A DNA stretch of 64,000 bases from Ochrobactrum vermis (GTDB taxonomy: Bacteria; Pseudomonadota; Alphaproteobacteria; Rhizobiales; Rhizobiaceae), in NCBI RefSeq assembly GCF_002975205.1, contig NZ_PCOC01000002.1:1863501-1927500 (forward strand), written 5' to 3'. Made by a program: the position numbers and the translations under genes. Position 1 is the first letter of the stretch. Each line of letters begins with the position of its first letter. Under the pieces are notes generated by a model. The model worked only from the letters and a program-made list of their open reading frames with translations. It ran no database searches and had not been told where the DNA came from. Positions 1 to 64,000 of the stretch are shown one piece after another.

Positions 1-361
1 TGCCAGTTGTTGAATAGACAACACTGAAAATGCCAAGCTCCGACGCAACGGCCTTGGCCATCGATTCAGCAGCTGCCGTTGCCAGCACCAATGTTCGCCC
101 TGATGCATGTTCGCTGCGCAGGTACTCCAGAAACTCTGTTCGATAGGGAAGCCTTGACGCGTCCAGCGTCACACGTTCCGCCACCTGCCGTTTGAGATAT
201 GCTTTGCCTGAAAATAGCCATACCGGCAGCATGAAGACGAACAGGATGTTCTTCTTCAGAAGCAGAAAAATACCTTCCCACAGCAGATCGGTCGAAACCA
301 GCGTTCCGTCCAGATCGACTGCGAGCGGCACATCCTTGCTATTCTGCCCCCGCGTGTCCAT
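1..361 (-). CDS. HAD-type hydrolase domain, N-terminal part (runs off the left edge)
   Basis: Reading the minus strand from an ATG at 361 gives 120 open codons to the window edge, so only the N-terminus is visible. Residues 16-21 read DLDGTL, the nucleophile-Asp motif of haloacid-dehalogenase phosphatases. A hydrophobic stretch follows (about residues 30-50, FLLLKKNILFVFMLPVWLF). Further on, LVLATAA resembles HAD motif II. In related bacteria such a domain is often fused in front of a UbiA prenyltransferase; that is inference here, because the C-terminal part lies outside the window. It is transcribed away from the rest of the window and has no visible partner. Confidence 0.75.
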   Translation of the reverse strand, partial: MDTRGQNSKDVPLAVDLDGTLVSTDLLWEGIFLLLKKNILFVFMLPVWLFSGKAYLKRQVAERVTLDASRLPYRTEFLEYLRSEHASGRTLVLATAAAESMAKAVASELGIFSVVYSTTG

Positions 362-566
362 TTTCAGCCCTTTTCCGCTCAGGTGGGAATGCGGTTCGAT
401 CAACCTGTTCCACCCGAGCCCCCTCTCGTAAAGGGATAGAGGCAGAAACCAAATGAAAAATGAATATTCCTGTTACAATCGATGATTGATTTGTTGAATA
501 AGATTTCTGCTTAAAATTTCGTCAACAACTAAAATACAGCATATTGCTGGCAGCTTGCATAGTTTC

Positions 567-597
567 ATGTTCGCCGAAAAGAATATCCGGCGAACAT
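567..597 (-). terminator. Hairpin downstream of ngg, terminator-like
   Basis: A perfect 10-bp inverted repeat (ATGTTCGCCG / CGGCGAACAT) with an 11-nt loop lies 29 bp beyond the ngg stop codon. There is no clear T-run after it on the minus strand, so it may be a weak or factor-assisted terminator. The rest of the 362-625 gap is AT-rich and shows nothing else I can name. Confidence 0.5.
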
Positions 598-625
598 TTC
601 GTAATTTAGATTTATCTAACTTAAA

Positions 626-2419
626 TTATCTTGAGCCAGGGAACAGCAAATCGACAAATCTGGCGGCAGTCGGTTGCGGCTCATGATTGGCAAGACCCGG
701 ACGCTCATTGGCTTCAACGAAGATGTAGTCCGGCTTTCCGGGCTGCTTGACCATGAAGTCAATGCCCACGACCGGTATACCAATTGCTTGGGCAGCCTTG
801 CAGGCAGCCTTGACCAGGTCTGCATGAACCGTGGCGGTCACGTCATGGATCGTGCCGCCCGTATGAAGATTGGCCGCCTTGCGCACGGTTATTTCGCGAC
901 CGTCGTCCAGAACAGTGTCGAGTGACAGAGCTTGTTCTTCAAGACATCTCTTCGTTTCCGCATCGACAGGAATACGGCTCTCTCCACCGGTCGCCGCAGC
1001 GCGTCTGCGCGATTGTGTTTCAATAAGCTTGCGGATGGTTGACCTGCCGTCTCCTATCACGCGTGGCGGGCGGCGAACCGCAGCCGCGACAAGCTGGTAA
1101 TCGATGATAACGAGCCGAAGGTCTTCACCTTCAAAACATGCCTCCAGCAGCACACGGTCGCACACGCTTCGCGCCTGTTTGATCGCAGTGCGCAGATCCT
1201 TCATAGTCGAAATACCGACGGAAATCCCTCGTCCCTGTTCGCCTCGAGCCGGTTTCACAACCAGCTTGCCGTGACGTTTCAGAAAAGCGTCCAGCGCGTC
1301 ATCACTCGCCTCCGCGGCGATTTGGTCCGGCACCGTCAGCCCGGCTTTCTCAACGACACGGCGCGTCACGGCCTTGTCGTCGCAGATCGACATCGCTACG
1401 CCCGACGTCATTTCAGACAGGCTTTCGCGACAATGAACCGAGCGCCCGCCATAGGAGAGGCGGAAAAATCCGCCCTCGGCATCGGTCACATCAACCTGAA
1501 TGCCACGGCGCACCGCTTCATCGATGATGATCCGGGCATATGGATTGAGCGCATCGAAGGATTCCAGGTGCGAGGCGAAAAACTTCTCGTTAATTGCATT
1601 CTTGCGTTTGATCGCGAAAAGCGGAACACGGCGAAACTTCAATTTTTCGTAGAGCCGTATGGCGTTCTCATTGTCATGCAGAACCGAAAGATCGATATGG
1701 CTTAGACCGCGAGCCTGAAAATGTTCGGCAAGTTTTCGCACCAGTTTTTCGCCGATTCCCGGCTGCCGTGCTTGCGGATGAACGGCGAGGCACCAGAGCG
1801 AAGCACCACAATCAGGATCATCGAAAAGACGCTGATGATCGATACCCGTCACCGTGCCGACGACTTCACCTGTGGCATCGTCCTGTGCCACGAAATAGGT
1901 AACGGCCCGGTTGTCTCGGTCAGACGAGAAAAAGTCCGGTCGCAACTGAACCATGCCGCAGGCCGCATAGACGGCATTGATGCCTTCGGCATCCACTTCC
2001 GATACCGCGCGGCGAATGGTAATGCCGCGCGTCCGTCGACCGCCCGGACGATAGGTTGCAAGCTCGATTCGATAGGTATGCGACGGGTCGAGAAATATCT
2101 CATGCGGCGCAAGCGACAGCAGGACATGAGGATCACTGACGTAGAAGACGATATCGCGGCTTGCCGGCGCCTCCGCTCGCAATGCCTCCACAATGGCCTC
2201 ATTGGTTTCGAAGGTCTGGGCAAAGAGCAATCGTCCCCAGCCGCAGTCGACGACCACATCCTGCTTGCGGCCTTCCGTTCCCGCCCTGTCATGGCCATAC
2301 GTGTGTTCCTGATAGAAACCTGCACTTTCAGGCGTGCGCAAGCGTGTCAGACGATGCGAAAAGGCTTTGCGGCCTCTCGCTTTCTGCCGGGTCATATCCA
2401 CCTCACCGGGTTTCCGCAT
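626..2419 (-). CDS. ngg: N-acetylglutaminylglutamine synthetase (GNAT + ATP-grasp)
   Basis: This 597-residue protein should make the dipeptide N-acetylglutaminylglutamine, precursor of the osmoprotectant NAGGN. The N-terminal half carries a GNAT acetyltransferase fold; LWCLAVHPQARQPGIG is the acetyl-CoA-binding segment and DNENAIRLYEKLKFRR the typical GNAT ending. The C-terminal half is an ATP-grasp ligase (KLVVKPARGEQGRGISVG; FVEANERPGL near the end). This two-domain order is characteristic of the family. I chose the ATG at 2419 because AGGAGG lies 6 nt upstream and the start falls 1 nt after the asnO stop; a longer reading frame back to 2482 would overlap asnO. It is the last gene of the run and is probably translationally coupled to asnO. 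Confidence 0.92.
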   Translation of the reverse strand: MRKPGEVDMTRQKARGRKAFSHRLTRLRTPESAGFYQEHTYGHDRAGTEGRKQDVVVDCGWGRLLFAQTFETNEAIVEALRAEAPASRDIVFYVSDPHVLLSLAPHEIFLDPSHTYRIELATYRPGGRRTRGITIRRAVSEVDAEGINAVYAACGMVQLRPDFFSSDRDNRAVTYFVAQDDATGEVVGTVTGIDHQRLFDDPDCGASLWCLAVHPQARQPGIGEKLVRKLAEHFQARGLSHIDLSVLHDNENAIRLYEKLKFRRVPLFAIKRKNAINEKFFASHLESFDALNPYARIIIDEAVRRGIQVDVTDAEGGFFRLSYGGRSVHCRESLSEMTSGVAMSICDDKAVTRRVVEKAGLTVPDQIAAEASDDALDAFLKRHGKLVVKPARGEQGRGISVGISTMKDLRTAIKQARSVCDRVLLEACFEGEDLRLVIIDYQLVAAAVRRPPRVIGDGRSTIRKLIETQSRRRAAATGGESRIPVDAETKRCLEEQALSLDTVLDDGREITVRKAANLHTGGTIHDVTATVHADLVKAACKAAQAIGIPVVGIDFMVKQPGKPDYIFVEANERPGLANHEPQPTAARFVDLLFPGSR

Positions 2420-2420
2420 T

Positions 2421-4196
2421 TCATGCCTCCTGTGCCTGGAGCCACATTTCGAGGAGGCCAGCCTGCCAAAGCTCCGAACCACGCAATGGCGTTATGTGAT
2501 CCGACGGCTTTGCGAACAGGCGTTCCAGATAATCGCGTTGAAAAAGCCCGCGTTCCCGTGCCTTTTGCGAAGAGAGAGCATCGCGCAACATGTCGAGATA
2601 GGGGCCAGCAATATATTTAAGCTGAGGCACCGGGAAATATCCCTTCTTGCGATCGATGACTTCGCTGGGAACGACTTTCCTTGCCACATCCTTGAGGATA
2701 CCTTTGCCGCCATCACGCAGCTTCTCTTCAGGCGGAATGCGAGCGGCAAGCTCTACCAGTTCATGATCTAGAAACGGCACCCGCGCTTCAAGTCCCCATG
2801 CCATCGTCATGTTGTCCACGCGTTTGACCGGATCGTCCACGAGCATCACATTCGTGTCGAGCCGCAATGCACGGTCGACAGGTGTATCCGCACCATCCTG
2901 CAGCAGATATTCTTCCAGAAACTCCTGACTGTAATCGCGTTCCGGCATCCATTCCGGCGATAATTGCGTGGCAAGTACGTCATGCGAGCGGTCGCGAAAT
3001 CCCTTGGCGTAGTCGCTCACAACATCGTTGGAATCGACCAGTGGCGGATACCAATGGTAGCCGCCGAAAACCTCATCAGCCCCCTGCCCCGATTGGACAA
3101 CCTTGATATGTTTCGAAACTTCCTTTGAAAGAAGATAGAAGCCTACATTGTCATAGGACACCATCGGTTCCGACATTGCGGCGATTGTTCCCGGCAGGGC
3201 ATCCATGAGGTCTGCCGAGGGCACAAAAATCTTATGATGTTCGGTGCCAAAATGTTTGGCGATCAGGTCGGAATAGACAAACTCGTCGCCTTTTTCTCCA
3301 TTGGCTTCCTCGAAACCGACTGAAAAGCTCATCAGGCCGGATTGACCGGCCTCGGCAAGCAACCCGACGATCAGGCTCGAATCCACACCGCCGGACAAAA
3401 GCACGCCGACTGGCACGTCAGAAATCATCCTGCGCTTGACGGCTACACGAAGCATATCGAGCAATTGCTCCTGCCATTCCTCCCGGCTCAAGGCGCCGTC
3501 ACCCGGCAGACGGCGATAAAGTGCCTGCCAGTAGATACGGTCGCTGAAACTGCCATTCGGTTCGTAAACCCGGATCGTCGCGGGAGGAAGCTTTCGAACA
3601 CCTTGGTAAATCGTGCGCGGCGGCGGCACAACAGCATGAAAGCTCATGTAATTGTGCAAGGCCGCACGGTCGATCGAGGTGTCTATGCCTCCCGCCTTGA
3701 CCAGAGCAGGCAAGGACGAGGCAAAACGCAACGCGCCATCCACCTCGGCAAGATAGAGCGGCTTGATGCCGAACCGGTCGCGCGCGAGGATAATCCTGCC
3801 CGTATCGCGCTCGTGAATGGCGAAGGCGAACATGCCGAGGAAGCGCGATACGCAGCTTTCGCCCCAAGCGTGCCATGCCTTGAGGATGACTTCCGTGTCG
3901 CCGTCGGAGAAGAATTTATAACCCTTCAGTTCCAACTCAGCGCGCAATTCGCGGAAATTGTAGATGCAGCCATTGAACACCAGCGTCAAACCGAGGTCGG
4001 CATCGATCATCGGCTGTTGCGACTTTTCGGAGAGATCGAGAATTCTTAGTCTTCGATGCCCGAAGCCGATATTGCCCCGGATCACAATCCCGGACGCATC
4101 CGGTCCACGAGGACTGAGTACATCCGCCATTTTCGAGATTGCCGAAACTGACGGCGAACCGCCGTCGAACCTGACTTCTCCGCAAATACCACACAT
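2421..4196 (-). CDS. asnO: N-acetylglutaminylglutamine amidotransferase (asparagine-synthase family)
   Basis: This 591-residue class II amidotransferase/asparagine-synthetase-like enzyme is expected to convert the dipeptide acid made by Ngg into the amide NAGGN. The ATG at 4196 puts Cys at position 2 (MCGICGE), which the N-terminal nucleophile mechanism requires; a start further upstream would bury it. The glutaminase domain spans about residues 1-200 (GHRRL, FNGCIYN, SDGDTEV, FGIKPLY). The synthetase domain has the pyrophosphate loop SGGVDSS at 268-274 and SGQGADEVFGGY further on. Its stop is 1 nt from the ngg start. Ordinary AsnB is the alternative, but the ngg partner and the M42 gene in the same run favour the NAGGN role. 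Confidence 0.92.
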   Translation of the reverse strand: MCGICGEVRFDGGSPSVSAISKMADVLSPRGPDASGIVIRGNIGFGHRRLRILDLSEKSQQPMIDADLGLTLVFNGCIYNFRELRAELELKGYKFFSDGDTEVILKAWHAWGESCVSRFLGMFAFAIHERDTGRIILARDRFGIKPLYLAEVDGALRFASSLPALVKAGGIDTSIDRAALHNYMSFHAVVPPPRTIYQGVRKLPPATIRVYEPNGSFSDRIYWQALYRRLPGDGALSREEWQEQLLDMLRVAVKRRMISDVPVGVLLSGGVDSSLIVGLLAEAGQSGLMSFSVGFEEANGEKGDEFVYSDLIAKHFGTEHHKIFVPSADLMDALPGTIAAMSEPMVSYDNVGFYLLSKEVSKHIKVVQSGQGADEVFGGYHWYPPLVDSNDVVSDYAKGFRDRSHDVLATQLSPEWMPERDYSQEFLEEYLLQDGADTPVDRALRLDTNVMLVDDPVKRVDNMTMAWGLEARVPFLDHELVELAARIPPEEKLRDGGKGILKDVARKVVPSEVIDRKKGYFPVPQLKYIAGPYLDMLRDALSSQKARERGLFQRDYLERLFAKPSDHITPLRGSELWQAGLLEMWLQAQEA

Positions 4197-4319
4197 AAAA
4201 AGGGTCGAAACCTCCATTGTCATTCATAAACAAACAAGGCCGTCGCATCTGGTATGGCGGCGGCCTGCATAATTGCAAATGCGGGAGCGCCGGGATGGTT
4301 CCCAACTTTTTGGGTTGCG

Positions 4320-5099
4320 TTACGCGGTTTTCCCGACCGTATTTGCCTTGGAAAGCATGTAGTTTTCAGCAGAAACCATATGCTCATAGGTAATGCGACG
4401 GGCATCTTCGCTACGGTTTTCGACAAGCGCCGTCAGCAATCGGTGCTGGAAAATAAGTCCTTCCTCGCGCGAAGCCGGTGTCGGATCGGCATAGATCGCA
4501 CGCGCTATCGGCAAGCTTCGCAACAGATTGTGGGTCAATCCGCAAATGAAGCCTAGCAAGCGATCGGGACAAAGCTGCGCCAGCAAAGAATGGAAATCCA
4601 GTTCCGCTACACGCTGGTGGTATTGATCATCAAGATCGACCGGCGGACGGTCATAGACGCGCATTGTGGTTTCCAGCCGGGCAATGTCGTTGCCGGTCAG
4701 TCTTCCGCACAGCAGGGCCGCGACTTCCGGTTCGAGAAGCTTGCGAATGGCATAGACTTCGGCAAGGCTCGGCTGGTCGAAAAAGAAATAGCTTCCGAGC
4801 ATTTCCATCGCATGCTGGGCGGAAGGCTCGGCCACAAAGGCGCCGCCGCCAGGGCCGCTGCGCGTAAAAATCAGACCCTGTGTTTCCAGCGCCTTCATCG
4901 CTTCGCGCACAGTGCCCTTAGCCGCCTTGAACTGATCGATCAATTCCTTTTCCTGCGGCAGGCGGTCTCCCGGTTTCAATGCATCGGAACGGATGACGTC
5001 CTTGATACGGTCGGCAATCTCCTCCGGTCGCCGGCGGGCTTTTACCGCCCTCGCGAGCGCTTGCGGTTCGTGATCGGAATTCCGGCCCGGTCTGACCAT
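4320..5099 (-). CDS. GntR-family (FadR/FCD) transcriptional regulator
   Basis: This 259-residue protein has an N-terminal winged helix-turn-helix (about residues 25-90: EEIADRIKDVIRSDALKPGDRLPQEKELIDQF, then GTVREAMKALETQGLIFTRSG) and a C-terminal all-helical FCD ligand-binding domain. The ATG at 5099 lies 6 nt after the stop of the transporter ATPase gene, so it belongs to the same transcript. It sits between the peptide importer and the NAGGN genes and is the obvious candidate regulator of both. The effector is unknown; a peptide or NAGGN fragment is inference. The 123-bp gap before asnO could hold a secondary promoter, but I see no strong one. Confidence 0.85.
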   Translation of the reverse strand: MVRPGRNSDHEPQALARAVKARRRPEEIADRIKDVIRSDALKPGDRLPQEKELIDQFKAAKGTVREAMKALETQGLIFTRSGPGGGAFVAEPSAQHAMEMLGSYFFFDQPSLAEVYAIRKLLEPEVAALLCGRLTGNDIARLETTMRVYDRPPVDLDDQYHQRVAELDFHSLLAQLCPDRLLGFICGLTHNLLRSLPIARAIYADPTPASREEGLIFQHRLLTALVENRSEDARRITYEHMVSAENYMLSKANTVGKTA

Positions 5100-5105
5100 A
5101 GTCTG

Positions 5106-5903
5106 CTACTCTCTCCTGATGCGCGGCGCGCTTTCCACGAGTTGTCGTGTATAGGCATGTTCCGGCCTGGCAAAAAGATCGCTTGCGGTCGCTTCCTCGA
5201 CTATTTCCCCGAAATACATCACGGCAACCCTGTCCGAGATGGCTTCCACCACGGCAAGGTCGTGACTGATGAAGAGATAGGAGAGACCGAACTCTTTCTT
5301 CAGTTGATCGAGAAGCAATAAAACCTGTGCCTGAACGGAGACATCCAGCGCACTGACCGGTTCATCGAGCACGACGATTTCGGCTTCCGCAGCCAGCGTT
5401 CGCGCAATGGCGATGCGTTGCGCCTGTCCGCCGGAAAACTCGTGCGGATATCGTTCCAACGTATCATTGGGCATCTGGACGGCATCGAGCAATTGGATCA
5501 TGCGCTGCCTGCGTTGTGCAGAATCCAGTCCACCCAGAAGCTTAAGCGGCGTTTCCAGTATCTGGCGGATCGTCTTTCTGGGATTGAGTGAAGCGACAGG
5601 GTCCTGAAACACATATTGTATGACCTTGCCGAATGCCCGCGCACCCGAATTCCGCAGCTCATTTGAATCCCGACCAGCAATCGTCATCGTGCCGTCCGTC
5701 GGCTCCGTCAGCCCGACAAGCATTCTGGCGAGCGTGCTTTTACCCGACCCGCTTTCACCGACAATGGCCAATGTCTCGCCGCTTCTGAGGTCGAACGAAA
5801 CATGTTTAACGGCTTCGACTTTGTGACGAGGCTTCCCCAGAAAAGTTCGTCCGCCACCGAAGGTTTTGCTGAGATCGCGCACGCTGATCGCATTGTCGCT
5901 CAT
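5106..5903 (-). CDS. Peptide-type ABC importer, ATP-binding subunit (DppF/OppF-like)
   Basis: This 265-residue nucleotide-binding subunit of a dipeptide/oligopeptide importer has Walker [10 protein letters not shown] at 49-57, the Q-loop region QYVFQDP near 96-102, signature FSGGQ at 156-160 and Walker B EIVVLDEP around 175-182. It lacks the usual long OppF C-terminal extension, so it is at the short end of the family. Its ATG overlaps the stop of the fusion gene upstream by 4 nt (ATGA), indicating translational coupling. The neighbours supply a second ATPase domain, two permease domains and a binding protein, making a complete importer. Confidence 0.9.
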   Translation of the reverse strand: MSDNAISVRDLSKTFGGGRTFLGKPRHKVEAVKHVSFDLRSGETLAIVGESGSGKSTLARMLVGLTEPTDGTMTIAGRDSNELRNSGARAFGKVIQYVFQDPVASLNPRKTIRQILETPLKLLGGLDSAQRRQRMIQLLDAVQMPNDTLERYPHEFSGGQAQRIAIARTLAAEAEIVVLDEPVSALDVSVQAQVLLLLDQLKKEFGLSYLFISHDLAVVEAISDRVAVMYFGEIVEEATASDLFARPEHAYTRQLVESAPRIRRE

Positions 5904-7699
5904 CCTGTCGCCTTTCCGTTATCGCGTCCGAAGAGACCGGCCACACGGTCCAAAAAGCCGGTTCCCTGCCCAAGTTCGGGAACACATGCGATCAGGCGCT
6001 TCGTGTAGCTATGCTGCGGATTGGAAAGAACTTCCGCGGTCGTACCCGTCTCGACAATCTCGCCATCTTTCATTACCGCCACGCGGTCGCAAATCTCCGA
6101 AACCACACCGAAATCATGGGTAATGAACAGAAGCGCCATGCCCCGCTCGCGTTGAAGATCGCGCAGCAGTTCAAGAATATGTGCCTGCACAGTAACGTCG
6201 AGCGCCGTCGTCGGTTCGTCTGCAATAATGATATCGGGATCGTTGGCCAGAGCCATTGCGATGCCGACGCGCTGTCGCTGACCACCTGAAAGCTGGTGCG
6301 GATAGTGATTGGCCCGCGCCGCTGCATCGGGAATACCAACCTTGTCGAGAAGGGCAATTGCCTGCTGCCGCCGTTCGGTGGCCCCAACCCGCCGATGCGC
6401 CGCAATTGCTTCCTCCACCTGCCGCCCGACCGGATACATGGGGTGCAGGGTCGTCAATGGGTCCTGAAACACATAGGCTACTCTTGCTCCTCGAGCGGCC
6501 GTCAACTCGGTTTCAGACATCGAAAGGACGTCCCGCTCGCCCAGATAGATTGCACCGTTGCGTATAAGGCCGGGCGGGGATGCCACAAGCCCCATCACCG
6601 ACAAGGCGGTTACGCTCTTGCCTGATCCGCTTTCACCAATCAGGCCGAGGCATTCGCCACGCTCTAGTTCCAGTGAAACATTGCGGACGGCGGGTGTGAA
6701 GCGTCCACCATTGACGAAGCCTGTTTCCAGCCCGGCAATGGAAAGCGCTTTTGCGCTGCCCTTGGTCACTGGCGACGACCGGTCCTTGGCAATATCGGTC
6801 ACTGCCCCCGGTCGGCCCAATGCACCGGATCGCAATCGCGGATCGAGAACATCGCGCACCCCGTCTCCCAATACGTTGAGACTGATGACCAACAGGAAGA
6901 TCATCAATCCGGGTACGATGGAGACATGCGGGGCATTGAACAACTGAGCCCGACCTTCGCCGAGCATGGAGCCAAGATCGGCCTGTGGCGGTTGTGCGCC
7001 GAGGCCAAGGAAGCTCAAGCCCGCCGTTTCGAGGATCATCCAGCCGGCCGTCGTCGACATGGTAATGACGATAACCGGCAGCACATTGGGCAGCACTTCA
7101 CTCAACAGGATCGAAACCGGGCTTTTTCCTGAAAGCCGGGCAGCGTCGATGAACTCGCGATGCGCGAGACCAAGCGTAACGCCGCGAACATTGCGCGCGA
7201 AGAATGGAATATTGACCACCGCAATCGCATAGAGCGCGTTCATCAGGCCCGGCCCGAGTACCGCCACGATAGCCAGCGCCAGCAGAATATAAGGAAATGC
7301 CATCAGCATATCGATGCCGCGCATCATCAGATTGTCGGTTCGTCCACCCGCATAGCCAGCCACGAGACCTATGGCCGAGCCCACGATAGCCGCGATGAGT
7401 GTCGCCGCGAAGCCAACAGCCACTGAAACCCGCGTACCCCATATGACGCGGCTCAATATATCGCGCCCGAGCTGATCTGTTCCAAGAAGGTGCCCCTCAC
7501 TGAACACGGTCTTCAATCGCATTGCAGGTGAGGTGGCGTCGGGATCGGGAAGCGGAAGAACGGGAGCCAGCAGAATGACGAGACATATCAGAATGAGCAA
7601 AAATAAGCCGAAAGCCGCCAGGCGATTGCTCATCAGAAGACCCCATGAGGACATGCGACCAACCGCAGGCGCGGCAGAAACTTCCTGAAGCGCACTCAT
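5900..7699 (-). CDS. Peptide-type ABC importer, fused permease-ATPase (DppC-DppD)
   Basis: This 599-residue protein joins two subunits that are normally separate. Residues about 1-290 are a DppC-like permease: a first membrane segment near 27-48, [15 protein letters not shown] at 70-84, and the EAA loop [15 protein letters not shown] at 182-196 that contacts the ATPase. A linker follows. From about 318 there is a DppD-like ATPase with Walker A GESGSGKS at 355-362, LSGGQRQR, and DEPTTALD. The reading frame is continuous, with no sign of a sequencing join. It overlaps the next gene by 4 nt on each side (ATGA junctions). Such fusions are known in Hyphomicrobiales peptide importers. Confidence 0.9.
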
Positions 7700-8643
7700 G
7701 AGCGTATCCTTGGATCAAGCATGGTCTGGATGACATCAGCCAGCAGATTGAAGAGGACGTAACTCGCGGCAACCACAAGCACGCCGCCTTGCACCAGCAG
7801 AATATCACGGGTGGAAATGGCCTTCACCAGCATGGCGCCGATACCCGGCCACTGGAATACCGTCTCGATGTAGACGGCACCGCCCAGTACGAAACCCGCC
7901 TGAATACCGATAACTGGAATGACGCTCACAAGTGCGGCTCGAAACGCATGGCCGTAAATCACGCGGCGTTCGTTGAGGCCTTTGGCCCGGGCGGTCCGGA
8001 TATAATCCTGACGAAGCACTTCCAGCATCGCGCTGCGGGTCAGGCGCGCTATCACGCCTGCGGCCACCACTGCGAGCGTCGTGGCGGGAAGGATCAGATG
8101 CCACAGCAGATCCTTCAGGTCGCCCCCGCCATAAACGGCGTACATGCCGGACGCTGGCAGGATGCGCCAATGGACCGCGAAGAGATAGATCAGCAGCAGT
8201 CCCAGCCAGAATGAGGGAATGGAAATTCCCGCAAGCACGATGAAAGTGATCGTCCTGTCTGCCCAGCCGAACTGACGCACTGCCGAAACGATGCCTGCGA
8301 GCAACCCGAAGACAGAACACAGCACCAGTGCGACGCCAGCAAGCACAAGGGTCGCCTGAAAACGTTCCAGAACCTCATCCAGCACCGGACGGTTGAGCAC
8401 AAAGGAGCGCCCGAAATCGCCGCGCAGGAGGTTGCCCATCCAGACGAAATATTGTTGCACCAGCGGCTTGTCGAGGCCGAGATCGCGATTGATCCGCTCG
8501 ACATTCTCCGGCGTTGCATATGATCCAAGCAGCGCAGTTGCCGTATCGCCAGGTATCATCGCCATGACGAGAAAAACGATGATCGAAAGCCCGAGCAACA
8601 CAGGAACAACGGCGACAAGTCGCTTGAGGATATAGGCTGGCAT
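7696..8643 (-). CDS. Peptide-type ABC importer, permease subunit (DppB-like)
   Basis: This 315-residue inner-membrane protein starts MPAYILKRLVAVVPVLLGLSIIVFLVMAMIPGD, the typical DppB/OppB N-terminal segment. It has several further hydrophobic helices and the conserved EAA-like loop YIRTARAKGLNERRVIYGHAFRAAL. The C-terminus (LFNLLADVIQTMLDPRIR) is also typical. Its stop overlaps the start of the permease-ATPase fusion by 4 nt, and its own start is 15 nt after the binding-protein stop. It should pair with the DppC-like half of the fusion to form the channel. Confidence 0.92.
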   Translation of the reverse strand: MPAYILKRLVAVVPVLLGLSIIVFLVMAMIPGDTATALLGSYATPENVERINRDLGLDKPLVQQYFVWMGNLLRGDFGRSFVLNRPVLDEVLERFQATLVLAGVALVLCSVFGLLAGIVSAVRQFGWADRTITFIVLAGISIPSFWLGLLLIYLFAVHWRILPASGMYAVYGGGDLKDLLWHLILPATTLAVVAAGVIARLTRSAMLEVLRQDYIRTARAKGLNERRVIYGHAFRAALVSVIPVIGIQAGFVLGGAVYIETVFQWPGIGAMLVKAISTRDILLVQGGVLVVAASYVLFNLLADVIQTMLDPRIRS

Positions 8644-8658
8644 GAAAGCCCTCCTCGC

Positions 8659-10221
8659 TTATTCCTTGGTTACGTCTTTCAAATGCAGCAGAAAGGACGG
8701 CTGCAGCTTGAACCCTTTGACGCCAGCCGTCGTGACTGCGTTCTGTTTCCAGTTCGCCACGAAAAGCCATGGCGCATCGTCATGGACGATACTTTGCACT
8801 TCACCATAAAGCTTTCCGCGTTCGGCCTGATCGGTCGACGACCGTGCCCTTTCCAGAAGCTCATCCACTTTGGGGTTGGAATAGTAGCCGGAATTGAATC
8901 CGCCCTTGTCCGGGAGCGCGTCGCTGCGCAGCGTCAGATAAGGCACCGTGTCCGGATCATTCGTCATCCACGCCATCTCGGCCATATCGGCCTTGCCTTC
9001 CAGCCCCGGATTGACCTTGCCAAGAAACGTGTTCCATTCGTAGGTTTCAATCTTGACCTTGAAGCCCACGGCCTGAAGATCGGCCTGGATCGCGGCGCCC
9101 ATTGTGATCGGATCGAGCATACCTGAACCGCCTTCGGTCACGTAGAACGTGATTTCCGGATTGCTGGCTCCGGCCTCCGTGAGAAGTGCCTTGGCCTTTT
9201 CCGGGTCGTATGGATAGGGCTCGATCTTGTTCTCGACCCAGTTGAAGGCCGGCGGGATAGGCCCGGCAGCAACGGTCGCAGAACCCTGCAATACATTCTC
9301 GACGAGCCCTTGCTTGTTGACCGCATAATTTGCAGCCTGGCGCACTTTCTTATCCGCAAAGGGACCGCTCTTCGCATTCAGGATGGTGAACCACACATGC
9401 GGACCAGCCTGTTCAGCGACCGCGAAATTCGCGTCCTGCTTGAATGTGGCAAGATTGTCCGGCGGCACTTCCACCATGACATCCAGCCCGCCCGCCATCA
9501 TCTCCGCAACGCGGGTATTGGCATCTGTGATCGGGCGGAACACGATTGCTTCCAGTGTCGGTGCCTTGTCCCAATAATCGGGATTGCGTTCCACGACCAC
9601 ACGCTGGCCGGATTGCCATTCCGCAAATTTGAAAGGACCGGTTCCCGATGGATGACGGCCAAATTCCTTACCGTATTTTTTGACCGCTTCCGGGGAAACG
9701 ATCAGGCCGGTTGGATAGGCCAGATTAGACAGGAACGGGGCGAAAGGCTCCTTCAGCTTGAACTCGACCGTGTGTTCATCAAGAGCATTGACCGCATCGA
9801 TGGACGAGAAATTGAACGAAAGCGGGAACGGGCCAGTGTTGTAGAAGGGATGGTCTTCCTTCAGCATTCTGTCGAAGTTGAATTTAACCGCCTCAGCGTT
9901 CAAATCCGATCCGTCATGAAATTTCACGCCCTGGCGCAGCTTGAACGTATAGGCCTTGCCGTCGTCCGAGACCGTCCAGCTTTCAGCCAAAGCCGGCTCC
10001 ACTTCCAGCGTCCCGTCCTTGTAACGCACAAGGCCATCGTAAATGTTGACGAGAATGCGGAAATCATTGGTGGCTGTGACTGTATGCGGATCAAGCGATT
10101 GCGGTTCTGCAATCTGTCCGACGATCAGCACATTGGGCGGTGTTTGCGCTGAAGCGTCCGTGCCCGCCCCTGCAACTGAAAGCACCATAGCAGTCAAGAC
10201 GGCACAGAATAACCTTCTCAT
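8659..10221 (-). CDS. Peptide-type ABC importer, periplasmic binding protein (SBP family 5)
   Basis: This 520-residue extracytoplasmic solute-binding protein has a signal peptide at residues 1-25, with likely cleavage after ASA. The family 5 signature follows (EPQSLDPHTV, NIYDGLVRYKDG, ALAESWTVSDDGKAYTFKLRQGVKFHDG). It is the first importer gene and has its own leader region, so it is probably the most strongly expressed. The family binds di/oligopeptides, nickel, glutathione or opines; the actual ligand cannot be read from sequence. The NAGGN genes downstream suggest, as inference only, uptake of acylated or amidated glutamine peptides. Confidence 0.9.
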   Translation of the reverse strand: MRRLFCAVLTAMVLSVAGAGTDASAQTPPNVLIVGQIAEPQSLDPHTVTATNDFRILVNIYDGLVRYKDGTLEVEPALAESWTVSDDGKAYTFKLRQGVKFHDGSDLNAEAVKFNFDRMLKEDHPFYNTGPFPLSFNFSSIDAVNALDEHTVEFKLKEPFAPFLSNLAYPTGLIVSPEAVKKYGKEFGRHPSGTGPFKFAEWQSGQRVVVERNPDYWDKAPTLEAIVFRPITDANTRVAEMMAGGLDVMVEVPPDNLATFKQDANFAVAEQAGPHVWFTILNAKSGPFADKKVRQAANYAVNKQGLVENVLQGSATVAAGPIPPAFNWVENKIEPYPYDPEKAKALLTEAGASNPEITFYVTEGGSGMLDPITMGAAIQADLQAVGFKVKIETYEWNTFLGKVNPGLEGKADMAEMAWMTNDPDTVPYLTLRSDALPDKGGFNSGYYSNPKVDELLERARSSTDQAERGKLYGEVQSIVHDDAPWLFVANWKQNAVTTAGVKGFKLQPSFLLHLKDVTKE

Positions 10222-10257
10222 GGGGTTCCCCTTCGTTTGTCAAATCCGTCAGACTCT

Positions 10258-10275
10258 AATTTATAGGCATAAATT
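10258..10275. promoter_or_regulatory. Perfect dyad in the importer promoter region, candidate operator
   Basis: AATTTAT and ATAAATT flank a 4-bp spacer 37 bp upstream of the binding-protein start. On the minus strand a possible promoter (TTGATG, 16-17 bp, TATAAA) overlaps it. A dyad on a putative -10 is a plausible binding site for the operon's GntR regulator; there is no direct proof. Confidence 0.4.
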
Positions 10276-10314
10276 TACGATCATCAATGAATTATCATAA
10301 TTAATTTTCTTGAG

Positions 10315-10340
10315 CCAAAAAAGCGGACCTCAGCCCGCTT
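10315..10340 (-). terminator. Rho-independent terminator after the M42 peptidase gene
   Basis: Read on the minus strand, AAGCGG and CCGCTT form a 6-bp stem with an 8-nt loop, followed directly by a run of T. It sits 22 bp past the M42 stop, between that gene and the importer genes. It should reduce read-through and make the importer-GntR-NAGGN run a separate transcript from the M42 gene. Confidence 0.7.
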
Positions 10341-10362
10341 GTGATTTCGGAACGTTCAAAGC

Positions 10363-11526
10363 CTATTCGGCAGGCGTATCTTCGGGTTTCAGATCCTGCT
10401 CAGCCTTGGTCGATTTCTGATGTGTAAAGCCTTTGAGGCCCTTCGCAGTTTCCTCGGCATCGCGCTTGATCTCGACCTCGCTCATTGCGTAGTGAACAGC
10501 AAGTTTTGCAATGGAGGTCAGCGCGCTCAGATGAATGCGCTCATATCCGTGCGAGGCATCAACACCGAAGGTCAGCAGAGCCGTGCGCACATCATGCCCG
10601 GCTTCGACCGCGGACGCGGCATCAGAACGGTAATAGCGAAACACGTCCTTCTGCACCTGAATGTCATGCTCTGCGCAAAGCTCGTAGAGCTTCTTCGTCA
10701 GATGATAGTCGAACGGCCCGGTCTGATCCGCCATGGCAAGCGTGACACCAAACTCCGATGAATTCTGGCCCGGCGCAGTGGTGCCATTGTCAATGGCGAC
10801 CAGTGAGGCAATATCGGGCACGACGACCGCGGAAGCCCCCACGCCCACTTCCTCGCCGATGGTAAACAGCCAATAGCTATCGACCGGCGTTTCCACATTC
10901 GCTCGCTGCATCGCCTCCAGAGCTGCAAGCATGATGGCAACGCCTGCCTTATCATCCAGATGGCGCGATACGATAAAGCCATTATCGATGAATTCAGGCG
11001 CCGGATCGACGGCAACGATGTCGCCGACATCGATACCGAGTTGCAGCAGATCATCTCTATTTCGCGCGAGTGCATCCACGCGAAGTTCAACATAAGGCCA
11101 GCCAACCGGCTGCGTATCGACTTCCTCATTGAAAGTATGGCCGGAAGCCTTCAACGGCAGAATCGAACCGCGATAAATGCCTTTCGACGAAAAGATGGAA
11201 ACGCGGGCACCTTCGGCGAAGCGTGCGGACCAGTTACCGATCGAAACCAGTTCCAGCCGCCCGTTTTCCTTCAGATATTTTACCTGCGCGCCCAGCGTGT
11301 CGACATGCGATACGATTCCGCGCGCTGGTCGCTCCGTCACGCCTGCCCTGCGCGCACGAATGGCACCCCGGCGCGTCAGTATCACCTCAAGCCCGAGATG
11401 CTCCAGTTCTCGCGCAACATAACGGACGGCTTCGTCGGTAAACCCGGTCGGACTGGGTATGGCAAGAAGCGCTTTGAGCCGTGTTACGAGATAGTCCTGA
11501 TCGATTGTGATAGCGGTCTGCATCAT
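10363..11526 (-). CDS. M42-family metallopeptidase, NAGGN-system type
   Basis: This 387-residue cytosolic zinc aminopeptidase-like protein has recognisable metal and catalytic residues: H74 and D76 in SHVDTLG, D191/D192 in LDDKAG, E225/E226 in GEEVG, D246, and H326 in ASHGYER. M42 enzymes of this branch co-occur with ngg and asnO in many bacteria and are annotated as the third member of the NAGGN trio; the true substrate is not established to my knowledge. The ATG pair at 11526/11523 has no good ribosome-binding site, so the start is uncertain by a codon. The C-terminus is polar and extends slightly beyond the catalytic core. Confidence 0.88.
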   Translation of the reverse strand: MMQTAITIDQDYLVTRLKALLAIPSPTGFTDEAVRYVARELEHLGLEVILTRRGAIRARRAGVTERPARGIVSHVDTLGAQVKYLKENGRLELVSIGNWSARFAEGARVSIFSSKGIYRGSILPLKASGHTFNEEVDTQPVGWPYVELRVDALARNRDDLLQLGIDVGDIVAVDPAPEFIDNGFIVSRHLDDKAGVAIMLAALEAMQRANVETPVDSYWLFTIGEEVGVGASAVVVPDIASLVAIDNGTTAPGQNSSEFGVTLAMADQTGPFDYHLTKKLYELCAEHDIQVQKDVFRYYRSDAASAVEAGHDVRTALLTFGVDASHGYERIHLSALTSIAKLAVHYAMSEVEIKRDAEETAKGLKGFTHQKSTKAEQDLKPEDTPAE

Positions 11527-11579
11527 TCATGTGTCGCAAAACGAAACCGTAACGTCAACGCCATGTCCGCAATGGAAGA

Positions 11580-11609
11580 CTCCGGCGCCGGTGTTACGCG
11601 GCGCCGGAG
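11580..11609 (-). terminator. Strong GC hairpin after nrdF
   Basis: A perfect 10-bp stem (CTCCGGCGCC / GGCGCCGGAG) with a 10-nt loop starts 5 bp after the nrdF stop on the minus strand. No T-run follows, so efficient intrinsic termination is not certain. It marks the end of the nrdHIEF transcript and lies about 53 bp upstream of the M42 start. Confidence 0.6.
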
Positions 11610-11614
11610 CGCAA

Positions 11615-12604
<990 letters not shown>

Positions 12605-12617
12605 TCATCACCAGTGG

Positions 12618-14837
12618 TCAGAGGGCGCAGGATACGCAGCCCTGCACTTCCGTGCCGGAAAGCGCCATCTGGCGCAGGCGGATGTAGTAGATGGTCTTGA
12701 TGCCCTTCTTCCACGCGTAGATCTGCGCGCGGTTGATATCGCGCGTCGTTGCGGTGTCGCGGAAGAACAATGTCAGTGACAGGCCCTGATCGACGTGCTG
12801 CGTCGCCGCTGCATAGGTATCGATGATCTTCTCCGGGCCGATCTCGTAGGCGTCCTGATAATATTCCAGATTATCATTGGTCATGAAGGCAGCCGGATAG
12901 TAGACGCGACCGATCTTGCCCTCCTTGCGGATTTCAATCTTCGACACGATTGGATGAATCGATGACGTCGAATGGTTGATGTAGGAGATCGATCCGGTCG
13001 GCGGTACGGCCTGAAGGTTCTGGTTATAAAGACCACCCTCCATCACCGCATTTTTCAGGTCGCGCCAGTCGTCCTGTGTCGGGACCGCAATGCCTGCCTT
13101 TTCGAAGATTTCGCGAACCTTTTCGGTCGCCGGCTCCCAGATCTGATCGGTGTATTTGTCGAAATATTCCCCTGATGCATATTTGGATTTCTCGAAACCT
13201 TTGAAGGATTTTCCCATCTCCACCGCGATCCGGTTCGATGCGCGGACCGCATGATAGGTCACTGTGTAGAAGTAGATGTTCGTGAAATCGACACCTTCGT
13301 CCGAACCATAGTAAATCCGCTCGCGGGCAAGATACCCATGCAGGTTCATCTGGCCGAGGCCGATGGCATGGCTTTCATCATTGCCTCGGGCGACCGATGG
13401 CACGGAACCGATGTGGCTCATGTCGGAAACGGCGGTAAGGGCGCGAATGGAAGCCGCGATGGTCTTGCCGAAATCAGGTGAGTCCATCGCTGCCGCAATA
13501 TTGAGCGAACCCAGATTGCACGAAATATCCTTGCCTAGATGATCATAGGTCAGGTCCTCACCGAAGATGCTCGCCTCGCTCACCTGGAGGATTTCCGAAC
13601 AAAGGTTGCTCATTGTGATGCGTCCGTCGATCGGATTGGCGCGGTTCACCGTGTCCTCAAACATGATGTAGGGGTAGCCGGATTCGAACTGGATTTCGGC
13701 CAGCACCTGAAAGAACTCGCGCGCGCTGATCTTTTTCTTAGTAATCCGCGCATCGTTGACCATTTCGCGATATTTTTCGGTGACCGAAATCTCTGTGAGA
13801 GGCACGCCGTAAACCCGTTCAACATCATAGGGCGAGAAGAGATACATATCCTCGTTGTTCTTCGCCAGCTCGAAGGTAATGTCCGGTATGACCACACCGA
13901 GAGACAACGTCTTGATGCGGATTTTCTCGTCTGCATTTTCGCGTTTCGTATCGAGAAATCGCATGATATCCGGGTGATGTGCGTTCAGATAGACGGCGCC
14001 AGCGCCCTGCCGTGCTCCAAGTTGATTGGCGTAGGAAAAGGAATCCTCCAGAAGTTTCATCACCGGAATGATACCGGATGACTGGTTCTGAATCTGCTTG
14101 ATGGGTGCGCCCGCCTCGCGGATATTGGTGAGGCTCAGTGCCACGCCGCCGCCACGCTTCGACAATTGCAAGGCCGAATTGATGGAGCGCCCGATGGACT
14201 CCATGTTGTCCTCGACCCGCAGCAGAAAGCAGGAAACGAGTTCACCGCGCTGCTTCTTGCCCGCATTGAGAAAGGTCGGCGTCGCAGGCTGATAGCGGCC
14301 CGAAATAATCTCATCGACGAGATCGCGCGCAAGCTGTTCGCTGCCGCGCGCAAGCGCCAGCGCCACCATGCAGACACGGTCTTCATAGCGTTCGAGATAG
14401 CGCTTTCCATCGAAGGTTTTCAGCGTGTAGCTGGTGTAATATTTGAACGCGCCCAGAAATGTCGGAAAACGAAATTTCTTCGCATAGGCTTCGTCGAAAA
14501 GGTCACGCACAAAGTTGAAGGAATATTGATCCAGCACCTCCTGTTCGTAATACCCCTCCATCACCAGATAATCGAGCTTTTCCCGCAGGTTATGGAAAAA
14601 GACAGTGTTCTGGTTCACGTGCTGGAGGAAATACTGGCGCGCGGCCTGCCGGTCCCGCTCAAGCTGGATTTTGCCCTCGTCATCATAGAGGTTCAGCATT
14701 GCGTTGAGCGCGTGATAATCCAGCCCATCAGAGGATTTTGACGGTTTGCTTGTGTTGGAAGTTGCCGCTTGTGGCGCATCCTGTGCCACCGGTCGTGCTT
14801 CGCGGTCCCGGATCAGGGTCGTGTCTGCCGTGTCCAA
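12618..14837 (-). CDS. nrdE: Ribonucleotide reductase class Ib, alpha (catalytic) subunit
   Basis: This large subunit of the class Ib reductase is 739 residues as drawn. It matches the enterobacterial NrdE pattern throughout ([64 protein letters not shown]). It ends GCVSCAL, with the C-terminal redox Cys pair at 734 and 737 that NrdH re-reduces. The start is uncertain: the frame opens with TTG at 14837, overlapping the nrdI end by 25 nt, and no ATG exists before the conserved core. About 40 extra N-terminal residues look non-conserved. Confidence 0.96.
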
Positions 14838-15220
14838 AATCGTTCCATCCCGTTTTTGACATTGCCGATGTCTTCATCAGTTCCCAAAAGCTCGAAGCGG
14901 TAGAGAAAGGGAACCTGACATTTGGCGGAGATAATGTTGCCGGCGATACAGAAGGCTTCGCCGAAATTGCTGTTCCCCGCGGCAATTACGCCGCGGATAA
15001 AGGAGCGATTGCTCTCGTCGTTGAGGAAGCGGATCACCGGCTTGGGAACAGCGCCCTTGGAACCGCCGCCGCCATAAGTCGGGGTGACGAGCACGAATGG
15101 CTCGCGCACCTGCAATCCCCCCGAGCCGTCCGTCGGGATGCGGTTCGACCGCATTGCGAGCCGTTCAACAAACCGGTGCGTATTCTCCGACCGGCTGGAG
15201 AAATAGACGATCAGGCTCAT
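14813..15220 (-). CDS. nrdI: NrdI flavodoxin-like protein
   Basis: This 135-residue flavoprotein supplies oxidant for assembly of the Mn(III)2-tyrosyl radical cofactor of NrdF. The start [21 protein letters not shown] is the FMN phosphate-binding region. [22 protein letters not shown] and [18 protein letters not shown] are family hallmarks. It starts 13 nt after the nrdH stop and runs into nrdE, so the four genes form one tightly packed operon. Confidence 0.96.
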
Positions 15221-15233
15221 GACGCCGCTGCCT

Positions 15234-15455
15234 TCAGGCGAGAGCGCTGATCATATCGGGTCGGAACCCCGCCCAATGGGATTCCCCGGCGACAACCACC
15301 GGCACCTGACGATAGCCCATCCCTTGAACGAGATCGAAAGCGCCGGCATTGGCGGAGATATCGATAACTTCATACTCGATACCCTGGCGATCGAGGGCAC
15401 GCGTGGTCGCGGTGCACTGGACACAGGCAGGCTTGCTGTAAACGGTGACGTTCAT
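15234..15455 (-). CDS. nrdH: Glutaredoxin-like NrdH redoxin
   Basis: This 73-residue electron donor for NrdEF has the active site CVQC (C11, C14) and the NrdH ending [14 protein letters not shown]. The ATG at 15455 is chosen because GAGGAAG lies just upstream and it gives the normal NrdH length; a longer frame to 15548 would add 31 unrelated residues. It is the first gene behind the cobalamin riboswitch leader, with a 5' leader of about 280 nt between the riboswitch and the start codon. Confidence 0.95.
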
Positions 15456-15734
15456 TTCTTCCTCACTGGTTGGGAGACGCAAAGATCCGTTCGCGCATCG
15501 CAGGATGCGCGTCAAAAAGCACAAGATAGGAAATCGGTCAGCCGCCAAGATGGGTAGCCTGACCGCAACAAACTATGCCTCGTAGGGAGGACCGGAACCG
15601 GAACTGAATAGACTGGACATGGACTTCACCCCGAAGCTATGAGCGGGAAGTTCGGGGCAGCAATCGGCAAGGCAATAGCTTGCCACACAAGATTGCGCGC
15701 CAACCGGACACCCCGCCCGTGGACGTACTCGTTC
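15456..15734 (-). promoter_or_regulatory. Leader between the cobalamin riboswitch and nrdH, candidate expression platform
   Basis: No gene is visible here. Two stem-loops can form: GGCAAG/CTTGCC (15666-15684, 7-nt loop) and CCCCGAA/TTCGGGG (15629-15657, 15-nt loop). Neither is followed by a T-run on the minus strand, so a classic intrinsic terminator is not evident. Control may be Rho-dependent or act on a structure I cannot resolve by eye. Confidence 0.4.
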
Positions 15735-15903
15735 AAGGCAGGTCTCCTGGCTCACGGATCAACGTTTCTGTCCGCCTTCCCAGCCGAAGCCAGTGACATG
15801 ATGAACAGAACTCTCCGCTTACAGTTGCGGGGGCAGCTCCGGCATTGCCGCATCCGTCATGGATGAAACGCACCGGATTCCCGTCTTAGCTTTCGACTCA
15901 ACG
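15735..15903 (-). ncRNA. Cobalamin (B12) riboswitch upstream of nrdHIEF
   Basis: Reading the minus strand, conserved elements appear in the canonical order: GGGAATCCGGTG, then GCCGGAGCTGCCCCCGCAAC and TGTAAGCGG, then GTCACTGG, GGGAAGGCGG, and finally the B12 box AGCCAGGAGACCTGCC at 15737-15752. This is a complete aptamer. B12 riboswitches commonly lower expression when cobalamin is abundant. In front of a B12-independent reductase this fits a switch to a B12-dependent class II enzyme (NrdJ), which would be encoded elsewhere; no nrdJ is in this window. Confidence 0.95.
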
Positions 15904-15920
15904 AATCGAAAGAACCTAGA

Positions 15921-15957
15921 ACACTATATATAGTAGTCGAAGTTAAAAACTCGTCAA
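15921..15957 (-). promoter_or_regulatory. nrdHIEF promoter with overlapping NrdR-box-like palindrome
   Basis: On the minus strand a -35 TTGACG (15957-15952), a 16-bp spacer and a -10 TACTAT (15935-15930) lie just upstream of the riboswitch. The -10 is embedded in ACACTATATATAGTAG (15921-15936), close to the NrdR box pattern. NrdR usually binds two boxes about three helical turns apart; I find no convincing second box nearby. Confidence 0.7.
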
Positions 15958-16006
15958 CAGGTAGATTGAATCAACGTGCAACATCATAGCTGGGACTATC
16001 GCAGCC

Positions 16007-16837
16007 TTAATTTGCAGGTCTGATTGGCTTCGGCCTGAATTCCGGCTTGATGGCCTTCAGGGCCATGCGGTCGACCATCGCAGGAGCGATGAGTTTAAGC
16101 CAGCGTCCGAATCGCATCTGGCGGGTCATCAGCACTTCACGCTTGCGCGCGTGGGCACCTTCCAGCATCAGCCGCACCGCTTCGTCGACTGGCATCATGC
16201 CATCTTCGCGTACGCCGCTTGTTCCCAGCGCGCCGCCGCTCGCACTGTAGCCCACCTTGCGAATATCGGTCTTGACGACACCTGGATAGACGATTGTGAC
16301 GGATATGCCGCTCGGTTCCAGTTCGGAGCGAAGTGCTTCACAGAAGCCGGATAGAGCGAACTTCGTTCCGCTATAGGCGGTACGCCCCGGAACGCCGATC
16401 AGGCCAGCGACGGATGACACCGCCACGATCCGCCCCTTGCTTGCGGCAAGATGGGGAAGTGCTGCATGAATGGGCCAGATGCTGCCCCAATAGTTTAACT
16501 CCATCAGCTCATGCATCCAGTTGAGATCATCCGGTTTGATCTCGGCGAAATTAGCATGTGCCGACATACCCGCATTCACGATCAGCGTATCGATGCGACC
16601 GAAAGCGGAAGCCGCGTTCTCGATTAGACCGATGCAGGCGGAACGATCTTTCACATCGGTCGGCACCACAAGAACTGAACTGCCCAACTGCCGTAACTCT
16701 GTGGCCAGATTTTCCAGCTTTTCGACATTGCGTGCCGCGAGCACAAGAGCAGCGTTGGCACGGTCGCGCCGGGCGATTTGCCGTGCGGCTTCAGCACCTA
16801 TACCGTCCGATGCTCCTGTTATGATCGTCACGTCCAT
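16007..16837 (-). CDS. Short-chain dehydrogenase/reductase
   Basis: This 276-residue classical SDR has the cofactor motif TGASDGIG at 7-14, NAG at 88-90, a Ser at 141/142 and the catalytic YSGTK (Y155, K159). An Arg after the second strand (AARN) hints at NADP preference. The ATG at 16837 has GGGAGGG upstream and gives normal SDR length; the frame extends further but without family similarity. It stands alone and is divergent from the iron alcohol dehydrogenase. The basic C-terminal tail is longer than in minimal SDRs. The substrate cannot be inferred. Confidence 0.85.
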   Translation of the reverse strand: MDVTIITGASDGIGAEAARQIARRDRANAALVLAARNVEKLENLATELRQLGSSVLVVPTDVKDRSACIGLIENAASAFGRIDTLIVNAGMSAHANFAEIKPDDLNWMHELMELNYWGSIWPIHAALPHLAASKGRIVAVSSVAGLIGVPGRTAYSGTKFALSGFCEALRSELEPSGISVTIVYPGVVKTDIRKVGYSASGGALGTSGVREDGMMPVDEAVRLMLEGAHARKREVLMTRQMRFGRWLKLIAPAMVDRMALKAIKPEFRPKPIRPAN

Positions 16838-17403
16838 GCCAGGCCCTCCCTGCCTATCGATAAGGCAAGCAGGGTACAGGCGGGACAATCCGCGCGTCCA
16901 GCAGTTTAAAATCTGCGCGATAGAATGGTGGCGATGCCCAGACCGTCGATCCGCGATACGTGTTATTGCTGGTGCGAGGGACGCGCCTCCCCCATGAGGC
17001 ACTGCCATCAGACGCGACGCGGCAAGTTATTTTGAATGAACTATTCACAAAGTCGTGTGGCGCCCGCCCAATAACTGGTAAACATTTTCAACCACTTATG
17101 TTCTGGCGCACCTCGCCAGTCGGCTTTCAAGGGTTGAATTCAGCATCTTAGCCGAAGGGAGAAATTGACAGTTCAGCGCCTTATCCTGTATCGATCGTTC
17201 AGTTTTGAACATTGTTCAGTATATTGAACAAATGAAAGCTTCTCCCAAGGCTTTCCATTCGGAACTGCCGATGCATCGGCTGCATCGGAAAATTACGGAC
17301 ACGTTTCCTTCCCAAGACAGAAGCGTTTCCGGAATAAGCCCCAGCGTTGTGTGCCGGTGAGGAATTCAGACACCTCGGCGCTGGTAAAAGTGATAAGGGT
17401 GGA
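16838..17403. other. 566-bp divergent intergenic region
   Basis: No supported gene is found here. The right third holds a TTGACA box at 17164-17169, an AT-containing possible -10 (TATCGA) 18 bp later, and the tandem palindromes listed separately. The left part, next to the SDR start, shows only the SDR ribosome-binding site. Confidence 0.5.
17197..17229. promoter_or_regulatory. Tandem GTTCA...TGAAC palindromes, candidate operators
   Basis: Two inverted repeats lie side by side: GTTCA-N4-TGAAC (17197-17210) and GTTCA-N6-TGAAC (17214-17229). A further single GTTCA occurs at 17171. They sit just downstream of the putative TTGACA promoter and about 175 bp before the alcohol dehydrogenase start. 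The spacing does not fit the alphaproteobacterial LexA box (GTTC-N7-GTTC). The cognate regulator is not evident in the window. Confidence 0.5.
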
Positions 17404-18573
17404 ATGATGACAACAGAGATCAAGCCATTTTCGTTCGATACCGTCGGCTCGATGCTCGTCGAATGGAGCGCTGCAAAGCGCCTCGGCGAAATCCTCGGCG
17501 AACGGTTTTCCGAACGCAAGATTCTGATTGTGACGGACAAGGGGCTGCACAAGGCCGGTGTCCTCGACCATGCACTGGCCTCGCTGGAAAAAGCAGGCTT
17601 CGGCATCAGCGTTTTCGATGATGTGGTGGCCGACCCACCGGAATCCGTGCTGTTTTCCTGCGTCGAACAGGCAAAGGCCGCCGGTTGCGATATCGTGCTC
17701 GGTCTGGGCGGCGGCTCCTCCATGGATATCGCCAAGCTTGCAGCCGTACTGCTTGTCTCCGAACAGGAACTCTCGGAACTTTACGGTATCGGCAAAGTAC
17801 AGGGTAGCCGCCTGCCGCTGATCCAGATCCCGACTACGGCTGGAACCGGGTCGGAAGTCACCAACATCACCATTCTGACCACCGGTGAGACCACGAAGAT
17901 GGGTGTCGTTGCCCGTCAGCTCTACGCCGATTTCGTTATCCTCGATGCGGAACTGACCTGCGGCCTGCCTGCACTTCATACGGCCGCGACCGGTATCGAC
18001 GCCATGGTCCATGCGATTGAGGCCTATACGAGCCGGATCAAGAAGAACCCGCTGTCCGACGCGTTTGCCCGCGAGGCCCTGAAACTTCTTTCCGCCAATC
18101 TGATTGCGGCCTGCGAAAACGGCAATGACCGTCATGCCCGCGAGGCCATGCTGCTCGGCGCCAACTATGCCGGTCAGGCTTTTTCCAACTCGCCTGTCGG
18201 TGCTGTTCACGCGCTGGCTTATCCGCTTGGCGGTCACTACCATGTACCGCACGGCCTTTCCAATGCGCTGATGCTGGGACCTGTGCTGCGTTACAACATG
18301 GCGGGCGCGGCCAAGCTTTATGCAGAGCTTGCCGATCTGCTGCTGGAGAAATCCGAAGGCACAACGGAAGAACGCTCGGCAGCCTTCGTCACCTATATGG
18401 AAGCGTTGATGAACGAGTCCGGCGCACCGCGCCGCCTGCGTGATGTCGGCGTGACGGAAGACAGCCTTGAAATGCTGGCACGCGACGCGATGCTGCAAAC
18501 GCGGCTTCTGGGCAACAACCCGGTCGATGTGACCGAGGCGGACGCACTGGCGCTTTATCGCGAAGCTTTCTGA
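17404..18573 (+). CDS. Iron-containing alcohol dehydrogenase
   Basis: This 389-residue group III alcohol dehydrogenase has the nucleotide loop GGGSS at 102-106, PTTAGTGSEVT at 143-153, and metal ligands D199 and H203 (GIDAMVHAIEAY), H269 (GAVHALAYPLGG) and H283 (HYHVPHGLSNAL). All four ligands are present, so it should be active as an NAD(P)-dependent dehydrogenase. The start is at the first of two adjacent ATGs. It is followed 70 bp later by a permease on the same strand, suggesting uptake and oxidation of one substrate. Maleylacetate or lactaldehyde reductases belong to the same superfamily; the substrate is unknown. Confidence 0.9.
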   Translation: MMTTEIKPFSFDTVGSMLVEWSAAKRLGEILGERFSERKILIVTDKGLHKAGVLDHALASLEKAGFGISVFDDVVADPPESVLFSCVEQAKAAGCDIVLGLGGGSSMDIAKLAAVLLVSEQELSELYGIGKVQGSRLPLIQIPTTAGTGSEVTNITILTTGETTKMGVVARQLYADFVILDAELTCGLPALHTAATGIDAMVHAIEAYTSRIKKNPLSDAFAREALKLLSANLIAACENGNDRHAREAMLLGANYAGQAFSNSPVGAVHALAYPLGGHYHVPHGLSNALMLGPVLRYNMAGAAKLYAELADLLLEKSEGTTEERSAAFVTYMEALMNESGAPRRLRDVGVTEDSLEMLARDAMLQTRLLGNNPVDVTEADALALYREAF

Positions 18574-18643
18574 TCAAATAACAAACTGACGGACCGGGCG
18601 CCGGGGAAGTGAGCTGACAGCCACTTCTCCGCGGCTTGGCTCT

Positions 18644-20023
18644 ATGTCTGCGGAGAATAAATTGAGCACTGAACGTATCGACGGTCAGGAGCAGCCATAT
18701 TGGCCTGCCGGACCGTTTAAAATCCGCCTGCCCTTTGTTCACTACAAATTCGAATGGCCCGATTATTTTCAAGGCCTGTTGATGTGTGCAGTGGACCTGT
18801 CCGCCATCCCTCTCATGACTGAACTCCTTGGCATGCCTTTCGAAGTGGCCCTTGCCGTGGTCGTCCTGAACGGATTGTTCTATCTGACGCACCATTTGCT
18901 TGGCGATCCCGTCGTTCCGGGCTGGATCACGCCTGCCATTCCGCTTCTGATGGCCTATTGCGCCACTTTCCCGGAAGGACCAGAGCGGGTTCATGCACTT
19001 GTCGCCTTCCAGATGATGCTCGGCATATTCTCGATCTTCATCGGTGCAACGGGGATGGCGCATCGCGTCGTGCAATTGATTCCATCGGCGATCAAGGCTG
19101 GCATCATTGCTGGTGCGGGCTTTGCCGCCGTCATTTCGGTATTTCAGATTGGCGGTCGTTTCGATACGTTCCCGTTCACAATCACCATTGCCGTTGGCCT
19201 TGGTTTCTATGTGATCTTCTCGCGCCAGTTCGCACGCATTAAAAACAGCAATCCGGTACTGGCCCTCATTGGAAAGCTGGGTGTTTTCCCGATTATCCTG
19301 CTCGCAGTCATCATAGCCCCGCTCTTCGGCGAAGCCCCCTGGCCAAAGCTTGAATGGTCACTGACCAGTCCCGACTTCTCGACGCTTTGGCGTGAATATA
19401 CCGTGTTCGGTCTCGGCCTGCCGCCGCTGTCGATGTTCATTACCGCCATGCCGACCATGTTCGCTGCCTATATCGTTCTTTTCGGCGACGTTCTGCAAAG
19501 CCGCGCAATCCTGAAGGAAGCCGACGAAGCCCGCCCCGACGAAAAGATCGACTATAGCCCGGACCGCGCTCATCTCATCTTCGGTGGACGCAACGCTGCA
19601 ATGAGCGTGCTCGGACCGGACGTCTGCATGTGCGGCCCGCTCTGGTCGGCCATGCATGTGGTCATCACCGAGCGCTTCTCGCAGGGCAAGAAGGCCATGC
19701 ACTCGCTTTTCGGCGGCGCGGGTTCTTTCCGGTGGGGAACCAATACCGGCTTGTTCCTGATGCCGATCGTAACGCTCGTGCAGCCGATCCTTGGCGTCGC
19801 ACTCGCACTTACCTTGCTCATTCAGGGATATGTTTCGGTTCGCGTCGGTATTCTTGAGGCACGCTCCCAGCGAGATCTCGGCATCGCCGGAGTGGTTGGG
19901 GCAGTTCTTGCAACACGTGGAGCCGCGTGGGCTTTTGCTACCGGAGTCGTCCTGTGCTTCCTGATATATGGCCGTGATTTCTTCCGTGGCGAAGTAGACA
20001 ACACCTTTACCAAGGACAGCTGA
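18644..20023 (+). CDS. Multi-pass membrane permease (possibly xanthine/uracil-type, SLC23-like)
   Basis: This 459-residue protein has about a dozen hydrophobic segments and polar termini. Stretches such as GDPVVPGWITPAIPLLMAY, LIPSAIKAGIIAGAGFAAVISVFQIGG and GPDVCMCGPLWSAMHVV, with amphipathic re-entrant character, resemble the NCS2/SulP-like UraA fold. I do not recognise a specific subfamily. The ATG at 18644 has no good ribosome-binding site; an in-frame TTG at 18662 has GGAG 6 nt upstream and may be the true start. It is likely co-transcribed with the alcohol dehydrogenase and presumably imports its substrate or the precursor. Confidence 0.6.
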   Translation: MSAENKLSTERIDGQEQPYWPAGPFKIRLPFVHYKFEWPDYFQGLLMCAVDLSAIPLMTELLGMPFEVALAVVVLNGLFYLTHHLLGDPVVPGWITPAIPLLMAYCATFPEGPERVHALVAFQMMLGIFSIFIGATGMAHRVVQLIPSAIKAGIIAGAGFAAVISVFQIGGRFDTFPFTITIAVGLGFYVIFSRQFARIKNSNPVLALIGKLGVFPIILLAVIIAPLFGEAPWPKLEWSLTSPDFSTLWREYTVFGLGLPPLSMFITAMPTMFAAYIVLFGDVLQSRAILKEADEARPDEKIDYSPDRAHLIFGGRNAAMSVLGPDVCMCGPLWSAMHVVITERFSQGKKAMHSLFGGAGSFRWGTNTGLFLMPIVTLVQPILGVALALTLLIQGYVSVRVGILEARSQRDLGIAGVVGAVLATRGAAWAFATGVVLCFLIYGRDFFRGEVDNTFTKDS

Positions 20024-20028
20024 TCGAT

Positions 20029-20055
20029 AGCCCTCCCGGCTGGACCGGGAGGGCT
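20029..20055. terminator. Bidirectional terminator between convergent genes
   Basis: A perfect 11-bp stem (AGCCCTCCCGG / CCGGGAGGGCT) with a 5-nt loop lies in the 42-bp gap between the permease and thuB. On the plus strand a T5 run follows after 9 nt, so it terminates the permease transcript best. Confidence 0.8.
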
Positions 20056-20065
20056 TCCAACATTT

Positions 20066-21112
20066 TTATCCGCTCACGACTTCGGGCAACGGCCGATCTA
20101 CGATCATCGCATGATCCAGAACGCGTTGCAGATTGGCGGCATGGCGGAAACTCGGCTCCAGCTCCGCACCATCGGCGACAGCGCGTGCAAAACGCTGGTA
20201 GTTCGTCTCCACCGTACCGGCATCGATATCGCGCCAGACCGGCGTTTCGATATCCTCGCCGATAGAGCCGCGCAGGCTTGAACCGGTAGGCGTATGAAGG
20301 ATTTCCAGTGCGCCCTTGTCGCCATGGATGCGCAGGCGTAACTCGTTCAGGTGGCCCGTCGCCCACCGGCTCGCATGAATGACACCCAACGCACCATTGG
20401 CATACTCCGCCATCATGACGAAGCTGTCATTCGCATCGAGCACATACTCACCGATATGGTCATTGTCTGCCTTCTCGAAGGTTTTCAGGCGCGCAGACGC
20501 CCGCTCCACATCGCTGCCGATGGCATAGCTGGCGAAATCGAGAATATGAATGCCGACATCGCCCAGAACACCGTTCGACCCGTGGCGGGTTGAAAGACGC
20601 CAGAGCCATTTGCTCTCGGTCTTCCAGTCACCCCATGTCTTCGACACCAACCAGCTTTGCAGATAGGATGCCTCGAAGTGGCGCACCTGACCGATCTCGC
20701 CTGCCATCACGATCTCGCGCGCCTTCTGTAGGGGAGCGACATTGCGATAGGTCAGGTTGACCATGTTTATGACATTGGCCTGTTCGGCAGCATCCGCCAT
20801 TTCGGCGGCTTTTTCATAGCTTTCAGCGAGCGGCTTTTCGCAGAAAACATGCTTGCCCGCCCCGACCAGCGCCAGCGTGGTCGGGTGATGAATGGCGTCG
20901 GGCGTCACATTGGCAACCGCATCGAAGCGGCCCCATTCCAGCGCATCTTCAAGCCGCGTGAAGCGGTTATGAATGTCGTGGTTTTCCGAAAACGCATCGA
21001 CGCGTTCCGCTGAAACATCACAGGCCGCAACGACCTCAACGCCATTGATCGCCCTGAAGGCTGCGGCATGGTTTTTCGCCATGCCGCCAGTACCCAGAAT
21101 AAGAAGACGCAT
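20066..21112 (-). CDS. thuB: ThuB-like oxidoreductase (Gfo/Idh/MocA family)
   Basis: This 348-residue NAD(P)-dependent oxidoreductase has the dinucleotide motif GTGGMA at 7-12 and the family EKP motif at 92-94 (VFCEKPLAES). In Sinorhizobium, thuA and thuB are needed for trehalose, maltose or sucrose use through 3-keto disaccharides; the role here follows from conserved gene order. The ATG at 21112 is chosen for its upstream GAGGTG; it lies 8 nt after the thuA stop. It is the last gene of thuEFGKAB. Confidence 0.88.
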   Translation of the reverse strand: MRLLILGTGGMAKNHAAAFRAINGVEVVAACDVSAERVDAFSENHDIHNRFTRLEDALEWGRFDAVANVTPDAIHHPTTLALVGAGKHVFCEKPLAESYEKAAEMADAAEQANVINMVNLTYRNVAPLQKAREIVMAGEIGQVRHFEASYLQSWLVSKTWGDWKTESKWLWRLSTRHGSNGVLGDVGIHILDFASYAIGSDVERASARLKTFEKADNDHIGEYVLDANDSFVMMAEYANGALGVIHASRWATGHLNELRLRIHGDKGALEILHTPTGSSLRGSIGEDIETPVWRDIDAGTVETNYQRFARAVADGAELEPSFRHAANLQRVLDHAMIVDRPLPEVVSG

Positions 21113-21120
21113 AGTGCACC

Positions 21121-21906
21121 TCAACGATAGCCGGCTTCACCGGCCTTGTGCAGCTTGGGTCCGCGCTCGACAATCGGCTCCAGCGCCTTTTCGACCGGAA
21201 CATTCGGCGCGGTATGGATGCCTGTCCATGCCGGTTGCGGATTGTACGCCCATTTGACCGAATTGCGCAGAACGGTCTGCACATTGGCATCGTGATAGGT
21301 CGGATAGGTTTCATGGCCGGGACGGAAATAGAACACATTGCCCGCACCGCGCCGCCAGGTCATGCCGGAACGGAACACTTCGCCCCCCGCGAACCACGAA
21401 ATGAAAACCGTTTCCAGCGGCTCCGGCACGGAGAACTGTTCGCCATACATTTCTTCGTTTTCGAGCACGAAATTCTCGTCCAGCCCCTGGGCAATCGGGT
21501 GCCCGCGATTGACGACCCAGACGCGCTCGCGCTCTCCCGCCTCACGCCATTTGAGCGCGCAGGGCGTGCCCATGACCCGCTTGAAGATTTTGGAGAAATG
21601 GCCGGAATGGAGCACGATCAGCCCCATGCCTTCGAACACGCGCTTGGCCACGCGCTCCACCACCTCGTCGCTGACGCCGCCATGATCCTTGTGGCCCCAC
21701 CAGACCAGCACATCCGTCTCGGCAAGGCGCGCTTCCGTCAAGCCATGTTCCGGTTCCTGCAAGGTGGCGGTGGTTGCCTGAATGGTGCCGTCGGTATTCA
21801 GCGCATCGGCAATCGTGTTGTGCATGCCGTTCGGATAGACCGAACGCACCGTTTCGTTGATCTGCTCGTGGATGTTTTCACCCCAGACGATTGTGCGAAT
21901 AGGCAC
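21121..21906 (-). CDS. thuA: ThuA-like trehalose-utilization protein
   Basis: This 261-residue ThuA-domain protein (class I glutamine-amidotransferase-like fold) has TDVLVWWGHKDHGGVSDEVVERV, LIVLHSGHFSKIFKRVMGT and YFRPGHETYPTYHD. The start is the GTG at 21906, giving VPIRTIVWGENIHEQ; AAGGAG lies 7 nt upstream, whereas the first ATG further upstream has no ribosome-binding site. With ThuB it acts on 3-keto derivatives of trehalose-like disaccharides in Sinorhizobium; the exact chemistry of ThuA is not something I can state from sequence. It is packed between thuK and thuB. Confidence 0.9.
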   Translation of the reverse strand: MPIRTIVWGENIHEQINETVRSVYPNGMHNTIADALNTDGTIQATTATLQEPEHGLTEARLAETDVLVWWGHKDHGGVSDEVVERVAKRVFEGMGLIVLHSGHFSKIFKRVMGTPCALKWREAGERERVWVVNRGHPIAQGLDENFVLENEEMYGEQFSVPEPLETVFISWFAGGEVFRSGMTWRRGAGNVFYFRPGHETYPTYHDANVQTVLRNSVKWAYNPQPAWTGIHTAPNVPVEKALEPIVERGPKLHKAGEAGYR

Positions 21907-21973
21907 GGATATTCTCCTTGCTGCGGGCATCACGGCCCGGTTGTTTCATGTCATTGAGCTTGGGAGGTCGGCG

Positions 21974-22975
21974 TCAAACGGCACGGCCCTTTTCATCGAA
22001 GCGATGAACATTGTCCCCTGCCGGGGAAACCGAGAGCGTCTCGCCTGATTTGCGCACCGCGACGCCGCTTTCGCGGACCACCAGCGGTTCCTCCAAGCCG
22101 AGATCGATATAGACATAGGTGTCGGAACCGAGAATTTCGGTGTGGATCACCTGACCGGTCCAGTGGCCTCCTTCGGGAACGATAGCGAGATGTTCAGGAC
22201 GCAGGCCTACTGTATGAGCACCGTATTGGTCGGCATATGTGCCGGTCAGGAAATTCATCTTCGGCGACCCGATGAACCCGGCGACGAAAAGCGAATTCGG
22301 CTTTTCGTAAAGCTCAAGCGGCGTCCCGATCTGCTCCACACGTCCATCGCGCAGCACACAGATGCGGTCGGCCAGTGTCATCGCCTCCACCTGATCGTGC
22401 GTCACGTAGATCATGGTGGTGTCTTCCATGCTCTGGTGGAGCCTGGCGATCTCAAGCCTTGTGGCCACACGTAGTGCCGCATCGAGGTTGGACAAGGGTT
22501 CGTCGAACAGGAAAACCTTGGGATCGCGCACGATGGCGCGCCCGATGGCTACACGCTGGCGCTGGCCACCGGAGAGCTGACGCGGCAGCCGTTCCAGATA
22601 GGGCGCCAGTTGCAGCATCTCCGCAGCCTTGTGAATGCGGCTCTTGCATTCATCCTTGCTCTTGCCCGCAAGCTGCATTCCGAACGCCATGTTTTCATAG
22701 ACAGTCATATGCGGATAAAGCGCATAGGACTGAAACACCATGGCGATGCCGCGCTTCGACGGCGCGAAACTGTTGACGACGGTTCCATCGATGGCGAGGC
22801 TCCCCGATGAAATCTCCTCAAGCCCCGCTATCAGGCGCAGCAGCGTGGACTTGCCACAGCCCGACGGGCCGACAAAGACCATGAACTCGCCGGGGCGGAT
22901 ATCCATATCCACGCCCTTGATGACCTCGAAATTGCCGAAAGACTTGCGCACATCGCGCAATTGAAGTTCTGCCAT
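21974..22975 (-). CDS. thuK: Trehalose/maltose-type ABC importer, ATP-binding subunit
   Basis: This 333-residue MalK/UgpC-type ATPase has Walker [10 protein letters not shown] at 36-44, signature LSGGQ at 134-138 and Walker B VFLFDEP at 154-160. A C-terminal TOBE/OB regulatory domain follows (about 235-333, including [15 protein letters not shown]). The ATG at 22975 begins [14 protein letters not shown]; the longer open frame upstream overlaps thuG and lacks similarity. It energises the ThuFG permease. Its TOBE domain could also interact with regulators, as in MalK (inference). Confidence 0.92.
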
Positions 22976-22986
22976 GTGTAAGACTC

Positions 22987-23814
22987 CTAGCCCTTTACGC
23001 CACCCGCCGTCAGACCGGACACGATCCGCCGCTGGAAGATGAGCACGAGGATGACGAGGGGAACCGTTACGACGACGGAAGCCGCCATGATGTTGCCCCA
23101 GGGGATTTCGAACTGGCTGCTGCCGGACAAAAGCGCGATAGCCACCGGCACAGTGCGCTGGGTGCCGGACGAGGTGAAGGTTAGCGCGAACAGGAACTCG
23201 TTCCATGCCGAGATGAAGGCAAGCAGACCTGTCGTCACCAAAGCCGGCCACATCAGCGGCATAAAGACCCGCGTGATGATGACCCACGGCGACGCACCAT
23301 CCACGATTGCTGCTTCTTCGATTTCGACCGGCAGGTCACGCATGAAGGTGGTGAGCACCCACACCGTGAACGGCAGCGTGAAGATCATATAGGAGAAGAT
23401 CAGCGCCAGCGGCGTATTGAAAATGCCGAGGAAGCGGATCAACTCGAACAGACCCGCCAGAACGGCAATCTGCGGAAACATGGATACTGAGAGAATGGTG
23501 AGAAGAAGCAGTCCCCGCCCGCGAAAATTCACCCGCGCCAGCGCATAGGCCGCCGTTACCGCCAGCAGAAGCGAAATCGCCACCACCACGGTCGCCACCA
23601 GCAGCGAATTGCCGAGACTGCGCAGGAAGCTGCCCTGTGTGAGAACACCGGTATAGTTTTCAAGCGAGAAGCTGCTTGGCCAGTAGTCGACCTGAAACAG
23701 CGCCGTCCCGGATTTGAGGCTGGTGATGATCGCATAATAGAACGGGAACACTGCAATCAGAATGATCAGTGCCACCAACAGATAGAAGCAGAGGGTTTTC
23801 ACATAATACATCAT
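22987..23814 (-). CDS. thuG: Trehalose/maltose-type ABC importer, permease
   Basis: This 275-residue MalG-like inner-membrane protein has about six helices and the EAA loop [25 protein letters not shown], which docks the ATPase. Two adjacent ATGs (23814, 23811) follow a G-rich ribosome-binding region; the first lies 1 nt after the thuF stop. It ends [14 protein letters not shown], the classic MalG-family C-terminus. It works with ThuF, ThuK and ThuE. Confidence 0.92.
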
Positions 23815-23815
23815 G

Positions 23816-24799
23816 CTATTCCCCCCTGCTGCCGACATTGACGCGCCCGAAGAACATGTAGAGCACGGTGATGGCCGCAATGATGAGAAACAGCATCGTC
23901 GATGCCGCTGCACCATAGGCAAACTTGTCGAAATCAAAGAGATTTTCACGGGCGAAAACCGACATTGTCTTGGTCTGCGCGTTGTTGGGCGTCAGCACAT
24001 AGATCAGATCGAAAATGCGCAATGCATCAAGCATACGGAAAATGATTGCCACCATCAGCGCCGGGCGGATCAACGGCAGCGTCACCCGCCAGAACACTTT
24101 GACCGGATGCACGCCGTCGATCTTGGCCGCTTCGTAAATGTCGGACGGCACCATTTGCAGGCCTGCCAGAATGAGCAGCGCCATGAACGGCGTGGTCTTC
24201 CAGACATCGACAATCAGGATCGCAACCATCGCAGTGTCGGGATTAGCCGTCCACGCGATTTTCTGGCTGATAAGACCCAGATTAAGCAGGATATGGTTGA
24301 GGATGCCGAACTGGTCGTTAAGCATCCAGCCCCACATCTTGGCCGAAACAATCGTCGGGATCGCCCACGGGATCAGGATCGCCGCGCGCACAAGCCCGCG
24401 CCCCCGAAAATTCGCGTTCAGCACCAGAGCGACGATCAATCCGAAGATGGTTTCCAGACTGACCGAGAGAACAGTGAACCTGATCGTGTTCCAGACTGCG
24501 CCCCACCAGGCCGGATCAACCAGAAGACCACGATAGACGGTGCGTCCGCTCTTGAGCGTCACCCACGACAGATAATTGTTGAAACCGACGAATTCCGCAG
24601 CACCAAGGCTCGTCAGGGACGCATTGGTGAAGCTGAAATAGATGGTCCGAAGCAGTGGCCAGCCAGCCACCAGCGCCAGCACGATCAGTGTCGGTGCGAG
24701 AAATATCCATGCCGACCGCATTCGCTGCGCGCGCAGATCGGATTGAACCCGGCGTTTGCCGGCCGAACTCCCCGAAATGTCGAGAGAAGTCTCCGTCAT
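23816..24799 (-). CDS. thuF: Trehalose/maltose-type ABC importer, permease
   Basis: This 327-residue MalF-like permease has a cytoplasmic N-terminus, a first helix about AWIFLAPTLIVLALVAGWPLL, then further helices and the EAA loop YEAAKIDGVHPVKVFWRVTLPLI. The ATG at 24799 gives the usual length; an upstream TTG would add 24 residues. It is 95 bp downstream of thuE, leaving room for an RNA structure that could favour binding-protein expression, though I see no strong hairpin. Confidence 0.9.
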   Translation of the reverse strand: MTETSLDISGSSAGKRRVQSDLRAQRMRSAWIFLAPTLIVLALVAGWPLLRTIYFSFTNASLTSLGAAEFVGFNNYLSWVTLKSGRTVYRGLLVDPAWWGAVWNTIRFTVLSVSLETIFGLIVALVLNANFRGRGLVRAAILIPWAIPTIVSAKMWGWMLNDQFGILNHILLNLGLISQKIAWTANPDTAMVAILIVDVWKTTPFMALLILAGLQMVPSDIYEAAKIDGVHPVKVFWRVTLPLIRPALMVAIIFRMLDALRIFDLIYVLTPNNAQTKTMSVFARENLFDFDKFAYGAAASTMLFLIIAAITVLYMFFGRVNVGSRGE

Positions 24800-24894
24800 G
24801 ATCCCACTCTTGGTCCTGCTCAGAGGGATTTGAGCGTTCGGATTGCCCGATAGGGGGGCTTGGGAGGACAACCCGAACGCGGCTTGATCGGTTC

Positions 24895-26160
24895 TTACCA
24901 GCCAGAGCCTTCCAGCTCAGTCAGCTCGACCTCAAGCATTTCGAGATTCTCCGCAGCAGTTCCATTGCCCGAGAGTGTCTTGTGAACGGCCGTCCAGAAT
25001 TTTGACGACACTTCGTTGTATTTCACCTTCGTCGCCGCCGATGGACGGGGGACTGCATTCTGGAAGATCGGCTTCCAGTTGGCCATGAAAGGCTGCGCGG
25101 CAATGATATCCTTGTCATCATAGAGCGCTTCAATGGTTGGCAGGCGCGAAATCTCGACCGCCTGCACCTTCTGCACTTCCGGCGAAGCCAGATATTTCAC
25201 CAGCGCGATGGCCGCATCCTGCTTGGTCGAATATTTGGACACGGCCAGGTTCCAACCGCCCAGCGTCGAGGATGGCGCGTCGCCCTCGGCACCGGCAGGC
25301 AAAGGCGCCACGTCGAACTTGCCCTTCACGCCGCTATCGGCGCTGTTGCCCAGCGCATAGGCATAGGGCCAGTTGCGCATGAAGACGGCATTGCCGGTCT
25401 GCCACACACCGCGCGATTCCTCTTCCTGATAGGCAAGCACGCCCTGTGGCGAAATCGAGCCGATCCAGCCCTTGGCACGGTCGATGGCAGCTGCGGCCTT
25501 CTCATTATTGATCGAGATCGTGCCGTCCGCCTCGACGATCTGGCCACCACCCGACGACTTGACCCATTCAAGTGCGTTGCAGGTCAGGCCTTCATAGGCG
25601 TTGCCCTGAAAGACAAAGCCCCAGAGATCGGACTTACCGTCAGCCCGCTCCTTGTCCATGATTTCCTTGGCGGTTGCCGCCATCTCATCCCAGGTTTTTG
25701 GAACCTGCTTGTTGTATTTTTCCAGAAGATCCTTGCGGTAGAAAAGAGCGGGGGCGTCGGTGTAGAATGGTAGCGCAACCAGCTTTCCGTTCACGGTCTG
25801 CGACGCGATAATGGATGGGAAATGGGCACCCGTGACATCCTTGGTCGCTTCTGTCAGATCGACAAACTGATCGGACAGCTGCGGCGCCCAGACCACGTCC
25901 GTCTGGTAGACGTCGATATCGGCGTTACCGGCTGCGAGCCACAAACGATACTGGCTGAACTGCTCGCTCGAAGACGACGGCATGGACACGATATTGACCT
26001 TGTTGCCCGTATCTTTCTCGAACTTGACGATCTGCCCCTGCAGAAACTTGATGTTATTGCCTGTCGAATTGGCCGCGATGGAAATCTCCACCGCATGCGC
26101 ACTTACCGTCGCCATGCCAAGTGCCACGCAAGCCGCAAGCACACCCTGAAAAGCCTTCAT
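24895..26160 (-). CDS. thuE: Trehalose/maltose-type ABC importer, periplasmic binding protein
   Basis: This 421-residue family 1 solute-binding protein has a signal peptide at 1-23 (cleavage after AHA) followed by VEISIAANSTGNNIKFL. It has family features such as DVYQTDVVWAPQLSDQFVDLT, PFYTDAPALFYRKDLLEKY and GGWNLAVSKYSTKQDAA. Gene order and similarity point to trehalose/maltose/sucrose as ligands, as for Sinorhizobium ThuE. It is the first gene of the operon. Its start lies 41 bp from one of two identical ThuR operator candidates. Confidence 0.9.
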   Translation of the reverse strand: MKAFQGVLAACVALGMATVSAHAVEISIAANSTGNNIKFLQGQIVKFEKDTGNKVNIVSMPSSSSEQFSQYRLWLAAGNADIDVYQTDVVWAPQLSDQFVDLTEATKDVTGAHFPSIIASQTVNGKLVALPFYTDAPALFYRKDLLEKYNKQVPKTWDEMAATAKEIMDKERADGKSDLWGFVFQGNAYEGLTCNALEWVKSSGGGQIVEADGTISINNEKAAAAIDRAKGWIGSISPQGVLAYQEEESRGVWQTGNAVFMRNWPYAYALGNSADSGVKGKFDVAPLPAGAEGDAPSSTLGGWNLAVSKYSTKQDAAIALVKYLASPEVQKVQAVEISRLPTIEALYDDKDIIAAQPFMANWKPIFQNAVPRPSAATKVKYNEVSSKFWTAVHKTLSGNGTAAENLEMLEVELTELEGSGW

Positions 26161-26201
26161 AGTTCCCTCCTCCCATCCATTCTGTATGCGGTTTCTTAAA
26201 A

Positions 26202-26217
26202 TCGAAAACGGTTTGGA
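26202..26217. promoter_or_regulatory. ThuR operator candidate, thuE-proximal
   Basis: TCGAAAACGGTTTGGA contains the LacI-type half-site pair AAAC-G-GTTT. It lies about 42 bp upstream of the thuE start, where a repressor would block the thu promoter. The 14-bp core GAAAACGGTTTGGA recurs exactly at 26401. Confidence 0.65.
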
Positions 26218-26398
26218 TGACAAAAAGGTTGCAGAGGACCGCATTCCTGTCAAGCTGCAGATTTGGCGACTTGCTTCATTTCCCTCAAGCGCTGCCTCAT
26301 ACAGTGATAATTCAATGACTTGGAGTTTGAGGCAATTGTTGATTAGCATTGCAGAGGCATATACCTTCAATCGTGCCAGCACGAAAATTCAAACAAAC

Positions 26399-26414
26399 TT
26401 GAAAACGGTTTGGA
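26399..26414. promoter_or_regulatory. ThuR operator candidate, thuR-proximal
   Basis: TTGAAAACGGTTTGGA has the same 14-bp core as the thuE-proximal site, in the same orientation and 197 bp away. It lies 114 bp upstream of thuR and fits autoregulation or looping with the first site. Confidence 0.65.
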
Positions 26415-26527
26415 AGTGTTGCACACTATGTGTTGCAGCAAGTCAAAGAACGCAACCAACCAATTGTTAACCGCAAGGAAGCAGCTATAATCCGCCACCT
26501 TGCCTGCCTGTACAATTCGAAAGCCAA

Positions 26528-27550
26528 ATGAAACTCCGTGAATTCGCCAAACATCTCGGCCTCTCTGCCACGACCGTCAGCCGGGCGTTGAGCGGCTATC
26601 CCGAAGTGGCGGAAAGCACGCGCAAACGCGTCATGGATGAGGCTGTGCGCCTCGGGTACCGACCCAACGTCAATGCGGTCAGGCTGGTTACCGGGCGCGC
26701 TGGTGCCATCGGCGTGGTGATGGGTCGCAACAGCGAATTTCATTTCGCCGAATTCATGCGCGGCATGGCTGAACGGCTCAGCCAGGACGAAGTCGATATT
26801 CTCGTCAGTCCGATTGCCAACAATGGCACGGATGACGAAGTGCAGCTTTGTCGTCGTCTTGCCACCAGTCACCGCGTCGACGCGATCATCGTGACATCTC
26901 CAAAACCAAATGACGAGCGCATTCGCATGCTGCACGAATTGGGGATGCCGTTTCTCGTGCACGGGCGGTCTGAAACCGACATTCCGCATGCATGGCTCGA
27001 TATCGATAATGAGGGAGCGGTTTGCCGCTCGACTGCTCATCTGCTCGACCTAGGCCATCGTCGCATCGCGATGATCAACGGGCGATACGGTTTCACCTTC
27101 TCGCTTCACCGCGACGAGGGCTACCGGAAAGCGCTCGAAAGCAGAGGCATCGCTTTCGATCCGGATCTTGTCGAACACGGCGATTTCACCGACGAGATCG
27201 GCTATCGCCTCGCGCGCAAGCTTTTGGAGCGCGACCCGCGCCCGACGGCATTTGTCGCCGGCTCAATGATGACAGCGCTTGGCATCTACCGGGCCGCACG
27301 TTCAGTCGGGCTGACGATCGGCAAGGATATTTCCGTCATCGCCCATGACGACGTCATCTCGTTCCTCAGCGCCGATAATATGGTTCCATCGCTGACCGCC
27401 ACCCGCTCTTCGATGCGTGCCGCAGGTCAACGATGTGCCGATCTTTTAATGGATATACTCGACGGGCGCGCTGCGACCGACATTCACGAACTCTGGCCCG
27501 TGGAACTGATCCTGCGGGAATCCGCAACTCGCGTACCCGAATGGGCCTGA
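26528..27550 (+). CDS. thuR: LacI-family repressor of the thu operon
   Basis: This 340-residue regulator has an N-terminal LacI helix-turn-helix (MKLREFAKHLGLSATTVSRALSGYPEVAESTRKRV) and hinge (AVRLGYRPNVNAVRLVTGR). A periplasmic-binding-like sensor domain follows (DVDNEG-like IDNEGAVCRSTAHLLDLGHRRIAMING). It is divergent from thuEFGKAB and separated from it only by the operator-bearing region, matching Sinorhizobium thuR. It probably releases DNA on binding trehalose or a related sugar (inference). Confidence 0.9.
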   Translation: MKLREFAKHLGLSATTVSRALSGYPEVAESTRKRVMDEAVRLGYRPNVNAVRLVTGRAGAIGVVMGRNSEFHFAEFMRGMAERLSQDEVDILVSPIANNGTDDEVQLCRRLATSHRVDAIIVTSPKPNDERIRMLHELGMPFLVHGRSETDIPHAWLDIDNEGAVCRSTAHLLDLGHRRIAMINGRYGFTFSLHRDEGYRKALESRGIAFDPDLVEHGDFTDEIGYRLARKLLERDPRPTAFVAGSMMTALGIYRAARSVGLTIGKDISVIAHDDVISFLSADNMVPSLTATRSSMRAAGQRCADLLMDILDGRAATDIHELWPVELILRESATRVPEWA

Positions 27551-27608
27551 GCATACTAAAAAATTGATCCGATTTGTCAGATTCACACCAGTGGTGTAGA
27601 TTTGACGT

Positions 27609-27665
27609 GCAACGCGGAATTGGTTCGACGCTTGAAGAAGCGTATCCGAAACCAAACCGCGTTGC
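27609..27665 (+). ncRNA. Nested stem-loop upstream of the cation transporter gene
   Basis: GCAACGCGG (27609-27617) pairs with CCGCGTTGC (27657-27665). Inside, TTGGTT pairs with AACCAA, and ACGCTT with AAGCGT around a GAAG loop, making a 57-nt three-step stem. It ends 24 nt before the TTG start of the next gene and 58 nt after thuR. No T-run follows, so it is more likely a structured leader than a terminator. I do not recognise a known riboswitch class. Confidence 0.5.
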
Positions 27666-27689
27666 CTGTGGTTTATGTCGGAGTAAAAA

Positions 27690-28616
27690 TTGCATAGTGA
27701 ACAATCTATTCTTCAAATTTCAATAGCGGTTACTATTCTTGTTGCTGGATTCGGCGTCGTTTTTGGCCTCTTATCCGGCTCATTTTCTATTGTATTCGAT
27801 GGCGTTTACATGCTCGCTGACGCCGCCATGAGCGGGCTTGCCCTCCTCGTTTCACGCCTCATCGCACTCTCAGCCTTGCCAGAACAGCCACGCGGAAAAC
27901 TGCGCGAGCGCTTCACCATGGGTTTCTGGCATCTGGAACCGATGGTGCTGGGCCTCAACGGCATGATGCTCACCGGCGTTGCGATCTACGCGCTCATCAA
28001 TGCAATCGGCAGTCTGATGGTTGGCGGACGCGATCTCGAATTCAGCTATGCGATTTTTTATGCCGTCGTCGCCCTGATCGCCTGCCTCGGCATGGCACTG
28101 TTGGAAATGCGCGCAAACCGGACATTGAAATCAGACTTCGTCGCACTCGATGCCAAAGCCTGGATCATGTCCGGCGGCATCACTGCCGCCCTCTTGATCG
28201 CCTTTTCCGTCGGCTATGCCATTGAAGGAACAGAGCTCGGCTGGCTGGCGCCCTATATTGATCCTGCGGTTCTGGCGGTCGTCTGCCTTGTCATCATTCC
28301 CATGCCGATTGGCACGATCAAGCAGGCACTGGCCGATATATTCCTTGTCACGCCAGCCGACCTCAAGCAGCATGTCGATGCCGTCGCCGAAGAGTTTGTC
28401 AAGCGCAATGGCTTTCTGTCATACCGCGCTTACGTCGCCAAAGTCGGGCGCGGCAAGCAGATCGAGCTTTATTTCATCGTTCCGCATGACCTTCCGCCAC
28501 GCAAGCTTGAAGAATGGGATGCGTTGCGCGACGAGGTTGGCGATGCACTCGGCGGTGAAGGACCGGACCGCTGGCTGACCATCGCCTTCACTACAGATGT
28601 GGAGTGGGCTGTCTAG
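27690..28616 (+). CDS. Cation-diffusion-facilitator-like membrane transporter
   Basis: This 308-residue inner-membrane protein has an N-terminal module of about six helices. SIVFDGVYMLADAAMSGLALLVSR is the CDF helix 2 pattern with its Asp residues, and FVALDAKAWIMSGGITAALLIAF is the helix 5 counterpart. A cytoplasmic C-terminal domain follows (about 220-308). The start is TTG at 27690 with GGAG 6 nt upstream. Exact metal-site residues deviate from the classic HxxxD/DxxxD layout (DGVYMLAD; DAKAW), so the substrate is uncertain. It stands alone behind a structured leader and is not obviously linked to thuR. Confidence 0.75.
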   Translation: MHSEQSILQISIAVTILVAGFGVVFGLLSGSFSIVFDGVYMLADAAMSGLALLVSRLIALSALPEQPRGKLRERFTMGFWHLEPMVLGLNGMMLTGVAIYALINAIGSLMVGGRDLEFSYAIFYAVVALIACLGMALLEMRANRTLKSDFVALDAKAWIMSGGITAALLIAFSVGYAIEGTELGWLAPYIDPAVLAVVCLVIIPMPIGTIKQALADIFLVTPADLKQHVDAVAEEFVKRNGFLSYRAYVAKVGRGKQIELYFIVPHDLPPRKLEEWDALRDEVGDALGGEGPDRWLTIAFTTDVEWAV

Positions 28617-28617
28617 C

Positions 28618-28662
28618 GCATGGCTCCCGAAAGTGGGAACCGGTTTCGGGATAAAGACATGC
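28618..28662. repeat. Dispersed dyad repeat, copy A
   Basis: The element starts GCATG, has CCCGAAAGTGGGAACCGG followed by TTTCGGG, and ends ACATGC; the arms pair. It begins 1 nt after the cation-transporter stop and may serve as its 3' structure. Related copies are at 43394, 55097 and 59619. Confidence 0.75.
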
Positions 28663-28729
28663 GTAAAAACAAACAGATCGAGCGAGTCCAACGGCTCTGT
28701 TTTAACCGGAACAGCTCTAGCCCAGAACC

Positions 28730-29458
28730 TTACTCACTCGTCAGCGACAACTGTCGGCGCAGCCGTATCGTGCGACTGTCGCCCGGTTGGCGGGGCAACC
28801 GGTTGAAGGCATTCAGATAATTTGTCTTGGTGCGCATGATATGCGCCTCCAGAATATCCCGCAGTTCATCTGGCTTGTCGGCATCCGCAAGTTCGATAAT
28901 GGCGGCATGGTCGGCAAAGGATCGGGCAGGCTCTCCCTCCGCGCCAATCGCAAGATGTGTTCGCAGGGCTGCAACGCGCCCCAGAATACTATCGTAAGCG
29001 CGTGCGAGATAACGATTGCCGCAGACACGGAAGAAGGCCAGGTGAAACTCGGTGTCGCAACGCCCATATGCGCGCAGATCGTCTTCGTCTATTGTCGCAC
29101 GCATGAGGTCGAACTGCTTTTTCAATTGCGAGACGAGTTTCTTGCGATTGTTGCCAAGCGCAAGCCGCATGGCCTGATCTTCCAGACCGATCCGAAAATC
29201 GCAAAGCTCTGCGATGTCTTCCTGCGTCGGCGTGAAAACATAAGTGCCGGACTTCGGAACGATGTGAACCAGTTCCTGCATCTGGAGAATGTTGAGCGCC
29301 TCGCGCACCGGTGTGCGACTGACATCAAAAGCCGCAGCGAGCATGTCTTCAGAGAGATTCTCCCCGAATTGAAACTCTGCATCGACAATCGCACCGCGAA
29401 TACGTTCGGCGATGCTGCTTGCCAGCGACTTCTTGCTCTTGCCTCGAATCTCTCTCAT
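28730..29458 (-). CDS. GntR-family (FCD) transcriptional regulator
   Basis: This 242-residue regulator has a winged helix at about residues 12-75 (SIAERIRGAIVDAEFQFGENLSEDMLAAAF, then VSRTPVREALNILQ) and a C-terminal FCD domain. The FCD domain has a likely metal-binding set (D in CDFRIGLE, H in TEFHLAFF, H in FADHAAI and H in EAHI). It lies downstream of an MFS transporter on the same strand, and divergent from an SDR and a lyase. It likely controls this small catabolic cluster through the TACAA/TTGTA dyad at 31129. Confidence 0.85.
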   Translation of the reverse strand: MREIRGKSKKSLASSIAERIRGAIVDAEFQFGENLSEDMLAAAFDVSRTPVREALNILQMQELVHIVPKSGTYVFTPTQEDIAELCDFRIGLEDQAMRLALGNNRKKLVSQLKKQFDLMRATIDEDDLRAYGRCDTEFHLAFFRVCGNRYLARAYDSILGRVAALRTHLAIGAEGEPARSFADHAAIIELADADKPDELRDILEAHIMRTKTNYLNAFNRLPRQPGDSRTIRLRRQLSLTSE

Positions 29459-29533
29459 GACCGAATCTTACAGACGCCTCACTGCGACGTATAGAGCGGT
29501 TGAAACCGCATTCAAATTGCACCGGTGAATGGT

Positions 29534-29562
29534 GACGGACCCGGATGAAGTCCGGGCCCGTC
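29534..29562. terminator. Hairpin between the MFS and GntR genes
   Basis: GACGG-A-CCCGGA pairs with TCCGGG-C-CCGTC around a 5-nt loop, with one mismatch. It lies 8 bp after the MFS stop. The T-rich side is on the plus strand, so intrinsic termination of the minus-strand MFS transcript would be weak. Confidence 0.5.
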
Positions 29563-29569
29563 ATTTTGA

Positions 29570-30877
29570 TCAGTCCCGTTTGGCTTTCAGACTCATGCAG
29601 AGGAAAAAGCCAAGGATCGGAAACACGGACAAGGCCAGCAACGACAGCGAGAAACTGTCTGTCGTGGATTTGACCCAGCCGACGAGATAAGGTCCGGTGA
29701 AACCGCCCAACTGCGCAAAACCGTTGATGGCAGCCAGTCCGCCGGCCGCGGCTGCGCCGGACAGGAACTGCGTCGGCAGCGTCCAGAAGACGCCGAGATA
29801 GGACCACAGGAAGAACGCACAGACCGACAGGAGCACAAGACTCAGGATCGGCCACGGAGACAGTGCACTGGCGGCAAGGAAGATACCGCCGAACAGGCCG
29901 GCAATCGCCGTGTGAACCTTACGCTCGCCGGTACGATCCGAACTGCGTGAAATCACAACAAGGCCGATTGCAGCAAACACAAACGGAATAGCCGAAATGA
30001 GTCCGGTCTGAGCGGCAGTATAGTCGCCGAGGCTCTTGACGATTTGCGGCAGCCACATGATGACGCCGTAAACAGCGATCCCGTTGAACATATAGACCAG
30101 CGTCAGAAGCCAGACACGGTAATCGCTGAAGACTTCTTTCAACGAGTGACGGGTATCGGATTGCTTGCCTTCGTTTTCCTTGGCAAGTTCGGCCATCAGC
30201 CATGCGCGTTCATCCGGCGTCAGCCAGTGCTTGTCCTTCTCCGGGCGATCAACCAGATAAAAGAAGGTCACAATACCGAGGACGACGGCAGGAAGCCCCT
30301 CGATGATGAACATCGCCTGCCAGCCATGCAGACCAAAAAGCCCCTCGCCCGCATCCATCAGCCAGCCGGAGAACGGTGCGCCCACGACGATGGATAGCAC
30401 GGTTGCCGTCATGAAGAGGGCCGTTGCACGACCGCGCTCCTTGGCCGGGAACCAATAGGTGAGATAAAGCAGAACGCCCGGCGCAAAACCGGCTTCCGCA
30501 ACACCCAGCAGGAAGCGCAGAACGTAGAATGAAACCGGACCCTGCACGAAAGCCATGGCGCAGGATACGAGCCCCCACGTGACCATGATGCGCGCAATCC
30601 AGACGCGCGAGCCCAGCTTGTGCAGCATCATGTTGCTCGGTACTTCGAACAGCATGTAACCGATGAAGAAGATGCCCGCACCGATGCCGAACATATAGGG
30701 CGTCAAGCCGATATCATTGTTCATGTGAAGCGCGGCATAGCCGATATTCACACGGTCAAGATAGTTTACGATGAAGCAGATGAAGCAGAACAGAACGATC
30801 CGCAGATTGAGTTTGCGTATGGTACTGTCGCGCAGGTCCGGCGTTGCGCCGACCGCACTCAGAGTGGAATTGACCAC
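29570..30877 (-). CDS. MFS transporter, anion:cation symporter (ACS) type
   Basis: This 435-residue, 12-helix major facilitator has the ACS N-terminus (NLRIVLFCFICFIVNYLDRVNIGYAALHMNNDIGLT). Motif-like segments follow (FEVPSNMMLHKLGSRVWIARIM; RFLLGVAEAGFAPGVLLYLTYWFPAKERGRATALFM), with a cytoplasmic loop in the middle. This subfamily imports organic anions such as tartrate, phthalate, galactonate or glucarate. The SDR, PEP-mutase-family lyase and GntR neighbours agree with hydroxy- or sugar-acid catabolism. The precise substrate is not readable. Confidence 0.88.
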   Translation of the reverse strand: MVNSTLSAVGATPDLRDSTIRKLNLRIVLFCFICFIVNYLDRVNIGYAALHMNNDIGLTPYMFGIGAGIFFIGYMLFEVPSNMMLHKLGSRVWIARIMVTWGLVSCAMAFVQGPVSFYVLRFLLGVAEAGFAPGVLLYLTYWFPAKERGRATALFMTATVLSIVVGAPFSGWLMDAGEGLFGLHGWQAMFIIEGLPAVVLGIVTFFYLVDRPEKDKHWLTPDERAWLMAELAKENEGKQSDTRHSLKEVFSDYRVWLLTLVYMFNGIAVYGVIMWLPQIVKSLGDYTAAQTGLISAIPFVFAAIGLVVISRSSDRTGERKVHTAIAGLFGGIFLAASALSPWPILSLVLLSVCAFFLWSYLGVFWTLPTQFLSGAAAAGGLAAINGFAQLGGFTGPYLVGWVKSTTDSFSLSLLALSVFPILGFFLCMSLKAKRD

Positions 30878-31269
30878 GATGTCCTCCCAGGTCTCCGCTC
30901 ACATTCCATTATGAGCGGCATGCAATAATCTTAGCGGAAGCTTCACACGATGATGCATGCTCTTCCGTTCAGAGCTTTATCTGCGAAAATCGTACCGGGA
31001 CCGTTCCGGCATGTTTCCAACAGATAGGCAATCCCGATCACGGACAGGCCATCAAGCACAGATCCGGCCGTTATCGTCTCTCTCCCATTGCAATGATTAG
31101 CGTGCAAACAACAACTTTACAAGTAGCATACAAAATCTTGTACCCTAGATTGACAGATGTGCTCGCACATGGCTTTTAAAGCCACTGTCGCCGGATGGTT
31201 GAGTCTGCGGATTCTCTTCGGCGGCCCTTGGGCGCGCAGCAGCGCTCATTTTCGAGGAGGACTATTTTC
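30878..31269. other. 392-bp divergent promoter region
   Basis: It lies between the MFS gene (minus) and the SDR gene (plus). It holds the TACAA-N4-TTGTA dyad at 31129-31142, a TTGACA box near 31150, and a strong GAGGAGG ribosome-binding site for the SDR. No gene is seen. Confidence 0.5.
31129..31142. promoter_or_regulatory. Candidate FCD-type GntR operator
   Basis: TACAA-AATC-TTGTA is a perfect 5+5 dyad of the kind bound by FadR/FCD regulators. It is placed in the divergent region of the cluster whose GntR gene is at 28730-29458. Confidence 0.5.
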
Positions 31270-32040
31270 ATGACGACAAACAATGCTCCAACAGCGTTCC
31301 CAACCGATTTTTTTGCAGACCGGGTCGTGCTCGTCACCGGCGGCGCATCGGGCATCGGCAAGGCCGTTGCCGAGAAACTGATCGCGCTCCAGGCCAAGGT
31401 GGTGCTTTGGGATGTGAATGGCGCACGTCTGCAGGAAATGGCGGACAAGCATGGTGACCGGGTTCTGACAGCCATTGTGGATGTTTCAGACAAGGCCGCA
31501 GTTGATCGCGCAGCGCACGATATTGCCGAGAAATGGGGTGGCATCGACCATCTCGTCAACAATGCGGGCATCATCGGCCAGCGCATGACTGTGAAGGAAT
31601 TCGATGCCGAAGAACTGGACCGGGTTCTGGCGGTCAATCTGAAAAGCGTGTTCTACGTTTCCAGCGCCTATCTGAACAATCTGGGGGCGAAGTCCGACAA
31701 ATCTGTCATCGGCCTGTCCTCCATCGCCGGTCGTACTGGCGGTATGGTCGGCAATATTGCCTATGCGACGACCAAGGGAGCAATCGCGTCCTATACCTAT
31801 GCACTTGCCAAGGAACTTGCGCCGGAAATTCGCGTCAATGCACTGGCTCCTGGCGTGATCGACACGGAAATCCAGAAGGCCGTTTTTGCCGATCCTGCCA
31901 ATATCGCGAAAATGGCCGATCTCATTCCGCTGAAGCGGTTGGGAACTGCCGATGAGGTCGCTGACGCAGCAATCTGGCTGCTGTCGCCGGGAGCCGCCTA
32001 TATTACCGGTGTGGTGCTTGACGTTTCAGGCGGGCGATAA
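31270..32040 (+). CDS. Short-chain dehydrogenase/reductase
   Basis: This 256-residue classical SDR has TGGASGIG at 23-30, NNAG at 97-100, Ser at 150/151 and YATTK (Y165, K169). The acidic residue in VLWDVNG after strand 2 suggests NAD preference. The ATG at 31270 has GAGGAGG upstream. It is followed after 7 nt by the lyase gene and is divergent from the MFS gene. It probably oxidises a hydroxy acid or sugar acid that the MFS protein imports (inference from context). Confidence 0.88.
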   Translation: MTTNNAPTAFPTDFFADRVVLVTGGASGIGKAVAEKLIALQAKVVLWDVNGARLQEMADKHGDRVLTAIVDVSDKAAVDRAAHDIAEKWGGIDHLVNNAGIIGQRMTVKEFDAEELDRVLAVNLKSVFYVSSAYLNNLGAKSDKSVIGLSSIAGRTGGMVGNIAYATTKGAIASYTYALAKELAPEIRVNALAPGVIDTEIQKAVFADPANIAKMADLIPLKRLGTADEVADAAIWLLSPGAAYITGVVLDVSGGR

Positions 32041-32047
32041 GGAGAAG

Positions 32048-32917
32048 ATGATGACGCAGGCAAAGGCCCTGAAAGGCCTCATCGAAAGCGGCCGCATCAT
32101 TCAGGCACCGGGCGCACCCGATCCGCTGACCGCCCGCCTCGTACAACAGGCGGGATTTCCGGCCATCTACATGACCGGGTTCGGGGCCACTGCAAGCCGT
32201 CTCGGCACGCCCGATCTCGGTCTTCTCACCCAGACCGAAATGACGACCCATGCGCGGGACATGACCCGCGTGGTCGATATTCCGATCATTGCCGATGCGG
32301 ATACAGGTTATGGCGGCCCGGCCAATATCGTGCGCACGGTAGAGGAATACATTCAATCCGGCGTCGCTGCGATTCATCTCGAAGACCAGATGGCACCGAA
32401 ACGTTGCGGCCAGCTTGCCGGTATCCGGCTGATCCCGGCGGAAGAAAATGTGCGTCGTCTCAAATGCGCGCTTGCGGCGCGTAGCGACAATGAGCTTCTC
32501 ATCATCGCCCGTACCGACGCCATGCCAGCAGCCGGGGCTGACGAAGCCATCCGCCGCGCGAAAATGTATCAGGACACGGGTGTCGACCTTGTGTTTGTCG
32601 ATGGCATCAAGACTATCGCTGAGGTCGAAGCGGTGGCGCGGCAGGTCGAGGGACCGAAGGTCGTCAGCATCGTCGATGGCAATGAAACTGTAGCTCTGAC
32701 GGCCACAGACCTCGAACAGATGGGCTTCAATGTCGTGTTCTATGCCCTTTCAACGCTGTTCTCGGCGGTGAAAGCCATGAGCGACACGCTGTCAGTTCTC
32801 AAGCGTGACGGCACGCCGAAGGCCCGTGCCAGCGATATGATCACCTATCAGCAATATTGCGACATCGTTGACCTGAAGAAGTTTCAGGATCTCGATGAGG
32901 AATATGGCTGGTCATGA
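32048..32917 (+). CDS. PEP mutase/isocitrate lyase-family enzyme
   Basis: This 289-residue TIM-barrel enzyme has DADTGYGG with metal-binding D83/D85, HLEDQ at 110-114 and the loop KRCGQL from 118, the counterpart of the KKCGH loop of isocitrate and methylisocitrate lyases. Members cleave C-C bonds (2,3-dimethylmalate lyase, methylisocitrate lyase) or decarboxylate oxaloacetate. The Gln in place of His in the loop argues against canonical isocitrate lyase. GGAG lies just before the ATG. It is coupled to the SDR upstream; the reaction is unassigned. Confidence 0.88.
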   Translation: MMTQAKALKGLIESGRIIQAPGAPDPLTARLVQQAGFPAIYMTGFGATASRLGTPDLGLLTQTEMTTHARDMTRVVDIPIIADADTGYGGPANIVRTVEEYIQSGVAAIHLEDQMAPKRCGQLAGIRLIPAEENVRRLKCALAARSDNELLIIARTDAMPAAGADEAIRRAKMYQDTGVDLVFVDGIKTIAEVEAVARQVEGPKVVSIVDGNETVALTATDLEQMGFNVVFYALSTLFSAVKAMSDTLSVLKRDGTPKARASDMITYQQYCDIVDLKKFQDLDEEYGWS

Positions 32918-32928
32918 TCGGACGAAAC

Positions 32929-32952
32929 GAGGCAGGCGGCAACGCCTGCCTC
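32929..32952. terminator. Hairpin with GCAA loop between convergent genes
   Basis: GAGGCAGGCG and CGCCTGCCTC form a perfect 10-bp stem closed by a GCAA tetraloop in the 36-bp gap between the lyase and the RES toxin gene. It is likely a shared terminator, although T-runs are short. Confidence 0.75.
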
Positions 32953-32953
32953 T

Positions 32954-33619
32954 TCAGGTGTTGAGCTTTTTTGCCTGAATGCGCGAAGATGCTCTTTCGA
33001 CCGTGATCTCGTAATGATCGCTCTGCGTCACCTCGACTATGCGGCTCGGGCGAAAAGCAACAGCATTGATGCCGCCTTCGTGACGCAGGCTGTCGAACAG
33101 AATTCCGAACTCGCCGCTCTCGCGCATCTCCTCGCCAAACTTCTGTGAAGCGGCGTAATCTGTCGGATCGTACACGGCAGGCAACGTTGCCTGTTCCCCG
33201 CATATGTCGACCAAATCCTCTTCCAGTTTCGCCGTATAGACCCGAAAGGTGCGGGCCAGACCGTCCCGCTGCGTCGCGACGGTTTCGCGACGCATGTGAT
33301 GGGCAACCTCGATAACGGATGTGGTCAACCTCGCTGCTGCATACCATGCGCCCAGCTCCGGCCCGTTGAAGCGCATGCCGCCCGGCGCCACATGAAGAAA
33401 AGTCGCCATGACGATACTGGAATTGGGCCTGCCAAACACCCATTCCTCATGCGGAAGACGCTGCAATCGCTCTGTCAGAAGACGATCATTCGTCCAGCCT
33501 GCCAGTTCCATCACAGCTTCCAGATCGGCAGCCTTGGCAACCGTGTCAAAAAGACCGATCGGCGGAAAGCGCGACGGGATCAGGCGATAGCTTGGCTGTG
33601 GAGCGGGATTGCGCTTCAC
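32954..33619 (-). CDS. RES-domain toxin
   Basis: This 221-residue protein has the RES-domain pattern: GGMRFNGPELGAWYAA with R83, SVIEVAHH with E104 and GILFDSLR with S177, giving the Arg-Glu-Ser signature. RES toxins of known type degrade NAD+ and arrest growth. Its ATG overlaps the stop of the upstream antitoxin gene by 4 nt (ATGA), the standard toxin-antitoxin layout. It is slightly larger than minimal RES proteins (about 150-180 residues), with an N-terminal extension of about 60 residues. Confidence 0.88.
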   Translation of the reverse strand: MKRNPAPQPSYRLIPSRFPPIGLFDTVAKAADLEAVMELAGWTNDRLLTERLQRLPHEEWVFGRPNSSIVMATFLHVAPGGMRFNGPELGAWYAAARLTTSVIEVAHHMRRETVATQRDGLARTFRVYTAKLEEDLVDICGEQATLPAVYDPTDYAASQKFGEEMRESGEFGILFDSLRHEGGINAVAFRPSRIVEVTQSDHYEITVERASSRIQAKKLNT

Positions 33620-34143
33620 GAAAACACCACGTCCTCATCGCGATAAGGCCGGAACTCGCGATCCAGTTCGTTCGGCTCCATATAGAGACCGCCGCGCGCC
33701 GCATCCAGAAACCGGCGGACGGTCAGTAATCCGTCCTGCAGACCGCTTGTCACCAGCCTCAATGGTGGGTGGTCACCGAAGACCCCGGCCTGATTGGGCG
33801 TGTGCAGCCAGCGGATACCAGCCCTCTCATCAGGGTAAAGCACACCCAGCGCCTGATGAATGCCAAGAACGGCGGATAAGCGCATCAGCACGTCCACATC
33901 CAGCGTGATATCGCGGCGTTCGCGCACCGCCTTCACCCAATTGTAATAGGTTGATCTTGATGGCAGCCCCAGCACCATGAGACGCTGCTGTTCGTCCAGC
34001 CCCCACAGATCGGCGATGGTCAGAAAGGTGCGCAGGCCCGGTCCGCTCAACCGCTTGCGCGAATGAGGAGAAAAACGGGCCGCATCGAGAATATCCGGTC
34101 CCTTGCCTGCTACTGTCTTCAACACCGCATTGCTTCTGGCCAT
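33616..34143 (-). CDS. Xre/MbcA/ParS-type antitoxin
   Basis: This 175-residue partner of the RES toxin has an N-terminal helix-turn-helix-like segment (GPGLRTFLTIADLWGLDEQQRLMVLGLPSRSTYYNWVKAVRE). The C-terminal DUF2384-type domain ends in WLHTPNQAGVFGDHPPLRLVTSGLQDGLLTVRRFLDAARGG, which in this family blocks the toxin active site. GGAGG lies upstream of the ATG. The perfect palindrome at 34174-34189 in its promoter suggests autoregulation. Confidence 0.88.
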   Translation of the reverse strand: MARSNAVLKTVAGKGPDILDAARFSPHSRKRLSGPGLRTFLTIADLWGLDEQQRLMVLGLPSRSTYYNWVKAVRERRDITLDVDVLMRLSAVLGIHQALGVLYPDERAGIRWLHTPNQAGVFGDHPPLRLVTSGLQDGLLTVRRFLDAARGGLYMEPNELDREFRPYRDEDVVFS

Positions 34144-34168
34144 AGTTGCCTCCGATCGTCCAGATCAG

Positions 34169-34196
34169 AATATAGTCCAAATTTGGACTTTTGCAA
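34169..34196 (-). promoter_or_regulatory. Toxin-antitoxin promoter with operator in the spacer
   Basis: On the minus strand, -35 TTGCAA (34196-34191) and -10 TATATT (34174-34169) are 16 bp apart. The spacer is almost exactly filled by the 16-bp perfect palindrome AGTCCAAATTTGGACT (34174-34189). Antitoxin binding there would exclude RNA polymerase. Confidence 0.75.
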
Positions 34197-34227
34197 CCCT
34201 ACGATGTTTCGACCGGCAGGATACGCC

Positions 34228-36078
34228 TTACTCGGCAGCGATGAGGGACCCCTCGGCGGCCACATCCGGCATTGTGTCGAAGTGAACCGGACGCAGTGAA
34301 ACATAACCATTGCGGATATCCAGCACATGCGAATAGACGTTGTGGCCGTTTTCAAGCAGCGGCAGCTTGTCCTCATGCATGATGCTGATAACGATGGCTT
34401 GCGGGCAACGCGCCTTCAACGCTTCGTGGAAACGCATCTTCGAGGCCGGATCGAGGGCACCGGTTGCCTCATCGAGGAAAATGATCGACGGCTTGTGCAG
34501 GAGAATGCGCGCCAGCACGATCTTCTGCTTTTGCCCTCCCGAGAGAACCATGTCCCATGGTGCGCCATCGGCATCGGCGTCATTCATGCGCTCGATAAAT
34601 TCACCCAGTCCCGCCTCGTGCAGGACGGCGGCAACAGCGAGATCACTGAACAGGTTTTCATCGGCAGGCAGGCTGACGAGCTGCTTCAGCGTAACGGAAG
34701 GAAACTTGGCCTCCTGGGTCGCGTAAAGCGAGGTGGCATTTTGCGGATAGATGATATCGCCGGTCCCGTAAGGCCACAGGCCGTTCAACGCCTTCACGAA
34801 GGAAGTTTTGCCCGAACCGGATTCGCCGCGCATATAAACCCAGTCGCCGGAGCGAATATTGATCACGCCCGAGCGCAGGAACGGAGCTTCGCTGTCCGGC
34901 CCCTGCATGAGGGTGAGATTGCGCACCGACAGACCGAAGCGCGGATGCTGTTCGGCGAAAGCAAAGCGGTTGATGCCCGACCGGCTGTAGAATTCGGTGG
35001 GGTCCTGTACATTCTCGATAGCCTGCGCAAGGCCGGTCACACGGCCCGCATTGGCGCGCAGATTGGCAATCGCCGGCATGACCTGAATGAACCACGAGCA
35101 ATCGTTGATCATCGCCGCGACGAGTTCCGCGCCTGTCACATAGTTACGGAAACCGACAGAACCGCTCATATAAGGCAGAAGGCCCGGAATATAGGCAACG
35201 ATCCGGTTCGAGAGAAAGCCATAGGCCTGCGAGAAGGCAAGATAGGCGGCATCGAAACGATTGAGCTGGTTCCAGGTGCCGTCGACATCCTTATACAGTC
35301 GATCATTGACCGACCGCTGGACGGCCTCGCCGCCGGATGCCGAAATCTGGAAACTGCGGCGCAGAAGCGTGGTCCATTCACCACGATAGGAACCTTCGGC
35401 CTTCTGGATGCCGAGATTGAGACGCTCCAGACGCTTGCCGATCTTGATCGCGACCAGCGTTCCGAGCGGGACATAGACAACGATTGCCGCAAAGGCCAGA
35501 ACAGCGCTGCCATAGCTGCCGAGGAAATCCAGACCCTCCACATGTGTGGACATTTCGATCAGCTTCTGGCCGATAAAGAAAGCAGACAGGAACACACCGA
35601 CAATGCCCATGACGAGGCCGATAGCGCCGCCGGTCATACCCTTGATCGATTCCTGCAAACGTTGATCGATATTGTCGGGCTGATCCTTGCCTCTGCCCTG
35701 TTGCAGATGGAAATGCGTGTGCTTGCCATTCAGCATTGCGGTGGAGAACTGGTCGTTCAGCCATCTACGCCATTTGCGATGCAGGGTGGTGGACAGGAAA
35801 TGACGGGAACCGACCAGCATCACGTCCTTTGCCAGCATCAGCAGAACAAGAATGCCCGCATTGGAGGCAATCGTCATGAGAGGATGCTGAACCGGCGCGG
35901 TGTTGACGTTGACGATGGAATTCATGAGCAGGCCCGAGGCCTCGGCCACCCATACGGTGGTCTTGCTCACGAAGGCCGTCATCAGGAAGATCGCGATGGT
36001 GAGAACCCAGGCTTCTTTCCAGCGGTCGGATACCCAGTAGGCTCGCATAAGCCCCCAGAACGACGTCATGTCAGACAC
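34228..36078 (-). CDS. SbmA/BacA-related ABC transporter, fused membrane and ATPase domains
   Basis: This 616-residue half-transporter has an N-terminal membrane domain of the SbmA/BacA/ABCD type (about 1-360: TFVSK-like helix start, FLSTTLHRKWRRWLNDQFSTAMLNGKHTHFHLQQ, then NIDQRLQESIKGM). The C-terminal ATPase has Walker A GESGSGKTS, LSGGQKQK and FLDEATGALD. The most plausible start is a GTG at 36078 with GGGGAAGG 6 nt upstream; an ATG 9 nt later is the alternative. Related proteins (YddA, BclA, Brucella/Rhizobium very-long-chain-fatty-acid or peptide transporters) suggest export or import of peptides or lipids. The substrate is unknown. Confidence 0.85.
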   Translation of the reverse strand: MSDMTSFWGLMRAYWVSDRWKEAWVLTIAIFLMTAFVSKTTVWVAEASGLLMNSIVNVNTAPVQHPLMTIASNAGILVLLMLAKDVMLVGSRHFLSTTLHRKWRRWLNDQFSTAMLNGKHTHFHLQQGRGKDQPDNIDQRLQESIKGMTGGAIGLVMGIVGVFLSAFFIGQKLIEMSTHVEGLDFLGSYGSAVLAFAAIVVYVPLGTLVAIKIGKRLERLNLGIQKAEGSYRGEWTTLLRRSFQISASGGEAVQRSVNDRLYKDVDGTWNQLNRFDAAYLAFSQAYGFLSNRIVAYIPGLLPYMSGSVGFRNYVTGAELVAAMINDCSWFIQVMPAIANLRANAGRVTGLAQAIENVQDPTEFYSRSGINRFAFAEQHPRFGLSVRNLTLMQGPDSEAPFLRSGVINIRSGDWVYMRGESGSGKTSFVKALNGLWPYGTGDIIYPQNATSLYATQEAKFPSVTLKQLVSLPADENLFSDLAVAAVLHEAGLGEFIERMNDADADGAPWDMVLSGGQKQKIVLARILLHKPSIIFLDEATGALDPASKMRFHEALKARCPQAIVISIMHEDKLPLLENGHNVYSHVLDIRNGYVSLRPVHFDTMPDVAAEGSLIAAE

Positions 36079-36379
36079 GGCAGACCTTCCCCTTGCCTGC
36101 AAGGATTGCTGTCTGGTCTGCCGGTTTTTGCTCAATCCACACCTCGTTCTGGCATCAAAATGATAACGCTTTGTAACATATTGCAACAAACTGTGGTTAA
36201 CGGAGTGTTAATAGTCAACACAAAAGCGGAGCACCAAGTCGTGATCAAACGGGCACGCGTCAGCAACAAGCTGAAATCGTTAGCCTATCGGAAACCTAAT
36301 TATTTTGGATGAAGCGCCCGTTTCGCGCCGGAAATTCGGTATTCGCGGGGGATTTTGCCGTTGATTCGACCGTACCCCT
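36079..36379. other. 301-bp gap between the ABC transporter and LysR genes
   Basis: It holds the promoter side of the ABC transporter gene, with AT-rich sequence and two GTTAA elements near 36195-36220. I see no clear -35/-10 pair, repeat or gene. Confidence 0.35.
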
Positions 36380-37285
36380 TTATTGGGTCGAGAGATATGC
36401 CTGCAGCCGGGGCACCACATAATCGAGGAAAACCCGTACCCGTTGCGGCAGTCGCGCACCGCCAAGAAATACGGCGTGAACCTCCTCTATATCGTTCTCG
36501 ACCGCCTCGGCCAGAACCTCCACCAGTGCGCCGGATGCAAGATCGTTGCGTGCGTGATAATCGCCGATCCGCGCAAGCCCCAGCCCTGCGACCGCCATGC
36601 GCCGGACGGTCTCGCCATTATTGGCCAGCAGCGAACCGGAAACGGCGCGATCCACGATACGTCCGCTTTCCTTGAGCGGCCAGACAGGTGCCGCACGGCG
36701 GAAATTGAACCCGATGCAATTGTGATCGGCAAGATCGTCGACCGTCAGCGGCGTGCCGTGGCGTTCAAGATAGGCGGGAGCCGCTATGATCTTGCGCCGG
36801 GCGGTGCCAAGCTTGCGTGCCATCATGCTTGAATTGGGCAAGGTACCGATACGAAAGGCCACATCGGTGCGGTCGAGATAAAGATCGACCAGCTCATCCG
36901 ACAATGACAGGTCGATCACGATATTCGGATAGGCTGACAGGAATTCCGGCAGTAAAGGCTCCAGCGCCAGCGTGCCCAACGCCACGGAAGCGTTGACGCG
37001 CACAGTGCCACCAGTGCTTGCGGAACCTTGGGAAAGCTCGCGTTCGACTTCCTCGAAATCGCGCAGCAGTCCCTGACTGCGCTCGTAATAAATCTGTCCC
37101 TCGGTTGTCAGCGACAGGCGCCGCGACGAGCGCTCCAGAAGCCGCACGCCGAGCCTCGCTTCGATACGGGATATGAGCTTGCTGATGGTCGAAGGGTTCA
37201 TGCGCAGAAGCCGGGCCGCTTCAGAAAAGCTGCCCGCTTCCACAACCCGCAGAAAGACCTGCATTTCGCCGGCGCGATTATCCAT
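36380..37285 (-). CDS. LysR-family transcriptional regulator
   Basis: This 301-residue LysR protein has an N-terminal winged helix (MQVFLRVVEAGSFSEAARLLRMNPSTISKLISRIEARLGVRLLERSSRRLSLT) and a substrate-binding-like effector domain. The ATG at 37285 (MDNRAGEMQVF) has GGAG 6 nt upstream and matches the usual family start. An ATG 12 nt earlier lies inside the large palindrome at 37296. It is divergent from the aldo/keto reductase and MFS genes, which it likely regulates. Confidence 0.9.
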   Translation of the reverse strand: MDNRAGEMQVFLRVVEAGSFSEAARLLRMNPSTISKLISRIEARLGVRLLERSSRRLSLTTEGQIYYERSQGLLRDFEEVERELSQGSASTGGTVRVNASVALGTLALEPLLPEFLSAYPNIVIDLSLSDELVDLYLDRTDVAFRIGTLPNSSMMARKLGTARRKIIAAPAYLERHGTPLTVDDLADHNCIGFNFRRAAPVWPLKESGRIVDRAVSGSLLANNGETVRRMAVAGLGLARIGDYHARNDLASGALVEVLAEAVENDIEEVHAVFLGGARLPQRVRVFLDYVVPRLQAYLSTQ

Positions 37286-37295
37286 CACCCGCTCC

Positions 37296-37318
37296 ATCTG
37301 TGAAACCGTTTCACAGAT
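37296..37318. promoter_or_regulatory. Perfect 11+1+11 palindrome, LysR-region operator
   Basis: ATCTGTGAAAC, one C, then GTTTCACAGAT. It abuts the LysR coding start and lies in the 217-bp divergent region before the aldo/keto reductase, an ideal position for autorepression and control of both sides. LysR boxes often contain T-N11-A dyads, and this site includes several such pairs. Confidence 0.7.
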
Positions 37319-37502
37319 AATGTGGATTCCCAGCGGATTTTCAAGCCCGCGCGACTATCCTATTTCTGCACCACGAGATCGAACCTGACCGAAGATTATC
37401 CGGAACAGGATCAGTGTCCACAAATTGACGGCCCGAAGCATAAGCCTCCCAAGCTCGCGCAACTGACGCGAAGACGCCGAGGGCCAATCGACAGGAGATA
37501 TT

Positions 37503-38327
37503 ATGAAAATCGTAAACGCACATGGTGCGGCAATACCTGCGCTCGGCTTCGGTGTTTTCCGCATGACGGATTCGGAAGTGGAAAGCGTCATCCCGGCTGC
37601 GCTGGAAGCTGGCTTCCGCCATTTCGATACGGCCCAGATCTATCAAAATGAAGCTGCCCTCGGCCGCGCTCTGGAAAAGGCAGGTGCACGGCGCGAAGAC
37701 CTGTTTCTCACCACAAAAGTCTGGGTCGATAATTACAGCCCTGAAAAATTCGGTGCATCCGTCGATGAAAGTCTCGACAAGCTGAAAGTCGATCAGGTCG
37801 ACCTTCTGCTTTTGCATTGGCCTGCCGACAAGGTGGCGATTGCCGATCAGATCGACATGCTCAACGCGGTACAGGCAGCGGGCAAGACGCGTTTCATCGG
37901 CGTGAGCAACCAGAACATTGCGCAGATGAAGGAAGCCATCCTTCACAGCAGGGCACCCATCGTCACCAACCAGATCGAGGTACATCCCTATCTCGACCAG
38001 AATGCCGTCGCCGACGCTGCGAAAGCGGCAGGTGTTGCCATCACCGCCTATTACGGCATGGCTGATGGCGCGGTGCCACGCGATCCCGCCTTGCAGGCCA
38101 TTGGCGCGAAATATGGCAAGACTGCCGCCCAGGTTGGCCTGCGCTGGCTTATCGAACGCGGCTTCATCGCTCTTTCCAAGACGGCCAAACCGGAGCGCGT
38201 TGCCGAAAACTTCAACATATTCGACTTCGAACTCAGTGCCGAAGACATGGTGGCGATTTCTAAACTCGCCCGGCCCGATGGACGCATCGTCAGCCCCGAA
38301 GGTCTGGCTCCCGTCTGGGACAAATAA
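37503..38327 (+). CDS. Aldo/keto reductase
   Basis: This 274-residue NADPH-dependent reductase has the complete AKR tetrad: D42 and Y47 (FDTAQIYQNE), K72 (TTKVW) and H105 (LLLHWP). The NADP-binding end reads FIALSKTAKPERVAENFNIFDFELSAEDM. It is similar to 2,5-diketo-D-gluconate reductase-type AKR5 enzymes, which reduce many aldehydes and ketones. It is the first gene of a two-gene operon with an MFS exporter under a divergent LysR regulator, consistent with detoxification of a reactive carbonyl (inference). Confidence 0.9.
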   Translation: MKIVNAHGAAIPALGFGVFRMTDSEVESVIPAALEAGFRHFDTAQIYQNEAALGRALEKAGARREDLFLTTKVWVDNYSPEKFGASVDESLDKLKVDQVDLLLLHWPADKVAIADQIDMLNAVQAAGKTRFIGVSNQNIAQMKEAILHSRAPIVTNQIEVHPYLDQNAVADAAKAAGVAITAYYGMADGAVPRDPALQAIGAKYGKTAAQVGLRWLIERGFIALSKTAKPERVAENFNIFDFELSAEDMVAISKLARPDGRIVSPEGLAPVWDK

Positions 38328-38335
38328 CGGAGACT

Positions 38336-39541
38336 ATGATGAGCACTATGATGTCTCACGACAGCGCTACCAAGGCAGCCGGTTTCAACTGGCCGCTTCT
38401 GGCGCTCGCAATCGGTGCCTTCGGTATCGGCACCACCGAATTTGCACCCATGGGCCTGCTGCCGGTCATTGCCGATGGTGTCGATGTATCTATCCCGACC
38501 GCCGGTCTTCTGGTTAGTGCCTATGCCATTGGCGTGACGATCGGCGCTCCGATCATGACGCTCGCCTTCGGGCGCTTCGGCAAGCGTACTGCCCTGATGC
38601 TGCTGATGGGCATATTCACGCTTGGCAACATCCTTTCAGCCCTTGCGCCGGATTACTGGACGCTGCTCGCAGCCCGTCTGGTGACGAGCCTCAATCATGG
38701 TGCATTCTTCGGCCTCGGATCCGTCGTCGCAGCCAGTGTCGTGCCCCCTGAAAAGCGGGCAAGCGCCGTTGCCACCATGTTCATGGGCCTGACGATTGCC
38801 AATATCGGCGGTGTTCCGGCTGCAACCTGGATCGGCCAGCAGATCGGCTGGCGCATGTCGTTCGCCGGCACTGCGGTTCTGGGCCTTCTCGCCATCAGTG
38901 CGCTCTGGTTTTCGCTGCCGCGCGGCGAAGCCGGCAAGATGCCCGACATCCGCCGGGAGTTCAGCGTTTTGATGCGTCCGACAGTGCTGATGTCTCTGGC
39001 GACAACCGTCATGGGCGCAGGCGCCATGTTCACGCTCTACACCTATGTGGCACCCGTGCTGGCCGACCTTACCAGCGCCTCGGAAGGGTTCGTAACGCTG
39101 GCGCTTGTTCTCATCGGCGTGGGCTTCACCATCGGCAATATGCTCGGCGGGCGTCTGGCCGACTGGTCGCTCAATGGCGCAACGCGGATATTTCTTGCAG
39201 CGCTTGCAATCATCAGCCTGGCACTCCCGTTCCTGCTGGGCAGCCATATCGGCGCAGCAATCGGCCTTGTCGCCTGGGGTGCTGCAGCATTCGCCGTCGT
39301 TCCGCCGGTACAGACCCGCGTGATGCAGGCTGCATCGGAAGCACCGGGGCTTGCATCGTCGATCAATATCGGCGCGTTCAACCTTGGCAATGCTGTGGGA
39401 GCGGCCCTTGGCGGCGGCGTCATCAGCGCGGGCTATGGCTATGCGGCCATTCCAGTCGCGGGCGGTCTTCTGGCGGCGGCCGGACTGTTTTTCACACTGT
39501 CCCGCCGTCCGAAAGCAGTATTGGCCCCATCAGCCTGCTAA
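38336..39541 (+). CDS. MFS efflux transporter (DHA1, AraJ/Bcr-like)
   Basis: This 401-residue, 12-helix major facilitator has FGIGTTEFAPMGLLPVIADGVDVSIPTAGLLVSAYAIGVTIGAP at the start. The motif A region GRFGKRTALMLLM follows, and RLVTSLNHGAFFGLGSVVAA further on is typical of AraJ/YdhP-type proteins. It starts 8 nt after the aldo/keto reductase stop, so the two are co-expressed. It is likely a proton-driven exporter of small molecules; the substrate is unknown. Confidence 0.9.
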   Translation: MMSTMMSHDSATKAAGFNWPLLALAIGAFGIGTTEFAPMGLLPVIADGVDVSIPTAGLLVSAYAIGVTIGAPIMTLAFGRFGKRTALMLLMGIFTLGNILSALAPDYWTLLAARLVTSLNHGAFFGLGSVVAASVVPPEKRASAVATMFMGLTIANIGGVPAATWIGQQIGWRMSFAGTAVLGLLAISALWFSLPRGEAGKMPDIRREFSVLMRPTVLMSLATTVMGAGAMFTLYTYVAPVLADLTSASEGFVTLALVLIGVGFTIGNMLGGRLADWSLNGATRIFLAALAIISLALPFLLGSHIGAAIGLVAWGAAAFAVVPPVQTRVMQAASEAPGLASSINIGAFNLGNAVGAALGGGVISAGYGYAAIPVAGGLLAAAGLFFTLSRRPKAVLAPSAC

Positions 39542-39552
39542 AACCCGGCAAG

Positions 39553-40689
39553 CTAATCCAGGGTGCGTCGGAACCGCAATAGCGCCAGCGATGCGAACAG
39601 GACTACGAAAAGTATGAGGGCGTTCACCTCTCCGGCAATGTCGGAAAGGTGAGCGCCTTTCAGCATGACGGCGCGGACGATCCGCAGAAAATGCGTCAGC
39701 GGAAAAATCTCGCCCAACGCCTGCGCCCAATCGGGCATGCCGCGAAACGGGAACATGAAACCGGACAGCATCAACGACGGCAGGAAGAAGAAGAAGGTAA
39801 GCTGCATGGCCTGCATCTGCGTGCGCGAAGCCGTCGAAATCGTATAGCCGAGCAGAACCAGCGACAGGACAAAGATCAAAACGCAGCTCAGAAGAAGCGC
39901 CAGCGAGCCGACAAAGGGCACCCCGAACAAAAGCTTGGCTGCAACCAGCACGACCACGACCTGCACGCCGCCAACGACCAGAAACGGCAGAACCTTCCCC
40001 AGCATGATTTCGGCGGGCGTTGCGGGCATAGCGAGCAGGTTTTCCATCGTGCCGCGTTCGGTCTCGCGGGTCAGCGCCATGGCTGTCATCATCACCATGG
40101 TCATTTGCAGGATCACGCCCAACAAGCCGGGGACGATATTGTATTGCGACACGCCTTCCGGGTTGTAGCGGCGATGCACGACGACCTGGAGCTGGCTTCG
40201 CGCGGCATCCGCCGCTTCAGCCTGCTTGCCCTGCTCACGCAGAAGCGCCTGACTTGCGACGGTTCCAAGCGTGGAAATGGCGCCGCTTGCCACCGACGGG
40301 TCCGTCGCATCGGCCTCGATCAGGATCTGCGGCTGTTCGCCTGCATCGACACGCCTTGCAAAATCAGACGGTATCGTCACCACGAAGGAAACGGTGCCGT
40401 TGGCAATCAAGGCCTCGGCTTCCGCCGCACTTTGTACGACATGGTCGAAACGATAATAGCCTGTGGTTTCCAGTGCGGAAATCATGGCACGCGTATAATG
40501 ATCCTGACTGGTGACAACCAATGCACTCGGCAGGCTTTTCGGATCATTGTTGATGGCAAAGCCGAAGAGCAGCAATTGCATCAATGGAACGACCAGCATC
40601 ATGGCGAAGGTGATGCGATCACGCCGCATCTGGATAAATTCCTTCACCAGCATCGCGCCAAGACGTTCAAACGAGAACCAGCCGCTCAT
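39553..40689 (-). CDS. ABC-2 type efflux permease
   Basis: This 378-residue inner-membrane permease of the YbhS/YbhR/YhhJ kind has an N-terminal helix (ITFAMMLVVPLMQLLLFGFAINNDP), a large periplasmic loop of about 150 residues, and five C-terminal helices. GTMENLLAMPATPAEIMLGKVLPF and FFFFLPSLMLSGFMFPFRGMP are family landmarks. Its ATG overlaps the ATPase stop by 4 nt. Only one permease gene is present where E. coli ybhFSR has two, so it may act as a homodimer. Confidence 0.9.
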   Translation of the reverse strand: MSGWFSFERLGAMLVKEFIQMRRDRITFAMMLVVPLMQLLLFGFAINNDPKSLPSALVVTSQDHYTRAMISALETTGYYRFDHVVQSAAEAEALIANGTVSFVVTIPSDFARRVDAGEQPQILIEADATDPSVASGAISTLGTVASQALLREQGKQAEAADAARSQLQVVVHRRYNPEGVSQYNIVPGLLGVILQMTMVMMTAMALTRETERGTMENLLAMPATPAEIMLGKVLPFLVVGGVQVVVVLVAAKLLFGVPFVGSLALLLSCVLIFVLSLVLLGYTISTASRTQMQAMQLTFFFFLPSLMLSGFMFPFRGMPDWAQALGEIFPLTHFLRIVRAVMLKGAHLSDIAGEVNALILFVVLFASLALLRFRRTLD

Positions 40690-41636
40690 GGTTTGCCACT
40701 CCCGGAGTTCTTGCCTTTCGACATATTATCCTGCGCATTGGCCATGAACTGGATGAACACATCCTCAAGGCTAGTTTCGCCTGCCTCGACTGTGGTCCCC
40801 TCACGATGCCTGATCTTCTCCAGAGCCGCTTCAAGCTTTGCCCTGTCGGACCCCACGACATGCAGCGTCGCGCCGAAAGGTGCAACCTGCTCGACGCCCG
40901 GTTCACCCTCCAATTCGCGCGCCACTTCGGCAAGCCTTGGACCGTTGACGATGAAGGTCGTCAGCCCGGCCTTGTCGATGACATCCCGGACGGTCCCGGT
41001 GGCCAGAAGCTTACCGTAGGAAATATAGCTGATGCGGTGGCAGCGTTCAGCTTCGTCCATGTAATGGGTCGAGACGAGTACAGTCAGTCCACCATCAGCC
41101 AGACGATGTATCTCGTCCCAGAAGTCGCGCCGCGCCTTCGGATCAACCCCGGCGGTCGGCTCATCCAGCAGCAGAAGCCTGGGCTTGTGCATGATACAGG
41201 CTGCCAATGCCAGCCGCTGTTTCCAACCACCGGAAAGCGTGCCCGCCAGTTGATCCCCACGCGAGGTCAGCCCCAGTTCCTCAAGCGTGCGCACCACATG
41301 GTCCTTCACCGGTTTCAACCGGTAGAGACGAGCGACGAATTCCAGGTTCTCGGCAATGGTCAGGTCTTCGTAAAAGGAAAAGCGCTGCGTCATGTAACCA
41401 ACTTCACGCTTGATCTTCAGACTTTCGGTACGAAGATCAAACCCCAACACCTGCCCTTCACCCTCGTCGGGGGTCAGCAGGCCGCACATTATGCGGATGG
41501 TGGTCGTTTTGCCCGAACCGTTAGGCCCCAGAAAGCCGACTATCTCGCCCTCGGCCACCGACATGCTCACATGATCGACGACTGTCGCATCGCCGAACCG
41601 TTTGACGAGACCTTTGACATCGATGGCGTTCGACAT
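40686..41636 (-). CDS. ABC efflux ATPase
   Basis: This 316-residue ATPase has Walker A FLGPNGSGKTTT, the signature in AGTLSGGWKQRLALA, Walker B RLLLLDEPTAGVDP and switch His in VSTHYMDEAERC. A C-terminal extension follows (about 220-316). The ATG at 41636 is preceded by GGAGG, 5 nt away. It is a single-NBD protein, whereas E. coli YbhF has two. It is coupled to the ABC-2 permease downstream and HlyD upstream. Confidence 0.92.
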   Translation of the reverse strand: MSNAIDVKGLVKRFGDATVVDHVSMSVAEGEIVGFLGPNGSGKTTTIRIMCGLLTPDEGEGQVLGFDLRTESLKIKREVGYMTQRFSFYEDLTIAENLEFVARLYRLKPVKDHVVRTLEELGLTSRGDQLAGTLSGGWKQRLALAACIMHKPRLLLLDEPTAGVDPKARRDFWDEIHRLADGGLTVLVSTHYMDEAERCHRISYISYGKLLATGTVRDVIDKAGLTTFIVNGPRLAEVARELEGEPGVEQVAPFGATLHVVGSDRAKLEAALEKIRHREGTTVEAGETSLEDVFIQFMANAQDNMSKGKNSGSGKP

Positions 41637-41648
41637 GACCACCTCCGC

Positions 41649-42593
41649 CTATCGGGAAGCCAGATCGACATCCACGATCTGGCCGGGCTGCAGAGGCGAC
41701 GCGGGATCGACCGGATGCGCCTCGACGAGATAGACAAGCTTCTGGCGCGTTTCGAGCGAATAGATGACGGGCGGCGTGAACTCCGGATCCGGCGAAACAT
41801 AGCTGACACGGGCTTGCAGACCGGGTGCGCAGCCATCGCAGCGCACAGACAGCATATCGCCAACGCGCACCGCCGAAAACTTGTCTTCCGGTATGTAGAC
41901 CTTCAGCTTGACCGCGCCGTCGGGCAGCATGGTCAGCACCGGCGCGGACGGACCGGCAATATCACCGGGATTGCGAATGACATCTGTAATCCGGCCCGGC
42001 GCAGGCGCCTCGATTGTTCGCTTGGCCAGATGCCAGCGCGCGGAATCAAGCTGTGCTTCAGCACTCTTGACGGCATTTTCCGCTGCCTTGATCTCTTCAG
42101 GGCGCGCGGGCAAACGACCCACCGCCAGATTGGCAGTAGCCTGATTGATCGTGGCTTCCGCCACTTCGACCTTGGTGGCTGCGTCGTCAAGCTGCGCCTG
42201 TGTCATCACCCCGCGCTTCGTCAGGTCCTGCGTACGCAGAAGCGTTCTCTTGGCATCGTCTGCCTGTGCCTTGGCAGTTCTTACAGCCGCCTCCAGAACA
42301 GCAATTTCATCGGGACGCTTGCCGACCTGCAAGTCTGCTAATTGCGCCTGCGCCTGCGCCAGCGCGGCTTCGGCTTGCGCGACAGCGATCTTCGCGTCTG
42401 CATCCTCCGTCATTGCTATGGGCTTGCCCGGCTCGACACGATCACCGCGCCTGACGCCCACGGACTGGACTTGAGCTACTTCCAGCGGCGCAAGCTGCAC
42501 GAATTCCCCCTCGACATAGCCGACGGCGAGAGGCTGTGCGCTGCATGCGGCGAAAAGATAGGACGCAAAAGGGAGAATACAAAGAACACTCAT
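41649..42593 (-). CDS. HlyD-family periplasmic adaptor
   Basis: This 314-residue membrane-fusion protein has an N-terminal hydrophobic signal with a possible lipobox (FAAC, Cys17). A long alpha-helical hairpin follows with Ala/Gln-rich heptads (AQAEAALAQAQAQLADLQVG and a second set), flanked by lipoyl halves (VRRGDRVEPGKP; ITDVIRNPGDIAGPSAP). A beta-barrel end completes it. It bridges the inner-membrane ABC exporter to an outer-membrane channel, which is not encoded here. It overlaps the TetR gene by 4 nt. Confidence 0.9.
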   Translation of the reverse strand: MSVLCILPFASYLFAACSAQPLAVGYVEGEFVQLAPLEVAQVQSVGVRRGDRVEPGKPIAMTEDADAKIAVAQAEAALAQAQAQLADLQVGKRPDEIAVLEAAVRTAKAQADDAKRTLLRTQDLTKRGVMTQAQLDDAATKVEVAEATINQATANLAVGRLPARPEEIKAAENAVKSAEAQLDSARWHLAKRTIEAPAPGRITDVIRNPGDIAGPSAPVLTMLPDGAVKLKVYIPEDKFSAVRVGDMLSVRCDGCAPGLQARVSYVSPDPEFTPPVIYSLETRQKLVYLVEAHPVDPASPLQPGQIVDVDLASR

Positions 42594-43297
42594 AACGCCA
42601 CCTCGCCACTTTTCGCGGCATCTTTCGCCGCAAGAATGGCCATCAGATTCTGGCGCGCGATTGCAGCGACCGCCGCCGCCTCGTCCGCGCCCATCGTGGA
42701 CCAGCCCATACGCCGCTTCACAGCTTCACGACCAATACGGAAATAGACGACCTGCCCGAGCAAGGTGAAAATGATAAGCCGTGTATTCTCGCTTTCGGCA
42801 GGTTCGCCAGTCGCGACTTCCCAGATGGCGCAAAGTCTTTTATGCGTCGGCTCGAAAACTCCGGAATAGATGCGGTCGAGCGCCGCTGTCGGATGCGCCA
42901 GTTCGCGCAAAAGGAACTGGACGATCTCGCCGGACTGCGGCTGCGCAACGATGAAATGCGTCATCCGCTCCAGCGCCATACCAAGCTGCTGGCGAGCGGT
43001 TTCCTGGGTCTCGGCGGGCGCATTGATCGCCGCATAATGCCCGAGCGCCTGCCCGGCAATGCCCTGTATCGTTTCGACAATATAGTCTGCCGCTGCCAGT
43101 CGCAGCCCTTCCTTGTTACCGAAATGATAGGCGATGGAACCGATATTTGCCCTGGCCAGACCCGCAATCTCGCGCGTCGATGTAGCGTCGAAACCCTTCG
43201 AGCCAAACAGTTGCAAGGCCGCATGGATAAGCGCTGCCCGCGTCTGGTCGACCGAAGGCGTCGGCGGCTCCTGCCGGGTATATTTCGTTGTGCTCAT
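42590..43297 (-). CDS. TetR-family regulator (CecR/YbiH-like)
   Basis: This 235-residue regulator has an N-terminal helix-turn-helix (RAALIHAALQLFGSKGFDATSTREIAGLARANIGSIAYHFGNKEGL). The C-terminal effector domain is of the DUF1956 type found in E. coli CecR, the repressor of the ybh operon. It is the first gene of TetR-HlyD-ATPase-permease, and its start is 6 bp from a perfect 24-bp palindrome, so autorepression is very likely. The effector is unknown. Confidence 0.9.
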   Translation of the reverse strand: MSTTKYTRQEPPTPSVDQTRAALIHAALQLFGSKGFDATSTREIAGLARANIGSIAYHFGNKEGLRLAAADYIVETIQGIAGQALGHYAAINAPAETQETARQQLGMALERMTHFIVAQPQSGEIVQFLLRELAHPTAALDRIYSGVFEPTHKRLCAIWEVATGEPAESENTRLIIFTLLGQVVYFRIGREAVKRRMGWSTMGADEAAAVAAIARQNLMAILAAKDAAKSGEVAL

Positions 43298-43303
43298 ACG
43301 TCG

Positions 43304-43327
43304 ATTTAATCAATCGATTGATTAAAT
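43304..43327. promoter_or_regulatory. Perfect 24-bp palindrome, TetR operator
   Basis: Half-site ATTTAATCAATC followed directly by its exact complement inverted, 6 bp upstream of the TetR start codon. Perfect symmetry over 12+12 bp in an otherwise ordinary leader makes a regulator site very likely. Confidence 0.85.
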
Positions 43328-43393
43328 GTCAAGAGAAGACAGAAAAAGCGCCGACCGGAGATCGACGCTTCTTTCTTCAAGAAACGAACTAAA

Positions 43394-43436
43394 GCATGTC
43401 TCCCAAAAGTGGGAACCGGTTTTGGGATAAAATGCG
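43394..43436. repeat. Dispersed dyad repeat, copy B
   Basis: GCATGTCTCCC, AAAAGTGGGAACCGGTTTTG, GGATAAAATGC. It is nearly identical to copy A in the core. It lies in the gap between the TetR leader and the carnitine locus, just beyond the lcdH stop. Confidence 0.75.
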
Positions 43437-43454
43437 ACGCGCTTTAAAGCTCGT

Positions 43455-44933
43455 TCAGCCTCGGCTCCCGACATGACGCCCAACGGCTATTGGTGTCGGA
43501 ATCTCGCGATGCGAATGCGAAAGGCGTTCCAGTACGGCAAGAATTGGGGCCTTTGCGGCAACCGCCTTGCCTGCCTTGCTGTCGACATGCAGCAGCATCT
43601 GTTCAGCGCTGGCAATCTCCGTCTCGCCGCGTCTGAGACTATGAAAGACATGCGCGCGTTTCTCGTCAGACGAGAGCAATTGCGTTTCGACATGAAGCGC
43701 ATCGCCTGCCTTCGCTTCCCCGCGATGCATGATATGGGTTTCGACCGTATAATAGCTGTGGCCGGATTTCAGATAGGCCTCATCCACGCCGATATGCGCC
43801 AGAAACCTGTCCGTCGCCTGCCCGAATATATCGAGATAACGATGCTCGGTCATATGCCCATTATAGTCGATCCACTCCGGGATCACGCGCGCGTCCAGAA
43901 GGCGCAATGGGCCGGAACTCGCCTCGGCGCGATCGACAGTCGCGTCAAGCCGCGCGGCATAGGCATTGAGAAGAGCGCCTGCACCCCAACCCTTGCCGTT
44001 TTGCTGTTGCGCAAGAGCGCGGATGATCGCGACCAGATTTTCATCGCGAATTCTCTCCAGGTCGCGAATTGAAAGCCCTTCATTCTGCGCGTCTGACTGG
44101 TCCGCAATGCGGTTGATCAGGCTTTCATCAAGCTCAGGCACATCCGTCAGTTTCGTCCAAGGCCATTGCAGAGCGGGCCCGAACTGGGCGAGGAAATGCC
44201 GCATACCGGCGGGACCGCCAGCGATGCGATAGGTCTGGAACAATCCCATCTGAGCCCAGCGAAGCCCAAACGAATAGCGGATGATATCGTCAATCTGCTC
44301 GACAGTGGCGATACCGTCATGCACCAGCCACAATGCCTCGCGCCACAGTGCTTCCAGAAGGCGATCACCGACAAATGCGTCGATTTCCTTTTCGAGCACG
44401 ACCGGCTCCATCCCGGTCTGGCGATAGAGCGCGGAAGCACTCTCGATCGTCGAACCGGTCGTCTTCTCGCCCGGCACGAGCTCCACCAGCGGCAACAGGT
44501 AAACGGGATTATAGGGATGCGCGATCAAAAGCCGCTCGGGATACCGCAATCCCGCCTGTAATGTGCTTGGGAGAAAGCCGGAGGTGGAAGAGGCGATCAG
44601 CGCATCATCCCTGCAAGCCGTTTCAATCTCCGCCAGTACAGCAAGCTTCAGGTCAAGGCGCTCGGGCACGCTTTCCTGAATGAGCGCGGCGTCTGTGACC
44701 GCGTCGGCCAGCGAAGCGGAAAAGGTCAGCTTGCCTTCCTGCGGAAGACGCACAGTGGTCAGTGCCGCCAGTGCCCGGCGCGCATTGTCGAGAATATGTT
44801 CTGTCGTCGCCTTTGCATCGGGCGACGGATCGTAAACGGCCACGTCGAAACCATTCAGGAGAAAGCGTGCGGCCCAGCCGCTGCCGATGACGCCGCTGCC
44901 GATGCAGGCAATCTTGGGAGGATGGCTGTTCAT
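43455..44933 (-). CDS. lcdH: L-carnitine dehydrogenase fused to thioesterase
   Basis: This 492-residue two-domain enzyme has at residues 1 to about 320 a 3-hydroxyacyl-CoA-dehydrogenase-like protein (Rossmann GSGVIGSGW at 12-20; HPYNPVYLLPLVELVPG; EIDAFVGDRLLEALWREA) that oxidises carnitine to 3-dehydrocarnitine. Residues about 340-492 form a hot-dog thioesterase (WIDYNGHMTEHRYLDIFGQATDRFL) expected to hydrolyse betainyl-CoA. In Pseudomonas these are separate (cdhA, cdhB); fused forms are known in alphaproteobacteria. The ATG at 44933 is 5 nt after the cdhC stop. Confidence 0.92.
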   Translation of the reverse strand: MNSHPPKIACIGSGVIGSGWAARFLLNGFDVAVYDPSPDAKATTEHILDNARRALAALTTVRLPQEGKLTFSASLADAVTDAALIQESVPERLDLKLAVLAEIETACRDDALIASSTSGFLPSTLQAGLRYPERLLIAHPYNPVYLLPLVELVPGEKTTGSTIESASALYRQTGMEPVVLEKEIDAFVGDRLLEALWREALWLVHDGIATVEQIDDIIRYSFGLRWAQMGLFQTYRIAGGPAGMRHFLAQFGPALQWPWTKLTDVPELDESLINRIADQSDAQNEGLSIRDLERIRDENLVAIIRALAQQQNGKGWGAGALLNAYAARLDATVDRAEASSGPLRLLDARVIPEWIDYNGHMTEHRYLDIFGQATDRFLAHIGVDEAYLKSGHSYYTVETHIMHRGEAKAGDALHVETQLLSSDEKRAHVFHSLRRGETEIASAEQMLLHVDSKAGKAVAAKAPILAVLERLSHSHREIPTPIAVGRHVGSRG

Positions 44934-44938
44934 GGCTA

Positions 44939-45844
44939 TCACCAACGCTTTGTAAGCTTGAGTTTTTCGCGGACTTCGGCGGGCGTCAGAACTTTTGTTC
45001 CCATATTGACGGCAATGGCTTTGGCGCGCTCGACCAGATCGCCGTTCGATGCCAGAACACCCTTGTCGAGCCAGATATTGTCTTCCAGACCCACGCGGAT
45101 GTTGCCGCCTGCGAGTACCGCTAGAGCCGCATAGGGCAACTGATTGCGACCGATGGAAAACGCCGAGAAAATCCAGTTATCCGGCAGGTTGTGGAGGATG
45201 GAAATCAGCGTCGCCAGATCGTCGGGCGCGCCCCATGGGATACCCATGCACAGTTGCACCAGAACCGGATCGTCGAGCAGGCCCTGCTGCTGCAGCCACT
45301 GGGCAAGCGGCAGATGACCGGTATCAAAAATCTCGATCTCCGGGCGCACGCCGAGCCGCTGTATCTGCCCGGCCATTTCTTTCAGCATGGCGGGCGTGTT
45401 TGTCATCACGTAATCGCCTTCGCCGAAATTCATCGTTCCGCAATCGAGCGTGCAGATTTCCGGCAGCAATTCCGCAATATGGGCAAGCCGTTCCGTCGCT
45501 CCAGCCATATCGGTCTTGGCGGCATCGGGCGGCAGCGGAGCTTCTGGCGAGCCGAAAACCAGATCGCCGCCAACGCCTGCTGTCAGGTTCAGCACGATAT
45601 CGACACCCGACGACCGGATATGATTCACTACCTCACGAAAGAGCTCCAGCTTGCGCGACGGCTCACCGGTTTGCGGATCGCGAACATGAATATGCGCGAC
45701 AGCGGCACCTGCCTCGGCACTTTCGATGGCCGCATCCGCAATCTGGCGCGGCGTGATCGGCACCTTGTTCGAGCGATGCGTGGTGGCGCCGGCCCCGGTG
45801 ACGGCTGCCGTGATGAATATTTCGCGAGCGGGCTTTAAAGGCAT
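44939..45844 (-). CDS. cdhC: BKACE-family dehydrocarnitine cleavage enzyme
   Basis: This 301-residue beta-keto-acid cleavage enzyme (DUF849) has metal ligands H51 and H53 in AHIHVRD, LDCGTMNFG, GIPWGAPDD and GLEDNIWLDKG. With acetyl-CoA it should convert dehydrocarnitine to betainyl-CoA and acetoacetate; the adjacent thioesterase domain then yields glycine betaine. Other BKACE members use different keto acids, so the assignment rests on the carnitine dehydrogenase neighbour. It is divergent from the CdhR-type regulator. Confidence 0.9.
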   Translation of the reverse strand: MPLKPAREIFITAAVTGAGATTHRSNKVPITPRQIADAAIESAEAGAAVAHIHVRDPQTGEPSRKLELFREVVNHIRSSGVDIVLNLTAGVGGDLVFGSPEAPLPPDAAKTDMAGATERLAHIAELLPEICTLDCGTMNFGEGDYVMTNTPAMLKEMAGQIQRLGVRPEIEIFDTGHLPLAQWLQQQGLLDDPVLVQLCMGIPWGAPDDLATLISILHNLPDNWIFSAFSIGRNQLPYAALAVLAGGNIRVGLEDNIWLDKGVLASNGDLVERAKAIAVNMGTKVLTPAEVREKLKLTKRW

Positions 45845-45935
45845 GATCGTTTCCCTCGATTTTCGCCGAGCTTGACAGGTCGCGAAATGCCGGGATTATC
45901 ATTTTACGAAATCTATTTGGCGAAGAGCGAAGCAT

Positions 45936-46889
45936 ATGATCTTTGAACCATCCGACGAAGAACTAAGCGTTACCCTGCTTGTCCTGCCGGATTGTTCACT
46001 CATGTCGCTGGCCGCGACGCTCGACCCGATGCGCGGCGCCAACCGCGTCACCGGTCGCTCTCTCTATCGCTGGCGAGTGGTTTCCCCGGATGGCAGCGAC
46101 CCCGTCACATCCAGCGGGCTCAAAGTTGCGGCCAATGGCCGTTTCGAAGCTGGCGCGCAGGACATTCTCATTATCGTCAGCGCGTTTCATGCCCTGGAAC
46201 ACGCCACTCCAAAACTACTCGCCATGCTGCGACAGGCGGCCAAACAATCGAAACTCGTTGTGGGCGTGGAAGCCGGATCATGGGTTTTGGCAAAAGCCGG
46301 GCTGCTCAACAGACGTAAGGCAACCACACACTGGGAGGACATGGAAGCATTTTCACAGCGCTTCCCGGAAATCGAAATGCAATCGGACCGCTGGGTACGG
46401 GACGGAGCTTTTCTGACGACTGGCGGTGCCGCCCCCGCGCTCGACATGATGCTGGCGCTCATTCGCGCCCGCCACGGCTATTCCATCGCGCTGGATGTGG
46501 CGAGCCTCTATATCTACGATGAGGTGAAACAGGCTTCCGACGCGCAGCCGCTGGTTTCTCTTGGCCGGTTACTCAACCGCGAGCCGCGACTGGCCGAGGC
46601 CATAAAGATCATGGAAACCCATATCGACCGCCCGATTCCCGTGACGGGCATCGCCCGCAGGCTTGGCTTGTCGACGCGCAGTCTCGAATTGCTGTTTGCC
46701 AATGTGATCGGGCAGTCACCGGGCAATTACTATCTGTCGCTCCGGCTGAAAGCGGCCCGGCGGCTGATCCTCGATACGCATCTTTCCATGGCGGATACAG
46801 CGGAACAGACCGGCTTTTCGTCGATCAGTTCGCTGTCGCGCGCCTTCAAGCGGCATTTCGGCCAGTCGCCGAGCAAGTTGCGGCAGTAA
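45936..46889 (+). CDS. cdhR: GlxA/AraC-family regulator (CdhR-like)
   Basis: This 317-residue protein has an N-terminal DJ-1/PfpI-like domain (about 1-190: VTLLVLPDCSLMSLAATLDPMRGANRV, VVGVEAGSWVLAKAGLL). The C-terminal AraC double helix-turn-helix (about 215-317) has GIARRLGLSTRSLELLFANVIGQSPGNYYLSLRL and AEQTGFSSISSLSRAFKRHFGQSPSKLR. The same architecture and neighbourhood are seen for the carnitine activator CdhR of Pseudomonas. It is divergent from cdhC-lcdH and convergent with caiX. Confidence 0.9.
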   Translation: MIFEPSDEELSVTLLVLPDCSLMSLAATLDPMRGANRVTGRSLYRWRVVSPDGSDPVTSSGLKVAANGRFEAGAQDILIIVSAFHALEHATPKLLAMLRQAAKQSKLVVGVEAGSWVLAKAGLLNRRKATTHWEDMEAFSQRFPEIEMQSDRWVRDGAFLTTGGAAPALDMMLALIRARHGYSIALDVASLYIYDEVKQASDAQPLVSLGRLLNREPRLAEAIKIMETHIDRPIPVTGIARRLGLSTRSLELLFANVIGQSPGNYYLSLRLKAARRLILDTHLSMADTAEQTGFSSISSLSRAFKRHFGQSPSKLRQ

Positions 46890-46901
46890 CAGGCGGGATG
46901 T

Positions 46902-47837
46902 TTAGAGCCCCAGCTCCGACTTCACTTCTGCAAGCGCTGGCTTGCCGTCGAACGTTGTCACACCGTCCAGCCATGCATCCAGTTGCGCCGGATTCTCCTT
47001 GATCCATTTCGTGACAGCGTCTTTCGCTTCCATGCCGTCATTCAGGATCATATTCATCATCGTGCTTTCCATCGCCGTGTTGAACTTCAGGTTCGACAGA
47101 AAGCGCGAGACATTGGGGCAGTCCGTTGCATAGCCCTTGCGGGTCAATGTTTCGACGGTTGCAGCACCGTCATCCGGGCCAAACAGATTGTCGCCATTTT
47201 CGAGATAGGTGAGCTTGTAGCGAATATTCATTGGATGCGGCGTCCAGGCGAAGAACACGACCGGCTCCTCCTTGCGCACCGCATTCTGGACCTGCGAGAG
47301 CATAGCCTGCTCGCTCGATTCCGCGAGCTGGAAATCCTTCAGGCCGAACTTGTCCTGCTCGACCATCGACTGGATCGTGGCATTGGCGCTACTACCAGCC
47401 TCGATGCCATAAATCTTGCCGCCGAGCTGGTCCTTGAACTTTGCGATATCGGCATAATTCTTGATGCCAAGATCCTTGCCCGTCGCAGCAAGGCCAATCT
47501 TTGCGCCTTCGAGATTAATCCCGGCCTGCTCGATCTTCTTTCCCTCAAGATAGGGTTTGCGCGCTTCTTCCTGAAGTGGCATCCAGTTACCGAGAAAAAT
47601 ATCGATCTGTCCGTTTTCCAGCGACTGGAAGGTAACGGGCACGGAAAGAATGGTCGTTTGCGGCTGATATCCGGCTTTTTCAAGCACCAATGACGCAAGC
47701 GCCGTCGTTGCGGTGATATCGGTCCAGCCGACATCGGAAAATTTTGGTGCCTTGCAAGTTTCGCTTTCAGCGGCACGCGCCTGCACGCCGGTAAGGCTAG
47801 CAACACTTGCTGCAAACAAAAGAAATAGGCGTTTCAT
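46902..47837 (-). CDS. caiX: Choline/carnitine-type periplasmic binding protein
   Basis: This 311-residue quaternary-amine binding protein has a signal peptide at about 1-23, with cleavage after ARA|A or RAA|E. Aromatic residues W38 (GWTDI), W85 (GNWMP) and W198 (FFAWTPHPMN) fit the cation-pi box known in ChoX. It lies next to the carnitine regulator and catabolic genes, favouring carnitine as ligand; choline remains possible. No permease or ATPase is adjacent, so it must share a transporter core encoded elsewhere, as CaiX does in Pseudomonas. Confidence 0.85.
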   Translation of the reverse strand: MKRLFLLFAASVASLTGVQARAAESETCKAPKFSDVGWTDITATTALASLVLEKAGYQPQTTILSVPVTFQSLENGQIDIFLGNWMPLQEEARKPYLEGKKIEQAGINLEGAKIGLAATGKDLGIKNYADIAKFKDQLGGKIYGIEAGSSANATIQSMVEQDKFGLKDFQLAESSEQAMLSQVQNAVRKEEPVVFFAWTPHPMNIRYKLTYLENGDNLFGPDDGAATVETLTRKGYATDCPNVSRFLSNLKFNTAMESTMMNMILNDGMEAKDAVTKWIKENPAQLDAWLDGVTTFDGKPALAEVKSELGL

Positions 47838-47993
47838 TCTTTTCTCCCCTTTGTTTTTATTGGGAACAACATGATAGGGGAAACGTGAAATGCCTGTTCG
47901 CAATATACGCAATCATCTTTGCGTTTTGCGCAGCCCTTGATCATTGATCGGTCGAGTTAAATTCGGAAAGCTGCGCAAAAACCGGAGCGAAAA

Positions 47994-48395
<402 letters not shown>

Positions 48396-48451
48396 GAGGC
48401 ATTCCTTTTCAATTCAGAAACAATGCAACATAGATCAACTTCGCGAGGAGA

Positions 48452-50179
48452 TCAGCGCCTTTTGGCAGGGTTGCGCTGCAAAATCACGTTATGCCGTTTC
48501 TCAAGCTCTGTGTTGACCGCTTCGATTTCCTGCTGCTTGCGTGCGTCGTCCCAGCCCAGTTCCTGTGCCAGACTATCAGCGATTGCAGCAAGATTGCCGG
48601 TCGTCAGCGCCCCGTCGATTGCCAGCGTGGTGCGCCGCAGAACGACATCCGCCAGATGCACGACAAGCTCGTTGCGTGCAATCCATGCGATTTCCGTCTC
48701 GCTGAACGTGTCGGTTTCCGGCAGCATGGTGACCGTTGCGCCTGCTTCCTCGCGGATGATCGCCAAGGCCGTGGTGCCGTAGCGCTTCAGCAAGGTCTCG
48801 ACCCGTGCGGCAGACAACTTTGTTTCCGTGGCGTACCTCGTCACCCATGCCTTGCGGGCGCGATCATCGGCGGGATAATCCCTGCCACCGCCGATGGCGA
48901 GGTTACGCGTTGACACCCGCCGGGCCTGACCGAAACGCCCAAGAACCTTGTCGGCCACTTCCTCGGCAAAGCCGCGAAACGTGGTCCATTTGCCGCCAAC
49001 AAGTGAAATGATTGCAAATGGCCGGCTGCTATCCGGCTCGATCACAGGTGCGGAATGATCGCGGCTGATCAAGCCCGGTTCGGAAGCATTGGAGGCCGGG
49101 AGCGGACGGATGCCGCTATAGGTATAGACGATCTGGCTGCGATCGAATTTCAGCTTCGGCAAAAGCGAGCGCAGGCTGTCGATGAAATAGTCGGTTTCAT
49201 GATCGTCGCAGCGCACATTGTCCGGATCATCCGACGGAATGTCGGTGGAACCCACCAGCGCCAGACCGTGATAATCGTAGACAAGACAGATACGTCCGTC
49301 ATCCGCCTCGAAATAGATCATCCGTCCATTGAGGCTCTTCACCAGCTCGGGATGATCGACAAGAATATGCGAGCCCTTGGTGCCGCCGATCATCTTGGTC
49401 GGCTTGCCAAGCGCGGCATTGACCCGGTCGATCCATGGTCCGGCAGCATTAATAATGAGCTTCGGCCTGACCGCGAATTTCGCACCGTCCGGCCCCTCGA
49501 AACCGACAACGCCGTCTTCAGCGTAAACAAGTGTCGTAAAATTGGCCGCAGCGCTTTTCGGATTGGCCCGCAGCCCGTCGCTGACAAGCTCATAGACCAG
49601 ACGTTCCGGCTGGCTGACCTTCGCGTCGTGATAGATGCCGCCTGCCACAATCGACGGCGTGATATAAGGCATTTCCTTCGTCGCCGTCTCCTTCAGCAGA
49701 AAACGGTGGTGCGGCATGACGCGCTCACGCGCGCCAAAATAATCGTAAAGCGCCAGACCGATCTTGATGAGCACAGCACCACGACTGCGTGGCGCGGTCG
49801 TTGATCCGAACAGAGTACGGAGCGCCGCAGGAATACCCTTTGTCCACGAAAAGACCGGAATGAAAGTCGGCAGCGGTTCGACATTGTGAGGCGCATTCTT
49901 CAAGAGAAGATTGCGTTCCAGCGTTGACTGGGCCACGAGGCCGAACTCGCCGGTTTCCAGATATTTCAGACCACCGTGAATAAGCCGCGACGGAGCCGCA
50001 CTTGTGCCGGAACCGAAATCCGCCTTGTCCACGATAAGGCAGCTCACGCCCTGTTCGCTCAGATCACGATAAAGCCCCGCACCATTGATACCCGCGCCGA
50101 GGATGAGCACGTCCACGCCCTCGGACTCCAATTGTCCGATGCGGCTTTTCATTCCGGCATTGCCTACGAAATCATTCAT
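48452..50179 (-). CDS. GlpD-like FAD-dependent polyol-phosphate dehydrogenase
   Basis: This 575-residue membrane-associated flavoprotein of the glycerol-3-phosphate dehydrogenase family has FAD-binding LILGAGINGAGLYRDL (GAGINGAG at 28-35), APSRLIHGGLKYLETGEFGLV, INAAGPWIDRVN, GSTDIPSDDPDN and the C-terminal accessory domain. It differs from EryB in this window (longer, different N-terminus) and pairs with an FGGY kinase 44 bp upstream. It could be a true GlpD or oxidise another polyol phosphate. The start could also be the ATG at residue 10. Confidence 0.85.
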   Translation of the reverse strand: MNDFVGNAGMKSRIGQLESEGVDVLILGAGINGAGLYRDLSEQGVSCLIVDKADFGSGTSAAPSRLIHGGLKYLETGEFGLVAQSTLERNLLLKNAPHNVEPLPTFIPVFSWTKGIPAALRTLFGSTTAPRSRGAVLIKIGLALYDYFGARERVMPHHRFLLKETATKEMPYITPSIVAGGIYHDAKVSQPERLVYELVSDGLRANPKSAAANFTTLVYAEDGVVGFEGPDGAKFAVRPKLIINAAGPWIDRVNAALGKPTKMIGGTKGSHILVDHPELVKSLNGRMIYFEADDGRICLVYDYHGLALVGSTDIPSDDPDNVRCDDHETDYFIDSLRSLLPKLKFDRSQIVYTYSGIRPLPASNASEPGLISRDHSAPVIEPDSSRPFAIISLVGGKWTTFRGFAEEVADKVLGRFGQARRVSTRNLAIGGGRDYPADDRARKAWVTRYATETKLSAARVETLLKRYGTTALAIIREEAGATVTMLPETDTFSETEIAWIARNELVVHLADVVLRRTTLAIDGALTTGNLAAIADSLAQELGWDDARKQQEIEAVNTELEKRHNVILQRNPAKRR

Positions 50180-50223
50180 CTTACTGTCTTTACGTCGCTA
50201 AGGCGCGGGACACGCCGTTTATT

Positions 50224-51738
50224 TCAATCCGTGAGCGCTTCGATCTTCGGCCAGATCGGCCCAAGCGCCGAGGCGATTTCCTTGAACAGCGCATAACGCT
50301 TTTCATAGAGCGCGCTTCGCCCGGCATCCGGTTCATAAGTGCGGCCGATGGCGTCGAGATCGCGCGGATCGCTATAGACATCGGCGAAAACACCAGCGCC
50401 CTTGCCAGCACAAAGGGCGGCGCCCCAAGCTGCGGCCTCGTCCGTATCCGTGACGGTAACGGGCATGCCGAGAACATTGGCGAACATCTGCGCGAAAGCC
50501 GGGCTGCGCGATACGCCGCCGGTGAGACGTGCTGCAGAGATCGCGAAACCATCCTTCAGGTGGTCGACATGGATGCGATGATTGAAGGCAATGCCTTCCC
50601 ATATCGCGCGCAACATGTCGCCCCGGTCCTGCCAGCCGCGCAAGCCGAAGAAAGCGCCGCTTGCCATCGCCCCATAGGGCGAACCGAAGAGATAGGGGTG
50701 AAACAGCGCCGTGGAAGGTTTAGCCAGAGCTGCATCGACTTCAGGGCGCAGCATGTCGTGGATCGAGCGCCCCGTTTCTTCCGCCTCGCGCCGCTCTGCC
50801 GGGCAGAGCTTGTCGAGGAACCAATCATAATTGGCTGTCGAGGCAGGCGAGATCGACATGTTGTTCCATTCGCCCGGCGCAATGCCGTTGCGGCAGAACC
50901 AGCTTTTATCGACATGCGGTTCGGACGACAGCGTTTCGTTGATCGAATAGGTTCCGGCAACCACGGCAACGGTCCCAATGCCAAGCCCACCGACGCCGAG
51001 CGCCGAGGCGGTCACGTCATGAAGGCCACCGACGACCGGCGTTCCGGCGACCAGACCTGTGCGTTGCGCGCACTCGGCAGAAACGCTGCCGACGATTTCA
51101 TCGGAACGCGACATGGGCGGCAACGCATCCCAAAGAGCTTCCAGTCCGAAAAGGGCGAGCGCCTCTTTCGAATAATCCTGCGTGTTCACGTCGGTAAAGG
51201 AGGTCGAAGCTTCGGTGCGATCCGTGCCGACGTCGCCGGTGAGACAGAAGCGCAGCCAGTCCTTGCAGGCAATCACATGCGCGATGCGGCGATAGCGGTC
51301 CGGTTCGTTTTCCTTCACCCATGCCAGAATGGCGGATGGAGCCGACGCATGGGGCAACTGACCGGTGATAGCGATGGCCTGCTCTGCAACGGGGCTATTG
51401 ACCCAGCGCTCCGCAATATCACCGGCACGGCTGTCGAGCGACAATATGCCTGCTCCGAGCTGTCGGCGGTCCTTGTCGAGCATGTAGATCCCATCGCCAT
51501 GGGCGGTGGTGGCGATGGCCAGAATGTCGGAAGCAGGTCGCCCGCTTCTGGCAATCGCTTCGGCGATGGCCTCCGCCGTCGCATCCCAGAATTCATCCAT
51601 GTCGCGTTCGACGTGGCGCGCGCGCGGAAAGGATTGCGCCACGCGGCGGCGCGCAACGGCAAGGGTGGTTCCGTCAATATCGAACAATACGGCTTTGGTA
51701 ACGGTCAGTCCGCTGTCGATTCCGAGCAGAGAGGGCAT
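50224..51738 (-). CDS. FGGY-family carbohydrate/polyol kinase
   Basis: This 504-residue kinase has the N-terminal phosphate loop GIDSGLTVTKAVLFDIDG, a catalytic Asp in the GGLHDVTASALGVGG region and ATP-site TGGVSRSPAFAQMFANVLGMPV. It resembles xylulokinase/L-xylulose-type kinases and is clearly different from EryA. With the GlpD-like dehydrogenase and DeoR regulator it makes a phosphorylate-then-oxidise polyol module. The substrate (threitol, arabitol or glycerol-like) cannot be fixed by sequence alone. Confidence 0.88.
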   Translation of the reverse strand: MPSLLGIDSGLTVTKAVLFDIDGTTLAVARRRVAQSFPRARHVERDMDEFWDATAEAIAEAIARSGRPASDILAIATTAHGDGIYMLDKDRRQLGAGILSLDSRAGDIAERWVNSPVAEQAIAITGQLPHASAPSAILAWVKENEPDRYRRIAHVIACKDWLRFCLTGDVGTDRTEASTSFTDVNTQDYSKEALALFGLEALWDALPPMSRSDEIVGSVSAECAQRTGLVAGTPVVGGLHDVTASALGVGGLGIGTVAVVAGTYSINETLSSEPHVDKSWFCRNGIAPGEWNNMSISPASTANYDWFLDKLCPAERREAEETGRSIHDMLRPEVDAALAKPSTALFHPYLFGSPYGAMASGAFFGLRGWQDRGDMLRAIWEGIAFNHRIHVDHLKDGFAISAARLTGGVSRSPAFAQMFANVLGMPVTVTDTDEAAAWGAALCAGKGAGVFADVYSDPRDLDAIGRTYEPDAGRSALYEKRYALFKEIASALGPIWPKIEALTD

Positions 51739-51768
51739 GTATCGTATTCCTGATAAATTATGCGCGGG

Positions 51769-52629
51769 CTATTCTTGCTTGCCGCCTGTCCGGGCATTGG
51801 CGCGGGCAACCACCACGTTGATGCCTTGCGCCTCCATGCGCTCGATATGCGCGAAAGGCGTATTTTCATCCACGATGACAACGTCGAAATCGCTGAGCGC
51901 GCCGAAATTGTGCAGGGCCCGGCGCTCGAACTTGGTGTGATCGGCCAGAAGGATACGCTTGGCGGCGCAGTCCAGCATGGCACGCTTGGTTTCCACCATT
52001 TCCGGGGATTGGTGAAACAAAAGATCGTCGGTGATCGCCGCAATCGAAATGAAGGCCACATCGGCGCGAAGACGGCGGATTTCGTGGATCGTCATGCCGC
52101 CCACAAATGCGTTGCACCAGTTATAGAGCTGACCGCCAAGACCGAGCAGCGTCACATCCTTGATGTCACGCACCTCGTTCATCAGGATCAGTGAATTGGT
52201 GATGACGGTGAGCGGCCCCTTGCCCGGCAGATGCGGCACCATCTGCAGGACAGTTGTGGAATCGTCAAAGAAAATCGCCTGACCTGGCTCGACAAACTGC
52301 ATGGCAGCTTCGGCGATCAGTTTCTTTTCTTCCGACTGCCGGGTGACGCGATAAAGATCGCTTGCCTCGATCAGGCTTGTAGGCGCAGCCGATACGATGC
52401 CGCGCGACTTGCGAAACAGCCCGCGGCTTACCAGTTCATCGACGTCGCGATGCGCGGTCATCAGGCTGATGCCGAACCGTTCGGTGAGGTCCTCGATACG
52501 CATCGAGCCTTCAGCCATTACAGTTTCCGCAATCTGCTGGCGCCGAACCAATTGACGTGCATGCCGACTGTCGTTCGGCACCTGCTCCGTCATCAGGTTG
52601 TCAATGCTTGCTTTGTTGCTCACTGCCAT
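51769..52629 (-). CDS. DeoR-family transcriptional regulator
   Basis: This 286-residue DeoR/GlpR-type repressor has a helix-turn-helix RRQQIAETVMAEGSMRIEDLTERFGISLMTAHRDVDELVSRGLFRKSRG. The C-terminal sugar-phosphate sensor follows (FFDDSTTVLQMVPHL, VITNSLILMNEV, LLGLGGQLYNWCNAFVGGMT, LADHTKFERRAL). The start is uncertain; the ATG at 52629 is used, with ATG 52593 possible. It heads the kinase-dehydrogenase module 30 bp upstream of the kinase and probably responds to the phosphorylated polyol. Confidence 0.88.
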   Translation of the reverse strand: MAVSNKASIDNLMTEQVPNDSRHARQLVRRQQIAETVMAEGSMRIEDLTERFGISLMTAHRDVDELVSRGLFRKSRGIVSAAPTSLIEASDLYRVTRQSEEKKLIAEAAMQFVEPGQAIFFDDSTTVLQMVPHLPGKGPLTVITNSLILMNEVRDIKDVTLLGLGGQLYNWCNAFVGGMTIHEIRRLRADVAFISIAAITDDLLFHQSPEMVETKRAMLDCAAKRILLADHTKFERRALHNFGALSDFDVVIVDENTPFAHIERMEAQGINVVVARANARTGGKQE

Positions 52630-52767
52630 GCCTGCCACTTGTCCCCTTGCTTGCACGTTCCGAAAGCGTCGGAATCGCCCGATAGGCTCTATATTGCGCG
52701 GTCTTCAACCCCGAAATCCAGCGTAGGATTGCATGGGGTCTCTTTGGGTAAGGGACTTCTGGAAATA

Positions 52768-52801
52768 CGCATCCCGTCGGCTGAATTGCTTTCGGGATGC
52801 G
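52768..52801 (-). terminator. Hairpin after the ery-type transporter genes
   Basis: CGCATCCCG and CGGGATGCG form a perfect 9-bp stem with a 16-nt loop, 13 bp after the binding-protein stop. The minus strand continues with TATTTCC, so it is a moderate terminator separating the transporter from the DeoR gene. Confidence 0.6.
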
Positions 52802-52814
52802 CCTTGTTCAAACC

Positions 52815-53762
52815 TTACTGTTCCAGAACGAACGGCGAGGTGTATTTGTCGACATTGTCCTTGGTGATCAGGATACAGTCGAAGAGCTGCTTTTCATGAT
52901 CAACACCGGTCTTGCCCGTCTTGATGAAGTTGTCGGCCTGCTTGACGGCAGCTTCCGAGAACACGGCAACCGGCTGCAGAACGGTGTACTGCAGTTCACC
53001 AGCCTTGATGGCTGCGACCGCATCCGGCGAGCCGTCGAAACCGCCAACCTTCACCTTATCCAGCTTACCGGCCTTCTTCAGAGCGGCAATCGCGCCCAGA
53101 GCCATTTCGTCATTACCGGAGATGACGCCGATAATGTCCGGATTGGCCTGAAGGAGTGCCTGCATCTTGTCGTGACCCTGGGTACGGTCCCAGTTGGCGA
53201 CGTCCTGACCGGCCTTCACCAGATCCGGATACTGCGAGAGAACGGTTTCATAGCCGTTCGAGCGCGTTGCGGCATTGTTGTCGGACGGCGAACCGAACAG
53301 CTCGACATACTTGCCCTTGTCGCCGACGCTTTCGACCCACTGGGTCGCACCGATAGCGGCACCCTGAGCGTTGTTGGAAACGAGCTGCGCCTTGGCCAGA
53401 CCTTCCTGGTTGATTTCCGCATTGACGAGGAAAACCGGGATATTGGCGGCGATTGCACGCTTGACCGCACCGACCGACCCGTCCGCATTGGCCGGATCGA
53501 GAATAATGGCAACCGACTTGTTGGTGATAGCCGTGTCGATCAGGTTGCTTTCGGTGTTGGTGTCGCCCTTGTGGCCACCGACAACAGCCTTGTAGCCGAG
53601 ACCTTCGGCGGTCTTCTTGGCGATTTCACCTTCGGTGTACCAGTACGGGTTGGATGGATCGTTGACGATGATCGTCATCAGTCCTTCGGCCCAGGCCGTG
53701 CTGGCGATGAGAGGCAACGCTGCCGCAGCGGCGAACAGAACGCGCATTCCCTTCTTGAACAT
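52815..53762 (-). CDS. eryG: Sugar-alcohol ABC importer, periplasmic binding protein (erythritol-type)
   Basis: This 315-residue ribose-type (family 2/PBP1) binding protein has a signal peptide at 1-25 with cleavage after AWA. GGHKGDTNTESNLIDTAITNKSVAIILDPANADG and GVISGNDEMALGAIAALKKAGK are typical of the family. It is the last gene of DUF2291-ATPase-permease-binding protein, the order reported for the rhizobial ery transporter, and divergent from eryABCD, which supports erythritol. The gene name follows the Rhizobium usage and is less certain than the family. Confidence 0.82.
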   Translation of the reverse strand: MFKKGMRVLFAAAAALPLIASTAWAEGLMTIIVNDPSNPYWYTEGEIAKKTAEGLGYKAVVGGHKGDTNTESNLIDTAITNKSVAIILDPANADGSVGAVKRAIAANIPVFLVNAEINQEGLAKAQLVSNNAQGAAIGATQWVESVGDKGKYVELFGSPSDNNAATRSNGYETVLSQYPDLVKAGQDVANWDRTQGHDKMQALLQANPDIIGVISGNDEMALGAIAALKKAGKLDKVKVGGFDGSPDAVAAIKAGELQYTVLQPVAVFSEAAVKQADNFIKTGKTGVDHEKQLFDCILITKDNVDKYTSPFVLEQ

Positions 53763-53886
53763 GGTCTCACTCCCTTGATATTTTTCATTTGCGTTATGCC
53801 GGTTCCCCGGCGGTACTTATTTCCATTGGGCGGTTTTCGAGATGTTGCGCCTTCCTGGAAACCTTTCGATAAACCCGGATATTTCC

Positions 53887-53918
53887 GCGGCTCCGTCCGG
53901 AACGGTGGACGGAACCGC
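53887..53918 (-). promoter_or_regulatory. Intercistronic stem-loop between permease and binding-protein genes
   Basis: GCGG-C-TCCGTCC pairs with GGACGGA-A-CCGC around an 8-nt loop, with one mismatch, 6 bp after the permease stop. In ABC operons such structures often stabilise or partition mRNA segments; here it could adjust binding-protein output. Confidence 0.5.
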
Positions 53919-53924
53919 TATCGA

Positions 53925-54965
53925 TCATCGCCGGGAGTATTGAATGCTGTTGAGCAGAACCGCGAGCACGATCACCGCGCCGGTAAAGACGGTCTGCCAG
54001 TAGGAGGACACACCGATAATCACGAGGCCGTCGGAAAGGAAACCGATCACGAAGGCGCCGAGAAGTGTACCCTGGATAGTACCGCGCCCCCCAGTGAGCG
54101 CTGCGCCACCGATAACCACGGCAGCGATTGCCGTCAGTTCGTAGGTGGTGCCTGCCGTCGGACCGGCCGACGTAAGCTGCGAAGAAAGAACCAGACCCGC
54201 GATGGCAGCGCAGATGCCGGAAATGACATAGACCGACACCTTGACGCGCTTGACCGGAACGCCGGACAGTTCAGCCGCCCGTTCATTGCCGCCCGATGCA
54301 TAGAGCCAGCGGCCGAATGCAGTGCGGTTGAGAACAATGGCGCAGATGATGGCGAGAACCGCCAGAACCAGAACGCCGATCGGCACGCCGAAAAGCTTGT
54401 TGAAACCGAGCCAGTCGAAGCCGGTATTGCCAAGTTCCGGACGTCCGCCGAGATTGTTGTAGGTCAGGCCGTTGGTCATCAGAAGCGCCACGCCGCGCGC
54501 GCAATAGAGAACGCCGAGAGTCGCCACAAAGGCCGGAACACGCAGATAGGCGATCAGCACGCCATTGACAGCGCCGACGAAGGCGCCAAGCGCACAGGTG
54601 ATGAGGACCACGGCCCAGACCGGGAAATAAAGGATGATGCCGAATTCCTGCAGCGTCACGCCCTGCATCAGGAAACCCGCAACCACGCCCGCCAGTCCCA
54701 GTGTCGAGCCAACAGAAAGATCGATGCCGCCATTGAGGATGACAAGCAGCATGCCGATGGCAAGCAGGCCGAAAATGGCCACATGCGACGACATGATCAG
54801 GAAGTTGTCGACACTGAAGTAATAAGGCGAAAGGAACGAGAAAACTGCGATGATCGCGATCAGCGCAAAAAATGCACGACCTTCGAGCAGCAGATGCACG
54901 ATGCCGGGTTTCCGCTTCGCGCCGTTCGGAGCCGCTGTTTCTTTGTTGGTGCTCGTGACTGACAT
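53925..54965 (-). CDS. eryF: Sugar-alcohol ABC importer, permease (RbsC-like)
   Basis: This 346-residue permease has about ten hydrophobic helices. The family segments are GLLAIGMLLVILNGGIDLSVGSTLGLAGVVAGFL, FVATLGVLYCARGVALLMTNG, GNERAAELSGVPVKRVKVSVYVISGICAAIAG and VVIGGAALTGGRGTIQGTLLGAFVIG. The ATG at 54965 is used; a TTG at 54992 would add nine residues. It is separated from the ATPase gene by a 176-bp region packed with dyads. Confidence 0.86.
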   Translation of the reverse strand: MSVTSTNKETAAPNGAKRKPGIVHLLLEGRAFFALIAIIAVFSFLSPYYFSVDNFLIMSSHVAIFGLLAIGMLLVILNGGIDLSVGSTLGLAGVVAGFLMQGVTLQEFGIILYFPVWAVVLITCALGAFVGAVNGVLIAYLRVPAFVATLGVLYCARGVALLMTNGLTYNNLGGRPELGNTGFDWLGFNKLFGVPIGVLVLAVLAIICAIVLNRTAFGRWLYASGGNERAAELSGVPVKRVKVSVYVISGICAAIAGLVLSSQLTSAGPTAGTTYELTAIAAVVIGGAALTGGRGTIQGTLLGAFVIGFLSDGLVIIGVSSYWQTVFTGAVIVLAVLLNSIQYSRR

Positions 54966-54999
54966 TCTATCAGTGCTCCATAACCAGAGCATTTAACGC

Positions 55000-55014
55000 C
55001 CCGACTTTGTCGGG
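55000..55014. repeat. Small dyad in the eryE-eryF gap
   Basis: CCCGAC-TTT-GTCGGG, a perfect 6-bp stem. It is the first of three dyads in tandem inside the operon. Confidence 0.6.
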
Positions 55015-55041
55015 TCTTATGCTCTATCCTTTTGTTTCAAC

Positions 55042-55084
55042 GCATAATCTTGTCCGAGAAGTCCGCAACTTCTCGGGATTATGC
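55042..55084. repeat. Two-tier dyad in the eryE-eryF gap
   Basis: Outer arms GCATAATC/GATTATGC and inner arms CCGAGAAGT/ACTTCTCGG with a 5-nt loop form a near-perfect stem. Its layout resembles intergenic repeat elements common in Brucella-type genomes. Confidence 0.7.
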
Positions 55085-55096
55085 TCTTGTATGTTC

Positions 55097-55140
55097 GCAT
55101 TATCCGACGCAAAACCGCTTCGCACTTTTGCTGGAAATGC
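55097..55140. repeat. Dispersed dyad repeat, copy C
   Basis: On the minus strand it reads GCATTTCCAGC, AAAAGTGCGAAGCGGTTTTG, CGTCGGATAATGC. It has the same layout as copies A, B and D and ends 1 nt before the 3' end of the ATPase gene. Confidence 0.75.
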
Positions 55141-55141
55141 T

Positions 55142-56686
55142 TTAGTGACCGACCATGGCTTCGCCCGAGGCGGCCATGATCTTCTCCTTGGACACGTCCG
55201 ACCCGAATTCGGCGGAGATGCGTCCACGGTGCATGACGATGATACGATGAGCGATGCTAAGGCATTCACCGACTTCCGATGTCGTGTAGACGACGGCCAG
55301 CCCCTGCTTTGCCTTCTCGGCCAGAAGCTTGAACACTTCCGCCTTCGCCCCGATATCGATGCCGCGGCTCGGCTCGTCGAGCAGGATGACCTCCGGCTCG
55401 GTCGCCAGCATCTTGCCGATCACGACCTTCTGCTGGTTGCCGCCGGAAAGCGAACCGATTGCCGCTTCACCGCCATCCGTCTTGATGTGCACATTCTTGA
55501 TCGACTGATCGACGATCTCTTTTTCGCGCTTGCGCGATGTAAACAGACCCTTCGTCATTTCGGCAATGCTGGCGAGCGACAGGTTCCGGCCGACCGTCAT
55601 CGTCTGAACGAGACCGTCGCGCTGGCGATCTTCCGGCACCAGCACAAGCCCCTTCTCGATGCGCTGTGCGATGGTGAGGCCGGAGACGTCCTGCCCTTTC
55701 AGGACAACACGTCCGCCGCTTGCCTTGAGACGACCGGCAACGGTTTCCAGAAGCTCGGTACGCCCTGCGCCCATGAGGCCGTAAATGCAGACGATTTCAC
55801 CGGCACGAACATTGAGAGACATGCGGTCGACCAGCGCGAAGCCCGCGCCGCCGGGATCGGGAACTGTCAGGTTCTCGACGGAGAGTGCCACGTCGCCCCA
55901 GTCATATCCGGTCGGCGGTGAACCCAGGTCGAAGTTTTCGCCGACCATGTTGCGCACGATCCATTCCAGATCGATGTCTTCACGCGGCGCATAGGCCGTC
56001 ATGGTGCCGTCGCGTAGTACCACGGCATGATTGGTAATCTGCAGCGCTTCTTCCAGATGGTGCGAAATATAGACGATGGCCACACCACGCGCCGTCAGGT
56101 CGCGAATGACCTTGAACAGCACCTCGACTTCCGAGGCGCTCAACGCCGAAGTGGGCTCATCCATGATGAGAATGCGCGAATTGACTGAAAGAGCACGGGC
56201 GATTTCAACGACCTGCTGCTGACCGAGGCGAAGCTCCTCGACCGGCGTCAGCGGATCGATGTCTTCTTCCAGTTCCTTCAGAAGCTCGCGCGTCAGCCGT
56301 TCTTCCTCGGCGAAATCAACGCCGGTGGCGGTACGGATCTCGCGTCCCATGAAGATGTTGTCGCGCACGTTCATGTTCGGCGCGAGGCTCAGTTCCTGGT
56401 GGATGATAGAGATACCGAGATCGCGCGCTTCGGTGGACGAGTTGAACGTCACCGGCTCGCCATCGAGAATGATCGTGCCGGAGGTCGGCTGGATCACGCC
56501 GGAAAGCACCTTCATCAGCGTCGATTTGCCAGCACCGTTTTCGCCGAAAAGCGTCGTGACCTGGCCACGGCGGATTTCGAAATTCACACCCTTCAAGGCA
56601 TGAATGCGACCGTAGGACTTGGCGACGTTGTGCGCGGCAAGAACGACATCGCCGTTTTTGCCTTCGATTTTTGGAGCGGTGCTCAT
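55142..56686 (-). CDS. eryE: Sugar-alcohol ABC importer, double ATPase (RbsA/MglA-like)
   Basis: This 514-residue protein has two tandem nucleotide-binding domains. The first has Walker A GENGAGKST at 48-56, LRLGQQQVVEIARAL and LIMDEPTSAL. The second has the degenerate GLMGAGRTELLE, then LSGGNQQKVVIGKML and ILLDEPSRGIDIGAK, as usual for RbsA-type proteins. Its ATG overlaps the DUF2291 gene stop by 4 nt. It powers the RbsC-like permease downstream. Confidence 0.9.
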   Translation of the reverse strand: MSTAPKIEGKNGDVVLAAHNVAKSYGRIHALKGVNFEIRRGQVTTLFGENGAGKSTLMKVLSGVIQPTSGTIILDGEPVTFNSSTEARDLGISIIHQELSLAPNMNVRDNIFMGREIRTATGVDFAEEERLTRELLKELEEDIDPLTPVEELRLGQQQVVEIARALSVNSRILIMDEPTSALSASEVEVLFKVIRDLTARGVAIVYISHHLEEALQITNHAVVLRDGTMTAYAPREDIDLEWIVRNMVGENFDLGSPPTGYDWGDVALSVENLTVPDPGGAGFALVDRMSLNVRAGEIVCIYGLMGAGRTELLETVAGRLKASGGRVVLKGQDVSGLTIAQRIEKGLVLVPEDRQRDGLVQTMTVGRNLSLASIAEMTKGLFTSRKREKEIVDQSIKNVHIKTDGGEAAIGSLSGGNQQKVVIGKMLATEPEVILLDEPSRGIDIGAKAEVFKLLAEKAKQGLAVVYTTSEVGECLSIAHRIIVMHRGRISAEFGSDVSKEKIMAASGEAMVGH

Positions 56687-57336
56687 TTCACTTCGAGCCC
56701 CACAGGCGTGACGAGCCAGTTCTTCGGATTGACGACCTTGAACACGCCAACCACAGTCACGGTCTTGCCGATGAGATTCTCCACATCGACGCCGGAAAGC
56801 ACCTGCTTCTTCATTTCATTGTTCAAGGCCGAACCGGCGTTCTGATATTCGATCTGGTTCTTGAACTGGCCGAACTGGATTTCGCCGGTCGCGTCGCGCA
56901 GGTCGGTACCGTTGACGGCTGGGCCGGTCTGGACACGGATGGCAACGCCTTCCGGCAGACCATCAACCTTGACTACATTGTAGTTGGACTTGCGCTCTTC
57001 CACGACGCCGGTGAACTTGACCGGGATGACCGGGTTGACGTCGCCCACGCCATATTTCTTTCCGGCTGCGGCCTTGTCGGCTGTGAGCGCGGTTCCCACT
57101 TCGGCGGCATCGACGGCACGCTGCTCGACACTTGCCTTGACCTTGGGGAATTCGGAAACGCCGTAGGCATCGGGAGAAAAGGCCTGCTGGCGCACATCGG
57201 AATCAGACCCGATCTTCACGACCTTCGTGTCGACGGCAATCGCTCCGACAACCACAATCGCAGCGATCACGCTCCAGACGATGGCGCGGCTCAGCTTGGC
57301 GGGCTTTTGTGAAACTTGACTGGTTTGTGCACTCAT
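56683..57336 (-). CDS. DUF2291-family periplasmic protein of sugar ABC operon
   Basis: This 217-residue protein has one N-terminal membrane segment (about 19-36: AIVWSVIAAIVVVGAIAVD) and a periplasmic domain (VVKIGSDSDVRQQAFSPDAYGVSEFPKV, then NPVIPVKFTGVVEERKSNYNVVKVDGLPEGVAIRVQTGPAVNGTDLRDATGEIQFGQFKNQIEYQNAGSALN). The family has no established biochemical function that I know of. It is the first gene of the transporter operon and is translationally coupled to the ATPase, so it is likely an accessory transporter component. Confidence 0.8.
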   Translation of the reverse strand: MSAQTSQVSQKPAKLSRAIVWSVIAAIVVVGAIAVDTKVVKIGSDSDVRQQAFSPDAYGVSEFPKVKASVEQRAVDAAEVGTALTADKAAAGKKYGVGDVNPVIPVKFTGVVEERKSNYNVVKVDGLPEGVAIRVQTGPAVNGTDLRDATGEIQFGQFKNQIEYQNAGSALNNEMKKQVLSGVDVENLIGKTVTVVGVFKVVNPKNWLVTPVGLEVK

Positions 57337-58042
57337 TATCAAACGCCTTCAGCAATTCTGCCGGATTGTCGTTATTGAAACGGATGATGCGGCTGAACTT
57401 TAGCCGCCTGGAGACTGCTCTCGATCACTGCCGTCAGACTTGCCGGATAGGCAGGAGCCTCCGCCAAAGCGGTGCAAGATGCGACAGACAAGATCATGAT
57501 AGCCTCCACATGAATTCCAGGGCCCCGCTCCTCCGTGCAACCTGGAAACAGATGCGCCGCAATCAGAACTTATGATAGCGGCGTGTTATTAACTCCAATA
57601 ATGATGTTATAAAGCTCGAAATCTGTCAATCAGATGTTTTCGAAACACCGGTTAATTAGCACCATTTCGCGCCAAATCGACATCACAATCCAGAGAAATC
57701 CACTACATATTCCGTTACCACATGAATTATTCACGTAACGACTTTTCACAAAGACCGCATCTGTGAACGTGAGAAATTTCTAGAATATTTTTAATTATTT
57801 CAGTTAGTTAGAAATTTAGAGACGGGAAAACACCTGCTATCAAAAAGAGAAACGAGTCAAAATCCGCACATTGAAGCATAGCGATTTCCTCTGCAATCAC
57901 TGTTTGGTGAAAAAAAATGCTCGCTATCGAAAATTTTACAGACAACGTGGTAGCGTTATGTTATCTCCAACATACGCCATCGCCCGATTTCATTGTAAAC
58001 AGGGCTGCGAGCGACGTATTTTCAGTCGCGGGAGGAATCCAA
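57337..58042. other. 706-bp ery divergent promoter region
   Basis: This AT-rich region between the transporter operon (minus) and eryA (plus) should hold both promoters and EryD-binding sites. I can point to AGAAATTTCT at 57772-57781, a perfect 10-bp dyad, with related AGAAATTTAGAG 40 bp later. I see no gene other than the short leader ORF. Confidence 0.5.
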
Positions 58043-58075
58043 ATGTCTACGAAAGCAGATATCCGCCATGCGTGA
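58043..58075 (+). CDS. Ten-residue leader ORF overlapping the eryA start
   Basis: ATG at 58043 preceded by GGGAGGA, encoding MSTKADIRHA and ending TGA at 58073-58075. The eryA ATG (58068) lies inside its last codons, in another frame, and eryA has no ribosome-binding site of its own. Translation of the leader could therefore deliver ribosomes to eryA. It may alternatively be a chance ORF, with eryA using the same distant GGGAGGA. Confidence 0.5.
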   Translation: MSTKADIRHA

Positions 58076-59639
58076 GACAGGTGACATCATCATCGGGATC
58101 GACGCGGGCACATCCGTGCTCAAGGCCGTCGCTTTCGACCTCAGCGGACGCCAGATCGGAACTGCGGCGGTTCGCAACAAATACGATACCGGCGATCATG
58201 GCGCCGTCACACAATCCCTCTCCCAGACATGGCAGGACTGCGCGCGCGCATTGCGCGACCTTGCCGCCAAAATGCCGGGCCTTGCCGAACGCACCGCAGC
58301 GATAGCCGTTACCGGGCAAGGCGATGGTACATGGCTTGTCGGTCGCGACAACCAGCCGGTCGGCGATGCATGGCTGTGGCTCGATGCCCGCGCTGCAACA
58401 ACGGTCACACGACTTGCTGCAGGCCCCGCGAACCGTGCGCGTTTTGAAGCGACCGGCACCGGACTGAATACCTGCCAGCAGGGTTCCCAGATGGCGCATA
58501 TGGATAGTATTGCGCCCGAACTCCTGGACAATGCCGAAGTCGCGCTCCACTGCAAGGACTGGCTTTACCTCAACCTGACCGGCGTCCGTGCCACTGATCC
58601 CTCCGAAGCAAGCTTCACTTTCGGCAACTTCCGCAATCGCCAGTATGACGATGTGGTCATTGATGCACTCGGCCTGACGAAACGCCGTGGATTGCTGCCG
58701 GAAATCATCGACGGCACAGAAGTGCAGCACCCGCTTTCCGCAGAGGCGGCAGCCGCCACCGGCCTGAAGGCGGGCACCCCTGTCAGCCTTGGCTATGTGG
58801 ACATGGCCATGACCGCGCTAGGTGCCGGTGTGCGCGGCGGCACAGCAGGCGCCGGATGTTCAACCATTGGCTCCACAGGCGTACATATGCGCGCCAAGCC
58901 GGTTGCCGATATCCATCTGAACAAGGATGGCACCGGCTACGTCATCGCGCTGCCCGTTCCCGGCATTGTTACGCAGGTGCAGACCAATATGGGCGCGACG
59001 ATCAATATCGACTGGATATTGCAGGTCGCGGCCGATCTCATATCGACACCGGAAAAGCCCATTTCTCTCGGCGACCTCATTCCGCGTCTCGATGACTGGT
59101 TCAACGCAGGCCGTCCCGGTGCGATCCTCTATCATCCATATATTTCGGAAGCCGGAGAACGCGGCCCCTTTGTCAATGCCTATGCACGGGCTGGATTCAT
59201 CGGCCTTTCCAGCCGCGACCGTTTCCCCGAAATGGTGCGTTCTGTCGTTGAAGGCCTCGGCATGGCAACGCGCGACTGTTATGCAGCCATGGGTGAAATG
59301 CCCGCCGAATTGCGTATCACCGGTGGTGCAGCACGTTCAAAGGCGTTGCGCAGTACCCTTGCCGCAGCCGTGAATGCGCCAGTGCGTGTTTCCTCTCGCG
59401 AAGAAGCGGGAGCTGCGGGCGCTGCCATGATGGCCGCCGTGGCCATCGGCGCTTATCCGAACATGGATGCATGCATTGCCGAGTGGGTCGAGCCGTTGCT
59501 GGGGCCCTGCGAGGCCCCGGAAGACGCGCGCGCAAAGCATTATGAGGAACTCTTCGTTGCCTATCGGGAAGCGCGGCTGGCTCTCACGCCAGTCTGGGAC
59601 AAACTGGCTTCCGACAGGGCATTTTCAGCAAAAGCGTGA
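58068..59639 (+). CDS. eryA: Erythritol kinase
   Basis: This 523-residue FGGY-family kinase phosphorylates erythritol to L-erythritol 4-phosphate. N-terminal IIIGIDAGTSVLKAVAFDLSGRQIG is the phosphate-binding loop. TGQGDGTWLV, WLWLDARA, HCKDWLYLNLTGVRATDPSEASF and C-terminal RITGGAARSKALRSTLAAAVNAPV are landmarks, closely resembling Brucella EryA. It is the first gene of eryABCD. The last residues and the stop codon lie inside a dispersed repeat (copy D). Confidence 0.96.
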   Translation: MRETGDIIIGIDAGTSVLKAVAFDLSGRQIGTAAVRNKYDTGDHGAVTQSLSQTWQDCARALRDLAAKMPGLAERTAAIAVTGQGDGTWLVGRDNQPVGDAWLWLDARAATTVTRLAAGPANRARFEATGTGLNTCQQGSQMAHMDSIAPELLDNAEVALHCKDWLYLNLTGVRATDPSEASFTFGNFRNRQYDDVVIDALGLTKRRGLLPEIIDGTEVQHPLSAEAAAATGLKAGTPVSLGYVDMAMTALGAGVRGGTAGAGCSTIGSTGVHMRAKPVADIHLNKDGTGYVIALPVPGIVTQVQTNMGATINIDWILQVAADLISTPEKPISLGDLIPRLDDWFNAGRPGAILYHPYISEAGERGPFVNAYARAGFIGLSSRDRFPEMVRSVVEGLGMATRDCYAAMGEMPAELRITGGAARSKALRSTLAAAVNAPVRVSSREEAGAAGAAMMAAVAIGAYPNMDACIAEWVEPLLGPCEAPEDARAKHYEELFVAYREARLALTPVWDKLASDRAFSAKA

Positions 59640-59663
59640 AGCGGTTTTGCGTTCGGAAATGCC
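59619..59663. repeat. Dispersed dyad repeat, copy D, overlapping the eryA 3' end
   Basis: GCATTTTCAGC, AAAAGCGTGAAGCGGTTTTG, CGTTCGGAAATGC. It is the same element family as copies A-C. The eryA stop TGA at 59637-59639 lies within its centre, so the element supplies the last codons of the gene. Confidence 0.75.
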
Positions 59664-59742
59664 GTGAACAGAACACATAAAGCCGGACTTCAGGTCCGGT
59701 ACATACAGACTATGGATGCGATTGCACCCGAAGGAGCATGAA

Positions 59743-61251
59743 ATGGCTGAACCGGAAACCTGCGATCTGTTTGTGATTGGCGGCGGTATCAACGGCGCGG
59801 GCGTGGCTCGTGACGCCGCCGGACGCGGCCTCAAGGTCGTGCTGGCGGAAAAAGACGACCTTGCACAGGGAACATCGTCGCGCTCCGGCAAGCTGGTGCA
59901 TGGCGGCCTGCGTTATCTCGAGTATTACGAATTTCGCCTTGTCCGCGAAGCGCTGATCGAGCGCGAGGTACTTTTAAACGCCGCGCCCCATATCATCTGG
60001 CCGATGCGTTTCGTGCTGCCACACAGCCCGCAGGACCGCCCGGCCTGGCTGGTGCGCCTCGGCCTGTTTCTCTATGACCATCTGGGTGGCCGCAAGAAGC
60101 TTCCCGGTACGCGCACACTGGATCTGCGTCGCGATCCTGAAGGCACGCCGATCCTCGACCAATACACCAGGGGTTTCGAATATTCCGACTGCTGGGTGGA
60201 CGATGCCCGCCTTGTGGCGCTGAATGCGGTAGGTGCTGCCGAAAAGGGCGCGACCATTCTCACCCGCACGCCTGTCATTTCCGCCCGTCGCGAAAAAGGT
60301 GGCTGGATCGTGGAGACCAGAAACAGCGACACTGGCGAAACCCGCACGTTCCGCGCACGCTGCATCGTCAACTGTGCCGGGCCGTGGGTCACGGATGTCA
60401 TTCACAATGTCGCGGGCTCGAATTCCTCGCGCAATGTGCGCCTCGTCAAGGGCAGCCACATCATCGTTCCGAAATTCTGGTCGGGCGCAAATGCCTATCT
60501 CGTCCAGAACCACGACAAGCGCGTGATCTTCATCAATCCTTATGAGGGTGACAAGGCGCTGATCGGCACCACCGACATCGCCTATGAAGGCCGGGCGGAA
60601 GATGTTGCGGCAGACGAGAAGGAAATCGACTATCTGCTGACGGCTGTGAACCGCTATTTCAAGGAAAAGCTCAGGCGCGAAGACGTGCTGCATTCCTTCT
60701 CCGGTGTGCGTCCGCTGTTTGACGACGGCAAGGGCAACCCTTCTGCCGTCACACGCGACTATGTTTTCGATCTCGATGAATCCAACGACGCGCCATTGCT
60801 CAACGTCTTTGGCGGCAAGATCACCACATTCCGTGAGCTGGCAGAGCGCGGCATGCATCGCCTCAAGCATATCTTCCCGAAGATGGGCGGCGACTGGACT
60901 CACGGCGCACCGCTTCCCGGCGGCGAAATCGCCAATGCCGACTATGAAACCTTCGCCAACACCTTACGCGATACCTATCCGTGGATGCCGCGCACGCTTG
61001 TCCATCATTACGGTCGCCTCTACGGTGCGCGCACGAAAGATGTGGTTGCGGGAGCGCAGAACCTCGAAGGTCTCGGTCGTCATTTCGGCGGCAGCTTCTA
61101 TGAGGCGGAAGTTCGCTATCTGGTGGCCAAGGAATGGGCAAAGACGGCAGAAGACATTCTGTACCGCCGCACCAAGCACTATCTGCACTTGACCGAAGCC
61201 GAACGTGCCACATTCACCGCATGGTTCGACAACGCAAATATAACTGCCTGA
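59743..61251 (+). CDS. eryB: L-erythritol 4-phosphate dehydrogenase
   Basis: This 502-residue FAD enzyme of the GlpD family oxidises L-erythritol 4-phosphate to L-3-tetrulose 4-phosphate. It has FAD-binding FVIGGGINGAGVARDAAGRG (13-20 GGGINGAG), RSGKLVHGGLRYLEYYEF, NCAGPWVTDVIHN, IGTTDIAYEGRAEDV and the C-terminal domain. The ATG at 59743 has GGAG 6 nt upstream and gives the Brucella length. It is about 100 bp after eryA, with repeat D and a little spacer between, and 7 nt before eryC. Confidence 0.95.
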   Translation: MAEPETCDLFVIGGGINGAGVARDAAGRGLKVVLAEKDDLAQGTSSRSGKLVHGGLRYLEYYEFRLVREALIEREVLLNAAPHIIWPMRFVLPHSPQDRPAWLVRLGLFLYDHLGGRKKLPGTRTLDLRRDPEGTPILDQYTRGFEYSDCWVDDARLVALNAVGAAEKGATILTRTPVISARREKGGWIVETRNSDTGETRTFRARCIVNCAGPWVTDVIHNVAGSNSSRNVRLVKGSHIIVPKFWSGANAYLVQNHDKRVIFINPYEGDKALIGTTDIAYEGRAEDVAADEKEIDYLLTAVNRYFKEKLRREDVLHSFSGVRPLFDDGKGNPSAVTRDYVFDLDESNDAPLLNVFGGKITTFRELAERGMHRLKHIFPKMGGDWTHGAPLPGGEIANADYETFANTLRDTYPWMPRTLVHHYGRLYGARTKDVVAGAQNLEGLGRHFGGSFYEAEVRYLVAKEWAKTAEDILYRRTKHYLHLTEAERATFTAWFDNANITA

Positions 61252-61258
61252 GGAAGCC

Positions 61259-62191
61259 ATGGCCCTGACGCTTTCGCTGAATACCAATCCGCTGGTCAAC
61301 CGCTTTGCAGAGCCGGCGGATCTGATCGAAACCGTTGCACGCGACCTGCGCCTGCGCGATCTTCAGCTCACTCATGAGTTCATCAATCCAAGCTGGCCGG
61401 CTTCGGCCATTCGCCGCCTGACGCGCGACATGGACAAGGCATTAGAGCGCACCGGTGTTCGCGTCACTTCCGGCATGACCGGCCCCTATGGCCGCCTCAA
61501 TCACTTCGGCCATCCGGACGCAGACGTGCGCCGTTACTATATCGACTGGTTCAAGACCTTTGCCGACATCATCGGCGATCTTGGCGGCAAGTCGGTCGGC
61601 ACGCAATTTGCGATCTTCACCTACAAGGATTTTGACAATCCGGAACGCCGCGAAGAGCTGATCAAGATTGCCATCGATTGCTGGGCGGAAGTTGCCGAAC
61701 ATGCCAGCCGTGCCGGTCTCGACTATGTCTTCTGGGAACCAATGAGCATCGGGCGTGAATTTGGCGACACAATTGCTGAAAGCATAAAACTACAAGATCG
61801 GCTCACCGCCGCAGATATGGCAATTCCGATGTGGATGATGGCCGATATCGATCATGGCGACGTGACGTCCTCCAATCCCGACGATTTCGATCCTTATGCC
61901 TGGGCACGGGCGATCCCGAAAGTCTCGCCGATCATTCACATCAAGCAGAGCCTGATGGACAAGGGTGGGCATCGTCCTTTCACCGCCGCGTTCAATGCCA
62001 AGGGTCGCATCCAGCCGGAACCGCTTCTGAAAGCTTTTGCTGAAGGCGGCGCGGTTGATAATGAAATCTGCCTTGAACTTTCGTTCAAGGAACGCGAACC
62101 GAATGACCGCGAAGTCATTCCGCAGATTGCGGAAAGTGTGGCTTTCTGGGCCCCGCACATTGACACCGGCGCTAAGGACTTGAAGATATAG
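61259..62191 (+). CDS. eryC: Tetrulose-4-phosphate racemase
   Basis: This 310-residue xylose-isomerase-superfamily TIM barrel was formerly called a dehydrogenase. Brucella work showed that EryC converts L-3-tetrulose 4-phosphate to the D form. Likely metal and catalytic residues are the Glu in VFWEPMSIGRE, Asp/His in MMADIDHGDVTS, the H in PIIHIKQS and the Glu in ICLELSFKER. It is directly behind eryB and 27 bp before eryD. It lacks any nucleotide-binding Rossmann motif, which agrees with the isomerase role. Confidence 0.94.
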   Translation: MALTLSLNTNPLVNRFAEPADLIETVARDLRLRDLQLTHEFINPSWPASAIRRLTRDMDKALERTGVRVTSGMTGPYGRLNHFGHPDADVRRYYIDWFKTFADIIGDLGGKSVGTQFAIFTYKDFDNPERREELIKIAIDCWAEVAEHASRAGLDYVFWEPMSIGREFGDTIAESIKLQDRLTAADMAIPMWMMADIDHGDVTSSNPDDFDPYAWARAIPKVSPIIHIKQSLMDKGGHRPFTAAFNAKGRIQPEPLLKAFAEGGAVDNEICLELSFKEREPNDREVIPQIAESVAFWAPHIDTGAKDLKI

Positions 62192-62218
62192 ACAATTTCA
62201 GGAACCGGACCGCTTTCA

Positions 62219-63169
62219 ATGGCAGATGCTGACGATTCACTGGCGCTTCGCGCCGCATGGCTTCATTTCGTGGCAGGTATGACCCAGTCAGCCGTTGCGA
62301 AGCGTCTCGGTCTGCCTTCCGTGAAAGCGCATCGGCTCATCGCCAAGGCTGTCGCCGATGGTGCGGTGAAGGTCAGTATCGACGGTGACATCACCGAATG
62401 TATCGATCTCGAGAACCGTCTCGCCGACATGTACGGCCTCCACTATTGCGAGGTCACGCCCGACATTGGCGAAGAGGGCCTGCCGCTGATGGCACTCGGC
62501 CATGCAGGCGCGGATTTCATGCGGCGCGAAATCGAGCATGGCGATCATGAAGTCATCGGCATCGGCCACGGCCGCACCCTCTCGGCCGCAGTCAGCTACA
62601 TGCCCCGTGTCGTGGCCAACGACCTGCGTTTCGTGTCGCTGCTCGGCGGCCTGACGCGCAATTTCGCCGCCAACCCGCATGACGTGATGCACCGCATCGC
62701 CGAGAAGACCGGTATGCCCGCCTATGTGATGCCCGTCCCCTTCTTCGCCAACACGGCGGAGGACCGCGAAGTGCTGCTCGCCCAGCGTGGCGTCACCAGT
62801 GTTTTCGACATGGGATGTCGTGCGGAACTGAAGATCGTCGGCATCGGTACCGTCGATGCACAGGCGCAGCTCGTCACATCCGGCATGATAGAACTGGCCG
62901 AGGTCGAGGAGATTGCCAGCCTTGGTGGCGTCGGTGAAATGCTCGGACATTTCTTCGATGCGAATGGTCAGCGCCTTGAAACCGCACTGACGGCGCGTAC
63001 CATCGCCGCTTCGGTGGAAAATGCGGATATGAGCCGAATCGTGGGCCTTGCCGGTGGCCTTTCCAAGGCGGAAGCCATTCGTGCTGTGCTGAAAAGCGGC
63101 CGTCTTTATGGCCTCATCACCGATGAACGCACGGCAAAGGCACTCGTTGAAAAGACGGATGGAAAATAA
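62219..63169 (+). CDS. eryD: SorC/DeoR-type repressor of the ery operon
   Basis: This 316-residue regulator has an N-terminal helix-turn-helix (LRAAWLHFVAGMTQSAVAKRLGLPSVKAHRLIAKAVADG) and a sugar-binding SorC C-terminal domain (VIGIGHGRTLSAAVSYMP; FVSLLGGLTRNFAANPHDVMHRIAEKTG; VVDLAGG-like RIVGLAGGLSKAEAIRAVL). In Brucella, EryD represses eryABCD and is released by erythritol. Here it keeps the same position at the end of the operon. Confidence 0.94.
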   Translation: MADADDSLALRAAWLHFVAGMTQSAVAKRLGLPSVKAHRLIAKAVADGAVKVSIDGDITECIDLENRLADMYGLHYCEVTPDIGEEGLPLMALGHAGADFMRREIEHGDHEVIGIGHGRTLSAAVSYMPRVVANDLRFVSLLGGLTRNFAANPHDVMHRIAEKTGMPAYVMPVPFFANTAEDREVLLAQRGVTSVFDMGCRAELKIVGIGTVDAQAQLVTSGMIELAEVEEIASLGGVGEMLGHFFDANGQRLETALTARTIAASVENADMSRIVGLAGGLSKAEAIRAVLKSGRLYGLITDERTAKALVEKTDGK

Positions 63170-63208
63170 CAAAATCACATTTTTGCAATGGATTGATTTG
63201 TGATTTTG
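63170..63208. promoter_or_regulatory. Dyad between eryD and the following DeoR gene
   Basis: CAAAATCACA and TGTGATTTTG form perfect 10-bp arms 19 bp apart, 49 bp before the DeoR start; a further GTGATTT follows directly. It begins right after the eryD stop and could be an operator for the DeoR/EryD system or an mRNA stem. Confidence 0.5.
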
Positions 63209-63257
63209 TGATTTAACTTTGCGCAGAAAATGTTCCGCCAATGAGATCGGAAACAGC

Positions 63258-64000
63258 GTGAAGCGCGACGACAGAAGACAGGCGATCATCAACCTTCTGA
63301 TCGAAAATCAGGCCGTCGATCTCGACGATCTGGCGGACCGGTTTGCCGTTTCAAAAATGACGATCCACCGCGATCTGGATTCGCTGGAACATTCCGGCGT
63401 GCTGCGCAAGGTGCGTGGCGGCGCAACGATTGATACCGGCACCCAGTTCGAAAGCGATTTCCGCTTCCGCGAGCGGCAGGACGGCGAAGCGAAGCAGAAA
63501 ATGGCCCGTGCGGCCCTTGAGCTGGTCGAGCCGGGCATGACCGTGATGATCAATGACGGCTCCATGGCCGCAGTCCTCGGCGGGTTGCTTCTGGAAAAAC
63601 GCCCGCTGACGGTCATCACCAACAATGCCGTGATCATCGAAGAACTGAAGGGCGAGAACGGGATCAATCTCATTGCGCTCGGCGGTGTTTTCTCGGCCAA
63701 GTTCAATGCATTTTTCGGCATTCTGACGGAAAGCGCCTTGTCGCATCTCAGCGCCGACATCGCCTTCATTTCCTCGCCCGCAGTCAATGGAAAGCTCGTC
63801 TATCACATGGATGAGAATGTGGTGCGCACAAAGCGCGCCATGACAGCATCCGCAGCCCGCACCTGTCTTCTGGTCAATCACCAGCGGTTCGGACGCCCTG
63901 CCCTGCATGTCATGGCCGATCTTTCCGATTTCGACGCGATCATAACCGACGCCTCACCCGACACGACGGTCCTCACCGATCTTGCACAGGCAGGCATTGC
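63258..64000 (+). CDS. DeoR-family regulator, N-terminal 247 residues (runs off the right edge)
   Basis: This open frame from GTG at 63258 encodes a GlpR-type regulator. The helix-turn-helix is at 1-55 (RRQAIINLLIENQAVDLDDLADRFAVSKMTIHRDLDSLEHSGVLRKVRGGA). The sensor domain follows (VEPGMTVMINDGSMAAVLGG, LTVITNNAVIIEEL, ALGGVFSAKFNAFFG, LVNHQRFGRPALHV). In Brucella a DeoR gene lies between eryD and eryH/eryI, and the position agrees. The GTG start is chosen because an ATG 17 nt upstream is stopped after six codons. The C-terminus is cut by the window end. Confidence 0.9.
   Translation, partial: MKRDDRRQAIINLLIENQAVDLDDLADRFAVSKMTIHRDLDSLEHSGVLRKVRGGATIDTGTQFESDFRFRERQDGEAKQKMARAALELVEPGMTVMINDGSMAAVLGGLLLEKRPLTVITNNAVIIEELKGENGINLIALGGVFSAKFNAFFGILTESALSHLSADIAFISSPAVNGKLVYHMDENVVRTKRAMTASAARTCLLVNHQRFGRPALHVMADLSDFDAIITDASPDTTVLTDLAQAGI

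Follow-up and report, generated by a model that had tools for sequence, protein, structure and literature searches.

A Dpp-type importer with its own GntR-type regulator beside NAGGN synthesis genes in Ochrobactrum vermis: a candidate route for osmolyte uptake and breakdown

Gene content and transcription units of the locus

The window, a stretch of 64,000 nucleotides, comes from a 5.4-Mb genome assembled in three contigs. Its minus strand carries, read 5'-3', genes for an M42 peptidase, a family-5 solute-binding protein (SBP), a permease, a fused permease-ATPase, an ATPase, a GntR/FCD regulator, AsnO and Ngg, all in open reading frames. The features are as follows.

626..2482, minus strand: ngg, N-acetylglutaminylglutamine synthetase (TIGR03103, 916.6 bits, cut-off 569)
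2421..4223, minus strand: asnO, N-acetylglutaminylglutamine amidotransferase (TIGR03104, 1010.6 bits, cut-off 570.1)
4278..4302, minus strand: EcfG-like promoter GGAAC-N16-CATT before asnO (alignment, motif counts)
4320..5099, minus strand: GntR/FCD regulator, 259 aa (PF00392, PF07729)
5106..5903, minus strand: DppF-like ATPase, 265 aa (PF00005, PF08352)
5900..7699, minus strand: DppC-like permease joined to a DppD-like ATPase within one ORF, 599 aa (PF12911, PF00528, PF00005, PF08352)
7696..8643, minus strand: DppB-like permease, 315 aa (PF00528, PF19300)
8659..10221, minus strand: family-5 SBP, 520 aa (PF00496, SBP_bac_5)
10259..10274, no strand: predicted operator for GntR, a perfect ATTTATN4ATAAAT with its centre about 45 bp ahead of the SBP start (motif counts)
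10290..10305, minus strand: weaker second palindrome with two mismatches, 31 bp further upstream (alignment)
10321..10340, minus strand: terminator-like hairpin of 8 pairs with a T-run, after M42 (hairpin scan)
10363..11526, minus strand: NAGGN-trio M42 peptidase, 387 aa (TIGR03106, 587.4 bits, cut-off 397.75)

The first-pass annotation had described these genes as lying in one orientation, with a complete Dpp-type importer and with ngg, asnO and M42 as the trio for N-acetylglutaminylglutamine amide (NAGGN). We confirm this: the trio scores above its three curated TIGRFAM cut-offs, and one SBP_bac_5, two BPD_transp_1 and two ABC_tran domains make up a Dpp/Opp-type ABC importer. Absent from that description was that the second permease is fused to the first ATPase, as is also annotated in the loci of relatives. 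The overlapping or near-touching gene ends it had noted are found among the importer and GntR genes, with 4-bp overlaps on either side of the fused gene, a 15-bp gap between SBP and permease and a 6-bp gap between ATPase and GntR; 96 bp separate GntR from the asnO ORF, and 141 bp separate the end of M42 from the SBP gene. The mechanically assigned starts of asnO and ngg are probably too long: for asnO the more likely start is 4196 (ATG TGT, with the catalytic Cys then second), and for ngg a position near 2395.

The genome encodes a single AsnO above the cut-off and 29 family-5 SBP matches to the locus SBP, the next best of which is 35% identical. The closest named relatives of the locus are from Brucella species, which we take to be of the Ochrobactrum kind, and from a 'Rhizobiales bacterium'. 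The same three trio families are found in Pseudomonas aeruginosa as asnO-ngg-M42 (PA3459-PA3461), an operon described as repressed by the MarR protein PA3458 (PMC8070244); in contrast, the window has the importer and GntR genes between M42 and asnO. Elsewhere in the window, a cobalamin riboswitch (15720-15934, minus strand, 127 bits) lies upstream of NrdI/NrdE/NrdF-like genes, an order taken from ORF positions.

A terminator-like hairpin with a T-run lies in the gap between M42 and SBP and makes transcription of the array as one operon unlikely; on this hairpin and the separate promoter-like motifs, a single operon was discarded. The hairpin scan, with 15 such sites against 12.7 expected, is not significant alone; in the aligned loci of Brucella type, a G+C-rich hairpin followed by Ts occurs at the equivalent place.

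The core palindrome TTTATN4ATAAA occurs in 33 of 78 SBP upstream regions, versus at most three in shuffled sets. When up to two mismatches to ATTTATN4ATAAAT were allowed, with the same upstream regions used for discovery and counting, it preceded the SBP gene in 53/53 loci that have GntR, against 1/21 that do not (P 3.6e-17), palindrome and gene agreeing in 73/74 loci. This count covers 74 of 81 rows; the seven left out for short flanks include two (L089, L280) in which the palindrome is present and the sequence ends before any GntR gene could show. Among independent pairs, 5/6 agree and none is against (sign test P 0.06). The regulator combines a GntR winged helix and an FCD domain with a palindrome near its putative target, as in GntR/FadR-type systems, and from its co-variation with the palindrome we predict that it binds this site before the SBP gene. 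The genome contains two perfect sites, and the one outside the locus, upstream of a GAF-GGDEF-like ORF (named by eye), probably arose by chance. Eight importer/SBP loci with neither palindrome nor GntR gene (L259, L262, L264, L275, L276, L281, L282, L283) share a recurrent divergent gene that is aldolase-like by eye.

It had been proposed earlier that GntR balances uptake with synthesis. Our results speak against this, since the palindrome that tracks GntR precedes the importer and is rare upstream of asnO (5/115 loci, on which GntR control of asnO was dismissed), M42 (1/117) and ngg (0/116), and an EcfG-like promoter of its own precedes asnO. The targets of Rhizobium etli EcfG1 are given as GGAAC-N16-CGTT (PMC3892343); instead of the EcfG target motif GGAAC-N16/17-CGTT, the asnO of the window has GGAAC-N16-CATT. 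The GGAAC element is invariant across 14 aligned loci, and the strict form GGAAC-N16/17-[CG]GTT precedes asnO in 17/108 loci (about 0.5 expected; 35/108 with a looser form), versus SBP in 2/82 and M42 in 1/111. The best reading of these motifs is that of separate units, with uptake under GntR and synthesis under stress control. Between the EcfG-like promoter and asnO, the linear-type loci also contain a G+C-rich inverted repeat (window 4224-4280, minus strand); nine rows of the asnO leader gave three invariant pairs and no covariation indicating a conserved RNA structure.

Distribution of the importer and the NAGGN genes

Across 199 genomes evenly sampled from the GTDB family of the window, the importer SBP (E up to 1e-120) was present in 48 and asnO in 75. 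Both occurred in 46 genomes, SBP alone in two (G450, G472), asnO alone in 29 and neither in 122 (Fisher P 1.1e-22); asnO thus accompanies 46/48 importers and is found in 29/151 importer-less genomes, while 29/75 asnO genomes lack the importer. Kinship was handled by genus-level counts and within-genus contrasts. By genus, the counts were 32, 1, 15 and 61 in the same order (P 5e-15), and the within-genus contrasts from the listed genomes gave five for, one against and two ties, which is not significant. A paralogous Dpp-type SBP of the same genome, taken as a single control that is much commoner (155/199) than the importer SBP (48/199), showed no association with asnO (61/94/14/30, P 0.38). Five genomes (G425, G426, G436, G472, G521) had the SBP alone near the match, and their removal left 42/1/33/123 (P 3e-21). 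No importer, asnO or M42 passed the thresholds used in two genomes (G400, G503) from the same genus as the window.

In a class-level sample of 384 genomes, own genome excluded, 13 had the SBP, 22 had asnO and five had both (P 4e-4); the importer adjoined asnO in none of these five. The earlier note had tied the importer to NAGGN, a tie that would be in doubt if the importer occurred equally often without ngg/asnO. This is not so in the family (46/48 with asnO), where the pairing with M42 and the lost peptide anchors described below also favour the tie, but it is partly so in the class, where 8/13 importer genomes lack asnO. Co-occurrence strongly supports the inferred link between importer and NAGGN.

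In 20/46 genomes with both, from 12 genera, importer and asnO are no more than 20 kb apart (about 0.4 expected). The importer was not found within this distance in the other 26; 23 of these importers are on other contigs, a few of them near contig ends, and some adjacency may have been missed. Co-occurrence persists when the 20 adjacent genomes are excluded (26/2 vs 29/122, P 6.5e-14). In a separate collection of 80 asnO loci, 15 had the importer within their flanks. At least seven gene orders were read from the locus maps: M42, importer and GntR, then asnO-ngg (window, Sinorhizobium and Shinella; S. meliloti has M42 some 10 kb farther upstream); M42 between GntR and asnO (L015); importer, then asnO-ngg-M42 (L249, L250, L254); asnO-ngg-M42, then importer (L248, L274); M42 after GntR with asnO-ngg divergent (L251, L255, L256); an inverted importer before asnO-ngg-M42 (L265, L266); an importer convergent with M42 (L263, L268); and one further arrangement in Tropicimonas (L073, L074). 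Adjacency changes at least ten times on the SBP tree, a quick tree with long outgroup branches. The S. meliloti SBP gene is on pSymB (488.9-490.4 kb), and a search for literature on the S. meliloti locus tags returned none.

M42 is present in every one of the 75 family genomes with asnO (in G558 as two pieces below the cut-off). Since it occurs whether or not the importer does, the role of M42 cannot depend on the importer. The importer accompanies M42 even where asnO is not nearby. Klebsiella michiganensis plasmid pKOXM1B and a plasmid of Devosia neptuniae carry a divergent DUF1028 gene followed by SBP, permease, fused protein, ATPase, GntR and M42, with M42 above the TIGR03106 cut-off (457.2 and 447.1 bits, respectively) and on a long branch outside the M42s of producers. 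No plasmid of Klebsiella, Enterobacter or Devosia was among 88 asnO-bearing plasmid records. A Rahnella plasmid has importer, GntR and DUF1028 and lacks M42, and one genome (G301; a single 4.36-Mb contig, 98% complete) combines importer, amidase and M42 and lacks asnO. The importer-M42 cassette had no megablast match in E. coli genomes. On the Klebsiella plasmid (L093), IS26 copies at 10421-11125 and 19569-20273 flank the importer-GntR-M42 cassette.

Binding pocket and partner enzymes

The importer resembles E. coli DppABCDF, which likewise pairs a family-5 SBP with two permease and two ATPase domains, and the best solved match of the locus SBP is a dipeptide-binding protein (E 4e-77). It differs in its fused DppC/DppD, in accompanying NAGGN genes and in the SBP pocket, from which the charged anchors of a free-dipeptide importer, Arg383 and Asp436 of DppA (precursor numbering), are missing. 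In DppA, these two residues face the free ends of the peptide. In an alignment with E. coli DppA, the Arg383 position is occupied by Ser in 78, Ala in two and Val in one of 81 importer SBPs, and the Asp436 position falls within a deletion in 80/81, the exception being a 45% identical Thermomicrobium protein. Among paralogs in the same genome, one keeps both anchors (L006) and another the Arg (L005). NAGGN has neither end free, being N-acetylated and C-amidated, and the missing charge pair is what a ligand with such ends would need. For another SBP, loss of Asp408 (mature numbering) is described as making dipeptides unlikely cargo (PMC3295651). In 80 importer SBPs, 164/520 positions are at least 97% invariant, including GG.GML.P and M.W.T..PD, which suggests one ligand class. 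The glutathione importer GsiABCD is comparable in that GsiB, the best NCBIfam match of the locus SBP (280.9 bits), also lacks both charged residues, but the score is far under the GsiB cut-off of 594 bits and the partner genes differ.

The nearest solved structure to the M42 peptidase is 2gre, whose deposited name is 'Deblocking aminopeptidase' (E 9.1e-65), and M42 is predicted to cleave NAGGN. A second candidate enzyme is a carbamoylase-type amidase, found in 24/48 family loci (at least 45% identity to the Nitratireductor one) and usually divergent from SBP. It belongs to the hydantoinase/carbamoylase family (TIGR01879, 359.7 bits, cut-off 204), and its nearest solved relative is an N-carbamoyl-L-amino acid hydrolase. 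Close orthologs are absent from the genome of the window and five other linear-type genomes tested (best 37%), and also from eight asnO-positive, importer-negative genomes tested (best 40%); because of the latter, we consider that the amidase goes with the importer and not with producers as such. In asnO-less genomes, the importer is mostly beside DUF1028. Several of these genomes have the same SBP motifs, with DUF1028 and a distant amidase nearby and no M42 above the cut-off, and the ligand may therefore exceed NAGGN; importers in asnO-less genomes may serve a broader substrate class.

Proposed route and alternatives

From these genomic comparisons, we propose, with a probability of roughly 60%, that the importer takes up doubly blocked NAGGN and that M42 likely cleaves it, with asnO-ngg as a separate unit likely under a stress-sigma promoter. 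A stress sigma factor would switch on asnO-ngg, the predicted makers of NAGGN. Released later by the same cell or by neighbours, NAGGN would bind the SBP and enter through the importer, encoded with GntR in one predicted uptake unit (SBP to GntR genes, 10221-4320). Import would be induced once GntR leaves the palindrome, with the substrate or a product present as the signal. M42 would then split N-acetyl-Gln from Gln-amide, as suggested by the name of its nearest relative, and in relatives the carbamoylase-type amidase or DUF1028 protein, divergent from the importer, would complete the breakdown. The cell would gain glutamine nitrogen, which makes turnover or scavenging more likely than storage of the imported osmolyte. 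The wider claim, that a dedicated NAGGN import-and-breakdown route with its own GntR switch is common to makers and is plasmid-borne in bacteria, including enterobacteria, that eat the osmolyte of their neighbours, is more tentative, and we hold its chances to be slightly short of even.

Alternatively, the importer could serve for different N-blocked compounds, for instance N-carbamoyl amino acids, N-acyl amino acids or small amides, that yield glutamate or glutamine nitrogen, and producers would keep it as synthesis drains glutamine. The hydantoinase/carbamoylase family of the divergent amidase in many relatives and the shared pocket motifs of importers in asnO-less genomes are in line with this, but we consider it unlikely given the association of the importer with NAGGN genes in the family, its pairing with the NAGGN-type M42 where asnO is not near, and the lack of close amidase orthologs in the eight asnO-positive, importer-negative genomes. 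That leaked NAGGN is recovered as an osmoprotectant, and kept rather than degraded, seems improbable: co-occurrence with the synthesis genes would fit, as would a mechanosensitive-channel gene after ngg, whereas the EcfG-like promoter, seen before asnO in 17/108 loci, is rare before the importer (2/82), which has its own GntR palindrome and has hydrolases as partners. The channel gene lies directly 3' of ngg in only 2/105 asnO loci (L102 21523-23733, L241 11508-13622) and was rejected as a standing partner. An ordinary peptide importer, next to asnO-ngg by descent alone, is very improbable: Dpp importers are common, the locus system is of the Dpp/Opp class and its genome is rich in family-5 SBPs, but adjacency recurs in at least seven orders, co-occurrence holds when the genes are apart, and the peptide-end anchors are lost.

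Many bacteria of soil, plants and water have NAGGN as a major osmolyte. The searchable literature covers its synthesis and regulation, and no NAGGN importer or breakdown route was found in it. The proposed route is similar in plan to ectoine uptake and breakdown in Sinorhizobium, where an osmolyte importer is tied to catabolic enzymes and a regulator, but differs in its solute and enzymes. Naming an importer, a regulator site and a set of enzymes would open NAGGN turnover, and interspecies feeding on the released osmolyte, to direct tests. At a further locus (L161, 8072-14332), an M42 relative below the TIGR03106 cut-off precedes a different Dpp-type importer (29% SBP identity), as if M42 peptidases and Dpp importers pair more widely.
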